DNA of 20,390 nt from a virus, in IMG/VR virus record IMGVR_UViG_3300035183_000323, positions 1-20,390 of that record. One strand, given 5' to 3'. The notes beneath the pieces are model-generated. The model did no database searches. It was given only the letters and a program-made list of their open reading frames with translations, and was not told where the DNA came from. The translations under genes and the position numbers were made by a program. Shown piece by piece: positions 1-20,390 of the stretch. The first letter of the stretch is position 1. Every line of letters begins with the position of its first letter.

Positions 1-34
1 GGCGGCGGGCCGTGCCGGCGCGGCCGTTGGTCGT

Positions 35-421
35 TTACGTCAGCAGCGCCCCCGGCGGCTGCCACCGGCGCACGGCGCGGCGGAACTGGCCGGCGTGCAG
101 CTGCTGCATGGCGTAGTGCAGGTTGAAGTTCCGCAGGAACGCGCTGGGATACCGGTGGTGGTGCCAGTACACCACCGGCTTGGTGCACAGCTCCTGCACC
201 AGCGCGTCCATCGTGGTGATCACGTCGCCGCACTGCCACAGCGGCGCGCGCCGCTTGCGCGACTGGTACAGCCGCCAGTTGAGCAGCGCGCGCCGGCCTG
301 GCACCGCGCGCGCGCCGTAGCTGCCGCGCTTATTGGCCGGCACGCCGTAGAACTTGCGCTGCCAGCCAGGCGGCGGCAGCACCTGCGTGTAGAACCAGCG
401 CCGCAGCAGTCTAGCGTCCAC
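35..421 (-). CDS. Hypothetical protein, basic, 128 aa
   Basis: I do not recognise a family. The product is 128 aa, strongly basic and rich in Arg, Trp and Tyr, with no clear membrane segment, signal peptide or zinc motif. The start is GTG at 421, eleven bases inside the end of the upstream gene (TAG at 411-413), so translational coupling to that gene is likely. The stop is TAA at 35-37. It is the last leftward gene in the window, at the distal end of the RecT/nuclease cluster, so a role in DNA metabolism is possible only by position. Composition matches its neighbours, and the opposite-strand frames here look like shadows. Confidence 0.6.
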   Translation of the reverse strand: MDARLLRRWFYTQVLPPPGWQRKFYGVPANKRGSYGARAVPGRRALLNWRLYQSRKRRAPLWQCGDVITTMDALVQELCTKPVVYWHHHRYPSAFLRNFNLHYAMQQLHAGQFRRAVRRWQPPGALLT

Positions 422-1229
422 GGCCGACCGTGCCTCTCTCCTCCTCGGCCACGACGCCGGGGATGGCCATGGCCTGGCGGGCGCTGCGCGCCTGGCCGTT
501 GAGCGCCACCATGTTGGGCGTGACGAAGTGGCCGCGCGTCGCCGGGTCCTGCGCCACCCAGCGCAGGAAGCGCGGCAGGTCCACGATGCGCGCGCCCCAC
601 CGGCCGCTGATGCTCAGGCCGGCCACCTTCGGCACCACGCCGACGTTCGCCGGCGCCGCCGGCACGTGCTGCGGCACGATGGGCGCCGCCGCCAGCTCCT
701 CGGCCGCCTCCGTGTCGCCCTGCGCCTCCAGCTCGGCCACCTCCTGCGCCACGCGCGCCGCCTCCTCTTCCTCGGCCTTGCGCTGCGCCTCGCGCTCGGC
801 CGCCTCGCGCGCCGCCTTGGCGGCGGCCTCGTACGCCACCAGGCCACGGCTGGCGGCGGCGATCATCACGTCCAGGCGCGCCAGCCGCTCGTTCTCGCTG
901 GCGCGGATGGTGGCGACCACGTTGTTCGCCGCCTTCTTCATCGGCGCGTAGTGGTCCACCACCGCGCGGCGGCGCTTCTTCAAGTCCACCACCAGCGAGC
1001 CCACCACCTCGTACTGCTCCGGCGTGTCCACGCGCAGCGCCGGCTGGCGCTGCTGCAGGTCCAGGCCGTGCTCCTGCGCCAGCTGCGTCTGCACCTGGTC
1101 GATGGCCTGGTCCACCGTGTCCGTGTTGATGACCGTGGTGACCTCCCCGCCGCTGGCCTGCAGCAGGCGCAGCGCCTGCTCCGTCTGCGCCTGCTCGGCA
1201 GGCGTGTGGCTGAGTTCCTGCGTCGTCAT
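411..1229 (-). CDS. Coiled-coil phage protein of the recombination cluster, 272 aa
   Basis: The N-terminal third is Gln-rich. A middle region (about residues 75-105) contains a basic patch, LKKRRRAVVDHYAPMKKAAN, followed by a long Ala/Glu-rich predicted coiled coil (about 115-185). A separate C-terminal domain (about 200-262) ends in a hydrophobic strand and the motif AIPGV. Proteins with a coiled coil followed by a C-terminal module ending in IPGV are commonly encoded beside RecT-type annealing proteins in phages, but I know of no assigned activity. The ATG at 1229 overlaps the upstream stop (TGA at 1226-1228) in an ATGA arrangement. The stop is TAG. Function is unknown; a structural or accessory role in recombination is inference from position. 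Confidence 0.7.
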   Translation of the reverse strand: MTTQELSHTPAEQAQTEQALRLLQASGGEVTTVINTDTVDQAIDQVQTQLAQEHGLDLQQRQPALRVDTPEQYEVVGSLVVDLKKRRRAVVDHYAPMKKAANNVVATIRASENERLARLDVMIAAASRGLVAYEAAAKAAREAAEREAQRKAEEEEAARVAQEVAELEAQGDTEAAEELAAAPIVPQHVPAAPANVGVVPKVAGLSISGRWGARIVDLPRFLRWVAQDPATRGHFVTPNMVALNGQARSARQAMAIPGVVAEEERGTVGRGR

Positions 1230-1426
1230 GTCTCCTGTCCTCCTGCGTTGGGGGCGAGCTTGGTGCGCAGCACGCGCAGCAGCTCGTCCGCGTCCATGTG
1301 AAAGAGCGTGCCGCCCACATCGACCTCCACGTACTCCGCGTCGATGCCGAGCAGCGCCGCGATCTCGTGCTCCAGCTGCGTCATGCGGCGCAGCCAGGCG
1401 ACGGACTGCGTCTCGCGCGTGGCCAT
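1226..1426 (-). CDS. Small hypothetical protein, 66 aa
   Basis: This 66-aa acidic protein has an N-terminal helix (WLRRMTQLEHEIAALLG) followed by a short strand-like segment (EYVEVDVGGTLFHMD) and a C-terminal helix. I recognise no family. A longer frame extends upstream to 1567, but the ATG at 1426 is chosen because it overlaps the TGA of the upstream gene (1426-1428) as TGATG, the junction style used throughout this operon. The gene's TGA in turn overlaps the ATG of the next gene. The tight coupling supports it being real. Confidence 0.6.
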   Translation of the reverse strand: MATRETQSVAWLRRMTQLEHEIAALLGIDAEYVEVDVGGTLFHMDADELLRVLRTKLAPNAGGQET

Positions 1427-1692
1427 CACTCCGGCCCCGCCAGCTCGCGCAGCGCCGCCGCGCGGGCGCGCAGCCACTGTGCCGCCGGCCGGCAGTCGCG
1501 GTCGGCCGCGCAGCCGTCGTGCGCCTGCGCGCGGCACGGCCGGAAGGCGGCCAGCTTCTCCTCGCACTGGCGCGCCAGGCGCCGCAGCTCCTCCGGCCGC
1601 GCGTCGCCCACTGGCACGTGCACGTACGCGCTGCCGCGCTGCAGCAGCAGCGTGGCCGGCACGCAGTTTCTCACCAGCGCCGGCCAGCTCAC
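1426..1692 (-). CDS. Small hypothetical protein, Cys/Arg-rich, 88 aa
   Basis: The start is GTG at 1692, overlapping the upstream TGA (1689-1691) as GTGA; a longer frame to 2070 reads through low-complexity Arg/Ala sequence and looks artefactual. The 88-aa protein has a strand-like segment (TLLLQRGSAYVHVPVGD) followed by a helical Arg/Ala-rich part carrying four cysteines spread over roughly residues 43-67, which could bind a metal but form no classical CxxC pair. No family was recognised. It sits between two small genes of the recombination cluster and is probably translated by coupling. Confidence 0.55.
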   Translation of the reverse strand: MSWPALVRNCVPATLLLQRGSAYVHVPVGDARPEELRRLARQCEEKLAAFRPCRAQAHDGCAADRDCRPAAQWLRARAAALRELAGPE

Positions 1693-2258
1693 AGCAGGCC
1701 CTGGGCGCGCAGGTCGCGCAGGTCGTGCGCCACCTGCTCGATGCGCGCGGCGGCGTTGCTGGCCGCGCGGCCGTCCTCCGTCATCGCGCCGCGCAGCTGC
1801 GCCGCGTCGCGGTATAGCTGCTGCGCGGCCTGCAGCAAGGCCAGCGTGCGCCGCAGCTCGCCGCGCGGCACCTGCAGGTCGCGCGTGCTGGCGAAGTACG
1901 CCGTCCAGACGGCGGCGCGGTTGAAGTCGTGCGCGCGCTGCGCCTCCGCGTCCAGCGCCGGCAGCTTCGCCTGCGCCAGGTCGTGCGCGCTCGGCCACAG
2001 CGCGTGCAGCGCGCGGTGCAGCGCCAGGCGCCGGCCGCGCCCGTAGTCGAAGTGATCGACCGCATGGCACACGGCGTCAGCGGACGCCAGCACCTCGGCG
2101 TCCTGCTGGTCGCCCAACAGCAGGCGGCAGCGCGTCACCAGCGGCTCGGCCTCCTGCTTGCGGTGCGCCAGCCGGTCGCCGGTGCACCGCATCTCGCCCC
2201 AGCGCCGGTACTCGAACTGCACGCGCGCGATGGTGCCGTTGTCAGTCTCGACTCTCAT
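1689..2258 (-). CDS. Hypothetical helical phage protein, 189 aa
   Basis: The start ATG at 2258 is supported by a purine-rich site (GGGGAG) a few bases upstream; the longer frame to 2609 overlaps the nuclease gene and is rejected. The N-terminal 25 residues look like a small beta unit (VETDNGTIARVQFEYRRWGE). The rest is predicted alpha-helical and charged, with several His and Cys residues but no zinc pattern. No family was recognised. It follows the PD-(D/E)XK nuclease after a 32-base gap and overlaps the next small gene by four bases, so it belongs to the same transcript as recT and the nuclease. Confidence 0.65.
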   Translation of the reverse strand: MRVETDNGTIARVQFEYRRWGEMRCTGDRLAHRKQEAEPLVTRCRLLLGDQQDAEVLASADAVCHAVDHFDYGRGRRLALHRALHALWPSAHDLAQAKLPALDAEAQRAHDFNRAAVWTAYFASTRDLQVPRGELRRTLALLQAAQQLYRDAAQLRGAMTEDGRAASNAAARIEQVAHDLRDLRAQGLL

Positions 2259-2290
2259 TGTCGTTCTCCCCACTCTTGCAGTTGGGCGCG

Positions 2291-3031
2291 TTACGCCGCC
2301 AGGCGCACGCGCGCGTGGTAGGTGCGGAGCATGGCCTGCGCGTCGGCGCGGGCCTGCGCCATCTCGTCGTCGGTGTACCAGTGCACGCGGTAGTCGTCCG
2401 GCCGCAGCGCCAGGCCGACCCAGCGAGCCGGCATGAGCACGCCGCCGCTGGCCCGCATCAGCATCTCGTAGAACGCCAGCTGGTACACGGTGGCCGGGTC
2501 TACGTCGTTGGTCTTGATGTCCAGCAGCGTGCGCACGCCGCGCAGGAACCGCAGGTTGTCCGGGCGGCCGGTGAGGCCGAGACGCGGACAGGTGAACCGG
2601 CGCTCCCACCAGCAGCTGCGGCCGGTGGCGCTGTTGGCCTTGAACTTCCGCCAGCCGCGCACGTGCGCCGCGATCTCAGCGTCCACGGTGCGCTCGTCCA
2701 GTGCGCCGGTGTCGTCCAGCTCGCAGGCGCGGTGCAGCGCCTGGCCGCGCGCCAGGTAGAAGTCGGCCGACGCGCCGGGGTGGTCGGGCGGCGGCTGGCG
2801 GAACCCGAGCACGGCCAGCACCGTAGTGACGCGGGCGATGCCGGCCTGCGGCGCCGGTGGCGGCTTGCCCACCGGCGCCTGCGCCAGCGCGTCGTACAGC
2901 TCCACTAGCATGCGGCATCGCGCCAGGTAGCTCTCGTGGAGGTCGTGGTTGACGGCGCCAGGTGCGGTGATGGCGCGTGCGTCCTCCACCTCGCTGGCGT
3001 ACCGCTCCAGCAGCGGGTGCACGCGCGCCAT
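2291..3031 (-). CDS. PD-(D/E)XK (RecB/Cas4-like) phage exonuclease
   Basis: This is a 246-aa nuclease of the RecB/Cas4-like PD-(D/E)XK superfamily, expected to resect double-stranded DNA ends to make 3' single strands for the neighbouring annealing protein. Visible motifs are ARGQALH near residue 100 (the RecB-family G-x3-H element), GRPD with D158, the catalytic strand LLDIKT with D171 and K173, and YQLAFY with Q184. No four-cysteine Fe-S arrangement of the true Cas4 type is seen, so a viral exonuclease is the better call. ATG 3031 lies one base from the TAA of recT (3033-3035), which implies co-translation. Placing a nuclease directly after an annealing protein is the standard two-gene recombination module (compare lambda exo/bet and RecE/RecT). 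Confidence 0.82.
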   Translation of the reverse strand: MARVHPLLERYASEVEDARAITAPGAVNHDLHESYLARCRMLVELYDALAQAPVGKPPPAPQAGIARVTTVLAVLGFRQPPPDHPGASADFYLARGQALHRACELDDTGALDERTVDAEIAAHVRGWRKFKANSATGRSCWWERRFTCPRLGLTGRPDNLRFLRGVRTLLDIKTNDVDPATVYQLAFYEMLMRASGGVLMPARWVGLALRPDDYRVHWYTDDEMAQARADAQAMLRTYHARVRLAA

Positions 3032-3032
3032 G

Positions 3033-4205
3033 TTACGCGAGCGCCTGCTGCAGGTAGTCCGCGAACTGGCGCCCCTGCTCCTCGGTCAGGTGATACCAGT
3101 CCGGCGGCGTGTTCTGCGTGAAGCAGCCGGCCATCGCGTCGCGCCAGGCGCCGCGATAGGACGACTTGTCCAGGCGGTCCACCAGCCACTCCACCTTCAT
3201 CAGCGTCACGTTGCTGATGCCGGCGGTGTAGATGGTCTTGCCGCGCAGCTTGCAGGCGCGCGTCAGCGCGTCCGTGGCGGCCAGCGGCATCTGCGGCGGC
3301 ACGTACTCGGCCTCCTGCTGCTGGTCCTGCTGCGCCGCGCCACCCGCCTGGCCGGCCTCCATGCCAGGCAGCGTGGTCTGCCGGTCGTCGGCCGGCGGTG
3401 GCGCCTCGGGGCAGTCGCTCAGGTGCTCCTCGCCGTCCACGACGCCGCAGCCGCCGCAGAAGGTGGCCGAGTGCCCGTCGTCGATCACTTCGGCGTCCTG
3501 CGGCTCCGGCGCCGCCGCCCGGCGCGGCTGCGGCTGCTGGACGGTGCGCGGCGCCGGCCGCTCGTCGTCCGGCGTCACGTCGTTCAGCCCGGTGTCGTCC
3601 AGCAGCGTGTCGGTGATGGCCAGGCCCTTGAGCACGTCGGCCGCCGCGTTGCGCGCGCAGAAGGCGCGCGCGCGGCACTGCAGCATGCGCGCCTCGTGCT
3701 GGCGGTACGTGTCCTTCTGCATGAGGCCGGCCTTGGTGGCCATCTCTTTGGTGTACGTGACCACCGTGGCGCGCGGGTAGCCGACGCGCTTGATCTCGCA
3801 CCGCGCCTTGCCGGTGCGCAGGATGTCCTCCAGGTCGTCCTCCAGCACGTACTCGATGATGTCCTTGCGCGACTGCAGGAGGCCGAGCACCAGGTCGCCC
3901 CAGATGCTGGCGCGGCCCTTGATGACGCAGATGTTCTGCAGCGCGTTCATCGGGCTGACGCCGATCTCGAACCCCCACTGCACCGCCACCATCACGTCGG
4001 CCGGCTTGCCCCGGAAGTGCTCGGGCAGCAGGCCGCTCTTGGCCAGCTCCGTGCAAAACCACTTCATGTCGTCGATGGTGCGCACCTGCACGCCGCCGAA
4101 GGTGAGCACCTGCATCTGCGCCGGTGCGTCGCTGCGCACGGCGGGCAGGCTGCTGGTGGCCGTGGCCTCCGGGGCGGTGGTCCGCTGCTGCTGTTGCGTT
4201 GCCAT
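3033..4205 (-). CDS. recT: RecT-family single-strand annealing protein with zinc-knuckle-like tail
   Basis: This 390-aa protein promotes annealing or strand exchange in phage recombination. The RecT-like core spans about residues 35-200 and contains the typical segments AVQWGFEIGVSPMNALQNI and a region around IKGRASIWGD. The start ATG at 4205 has GAGGAG upstream; the longer frame to 4505 overlaps the preceding gene and is rejected. After the core comes a Pro/Gln-rich linker (about 210-310) holding a possible zinc knuckle, C250-x2-C253-x7-H261-x3-C265, then a compact C-terminal domain (about 310-390). Those extra parts make it longer than typical RecT proteins of about 270-300 aa. The next gene is the partner nuclease. 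Confidence 0.85.
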   Translation of the reverse strand: MATQQQQRTTAPEATATSSLPAVRSDAPAQMQVLTFGGVQVRTIDDMKWFCTELAKSGLLPEHFRGKPADVMVAVQWGFEIGVSPMNALQNICVIKGRASIWGDLVLGLLQSRKDIIEYVLEDDLEDILRTGKARCEIKRVGYPRATVVTYTKEMATKAGLMQKDTYRQHEARMLQCRARAFCARNAAADVLKGLAITDTLLDDTGLNDVTPDDERPAPRTVQQPQPRRAAAPEPQDAEVIDDGHSATFCGGCGVVDGEEHLSDCPEAPPPADDRQTTLPGMEAGQAGGAAQQDQQQEAEYVPPQMPLAATDALTRACKLRGKTIYTAGISNVTLMKVEWLVDRLDKSSYRGAWRDAMAGCFTQNTPPDWYHLTEEQGRQFADYLQQALA

Positions 4206-4237
4206 GTTCTCTGCTCCTCTTGGTTGGCCGCCGCGCG

Positions 4238-4546
4238 TCAGTGCGTGGCGATCGTGTAGGCGAAGCGGCCGGTGGCCGCGTCGATGGTCTTGGTCACCAG
4301 GTCGTTGCGCATCAGCCGGGTGAGCGCGTTGTTGATGTCCTGCGGCGTGTGCTTGCCGGCCAGGTGGCGGCGCAGCTGCGCGATGGTCATCGGCCGCAGG
4401 TGCGGGGCGCGCCGGTGCGCCTGCGTCATCAGCGCCAGCTCGGCGTAGACGGCGCCGGCCAGGCCGGTCATCTGCACGCGGCCGGTGCCGTGGCAGCGGG
4501 CGCACGGCACCGAGGTCGGTGCTCCGTTGGTCTTTGTGGTCGTCAT
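4238..4546 (-). CDS. Putative winged-helix DNA-binding protein with CxxCxGTG motif, 102 aa
   Basis: The N-terminus carries C15-A-R-C18-H-G-T-G, the CxxCxGxG pattern of DnaJ-type zinc knuckles, but only once, so zinc binding would need a partner molecule. Residues 50-102 look like a winged helix: helix TIAQLRRHLAG, recognition-type helix DINNALTRLMRNDLV, then a short strand pair ending in RFAYTIATH. ATG 4546 is chosen over an upstream ATG at 4651 because AGGAAAGGAG precedes it at good spacing. It lies just upstream of recT in the operon. A local transcription regulator is plausible but inferred only from the fold guess. Confidence 0.6.
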   Translation of the reverse strand: MTTTKTNGAPTSVPCARCHGTGRVQMTGLAGAVYAELALMTQAHRRAPHLRPMTIAQLRRHLAGKHTPQDINNALTRLMRNDLVTKTIDAATGRFAYTIATH

Positions 4547-4631
4547 AGCTCCTTTCCTTCTGTCGCGGCGCACCTGCGCCTTGGTGGTGTGCGTGGTGTG
4601 CTGGTCGCCCAGCAGGAACGTGCGCGGCTGG

Positions 4632-5645
4632 CTACGCGCTGGCTGCGGCATCGTCGGCTTCCTCCTCCAGGTTGATGGCGCGGCGCGGCGCGTCGGTGCG
4701 CGCCATGCCGGCCAGCTGCTGCGTGAGCGTGGCGAACTCCTCGCGGAGCGCGCCGCGCAGGTCGTCGTTGTCGCGGATCATCTCGGTGTCCACGCCGTCC
4801 AGCAGCTGCTGCGCCTGCTGCGCCAGGTTGGCCAGCTCCTCGCTGTTGGTGACGTTGCGGCTGCTGAACTGCCGCAGGAAGGTGGTGACGCGCTCCAGGC
4901 GCGCGCCGTAGAACTTCTTCTTCTTGCCGCTGGCGTCGGTCGGCTCCAGCGCCCGCGTCAGCCCCTGCACCATCTCGTGCATGGCCACCGCCAGGCCGTC
5001 CTCCACCTCCTTGGCCGCGTCCTGCAGCTGCGCGGTGATGCGCGCGCGCTCGCGCTCGTACAGGCCGCTGCGCAGGTGGCGCAGCGCATCCGGCACGTCG
5101 AAGGACAGCGGCAGCCAGTCGAAGTAGAAGGCGGCGGCCACCTTGTCCTTCGGCGGGTGGTCGGCCGCGTTGGCCAGCGTGCCCAGCTTCGCGTCGCTCT
5201 CGGCGCAGCGGTCCTCGTACACCGCCAGGAACGCCGTGATGAGCGCCTGGCGCTGCTGCTTCTTCTCCTCCAGCCAGGCGTACACCTCGTCCAGCTCCGC
5301 GATGGCGATGGGGTAGATGCCGGCGCCGGCGATGGTGGTGCGCAGCTGCCGCTCGTCCAGGTAGCGCCGCACTTCGCCGTCCAGGTGGCAGATGGCGTCG
5401 TACTCCGGGCAGTCGAGCACCTTCTTGCTCACGCTCACCATGCGCGGGTCGGCGTCCGTGGCGACGCCGCCGTTGTCGTACGCCTCCTTCGCCTTGTCCT
5501 CGCGCGCCACCTGCACCGCCTTGGCCTTGCGGCGCACGCCGGGCTTGCCGCGCGAGACGCGCAAGAAGACGGCGCGCTGCCACGCCTGGCTCGGCTGCTG
5601 CGTCACCTCCGTGCCGTTGCTGCTGCTGTTGCTCTCGGTCGTCAT
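4632..5645 (-). CDS. Phage protein, possibly DUF3150-like, 337 aa
   Basis: The start ATG at 5645 has a GGAGGAGAC site upstream; a longer frame to 6011 is not supported. The N-terminal 25 residues are polar and likely disordered. The body is mostly alpha-helical, with the segments CPEYDAICHLDGEVRRYLDE, a Gly/Pro loop (AGAGIYPIA), and AWLEEKKQQRQALI before a long helix. This helix-loop-helix order is reminiscent of DUF3150 proteins, which phages and plasmids often encode near AAA+ ATPases. A KKKKFYGARLERV segment near residue 240 is basic. The family assignment is tentative and no catalytic motif is visible. It lies between the small genes after DUF2997 and recT. Confidence 0.6.
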   Translation of the reverse strand: MTTESNSSSNGTEVTQQPSQAWQRAVFLRVSRGKPGVRRKAKAVQVAREDKAKEAYDNGGVATDADPRMVSVSKKVLDCPEYDAICHLDGEVRRYLDERQLRTTIAGAGIYPIAIAELDEVYAWLEEKKQQRQALITAFLAVYEDRCAESDAKLGTLANAADHPPKDKVAAAFYFDWLPLSFDVPDALRHLRSGLYERERARITAQLQDAAKEVEDGLAVAMHEMVQGLTRALEPTDASGKKKKFYGARLERVTTFLRQFSSRNVTNSEELANLAQQAQQLLDGVDTEMIRDNDDLRGALREEFATLTQQLAGMARTDAPRRAINLEEEADDAAASA

Positions 5646-5686
5646 GGTCTCCTCCTGCCTGCGTTTGTGGTTGTGGGTGGGTGGGG

Positions 5687-5929
5687 CTACAGCTGCGCCA
5701 GGCGCGGCTCCAGCCAGTCGCGCTCGGCCTGCAGCGCCTGGAACCGGAACGGGAACGGTCCCAGCACCGGCCCGTTCACCGGCGCCAGGTCGGCCGTCCA
5801 GCGGCCGTCCGGCGTCGGCTCCACGTGGCTGGCGCGGCGCAGCTGCACCTGGCCGTGCTGGTACAGGCCGGCCAGGTCGTCGTCGTGCAGCAGGCGCACC
5901 GCGCCGCTGCGGGTGATACGGACGCGCAT
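5687..5929 (-). CDS. Small phage protein, 80 aa
   Basis: This compact 80-aa protein begins MRVRITRSGAVRLLHDDDL, has a central strand (GQVQLRRASHVEP), and ends in a conserved-looking segment (NGPVLGPFPFRFQALQAERDWLE). Short proteins with an RASHVEP-like motif and a GPVLGPF-like motif recur in phage genomes as uncharacterised genes; that is recollection, not a search. ATG 5929 overlaps the upstream TGA as TGATG, and AAGGAG stands eight bases upstream; the adjacent GTG at 5932 is an alternative start. The ribosome site lies at the edge of the inverted segment described at 5943-6033. Confidence 0.65.
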   Translation of the reverse strand: MRVRITRSGAVRLLHDDDLAGLYQHGQVQLRRASHVEPTPDGRWTADLAPVNGPVLGPFPFRFQALQAERDWLEPRLAQL

Positions 5930-6267
5930 CACTGTCGCTCCTTACGTGTGGGAGCCGAACGTGCAGGTGGTGGTGACGCACCTGCAGCAAGGCCACCTGC
6001 CCGAGATGCACTGCTGGGTGGCGCTGGCGCGTAGGAGAAGTGGGTGTCGCTCACGCCGTGGTCCTGCTCGGGCCGCAGGCGCGGCCACGACGCGCTGCCG
6101 GCCTGCAGCCAGACATCGGTGTAGCCGGCGTCCTGCAGCGCGAGCACCATCTCGGCGGCCAGGTACAGGCACGCGCCGTCCGCCGGCACGTCGGGGTACT
6201 TCGCGTGCACGCGGTCGCGCACCAGGCGCACCAGGCCGTCCTGCTGCGGGGTCGTCTGCTGCTCCAC
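5929..6267 (-). CDS. Phage hypothetical protein, C-terminal third apparently inverted, 112 aa
   Basis: Residues 1-77 read as a normal globular protein (ACLYLAAEMVLALQDAGYTD, then AGSASWPRLRPEQDHGVSDT and HFSY). After HFSY the frame degenerates into Ala/Pro/Ser/Arg sequence to the end. On the plus strand, bases 5943-6033 encode YVWEPNVQVVVTHLQQG followed by HLPEMHCWVALAR, the kind of continuation expected after HFSY. Flipping that segment gives one 112-aa protein running HFSY-VWEP...VALAR-KERQ to the same TGA. The start is GTG 6267, with GGAGG eight bases upstream. It is a member of a family of uncharacterised phage proteins as I remember them. The present reading frame stays open, so an altered protein may still be made. 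Confidence 0.6.
   Translation of the reverse strand: MEQQTTPQQDGLVRLVRDRVHAKYPDVPADGACLYLAAEMVLALQDAGYTDVWLQAGSASWPRLRPEQDHGVSDTHFSYAPAPPSSASRAGGLAAGASPPPARSAPTRKERQ
5943..6033. other. Apparent ~91-bp inverted segment inside a gene
   Basis: The segment encodes sensible protein only on the plus strand, while its flanks encode on the minus strand. The ends carry an imperfect inverted repeat: CTCCTTACG at 5938-5946 and CGTAGGAG at 6030-6037, with a one-base bulge. The exact breakpoints are ambiguous within the shared TACG/CGTA. Because inversion keeps length, the downstream frame and stop are unchanged. Whether it is a fixed mutation, a switching segment or an assembly error cannot be told from one sequence. 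Confidence 0.7.
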
Positions 6268-6269
6268 GG

Positions 6270-6461
6270 CTACGCCTCCTCCTTCACCTCGACCGTCTCC
6301 TGCGCGTAGTAGTCGTCGGTCTTGGTCTCGCTGGTGGTGCGCCCCAAGGCGCGCTCGATGCCGGCGGCGAAGGCGTCGCAGCCGGTGCCGCAGATGCCCT
6401 CAACCTTGGTCGTCACCGCGCCCTTCGGGCTGATGGTGACGCGCAGCTTGCGGTCGCTCAT
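6270..6461 (-). CDS. DUF2997 family protein, 63 aa
   Basis: The 63-aa product begins with a beta hairpin (KLRVTISPKGAVTTKVEG), then ICGTGCDAFAAGIERALG and an acidic tail ending EVKEEA. The order strand, SPKG turn, strand, G-x-x-C, helix ending in ALG matches DUF2997, a family of unknown function found in cyanobacteria, other bacteria and phages. ATG 6461 overlaps the upstream TGA as ATGA. The stop is an ordinary TAG. A DUF1257 gene and a Ycf46-like ATPase lie just upstream in the same operon; these families tend to occur together, so the three may act jointly. Confidence 0.72.
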   Translation of the reverse strand: MSDRKLRVTISPKGAVTTKVEGICGTGCDAFAAGIERALGRTTSETKTDDYYAQETVEVKEEA

Positions 6462-6646
6462 CGGTTCATCTCCTCGTGTGCGGCGCGCAGGCACTGCTGC
6501 ACGCAGGTGGTGGTGGGCGTGAACTGCGCCTGGCAGATGCGCACGCACGCCTCGTGGTCGATGGCAGCCAGCGCCAGGCGCGCCACCTCGCCGGCGGTCA
6601 CAACGGCCACGGCCAGCGCCGTGGCCACCAGCAGCGCGCGCCACAT
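6458..6646 (-). CDS. Exported or membrane-anchored micro-protein with twin CX3C motif, 62 aa
   Basis: Residues 2-18 form a hydrophobic segment (WRALLVATALAVAVVTAG) that could be a signal peptide or a single membrane anchor. The rest would face the periplasm or exterior and carries C34-x3-C38-x9-C48-x3-C52, two CX3C pairs suited to a helical hairpin closed by two disulfides. ATG 6646 overlaps the upstream TGA as TGATG; GTG 6649 is an alternative. No family was recognised. It is an unexpected membrane protein inside an otherwise cytoplasmic gene block, between a beta-rich protein and DUF2997. Confidence 0.6.
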   Translation of the reverse strand: MWRALLVATALAVAVVTAGEVARLALAAIDHEACVRICQAQFTPTTTCVQQCLRAAHEEMNR

Positions 6647-7026
6647 CACTGCACCGTGTCGCTGCCTGGCGTCTTGGCGATCAGGCTCTGTGGCTGGTCC
6701 TGCTCGATAGGCGGCCGGTCGGCGTGGCCGGTGAGCATGTGATGGATGCGGCTGAACTGCTCGCTCACCTTGTCCGCGAACTGGCCGGCCAGGTGCGGCG
6801 GCATGCCGACGCCGAGGCCCGTGTCGTGGCCGGCCGCGAGCGCCACCATGGACAGCAGCGTCGCCTGCAGGCCGTTCACCACGCCTTGCGCGTCCATCAG
6901 GCTGAGCGTGACGACCTGGTGCTGGCCGCCGTCCAACGGCAGCACCAGGTCCACGACCGGCTTGCCGTCGTCCGTGACGCGGCCGAGCACGGTGATGTTC
7001 GGCTTCTGTGCCTGCGTCGCGCTCAT
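6646..7026 (-). CDS. Hypothetical protein, 126 aa
   Basis: The first half looks beta-rich (NITVLGRVTDDGKPVVDLVL and QHQVVTLSLMDAQG), followed by a helical middle and a Pro/Gln-rich tail that is probably disordered. I recognise no family. ATG 7026 overlaps the TGA of the DUF1257 gene as ATGA and the TGA overlaps the next ATG, so it is coupled on both sides and belongs to the Ycf35/DUF2997 block. It could be a third, unrecognised partner of that set, but the sequence gives no direct sign of this. Confidence 0.6.
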   Translation of the reverse strand: MSATQAQKPNITVLGRVTDDGKPVVDLVLPLDGGQHQVVTLSLMDAQGVVNGLQATLLSMVALAAGHDTGLGVGMPPHLAGQFADKVSEQFSRIHHMLTGHADRPPIEQDQPQSLIAKTPGSDTVQ

Positions 7027-7538
7027 CCCAGCACCAGCTCCAAGTCGCCGTTGGCCAGCGTCTGCACCTCCTGCACGTTCAGCCCCTGCGCCAGCGCCTC
7101 CTGCAACACCACCTCCTTGGCGTACTGCTGCATGAGCAGGCCGGCGTCGTGGCCGATCTTCTCGGCCAGGCCGAAGCCGCCGCCCCAGGCGTCCCACTGC
7201 AGCAGGTAGCCGTCCACGCCGTCGCGGCGGCGGCAGACGCCGATCTCGTACGGCAGGTCCTGCATGCCCTGCGCGGTCCACTCGCCGGTGGCCGGGTTGT
7301 AGAACTGCGCGTCATGCGGCACCTCGCGGTCCCGCGCCAGGCGCAGCACGCCGCTGTCGCACTGGCCGGCGTCCTCGCGCGTGAAGCCCTGCGGGAACAC
7401 GTGACCGTGGCCGACGAGGCGGCCGTACCAGCGATATGTCGTCTGGTCAGGCGCGTACTCCAGGCCCAGCGCCTGCGCGGCGCGCACCAGGCACTGCAGG
7501 TCCTTCACCTCGATCTCGATCTGCGCGATGTGGCTCAC
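7023..7538 (-). CDS. DUF1257 (Ycf35-like) family protein, 171 aa
   Basis: The N-terminus SHIAQIEIEVKDLQCLVRAA followed by LGLEY matches the DUF1257/Ycf35 family, which usually begins with a short strand SHF..I.T.I.D and a leucine-rich helix. The middle holds YEIGVCRRRDGVDGYLLQWD and a Gly-rich turn (GGGFGLAEKIG); the end has helix and strand YAKEVVLQEALAQGL..DLELVL, again family-like. The function of Ycf35 is not established; it is named from plastid genomes and is also present in cyanobacteria. The start is GTG 7538 with AGGAGGTAGAC directly upstream, which decides it over the longer frame. The nearby Ycf46-like ATPase and DUF2997 fit a known association. Confidence 0.75.
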   Translation of the reverse strand: MSHIAQIEIEVKDLQCLVRAAQALGLEYAPDQTTYRWYGRLVGHGHVFPQGFTREDAGQCDSGVLRLARDREVPHDAQFYNPATGEWTAQGMQDLPYEIGVCRRRDGVDGYLLQWDAWGGGFGLAEKIGHDAGLLMQQYAKEVVLQEALAQGLNVQEVQTLANGDLELVLG

Positions 7539-7540
7539 GT

Positions 7541-7756
7541 CTACCTCCTGTGGTTGGGGCAGCCGCGCTCGTGCGCGGCGATGCCGTTGAGGACCGCAGC
7601 CTGGCACTGGCTGCAGCGCACGGCGTACGTGCCGGTGCTGCGGTCGTAGGTCGTCAGGTCAAAGCCGGCGGCGCGCAGCTGCGCGCCACGGCTGCGCGGC
7701 GTGCGTCCGCGCGCCGGCCACTGCTGGTGCGCCATCGCTGGCCAGGCGCGCGTCAC
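7541..7756 (-). CDS. Small zinc-finger-like protein, 71 aa
   Basis: The C-terminal half contains C48-x2-C51-x10-H62-x3-C66 with an aromatic/basic strand before it (YDRSTGTYAVRC), a plausible single C2HC zinc finger. The N-terminal 25 residues are basic and Pro/Trp-rich. The GTG at 7756 overlaps the ATPase stop as GTGA; an internal ATG at 7735 would give a 64-aa form and has no better ribosome site. It lies between the AAA+ ATPase and the DUF1257 gene with one to two bases between reading frames. It could be an adaptor or nucleic-acid binder; no closer assignment is possible. Confidence 0.55.
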   Translation of the reverse strand: MTRAWPAMAHQQWPARGRTPRSRGAQLRAAGFDLTTYDRSTGTYAVRCSQCQAAVLNGIAAHERGCPNHRR

Positions 7757-9255
7757 TGCACGCTCACGCGCCGGCCGGCCGCGCGCTGCGGCGCCTTGGC
7801 GGCGGTGGCCATGTAGACGCCGCCGTAGCTGGCGCTCAGGAAGCGGCCGTTGGCGCTATCGCGCAGGCGCTGCACGCCGTCGGGGTCCTGGCTGGTGGCC
7901 GGCACGATCCGCTTCTCGGCCTCGGCCATGGCGCAGGACAGCTCGTAGGCGCGGTCGCAGCAGTCGCGGATGTTCGCGCTGCTCCAGCCCTCGCTGCGCG
8001 CCACGCACTGGTCCAGGTTCGCCGTCAGGTTGCGCCGCTGCAGGTGCAGCGACCAGACGGCGGCGCGCTCCTCTGGGTCGGGCAGGTCGAAGAAGTACGT
8101 GCCCATCGAGAAGCGCCGCCGCAGCTCCGGCGACAGGCTCTCCAGTCTGTTGCAGGTGGCGATGAAGACCGCCCCGGTGCCGGCGATGGCCTCGATCACC
8201 TGCAGCGCGGCGCGCGTGTTGGCCTCCGTGCTGCCCACCGTGCCGCTCTTGAGCGAGCCGAGGTCCAGGCTCACGGTCGGCTTGCCGAAGGTGGCGCCGG
8301 CCGCCGCCGCGACCAGCGTCTTGCCGGTGCCGGGGTGACCGAGGAACAGCAGGCCGCGCGCGCGCATCCGCTCCATCGCGGTGAGCAGCGCCTGGTGGAT
8401 GTACGCGCTGGTGCCGCTGTCGTTGCCGCCGGCCGCGCCGGCCATGCCCTTCTCTACCTCGTCGATGAACACGTAGCAGCTGGCCGGCACCGGCCCGTCC
8501 TGCAGCTGCGACAGCAGCGACTTGATGTGGTGCAGGCCGCCGATCTGCTCGAACGTCGGCCCGCCCCACTCCAGCGTCAGGCCGGGCGTGGCGTTGACGG
8601 CCTGGCGCTTGTGCAGCCACAGCGCGTCCATGTCGTAGCCGCTGCTGCGCAGCGCCAGCGCCATCACCTGCTCGGCGTCGAACGCGGCCAGGCCGCGCGT
8701 GGCCGCCACGACGTTGGGCACCTGGTCCTCGCGCACCGCCAGGTCGGCCGCCGCGCACAGCTCGCGCGCGATGGTCTCAAGCGCCGCGTCGTCCGGCAGC
8801 TTCTCCTCCAGCACCAGCACGTCGTGGCGCAACACCGGCGGCAGCGTGGCGTCGCAGCCGAGCGCCAGCATCATGCGGTGGTTCTGCTTGTACGCCTCGC
8901 GCAGGTTGGCCACGCCTTGCTGCACCGCCGGCACCTGCCAGAACAGGTGCAGGTTCTGCGCGCAGAGCAGGCTGCCAGGCGCCAGGTGCTGCGCGGCCAG
9001 GAGCATGGCCACCGGCTCCTTCGTCATGCGCGCGTCGGCCAGGCCGGCCGCCCGCAGCGCCTCCGGCAGCTCGGCCTGCGCCTTCTCGTTCAGCGGCAGC
9101 AGGCCCTGCTGGCAGTTCCAGGCGACCTTGCTCACGTCGCCGTTGCCCACCTGGTCCAGCACGGCGCGCGTCGCGGCGCCCACGTCCGGCGTGATGAGCG
9201 CCACCAGCGGCACGCTCACCGCGCGCGCCTTCGTTACGGTCTTGATCCACGTCAT
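7753..9255 (-). CDS. Ycf46-like AAA+ ATPase with Walker B preceding Walker A, 500 aa
   Basis: Residues 1-225 resemble the N-terminal domain of Ycf46-type ATPases (PLVALITPDV, VAWNCQQGL, LFWQVPAVQQGVANLREAY, then a LPPVL..VLVLEEKLP segment). FEQIGGLHHIKSLL at 235-248 is the usual entry to the AAA+ core. Normally Walker A follows; here YVFIDEVEKGMAG (261-273, Walker B) and the helix SGTSAYIHQALLTAME come first, then GHPGTGKT (306-313, Walker A), a strand VSLDLGSL, VGSTEANTRAAL, sensor-1 ATCN (366-369), candidate arginine finger R379-R381 and a sensor-2-like WSSANIRDCC (424-433). All key residues are present, so it is likely active. The start ATG has AAGGAGGAG upstream. Confidence 0.85.
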   Translation of the reverse strand: MTWIKTVTKARAVSVPLVALITPDVGAATRAVLDQVGNGDVSKVAWNCQQGLLPLNEKAQAELPEALRAAGLADARMTKEPVAMLLAAQHLAPGSLLCAQNLHLFWQVPAVQQGVANLREAYKQNHRMMLALGCDATLPPVLRHDVLVLEEKLPDDAALETIARELCAAADLAVREDQVPNVVAATRGLAAFDAEQVMALALRSSGYDMDALWLHKRQAVNATPGLTLEWGGPTFEQIGGLHHIKSLLSQLQDGPVPASCYVFIDEVEKGMAGAAGGNDSGTSAYIHQALLTAMERMRARGLLFLGHPGTGKTLVAAAAGATFGKPTVSLDLGSLKSGTVGSTEANTRAALQVIEAIAGTGAVFIATCNRLESLSPELRRRFSMGTYFFDLPDPEERAAVWSLHLQRRNLTANLDQCVARSEGWSSANIRDCCDRAYELSCAMAEAEKRIVPATSQDPDGVQRLRDSANGRFLSASYGGVYMATAAKAPQRAAGRRVSVQ

Positions 9256-9303
9256 GTGCTCCTCCTTGGGTTGTGGCTGCCTGCCTGCGGCTTGCAGCGG
9301 GGT

Positions 9304-9894
9304 TCACTTCTTCGGCGGCGTGCCGGCGGCGAGGCCGGCGCGGCGCGCCACGCGGTTCTTGTTGAACATGGCCACGGCCTGCGCGGTGATCTGCTGGGCG
9401 AAGTCGGCGCCGATCTTCTCGGCCAGCGCCTGCTTCTGCGCCGGGTAGCGCAGCACGTGCGCCGCGCCGGCCCACGACACCAGCATGAGCTCCATGGCCT
9501 GCATCAGCTGGTCCACCATGGCGGCGATGTTCGGGTCGCCAGCCTGGCGGCGGTCCACCACCGCCCGCATCGTGGTGTACGCCTCCTCGGCCAGCGCGCC
9601 GGCGAACGCCAGGCCGTCCTCCAGGTGCACGCAGCGCGCGCTCACGTACTCGTGCGCCTCGCGCCACGTCTGCTCCAGCAGCTGGCCGGCGTCGTTGTCC
9701 GTGCTCGTAACCGGCGACAGCGCGGACTGCTGCAGCGCGTCGCCGGCCGCGCGCGCCAGCTCCGCCAGCTCCGCGCCTGGCGCCATGCCGTTGGTCACGG
9801 CGTCCCACAAGGCGTCCAGCGCGTCCCAGCTCTCGCGCGTCATCAACACGTGCGTCACCTTCTTGCCGCCGTCCTCGCGGGGCACGTTTCTCAT
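9304..9894 (-). CDS. Hypothetical helical protein, 196 aa
   Basis: The N-terminus is basic and polar (VPREDGGKKVTHVLM); the rest is predicted largely alpha-helical, with a long helical pair (IAAMVDQLMQAMELMLVSWA and ALAEKIGADFAQQITAQAVA) and a basic C-terminus ending TPPKK. ATG 9894 overlaps the upstream TGA as ATGA, and GGGAGGA lies close upstream; the much longer frame to 10215 is a shadow. No family was recognised. The gene sits immediately before the AAA+ ATPase in transcription order, so it could supply a substrate or adaptor for it, but that is positional inference. Confidence 0.6.
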   Translation of the reverse strand: MRNVPREDGGKKVTHVLMTRESWDALDALWDAVTNGMAPGAELAELARAAGDALQQSALSPVTSTDNDAGQLLEQTWREAHEYVSARCVHLEDGLAFAGALAEEAYTTMRAVVDRRQAGDPNIAAMVDQLMQAMELMLVSWAGAAHVLRYPAQKQALAEKIGADFAQQITAQAVAMFNKNRVARRAGLAAGTPPKK

Positions 9895-10334
9895 CGGTCC
9901 TCCCATGCGGCCACGGCCGCGTTCTCGCGCTCGGCGTCGAGCCAGTCCTGCAGCTCGGCCGCCGCGTCGTCCTCGCTGAGCAGCGCCGTGCAGTCGGCCA
10001 CTGCCGCCACGCCGCCGGCCATGGCCACGCGCCTGGCCTCCTCCTCCTGCAGCAGCCGGCGGCCGTCGCAGGCGTACAGCACCGGCGAGCAGTGCGGCGG
10101 CGACACCTGCTCCAGGCCGATGTCGATGCGCCAGCCGGCGCTCATGAAGCCGACATCGGGGTCGGCGCTCTCGTACTCGCCGTGCAGGTCGAACGTGCTC
10201 TCGCACACGTGGCACTCGGCGGTGTCGCTGTAGTGGTCCAGGCGCGGCAGCATGCGCGGCCGGCTGGCCTGCAGCGCGCGCAGGCGGTGGTACATCATGG
10301 CCAGCGGCACCGCGCTCCAGTCGATGGTGGTCAC
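9891..10334 (-). CDS. Hypothetical protein, 147 aa
   Basis: The protein begins VTTIDWSAVPLAMMYHRLRA and has a central part with one CxxC pair (C41, C44), H81-C82 and C89, which might bind zinc, followed by an Ala/Glu-rich helical half ending in acidic sequence. The start is GTG 10334, overlapping the upstream TGA as GTGA with GGAGG seven bases before it. No family was recognised. Composition and spacing match the operon. Confidence 0.6.
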   Translation of the reverse strand: MTTIDWSAVPLAMMYHRLRALQASRPRMLPRLDHYSDTAECHVCESTFDLHGEYESADPDVGFMSAGWRIDIGLEQVSPPHCSPVLYACDGRRLLQEEEARRVAMAGGVAAVADCTALLSEDDAAAELQDWLDAERENAAVAAWEDR

Positions 10335-11146
10335 GGCCGCACCTCCTGCTCCATGGCGCGCCAGCGTTCGACCTCCGCGTGCACGGCGTCCAGGCTGAAC
10401 GGCCGCACCACCGGCTCCGCGTCCTGGCGCACCACGCGGCGGCCGAAGCTGTCGAGGAACTGCTGCAGGTCGTTGTCGCACCACGGCGGCACCCAGGCGC
10501 CGCTGCGGCAGACGAACACGGCGTCGATCTCTTGCTCGGGTCCGTTGTGGCCGGCGTCCTGCGCGCTGGAGAACTTGCGCCAGAACGCCTCGTCGCTCTT
10601 GTGCGGCAGCGCCTCGTGGTCGGCGCCGGCCTTGGCCTTGCGGTCGTGGCGGAAGGCCGGATAGCGCCAGTGCAGGCGGCTGCCCTGCACGGCGTGCACG
10701 AACATCCAGTCCTCGCACGTGAACCGCAGCGCGCCGCCTGGCTGCAGGTGGGTATGCGTCCAGGTCATCAGGTCGCCGCCGCTGCGGTAGCAGTCGTGAT
10801 GGGCGTCGTAGAGCCACACGTCGGCCCAGCGGCTGCCGCGCGGCGCCTGCACCAGGCCGGCGCCCGCGTTGCTGTCCTGGTAGTGCACCACCGCGCGGCG
10901 CGACAGCTGGAACCGCTGCGCGAAGGTTTGCCAGCCTGGCTCCATGCCAGGCAGCGGCAGGCCGTGGCGCACGAACGCCGCCGCGCGCATCGGCCACATG
11001 TCGTGAATGAAGAACCGCGTCTCGCGGTGCCCCCAGTCGTACAGCAGCGGCGCCGTGTCCTCGGCACGGCGGTCGCATGCCTCCAGCGGGTTGCGGAACC
11101 AGAAGTCCCAGTCCACCACCAGCAGTGTCCGGTCTCGCTTCGTCAT
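10331..11146 (-). CDS. DAHHD-motif protein, possibly UPF0489/arginase-fold, 271 aa
   Basis: The N-terminus has a buried strand ending in acidic residues, LLVVDWDFWFRNP (8-20). A second strand carries WLYDAHHDCY (D114, H116, D118), like the metal-binding DAHxD motif of arginase/deacetylase-fold enzymes and the related UPF0489 proteins. Other notable segments are DMWPMRAAAFVRHGLPLPG, a QAPRGSRWADV stretch before the DAHHD strand, and RFTCEDWMFVHA. Several metal ligands of true arginases (for example the second DxDxxDP motif) are not evident, so enzymatic activity and metal binding are uncertain. ATG 11146 is preceded by AGGCAGGCAG. The next gene overlaps its stop by four bases. Confidence 0.55.
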   Translation of the reverse strand: MTKRDRTLLVVDWDFWFRNPLEACDRRAEDTAPLLYDWGHRETRFFIHDMWPMRAAAFVRHGLPLPGMEPGWQTFAQRFQLSRRAVVHYQDSNAGAGLVQAPRGSRWADVWLYDAHHDCYRSGGDLMTWTHTHLQPGGALRFTCEDWMFVHAVQGSRLHWRYPAFRHDRKAKAGADHEALPHKSDEAFWRKFSSAQDAGHNGPEQEIDAVFVCRSGAWVPPWCDNDLQQFLDSFGRRVVRQDAEPVVRPFSLDAVHAEVERWRAMEQEVRP

Positions 11147-11163
11147 CTGCCTGCCTTTCTGTG

Positions 11164-11215
11164 GCCGTGGCGCGCAGGCCGCCGTGCTGGCCGTGGCGCG
11201 CAGGCCGCCGTGCTG
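11164..11215. repeat. Perfect 26-bp tandem duplication
   Basis: Two identical 26-base units lie head to tail at 11164-11189 and 11190-11215, in the 93-base gap upstream of the DAHHD-motif gene. Part of the second unit (GCGCAGGCC at 11198-11206) pairs with GGCCTGCGC at 11219-11227, so the transcript could form a strong hairpin. No start codon or coding frame depends on it. It may be a recent slippage event. Confidence 0.9.
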
Positions 11216-11239
11216 GCCGGCCTGCGCACGCCCACCGCC

Positions 11240-11636
11240 TCACGCCGCCTTGCGCGCCTTGCTGGCCTTGGCCTTGCCGCCGGCCAGCTCATGCACCAGC
11301 GCCTTCAGCTCCTCCACCTGCGCCTCCAGCGCCGCGATGCGCGCCGCGCTGCCACCGCCGCCGACCGCGCGCACCACCGTGCTCGGGTCGCCCTGCATGC
11401 GCGCCTTCTCGTCCGTGGTCAGCTCGTTGCGCCGGTACTCCGATCATATCGTCGTCCTCGGCATAGTCTACGGTCGCCCATCGCTCGCTGTCGATCGCCA
11501 GCCGCTGGCGTCGTGCCGCCTGAGTACGCCGGCCAGACGGTGCAGCTCGCATACTATCGCGTGCCCGACGGCATCGTGCGGGTCACTATCGACCACGGCG
11601 AGCCGACAGGTAGCGATACAGGTGTGCGCGCTGCAT
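11240..11636 (-). pseudogene. Coiled-coil protein gene broken by an internal inversion and a frameshift
   Basis: Three pieces look like one protein of about 131 aa. The start (ATG 11636, MQRAHLYRYL) runs into TAG TGA after 16 residues. If bases about 11516-11606 are flipped, the frame continues PPEYAGQTVQLAYYRVPDG, IVRVTIDHGEPT, RRQRLAIDSERWATVDYAED, DDMI. A one-base difference (an extra G within the GG at 11440-11441, minus sense) then separates this from EYRRNELTTDEKARMQGDP and a coiled-coil tail rich in Glu, Ala and Lys, ending at TGA 11240-11242. As the sequence stands, only a 16-aa peptide and possibly a 52-aa C-terminal fragment from ATG 11398 (GAGAAGG upstream) could be made. No family was recognised. 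Confidence 0.6.
11516..11606. other. Apparent ~90-bp inverted segment inside a broken gene
   Basis: The plus strand encodes PPEYAGQTVQLAYYRVPDG and IVRVTIDHGEP, while flanking sense sequence is on the minus strand. Flipping the segment removes two stop codons and joins both flanks in frame. Ten bases at 11512-11521 pair with 11601-11610 at seven positions, a weak inverted repeat, so breakpoints are uncertain by a few bases. Its size is about that of the segment at 5943-6033. Confidence 0.6.
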
Positions 11637-11637
11637 G

Positions 11638-11754
11638 TCAGTCCTCCTCGCTTGCCCAGTCCCACTCGGCGGGCGGGTAGACGCGCACGCACTCGGCGCG
11701 CAGCTCGTCGTAGGTGCAGCCCAGCGCGGCCAGCGCCTCGGCCAGCGGCACCAT
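11638..11754 (-). CDS. Micro-protein, acidic, 38 aa
   Basis: From ATG 11754 the frame reads MVPLAEALAALGCTYDELRA and ends WDWASEED; it looks like a helix followed by an acidic tail. No convincing ribosome site precedes the ATG. The frame is open up to the preceding gene's TGA (11809), so a rare CTG start upstream (54 aa) is possible. Its TGA lies two bases from the ATG of the broken gene, consistent with the operon style. No family was recognised. Confidence 0.4.
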   Translation of the reverse strand: MVPLAEALAALGCTYDELRAECVRVYPPAEWDWASEED

Positions 11755-11808
11755 ATCGGGATCGCCACCGCCGGCGATGTCGATGGCCTGTGGCGGCGGC
11801 AGGCCGCC

Positions 11809-12021
11809 TCAGGCCGCCCACGCCGGCACGTTGAGCAACACCGCCTCGCGCTGGCCGTCCTCGCCGCCATCCCATCGCGGGCTGAGGTCCCAGCCCTCCA
11901 GCTCGGGGTGGTCCTCGACGTACTCGGCCGCGACGGCGGCGAGCACGTCATCGTGGTCCGCGTGCTCGGGGCGGGTCGGGATGCGGATGGTCATATGCGT
12001 GCTGCTGACGGTGGTGGACAT
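11809..12021 (-). CDS. Small hypothetical protein, 70 aa, first gene of leftward operon
   Basis: ATG 12021 has AGGAGG seven bases upstream. The protein starts MSTTVSSTHMTIRIPTRP, is rich in Asp, Glu and His (HADHDDVLAAVAAEYVEDHP), and ends with LLNVPAWAA. No family was recognised. It is the first gene after the leftward promoter at 12082-12110, with about 55 bases of leader, a position often used by regulators or anti-host proteins in phages, though nothing in the sequence shows such activity. Confidence 0.6.
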   Translation of the reverse strand: MSTTVSSTHMTIRIPTRPEHADHDDVLAAVAAEYVEDHPELEGWDLSPRWDGGEDGQREAVLLNVPAWAA

Positions 12022-12081
12022 AGTGCCTCCTGCTGCTGCGTTATGGCCGGCTGGGCTGCCGGCGGGCTTATGCATGCCAAC

Positions 12082-12110
12082 CTTATATGCGATCATTGCA
12101 AAGCTTGCAA
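12082..12110 (-). promoter_or_regulatory. Leftward sigma70-like promoter
   Basis: On the minus strand TTGCAA (12110-12105) is followed by 17 bases and TATAAG (12087-12082), close to the TTGACA/TATAAT consensus. Transcription would start near 12075, about 55 bases before the first leftward ATG at 12021. It should drive the whole minus-strand operon. Confidence 0.65.
12096..12110. promoter_or_regulatory. Palindromic operator candidate
   Basis: TTGCAA-AGC-TTGCAA is a 15-base inverted repeat of two self-complementary hexamers. Its right half is the -35 box of the leftward promoter, so a bound repressor would block that promoter. No repressor gene is evident in the window; the ribbon-helix-helix protein at 14767-15051 is one candidate binder. 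Confidence 0.5.
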
Positions 12111-12123
12111 GAGGTAATATTTG

Positions 12124-12144
12124 CCCGGAATTGCTCGGGTTTTT
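12124..12144 (+). terminator. Weak intrinsic terminator or attenuator
   Basis: CCCGG (12124-12128) pairs with TCGGG (12135-12139) around the loop AATTGC, followed by five T residues (12140-12144). The stem is only five pairs, one of them G-U, so termination would be partial. It stands between the control palindrome and the rightward operon and would affect rightward transcription. Confidence 0.4.
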
Positions 12145-12283
12145 GGACGGCTTGAACGGCCCGGCGGCGCGGCGCTATAGGCTCGACGCCGCCGGCTACC
12201 AGGCGCCAGGCCGGCGGCAGGCGGTGCGGCGTCCGGTCGTGGGGGCCGGCGGCGGTGGCATGGTGCCTGGTGGGGTGCGGCAT

Positions 12284-12317
12284 GCAGGCAGGCAGCAGCG
12301 GCAGGCAGGCAGCAGCG
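12284..12317. repeat. 17-bp tandem duplication
   Basis: The unit GCAGGCAGGCAGCAGCG occurs twice in a row at 12284-12300 and 12301-12317. It is itself built from GCAGG/CAGC motifs, so slippage is a simple explanation. It lies about 120 bases before the replication gene start. Confidence 0.85.
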
Positions 12318-12434
12318 GCAACGGTCGCGCGCGGCGCGGCGCGCCAGCGGTGCGACCAGGTGGCGGCGGCAGCCGGTGGCGGTGGTGGCCACCAGGTGAC
12401 AGGCCGGCGGCGGCCGGTGTAGAGGGCGCAGCGG

Positions 12435-13430
12435 ATGGCACGCAGGCAGCCGCGCGCAATGTTGCTCCACTTCGGGGATCTGGTGACCGCCACGTTGCCG
12501 TGGTCCACCACGGAGGTCGGCGCGTACGTCCTCCTGCTCGGCGCCATGTGGGCGGCCGGCGGCAAGGTGCGCGACGACGAGCGCGAGTTCGCGCGCATCG
12601 TGCGCCTGCGCGGCGACGCGCTGCAGCGCGTGCGCGCCAGGTTGCTCGATGGACCGGACGCGCCGGTGCAGCGCGTGGACGGCTGGCTGACGCAGCGGCG
12701 CCTGGTGGAGGAACTGGAGCACTCGCGCGCCAGCTTCGAGCGCCTGTCGCAGGCCGGCCAGCGCGGCGCCAAGGCGCGGTGGGGCGCTGGCGGAAAACGT
12801 ACCTCCAAGGTGGATCTTGGAATGACCACTTCCGCGCACTCCAAAGCTGCGCAAGTGCGCGACAACGCTGCAGGCGACGATGGCGAGGCCATTGCCAATC
12901 GGATGGCAGGGAAGGGAAGGGGTATTACAAGACAGCAGCAGGCTTCTGGTTCCCAGGCGCTACCTGGCATGAGCAGCATCCATGGAACGACAGGAAACGT
13001 AGGACATGAACAGCCGTCTTGTAACGGGAACCAGCCCGACGCTGCGCCGCCACGCGCCACGTGGCTGACGCCCTACTGCACGGCGTTCGAGGAGATCATG
13101 GGCGGCGTCGCGCCTGCCAAGCAACTGGCGGCCGTGATCGCGCCGGTGGTCCAACAGCTGCAGCGCGCCGGCAACGAGGTGGCCGACGCGCGCGAGCTGG
13201 CGCTGGTGCGCTGGCGCGGCTGGCTGCGCGGCGCGGTCGGGCGGCCGTACAACCTGCACCACTTCACGCAGACCCACGGCCAGTACGCGCAGGCCGTGGC
13301 CACCACGCCGGCCGCGCGCACCGGCACTCGCACCGCAGCGCAAACGACCGCCGACGCTGTCCGCGAGGCACTGCAACGAACCCCGGGCGGCCCCAACGCA
13401 GCAGCAGCAGGAGGGAAGCGACATGGATAG
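12435..13430 (+). CDS. DUF1376-type phage replication protein, 331 aa
   Basis: Residues 9-118 match the DUF1376 domain found in phage replication-initiator-like proteins: LLHFGDLVTATLPWSTTEVG, AYVLLLGAMWAAGG, then charged helices, and the closing QRGAKARW near 110. The middle (about 120-200) is low-complexity, less GC-rich and probably a linker. The C-terminal half (about 205-290) has WLTPYCTAFEEIMGG and LALVRWRGWLRGAVGRPYNL, a helical module of the kind that contacts helicase or loader in DnaD/DnaT-like proteins. ATG 12435 has only a weak GAGGG site; ATG 12459 is an alternative. It opens the rightward operon, and the stop (TAG) overlaps the next gene. Confidence 0.75.
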   Translation: MARRQPRAMLLHFGDLVTATLPWSTTEVGAYVLLLGAMWAAGGKVRDDEREFARIVRLRGDALQRVRARLLDGPDAPVQRVDGWLTQRRLVEELEHSRASFERLSQAGQRGAKARWGAGGKRTSKVDLGMTTSAHSKAAQVRDNAAGDDGEAIANRMAGKGRGITRQQQASGSQALPGMSSIHGTTGNVGHEQPSCNGNQPDAAPPRATWLTPYCTAFEEIMGGVAPAKQLAAVIAPVVQQLQRAGNEVADARELALVRWRGWLRGAVGRPYNLHHFTQTHGQYAQAVATTPAARTGTRTAAQTTADAVREALQRTPGGPNAAAAGGKRHG

Positions 13431-14025
13431 TCACGAGGCAGTGTCCCTCGCCGGCCAGGTGGCGCTCAAGCACAGCACGCCGGCCTGGTCGCTGGAGCAG
13501 GTGCAGCAGTACGGCGCGGCCATTGCCGACTTGCCGTACGAGCTGGCGCGCGAGGCGGTGGCCGCCTGGCTGCGCGCCCGCAGCGAGAAGCCGGAGTTCA
13601 GCGACATCCGCGTGGAGGTGGCGCGCCTGGTGCTGGAGGAGTCCGGCGTGGTCGTGCTCGACGCGGACGAGGCGTGGGGCGTGGTGCTGCGGTGGATGCG
13701 GCGCTACGGCCGCGACCGGCAGCTGCCGCAGCAGCCGTCCCTGGTGCGGCAGACGGCGCTCGACATGGGCTGGCTGTCGCTGTGCGAGAGCGACAAGCTG
13801 GAGGTCGTGCGCGCGCAGTTCGTGAAGGCGTACGAGGCGCGGCTGCGGCGCGTGCTGCGCGAGGCCGCCGCGTGCGACGGCGCGGTGTCGCCGCAGCTGC
13901 ACGAGCTGCAAGGCGGCGAGGAGCCGCCGGTGCGCCTGGTGCACGACGCCGCCAGGCCGGCGCTGACGCCGCCAACGCGCACGGCGACGCTGGACAGCCT
14001 GGTACGCGCCAAGGTGCCGCGATGA
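13423..14025 (+). CDS. Putative helicase-loader-like protein (G39P-like N-terminus), 200 aa
   Basis: Residues 18-70 (TPAWSLEQVQQYGAAIADLP then YELAREAVAAWLRA and EFSDIRVEVARL) follow the pattern of the N-terminal domain of G39P-type phage helicase loaders, in which a W/L-rich helix pair is followed by helices that end in a short P-x-F motif. The middle (about 85-150) is helical with Trp and Arg; the tail is Pro/Thr-rich and probably disordered. GGAGGGAAGCG precedes ATG 13423. It follows the DUF1376 gene and overlaps the next, a DnaI-type zinc protein, which supports a loader role. Family assignment is tentative. Confidence 0.5.
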   Translation: MDSHEAVSLAGQVALKHSTPAWSLEQVQQYGAAIADLPYELAREAVAAWLRARSEKPEFSDIRVEVARLVLEESGVVVLDADEAWGVVLRWMRRYGRDRQLPQQPSLVRQTALDMGWLSLCESDKLEVVRAQFVKAYEARLRRVLREAAACDGAVSPQLHELQGGEEPPVRLVHDAARPALTPPTRTATLDSLVRAKVPR

Positions 14026-14477
14026 TCCGGCCGCCGCAGATCGTAGACGGCGAGATCATCTCCACCTGGCGCAGCATGCTCAAGGCCGAGGACCTGGCGG
14101 CCTGCATGGCGCTGGTGCGCGAGCTGGACCGCCGCGACCCGGCCGCCGGCTGGGGCAGCCTGGAGCAGGCCGACGTGCTGCCGCATGTGCCGCTGCTGCT
14201 GAACGTGCTGGAGCAGCGCGCCGCCTGCGCGCAGTGTCCTGGCCTGCGCCAGTGTTGCGACCGGCCCGGCATGCCGCGCGGCGCGGTGGCGCGGCGCCTG
14301 GAGCTGCACGTGGACGGCGGGGATCGACCCGGCGTGCGCGTGTGGTATGGGGCGTGCGACGTGCGACGGCGCGCCAACGACGACGCCGCCGAGGAAGTAG
14401 CAGAGCGAGCACGGCGGCGCCGCCGCCGCAGAGGAGAGACCGCAGATGGACAGGCAGATGACACCCCGCCTTTCTAG
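14022..14477 (+). CDS. Stand-alone DnaI-type N-terminal zinc domain protein, 151 aa
   Basis: Residues 15-115 resemble the N-terminal domain of DnaI-type helicase loaders: a helix region rich in Leu, then C69-x2-C72-PGL-x2-C78 and a later C112, with strands GAVARRLELHVDGGDRP and VRVWYGAC between. In DnaI this domain binds the helicase and is followed by an AAA+ ATPase domain; here it ends in a basic run (seven arginines) and an acidic tail with no ATPase. ATG 14022 overlaps the previous stop as ATGA. A helicase-binding regulator is the likely role, with ATPase function elsewhere or unnecessary. Confidence 0.6.
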   Translation: MIRPPQIVDGEIISTWRSMLKAEDLAACMALVRELDRRDPAAGWGSLEQADVLPHVPLLLNVLEQRAACAQCPGLRQCCDRPGMPRGAVARRLELHVDGGDRPGVRVWYGACDVRRRANDDAAEEVAERARRRRRRRGETADGQADDTPPF

Positions 14478-14727
14478 CCCGCCGGCCGCCGGCGTCGCCG
14501 GCCAGCGCCACGTCGGCACGGTCGTGCACTGGCGCGACACCGGCTTCGGCTTCATCCGCGAGGACGGCACCGGCTTCAAGGTCTTCATGCACGTGACGCG
14601 CCTGCGCGACAAGGCGCTGTACACGGACCTGCCGCCAGGCACGCGCCTGGAGTACATGCGGCAGCAGGAGGAGAAGGGGCTGGCCGCCTTGGACGCGGTG
14701 GTGCTGGAGCTAGGCACCGCCACCTGA
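14446..14727 (+). CDS. Cold-shock domain protein, 93 aa
   Basis: After a 20-residue Pro-rich leader, the chain reads GTVVHWRDTGFGFIREDG with RNP1-like GFGFI (33-37), then FKVFMHVTRLRD with RNP2-like VFMHV (46-50) and a final strand LDAVVLEL. This is a cold-shock (CSD/OB-fold) single-stranded nucleic-acid binding domain. It probably binds ssDNA or RNA during replication. ATG 14446 lies 32 bases inside the upstream gene, with GGAGAG eight bases before it; ATG 14458 is an alternative. Confidence 0.8.
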   Translation: MDRQMTPRLSSPPAAGVAGQRHVGTVVHWRDTGFGFIREDGTGFKVFMHVTRLRDKALYTDLPPGTRLEYMRQQEEKGLAALDAVVLELGTAT

Positions 14728-14766
14728 CACGCAAACCCGCAGCAGCCGCAGCAGAGGAGAACGAAC

Positions 14767-15051
14767 ATGACACCACGCACACCGCAGCAGCAGGAGGCGC
14801 TGGCACTGGTCGGCCGCGACCTGATCGAGAACCCGCCGCGCATGCGCAAGCTCACCGTCGAGGTGCCGGAGCCGCTGTTTCAGCGCCTGGTCGAGATCGC
14901 GGAGCAGCTGCGCCGGCCAGGCCGGCGGCGCACGCCGCTCGGCCGCATCGCACGCGCCGCGCTCGCCATCGGCACGCCGCGCGTGGCCGCCACCGTGCCG
15001 GACATCCTGGCGCTGCGCGAGCAGCAGGAGGAGGCCGGCCATGGGCGCTGA
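14767..15051 (+). CDS. Ribbon-helix-helix-like DNA-binding protein, 94 aa
   Basis: Residues 25-70 have the order short strand (KLTVEVPEPL), helix (FQRLVEIAEQLRR) and, after a basic turn (RRTPLG), a second helix (RIARAALAIG), which suits a ribbon-helix-helix fold. The C-terminus is helical and acidic. A GAGGAGAAC site precedes the ATG. It may be a regulator of the operons here; the palindrome at 12096-12110 is a possible target. The assignment rests on pattern only. Confidence 0.5.
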   Translation: MTPRTPQQQEALALVGRDLIENPPRMRKLTVEVPEPLFQRLVEIAEQLRRPGRRRTPLGRIARAALAIGTPRVAATVPDILALREQQEEAGHGR

Positions 15052-15952
15052 CAGCCGCATCAGCTGGACCGACCACACGTTCAACCCCTGGTGGGGCTGC
15101 ACGAAGGTGAGCCCGGAGTGCGCGCACTGCTACGCGGACGCCTTCGCGCAGCGCGTCGGCCACCAGGTGTGGGGCGCGCAGGCGTCGCGCCGCTTCTTTG
15201 GCGACGCGCACTGGCGTGAGCCGGTGAAGTGGGACGCGGAGGCGGCGGCCAGCGGCACGCGCCCGCGCGTGTTCTGCGCCAGCATGGCCGACGTGCTGGA
15301 GGACCGCGACGACCTGGTGGCGCCGCGCGAGCGGCTGCTGGACCTGATCGAACGGACGCCGCACCTGACCTGGCTGCTGCTGACCAAGCGGCCGGAGCAC
15401 GCCGAGCGCATGCTGGCGCGCTGGTATCATCCCGCGCGGTGGCCGGCGCACGTCTGGTTCGGCACCACCATCGGTCATCAGGACAGCATGGATCGCCTGG
15501 GCTACCTGCGCATGGTGCCGGCGCCGGTGGTGTTCGTGAGCGCCGGCCCGGTGCTCGGGGAGCTGTCGTTCGTGGACGCCACCGAGGCCGGCCCGCTCAA
15601 CCTGCTGGCCGCGTTCGATGGCGACGAGCTGGACGGCACGCACTCGCGCAAGATCGACTGGCTGATCGTCGAAGGCGAGAGCAACCAACCCGGCAAGCCG
15701 GCGCGGCCGTGCGAGCTGAACGTGATGGAGCGCCTGGCGGCGCAGGCCGACGCCGCCGGCACCGCGTTTTTCTGCAAACAACTCGGCAGCAACCCGCACC
15801 GCAACGGCCGCGCCGCGCGCGAGCTGGTGCGCCGCAGCGGCGACCGCAACCTGACCAACCTGGCGCGGTTTCCGCAGGCGCTGCAGCGGCGCGAGCTGCC
15901 GACGCCGCTGACGCCGGCGCAGGTGGCGGAGGTGTTCCATGTCGTCGCCTGA
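15041..15952 (+). CDS. Phage Gp37/Gp68 (DUF5131) family protein, 303 aa
   Basis: The N-terminus SWTDHTFNPWWGCTKVSPEC then AHCYA is the DUF5131 signature, with C20-x6-C27-x2-C30. Other family landmarks are RVFCASMADVLED, WLLLTKRP, and FFCKQLGSNP near the end. The family looks radical-SAM-like by its cysteine pattern, but no activity is established. Two segments differ from the sequences I remember: VSAGPVLGEL (family usually S-x-E-P-L-L-G-P) and WLIVEGESN (usually W-x-I-x-G-G-E-S-G). ATG 15041 overlaps the preceding gene, and GGAGGCC is upstream. It is common in phages near replication and DNA-modification genes. Confidence 0.82.
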   Translation: MGADSRISWTDHTFNPWWGCTKVSPECAHCYADAFAQRVGHQVWGAQASRRFFGDAHWREPVKWDAEAAASGTRPRVFCASMADVLEDRDDLVAPRERLLDLIERTPHLTWLLLTKRPEHAERMLARWYHPARWPAHVWFGTTIGHQDSMDRLGYLRMVPAPVVFVSAGPVLGELSFVDATEAGPLNLLAAFDGDELDGTHSRKIDWLIVEGESNQPGKPARPCELNVMERLAAQADAAGTAFFCKQLGSNPHRNGRAARELVRRSGDRNLTNLARFPQALQRRELPTPLTPAQVAEVFHVVA

Positions 15953-16358
15953 CCGCCCGTTGACGGTGCGCCACGCGCTGCAGCGGCGGTCATGGGAGGC
16001 GCAGACGCTCGGCTGCGACAAGATGCCGACGCTCGACCAGTACCGCGACCTGGTGCAATGCCTGGCGGTGCTGCGGCAGGCCGTGCAGGACGACGAGGCG
16101 ATCCTGGCACGCCTGGTGCATGGCGGGACCACGGCCGCCGGCGTGCGCGCGGATGCGCAGGTGTTGCTGGAGCGCCGCGACACTGAGCACGTGATCACCA
16201 TCAACAACGGCGGCCGGTGCACGGCCTGCGGCGAGGAGCTGGTGTTCGAGATGCCGATCAGCTTCGAGGCAATGTCGCGCCAGGCTGCGCGCTTCGTGCT
16301 CGGGCACACGGCGTGCGCACGGGAGGAGGAGTCATGTCAGCCACGCGAGCAGGCGTAG
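15939..16358 (+). CDS. Hypothetical zinc-motif protein, 139 aa
   Basis: The N-terminal half is helical (YRDLVQCLAVLRQAVQDDEA). The C-terminal half has a zinc-like pattern, C94-x2-C97 (RCTACGEEL), with H123 and C126 further on (GHTACA). A CxxC plus HxxC arrangement about 25 residues apart is typical of small zinc ribbons. ATG 15939 lies inside the DUF5131 end, with GGAGG before it. No family was recognised. Confidence 0.55.
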   Translation: MSSPDRPLTVRHALQRRSWEAQTLGCDKMPTLDQYRDLVQCLAVLRQAVQDDEAILARLVHGGTTAAGVRADAQVLLERRDTEHVITINNGGRCTACGEELVFEMPISFEAMSRQAARFVLGHTACAREEESCQPREQA

Positions 16359-16774
16359 TGGCCGCCACGCTGCTGCTGCTGGCATGCGCGCGGCCAGTGC
16401 CGCCGGAGGCGCTGCGCGCGGGCCTGGCGGCGCAGGTGGCGCCAGAGACCGAGACGCCCACGCCGCCGGCCACCGCCACCACGACCAGCACGGCGACCCG
16501 CACGCGCACGCCGACGCGCACGGCTACCTCGCCGCCAACGGCGACGCCGACGAGCCGATGGTATGGCCCGTCCATGGCGGCGGCGATGCGCGCCGTGCAG
16601 ACGCCCTGTCCCAGCATCCCGGCCGGCTGCTTCGGGCAGCCGCCGGAGTGCCTGGTGGACCTCTGCTACTGCGTGCGGGTGTGCGAGCCGCACGGCTGGC
16701 GCCAGGCGCCTGGCCTGTCGCCGGACGGCGTGTGGGCCGGGCGCGGGGTGGCGTGCAGCTGCCGGGAGGACTGA
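16334..16774 (+). CDS. Putative lipoprotein with Thr/Pro-rich spacer and Cys-rich domain, 146 aa
   Basis: MSATRAGVVAATLLLLAC is a lipoprotein signal peptide, with C18 as the lipidated cysteine. Residues 38-74 are a Thr/Pro/Ala low-complexity spacer of the style frequent in surface proteins of Chloroflexota. The C-terminal domain has eight cysteines (C92, C99, C106, C111, C113, C117, C141, C143), suggesting disulfides. The start has GGAGGAGGAG just upstream. Phage lipoproteins can act in superinfection exclusion or membrane interaction, but nothing here shows which. It overlaps both neighbours, so it belongs to the operon. Confidence 0.65.
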   Translation: MSATRAGVVAATLLLLACARPVPPEALRAGLAAQVAPETETPTPPATATTTSTATRTRTPTRTATSPPTATPTSRWYGPSMAAAMRAVQTPCPSIPAGCFGQPPECLVDLCYCVRVCEPHGWRQAPGLSPDGVWAGRGVACSCRED

Positions 16775-17529
16775 TGGCCTGCTGCCTCAACAACTGCGGC
16801 GACCCGCGCAAAGGCCGCTGGTGCCACTGCGGGCACGCGCTGGCGCATGCCGACCCCAAGTACCCGCTGCAGCATCGCGCCCGCGCGCCGTTCGCCTGCG
16901 CGGCGCCAGGCTGCTGGTGTCTCGGCTTCCGCAGCCGCCCCACGCCGCTGCACTGCCCGGAGCCGCAGGCGGTGCGGCTGTCGCGCGAGGACCTGCGGTA
17001 CTGCCAGGAGGTGGCGGCGGCGCGCATGCAGGAGCAGCGGGCGCAGAACTGGACCGTGGACCGCAAGCGCGAGCAAGAGAACCAGGAGCTGGGGGCGATG
17101 GTGGAGTACGCCGCTGGCGTCGCGTTACTGCTGGACCCGACCGAGACCTGCCGCTGGGAGCCGGAGCGCAGCGGCGACGGGGGCCGCTTCTTCCGCCTGC
17201 GCGACGGCCGCCTGGCCGAAGCCAAAGGCACGCGCACCGGCCGCCTGCTGCTGCCGCAGTACACCTGCGGGCAGCCGCCAGTGGACTGGACGCCGCCCCG
17301 GTGCGACGTGGTGATCCTTGGCGCCCCGCATAGCGCCGCCCTGGACACCGTGATGCTGCTCGGCTACGCCACCCCGGCCATCTGCACCCGGCACCGCGAG
17401 GTGCAGCAGTACGGCGCCACGCGCGAGGCGGTGTGGACGGTGCAGAGCTGGTGGCTGCGGCCGGTGCACGAGCTGACCGGCATCGCACAACAGGAGGACG
17501 CCCATGGCCATGCCGCCACCGGCGCGTGA
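16774..17529 (+). CDS. Cys-rich N-terminus plus possible PD-(D/E)XK-fold domain, 251 aa
   Basis: The first 62 residues hold nine cysteines and several histidines (CCLNNCGD, CHCGHALAHAD, GCWCLGF) and look like a zinc-binding module. The remainder contains E111 in MVEYAAGVALLL, then RFFRLRDGRLAEAKGTRTG with D144, E149 and K151, and RCDVVILGAPH. A Glu, an Asp and E-x-K in this order suits a PD-(D/E)XK-like fold seen in uncharacterised phage proteins, but the match is by eye. ATG 16774 overlaps the preceding stop as TGATG; the longer frame upstream is a shadow. Confidence 0.5.
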   Translation: MACCLNNCGDPRKGRWCHCGHALAHADPKYPLQHRARAPFACAAPGCWCLGFRSRPTPLHCPEPQAVRLSREDLRYCQEVAAARMQEQRAQNWTVDRKREQENQELGAMVEYAAGVALLLDPTETCRWEPERSGDGGRFFRLRDGRLAEAKGTRTGRLLLPQYTCGQPPVDWTPPRCDVVILGAPHSAALDTVMLLGYATPAICTRHREVQQYGATREAVWTVQSWWLRPVHELTGIAQQEDAHGHAATGA

Positions 17530-18139
17530 GCGCATCAACCCGTACCTGGACCAGGACGCGCGGCACGTGGTGCAACAGCACCTGGCGCGCTACGGCCTGG
17601 CGGCGAGCTACGTGCACGCGCGGCGCGTGTTGGACGTGGCGTGCGGCACCGGCTACGGCAGCGCCATCCTCGCGGCCTGCGGCGCGGTGCAGGTGACCGC
17701 GATGGACCGCCAGCGGCCGTCGCCGCCGCAGATCATGCGGATGGATCTGGCCGGCGACGTGCGGTTCCTGGAATGCGACCTGGACGCGACGGCGCTGGAC
17801 CCGCTGCCTGGCGGCACGTACGACGTGGCCGTGTGCTTCGAGACGCTGGAGCACCTGCAGCACCCGCGCCGCTTCCTGCGCCGCCTGGCGCACCAGGCCC
17901 GCCAGCTGCTGGTGAGCGTGCCCTGGAACGAGCGGCCAGGCGCCAACCCGTACCACCTGCACCACTGGCAGCCGCGCGGCTTGAGCGGCGAGCTGGCGCA
18001 GAACGGCTGGCTGCCGGTGTACGCCTGGAAGCAGGTGGGGGCGCATGCGCGGCTGCTGCCGCTCACGGTGGACGAGACACTGCCGTCGCCATGCACCGGC
18101 ACGGTGATCTTTGAGGCGCGCAGCCGCCACCTGGCTTGA
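17504..18139 (+). CDS. Class I SAM-dependent methyltransferase, 211 aa
   Basis: Motif I is RVLDVACGTGYGSAIL (41-56), motif II ends at D68 (VTAMD), and the later acidic CFETLEHLQHP (111-121) is typical of Methyltransf_11/23-type small-molecule or general methyltransferases. No DPPY/NPPY motif of DNA adenine or cytosine-N4 enzymes is seen, so a DNA target is not supported. The substrate is unknown. AGGAGG precedes ATG 17504, which lies inside the end of the previous gene. The protein ends shortly before an untranslated spacer and the Lys-rich micro-protein. Confidence 0.8.
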   Translation: MAMPPPARERINPYLDQDARHVVQQHLARYGLAASYVHARRVLDVACGTGYGSAILAACGAVQVTAMDRQRPSPPQIMRMDLAGDVRFLECDLDATALDPLPGGTYDVAVCFETLEHLQHPRRFLRRLAHQARQLLVSVPWNERPGANPYHLHHWQPRGLSGELAQNGWLPVYAWKQVGAHARLLPLTVDETLPSPCTGTVIFEARSRHLA

Positions 18140-18192
18140 CAGCGCGCGGTGGCGGCGCGCACAGACGCGAGCGCGGAAAGGAGGTGAGGACC

Positions 18193-18306
18193 ATGGCAGC
18201 GACGACCGGCAAAGGGAAAGGCCCGGTGGCCAAGATGCCCAAGGCGAAGAACTCGTCCGGCGCGAAGAAGACCGCTGGCAGCAAGGCGGTGCGCACGAAG
18301 AAGTGA
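18193..18306 (+). CDS. Lys/Ala-rich micro-protein, 37 aa
   Basis: The protein has Lys, Ala, Gly and Ser as main residues (ATTGKGKGPVAKMPKAKN, then KKTAGSKAVRTKK), no hydrophobic core, and resembles the basic tails of histone H1-like or DNA-binding proteins. The ribosome site AAAGGAGGTGAGG is one of the strongest in the window, which suggests high expression. A perfect 10-bp hairpin follows ten bases after the stop. Binding to DNA or RNA by charge is plausible, but there is no motif to confirm. Confidence 0.6.
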   Translation: MAATTGKGKGPVAKMPKAKNSSGAKKTAGSKAVRTKK

Positions 18307-18315
18307 GCACGGCTG

Positions 18316-18342
18316 GCGGCGCCGGTTCCAGGCCGGCGCCGC
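18316..18342 (+). terminator. Strong GC hairpin without T-run
   Basis: GCGGCGCCGG (18316-18325) pairs perfectly with CCGGCGCCGC (18333-18342) around the loop TTCCAGG. No T-tract follows, so it is not a standard intrinsic terminator. It may slow transcription, protect the upstream mRNA end, or mark a processing site between the micro-protein and the next gene. Confidence 0.55.
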
Positions 18343-18373
18343 ACCGTGTAGCAGGCAGCAGCAGGGAGCAGTG

Positions 18374-18574
18374 ATGCACTATATCGAACTCGACCTCAGC
18401 GACGACGCCGGTCAGCGCATCGTGCGCGAGCTGCGCGAGCGCGTCGGCAGCGTCTATTTCGAGGACGGCCGTGGCTGGTCGCACGAGATCATGGTGTCCC
18501 GCCTGGACCGCAGCCTGGGGCCAGACCGGGAGGCTACGTGGCACCAGGACGTGCACACCGCCTGCCGGCCATGA
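18374..18574 (+). CDS. Small hypothetical protein, 66 aa
   Basis: This 66-aa protein starts MHYIELDLSDDAGQRIVREL and has an acidic/aromatic centre (VYFEDGRGWSHEIMVSRLD). GGGAG is upstream; an adjacent GTG at 18371 is an alternative start. No family was recognised. Its TGA overlaps the ATG of the 14-codon frame at 18571. Confidence 0.55.
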   Translation: MHYIELDLSDDAGQRIVRELRERVGSVYFEDGRGWSHEIMVSRLDRSLGPDREATWHQDVHTACRP

Positions 18575-18615
18575 TACCAGGCGCGCAGGCATGCAGCGTA
18601 CGCAGTCGAACATGA
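18571..18615 (+). CDS. 14-residue coupling mini-cistron (candidate)
   Basis: ATG 18571 overlaps the preceding TGA as ATGA, and its own TGA (18613-18615) overlaps the ATG of the HNH gene as ATGA. The peptide (MIPGAQACSVRSRT) is too short to judge. There is no separate ribosome site for the HNH start, so the mini-frame may simply carry ribosomes across by termination-reinitiation. Confidence 0.3.
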   Translation: MIPGAQACSVRSRT

Positions 18616-19040
18616 GCACGAAAGGAACCAGCGCCTTCTCGGAGGCACGGCGGGCGCAGTGGCGCGCCTACTTCCAGCGCCGCAAGGCGCAGCGCCGCGA
18701 CTACGCGCTGCGCTACCTCGGCGGGCGCTGCTGTCACTGCGGGCACGAGTACACCGGCCGCAACGCGCAGGACTTCGAGTTCGACCACCTGCGCGACAAG
18801 GTGGCCGCGATCACCAACGCGCTCACCTGGCGGCTCTCGCGCCTGCTAGAGGAGTTGAACAAGTGCCAGCTGCTGTGCGTCCGCTGCCACTACGTGAAGA
18901 CCTGGGGGCATCCGCCGCGGCGTGTGGTACGACGCAAACGACAACCCGGTCTACGACAGGTCGGCGGCGTGTGGTACGACGCAAACGACAACCCGGTCTA
19001 CGACGACGACGAAGGAGGAACGCAGGCATGGAGTGGTTGA
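18612..19040 (+). CDS. HNH endonuclease-like protein with duplicated tail region, 142 aa
   Basis: A basic N-terminus (FQRRKAQRRDYALRY) precedes an HNH-type zinc core: C41-x-C43 in CCHCGHEY, D58-H59 in FEFDHL, and C89-x2-C92-H93 in LLCVRCHYVKT. This pattern of two cysteine pairs around a D-H is common in phage HNH nucleases that nick or cut DNA during replication or packaging. The C-terminal 45 residues include an out-of-frame reading of the first copy and an in-frame reading of the second copy of a 41-bp repeat (see 18917-19004). ATG 18612 is chosen for its ATGA junction; ATG 18591 is the alternative. Confidence 0.72.
   Translation: MSTKGTSAFSEARRAQWRAYFQRRKAQRRDYALRYLGGRCCHCGHEYTGRNAQDFEFDHLRDKVAAITNALTWRLSRLLEELNKCQLLCVRCHYVKTWGHPPRRVVRRKRQPGLRQVGGVWYDANDNPVYDDDEGGTQAWSG
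18917..19004 (+). repeat. 41-bp direct repeat with 47-bp period in the HNH tail
   Basis: Bases 18917-18957 and 18964-19004 are identical, separated by AGGTCG. The period of 47 is not a multiple of three, so it shifts the frame: one copy reads RRKRQPGLR and the other VWYDANDNPVYD. With one copy removed, the HNH frame would run through to the TGA at 19070-19072, which overlaps the ATG of the ParB-like gene. Confidence 0.9.
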
Positions 19041-19072
19041 TCATCACGGCGCAGGGCGAGGGTTGGCTATGA
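19028..19072 (+). CDS. 14-residue mini-cistron before the ParB-like gene (candidate)
   Basis: ATG 19028 has AAGGAGGAACGC upstream, and the frame (MEWLIITAQGEGWL) ends in TGA overlapping the ParB-like ATG as ATGA. It is either a coupling leader peptide or, if the 47-bp duplication is recent, the former C-terminus of the HNH protein. The latter explains the otherwise surprising exact ATGA junction. Confidence 0.4.
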   Translation: MEWLIITAQGEGWL

Positions 19073-19728
19073 GCCGGCGGCTGAACCAGCAGGAGGCCGA
19101 GGCGCTGGCCACGGCGACCCCGCCGCCGTCCGCGCTGGTCAACGTGCGCGACCGCGTGCGCGAGTTTCGCCGCATCGCCGCCACCGAGCTGCAGGACAAC
19201 ACCGGCAACTGGCGCGAGCACCCGCTGACGCAGCGCCAGGTGCTGCGCAGCGTCATGGAGCAGGTCGGCATCGCCGGCGCGCTGCTGGTGTACGAGAGCG
19301 AGCGCAACGGCGGCGCGCTGACGCTAGTGGACGGCCACCTGCGCAAAGGGGACTACCCCGGCGTCGAGTGGCCATGCCTGGTGCTGGACGTGACGGACGC
19401 GGAGGCCGACCTGCTGCTGGCCACGCACGACCCGATCACCCAGATGGCCGCCACCAGCCGCGACCAACTACAGGTGCTGCTGCAAGGGCTGCAGGGGCAA
19501 GGCCAGGAGCTGGACGCGGCGCTGGCGAGCATCGCCGCCGCCAACGGCCTGGAGCTGGCGCACGTCGAGGTGCCGCCCATGGGCGCGGTCGGCGGCACGC
19601 AGGCGCCGGTGGAGTCCATCACGCTCAAGGTGCAGGTGGGCAACGTCGGCGAGCGCGTGGAGATCACCCGGCAGCTGGCCGAGTTCCTGGCCGAACACCC
19701 GGACTGGCAAGCGGTGATCGCGCAATGA
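19069..19728 (+). CDS. ParB N-terminal-like domain protein, 219 aa
   Basis: Residues 28-125 match the ParB/sulfiredoxin-like domain used in phage and mobile-element proteins next to DNA modification genes: RDRVREFRRIAATELQDNTG, NWREHPLTQRQ, a valine-rich strand, LVDGHLR (86-92) and AEADLLLATHDPI. The GHLR segment corresponds to the GxRR nucleotide-binding loop. The C-terminal part is helical, followed by a strand region (ESITLKVQVGN) and a final helix. A DNA-segregation role is less likely than CTPase/nuclease-like activity or regulation, since no HTH domain is clear. ATG 19069 overlaps the previous stop. Confidence 0.75.
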   Translation: MSRRLNQQEAEALATATPPPSALVNVRDRVREFRRIAATELQDNTGNWREHPLTQRQVLRSVMEQVGIAGALLVYESERNGGALTLVDGHLRKGDYPGVEWPCLVLDVTDAEADLLLATHDPITQMAATSRDQLQVLLQGLQGQGQELDAALASIAAANGLELAHVEVPPMGAVGGTQAPVESITLKVQVGNVGERVEITRQLAEFLAEHPDWQAVIAQ

Positions 19729-19943
19729 GCCGCGACCTGCCGTGCGTCGTGGTGGTCGTGTGCGTGGCGCACGCCGCCGTGGAGGTCTGCGGCTGCACGT
19801 TCACGCCGCCGCTGCAGGTGCTGCCGCAGCTAGGGCAGCGCGTGGACATGGCGGCGCACATGAACTGCAGCCAGCCGCTGCCGTTGCCGGGCGCGACCAT
19901 CGCCGCTGCTGTTCAACTGAGACCTCGGCCGTGCACCAGCTGA
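19725..19943 (+). CDS. Hypothetical protein, 72 aa
   Basis: ATG 19725 overlaps the ParB-like TGA as ATGA. The chain has a valine-rich N-terminus (LPCVVVVVCVAHAAVEVCG) and a Pro-rich C-terminus, with six cysteines. No family was recognised. Its end overlaps the GTG start of the next gene. Confidence 0.4.
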   Translation: MSRDLPCVVVVVCVAHAAVEVCGCTFTPPLQVLPQLGQRVDMAAHMNCSQPLPLPGATIAAAVQLRPRPCTS

Positions 19944-20390
19944 ACGCCGGCCCGCTGTGCCTGTACTCGTACGCCTACCTGCGCGGCGCGGAGGGCGCTG
20001 ACCGCCGGCGATAGGAGCACGCACGCCGCCGCCTGCTGCGGCTGACAGACGTGTGCAACGTGCTGATCGACAGCGGCGCCTTCACCGACCACGACGCGGC
20101 GGTGAAGGCCGCCAAGCGCGGCCAGGCGTACACGCCCATCAGCCTGGACGAGTACGTGCGCGTCTGCGCGCAGGAGTTCGAGCCGGCGCAGGTGTGGGGC
20201 TACTTCATGCTCGACCGCATCGAGGACCCCGCCGGCACGCGCGCCAACCTGGACCACATGGTCGCCAGCGGCTTGCGGCCCATGCCCATCCTCGTGGTCA
20301 ACGAGGACCTGGCGTACCTGGACGAGCTGGTGCAGGTGAACCCGCACGTCGGCGTCGCGCTCATGGCCGGCCGCGCGCGGCGCGAGTTCC
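19931..20390 (+). pseudogene. Transglycosylase-like (DpdA/TGT-type) phage protein, amber-interrupted and cut by window end
   Basis: From GTG 19931 the frame reads HQLNAGPLCLYSYAYLRGAE up to TAG 20012-20014, then continues in the same frame with RLLRLTDVCNVLIDSGAFTD, ISLDEYVRVCAQEFEP, VWGYFMLDRIEDPAGTRANL and SGLRPMPILVVNED. The order SYAYLR, DSGAFT, LDEY, LDxIxDP, GLRPMP recalls tRNA-guanine-transglycosylase-like phage proteins such as DpdA, which insert 7-deazaguanines into DNA. TAG is an ordinary stop for at least five genes here, so recoding is unlikely. A new start after TAG has no proper site (AGGAG at 20013-20017 has no ATG or GTG in range). The C-terminal zinc region lies outside the window. 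Confidence 0.5.

Follow-up and report, generated by a model that had tools for sequence, protein, structure and literature searches.

The sequence analysed here, referred to as the window, is the 20,390-nt IMG/VR virus record IMGVR_UViG_3300035183_000323, which may be a fragment. Segmentation by codon usage places genes on the minus strand without a break from position 1 to about 11,500, apart from a plus-strand island inside one of them. This disrupted gene (5929..6267, minus strand), recognised by its open reading frame and by matches to an HMM of its family, starts with GTG, ends in KERQ-TGA and encodes 112 aa as read. Its product runs VEQQTTPQQ...GACLY...QAGSASWPRLRPEQDHGVSDTHFSY and then APAPPSSASRAGGLAAGASPPPARSAPTRKERQ-TGA. 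The next gene in the operon (5687..5932, minus strand, 81 aa) begins with an ATG at 5929 or a GTG at 5932, and the ATG shares one base with the TGA at which the disrupted gene stops. AAGGAG, the minus strand of 5938-5943, is a good Shine-Dalgarno sequence for the ATG at 5929. The start of this next gene sits where homologues of the disrupted gene have their C-terminal third; the gene itself has no relatives in an IMG/VR search and no family match.

On its other side the disrupted gene is adjoined by minus-strand genes at 6270-9255. These comprise a small gene (6270-6461) that resembles DUF2997 by eye, a DUF1257 gene (7023-7607) and an AAA ATPase gene (7753-9255). At the viral locus L034, too, the gene of the family has homologues of the DUF1257 protein and of the AAA protein next to it. 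Recombination genes are located on the minus strand within 411-4505: an exonuclease-like gene (411-1229) matching phrog_10477, a PD-(D/E)XK exonuclease gene (2291-3031) and a gene for a RecT-like single-strand annealing protein (3033..4505; phrog_561, 9.2e-30).

The window also contains two exact short duplications. A 41-nt near-tandem duplication (18917-18957 and 18964-19004) with a 6-nt filler and a spacing of 47, which is not a multiple of 3, is located at the 3′ end of an HNH endonuclease gene, whose frame would otherwise continue to a stop that overlaps the ATG of the following gene. A 26-nt tandem duplication (11162-11213) is found just upstream of the minus-strand gene 11146-10331. Both are fresh micro-rearrangements on the same contig, in addition to the one described below.

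Evidence for an inverted segment at 5943-6033

At the level of the given sequence, a segment of about 91 bp (5943..6033) within the disrupted gene is confirmed to be inverted, and the signal is far above chance. A preliminary description had proposed this inversion from a minus-strand open reading frame, a plus-strand peptide and flanking repeats, all of which are present, and the proposal is borne out by a homologue HMM applied to both strands and by codon usage. The plus strand of the segment encodes YVWEPNVQVVVTHLQQGHLPEMHCWVALAR (YVWEPNVQ...LPEMHCWVAL), with which the gene continues and which contains the conserved motif LPEMHxW.

A degenerate DNA pattern for LPEMHxW retrieved 12 IMG/VR loci, half of which (6/12) encode proteins of the type CL...QAGxxxW...F...LPEMHxW in one continuous frame. 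A profile search then yielded 23 viral loci (L015-L037) and one locus in the bacterium Cerasicoccus arenae (L038), giving 24 homologues. The LPEMH pattern was taken from the plus-strand peptide and some homologues were found by it; the upstream motifs that the homologues share with the minus-strand part are absent from this pattern. L016, which has LPELHCW, and others were reachable only via an upstream QAG pattern. A further candidate from the IMG/VR search with the N-terminal part, L001, was discarded as a chance match in an unrelated protein.

An HMM built from the 24 homologues, with the window left out, matches the minus frame from model position 6 to about 77 (to 87 in a six-frame scan, i-E 6.6e-17), up to the residues HFSY, so that residues 8-79 of the disrupted protein correspond to model positions 6-77. 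The plus strand of the segment covers positions 76-107 with 33 bits on its own (i-E 1.4e-8 when the window is scanned in six frames). At the protein level, the model thus passes from the minus to the plus strand at consecutive positions, which is the ancestral order reversed between collinear flanks. As claimed in the preliminary description, the flipped segment continues the protein: the score rises from 59.8 bits as read to 102.2 bits, and the frame joins the TGA stop. The present C-terminal tail, rich in Ala, Pro and Ser, scores -2.4 bits alone and is foreign to the family. None of the 24 homologues carries such an Ala/Pro-rich C-terminus, and the plus-strand peptide matches the same family model as the minus-strand part.

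Codon usage gives evidence that is independent of the homologue HMM. A Viterbi segmentation trained on the other genes of the contig detected a single clear plus-strand island, at 5941-6027, among the minus-strand genes; one more call, of 84 nt near 11,521, carries almost no weight (+0.5 bits). Read in the plus frame, the segment has a score of +23.7 bits, as opposed to -28.8 bits in its present minus frame. According to a breakpoint scan, the limits of the segment are uncertain by a few bases, within about 5941-6035. The exact breakpoints are ambiguous because of an inverted repeat at the borders, and flipping any of several near-equivalent segments around 5943-6033 results in ...HFSYVWEPNVQVVVTHLQQGHLPEMHCWVALAR(R/K)ERQ-TGA.

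An open plus frame spans 4485 to 6710, and instead of being an inverted piece the segment could be a plus-strand gene in its own right or an antisense overlap with a function. However, plus-strand coding potential stops sharply at both edges of the segment, and in the family model that fits the minus-strand protein the peptide takes up at the very next position. We have rejected a plus-strand gene on account of this continuation and regard such a reading as hardly credible.

Protein family and the missing C-terminal third

The family to which the disrupted gene belongs is not covered by any Pfam or PHROG family at a meaningful E-value, and the flipped-back protein has no usable match in Pfam, PHROGs, INPHARED or plasmids. 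The motifs of the family include a Cys in CLY, a His in LPEMHxW and an Asp in IVD. In alignment A3 the residues C30, H96, W98, D113, W130, W140 and Y159 are invariant, and the C-terminal part of the family contains invariant Asp, Trp, Pro, Trp, Tyr and Ala residues.

For structural comparison, a model was predicted for L016 (pLDDT 90), which shows the highest identity to the window protein among the homologues found (48% in the best segment). The model resembles PDB 2hly (Foldseek 5e-4, Z 9.7). Other than 2hly, fold searches gave just middling similarities, with weaker resemblance to transglutaminases, arylamine N-acetyltransferases and PeiW (Z 4-5) and, more broadly, to many Cys-His-Asp enzymes (Z 4-6). 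The invariant Cys is situated at the start of a helix, the His on a strand (HxW) and the Asp on the next strand, an arrangement that fits a Cys-His-Asp triad. On the basis of the predicted fold and triad, the ancestral gene would have belonged to a transglutaminase/papain-like Cys-His-Asp family. The likeness lies in the predicted fold of L016 and in the family-invariant Cys, His and Asp; in contrast, the family shows no significant sequence similarity to known Pfam, PHROGs or PDB families, and the copy in the window differs further in lacking the His as read and the Asp in either orientation.

Flipping the segment back does not restore a complete protein. The flipped-back product covers model positions 6-106 of 179, whereas all 24 homologues reach positions 167-178, and only 9 residues follow LPEMHxW compared with 67-124 in the 24 homologues. 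About 65-90 C-terminal residues of the homologues are therefore absent, including the Asp of the predicted triad and everything after it. An HMM scan did not find the missing C-terminal part in any of the six frames of the window. Because the His is lost as read and the Asp is absent in either orientation, the product of the window gene is probably inactive, as judged from its sequence.

Inverted repeat, open frames and a possible switch

The borders of the segment carry an imperfect inverted repeat. The left arm, CTCCTTACG (5938..5946, minus strand CGTAAGGAG), contains the likely Shine-Dalgarno sequence AAGGAG; the right arm, CGTAGGAG (6030..6037, minus strand CTCCTACG), is part of the HFSY codons. 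The bounding repeats named in the preliminary description are thus present, but they amount to 8 bp with a 1-nt bulge and are near chance (P 0.02-0.24 against random site pairs in this GC-rich window, according to the slack allowed). As one arm holds the Shine-Dalgarno sequence that serves the next gene and the other lies within the HFSY codons, their similarity can be incidental.

It is also true, as had been pointed out, that the frame is open in both orientations, but this is expected at the GC content of the contig: in 20,000 simulated flips of 91 nt in its genes, 74% stayed open (58-93% by phase). High-GC antisense sequence rarely has stops, which accounts for the two open frames.

These features bear on the suggestion that two alternative C-termini could be expressed. 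Here, a host or phage recombinase would flip the 91-bp segment between the short repeats, making the gene a phase-variable intragenic inverton. Such elements, including intragenic ones, have been described (PMC11892184), and the locus resembles them in that a gene-internal segment lies between inverted repeats and is open in both orientations, which end at the same TGA. The intact coding sense of the segment would also fit. However, invertons usually have inverted repeats of 10-40 nt (PMC11892184), and the repeat found here is too short and too imperfect. No integrase or resolvase was detected on the contig; profiles of tyrosine and serine recombinases (PF00589, PF00239) had no match in the 20.4-kb record, though this may be incomplete and the host could supply the enzyme. 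Inverted homologues were not observed (0/24). A single orientation is seen, from a single contig, and the gene remains truncated after flipping back, so that neither orientation is complete. A DNA hairpin acting as the switch was rejected, the hairpin being not unusual (z -0.32), and an Rfam search gave no match.

The expression of two C-termini is hence unsupported, the flipped-back protein being truncated, the repeat near chance, a recombinase not found on the contig and none of the 24 homologues inverted; we consider an inverton at this site quite improbable. A shade less probable still is the more specific proposal that the invertible segment toggles a truncated transglutaminase-like protein between the LPEMHxW form and one with an unrelated tail rich in Ala and Pro; the repeats would be minimal, at 8 bp, and the recombinase would come from a gene elsewhere.

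Origin of the inversion

We favour, with a probability of roughly 70%, a single replication or repair error, by template switching or mediated by microhomology, that left a broken transglutaminase/papain-like gene and perhaps deleted its C-terminal part in the same event. The ancestral gene would have encoded a protein with the conserved Cys (CLY), His (LPEMHxW) and Asp (IVD), and about 91 bp would have been reversed in the phage or in its sequenced copy. Microinversions are documented whose flanking inverted repeats are short (at least 3 nt) and often imperfect, and they have been attributed to template switching or to microhomology-mediated break-induced replication (PMC8755829, PMC8604942). 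In the four-point template-switch model, the polymerase leaves its template, briefly copies the other strand backwards and returns, which produces a local reverse-complement copy (PMC7954356). The two short duplications, likewise fresh micro-rearrangements of this contig, also speak in favour of such an error.

At this locus, the nascent strand may have paired through CTCCT, which lies within the HFSY codons, and AGGAG, from the Shine-Dalgarno sequence preceding the next gene, and the polymerase would then have copied the opposite strand for about 90 bases before returning. The RecT-like annealing protein (phrog_561) could have favoured pairing at such short homologies. The C-terminal 65-90 codons or so would either have been deleted in the same event, with the return taking place further along, or have been lost before it. 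A polymerase that came back past the distal limit of the copied stretch would cause inversion and deletion together and would explain the reversed segment and the lost C-terminal third in one step. The truncation may accordingly have accompanied the inversion or preceded it. Neither ancestral DNA nor a close relative was found in IMG/VR by queries with the N-terminal part, the downstream 337-aa protein, the AAA protein, a degenerate DNA pattern of the segment or the next gene, although near-identical records may escape such searches. The event is probably recent, as the segment has kept its coding sense intact. Kept open by high-GC antisense alone, the gene is most likely dead or dying.

Comparison with documented microinversions (PMC8755829, PMC7954356, PMC8604942) revealed a similar short reversal, short imperfect repeats (near chance in the present case), no need for a recombinase and a single orientation. 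In the human-chimpanzee set, however, microinversions comprise 17-33 nt (PMC8755829), against 91 bp here in a phage genome, and spacer inversions in yeast needed arms of more than 9 bp (PMC8604942). The inversion described here was also probably accompanied by a loss of about 200 bp, which may or may not belong to the same event. Against a one-off error stand the undamaged coding sense of the segment and the flipped-back frame that joins the TGA in frame, both as in a reversible element; if a deletion intervened, the in-frame junction has a chance of 1 in 3.

The chimera might also be absent from the phage, having arisen in whole-genome amplification, in preparing the library or in assembling the metagenome. 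Inverted chimeras are a known product of strand-displacement amplification; the record is a single contig with no near relatives in the collections searched, and the two exact short duplications are found on it too. However, typical amplification chimeras have one inverted junction, unlike the two found here, which are clean, lie 91 bp apart between collinear flanks and leave the rest of the reading frame undisturbed. An artefact appears rather unlikely to us. An artefact and true phase variation are both less likely than the one-off error.

The locus is a clearly documented case of a microinversion in a phage gene, recognised purely from the sequence. It also illustrates that two open frames are no evidence for a programmed switch at high GC. 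If both orientations did occur, the segment would represent an unusually small phage inverton. Beyond the rearrangement itself, the inversion points to a family of phage proteins, absent from Pfam and PHROGs, for which a Cys-His-Asp fold is predicted.
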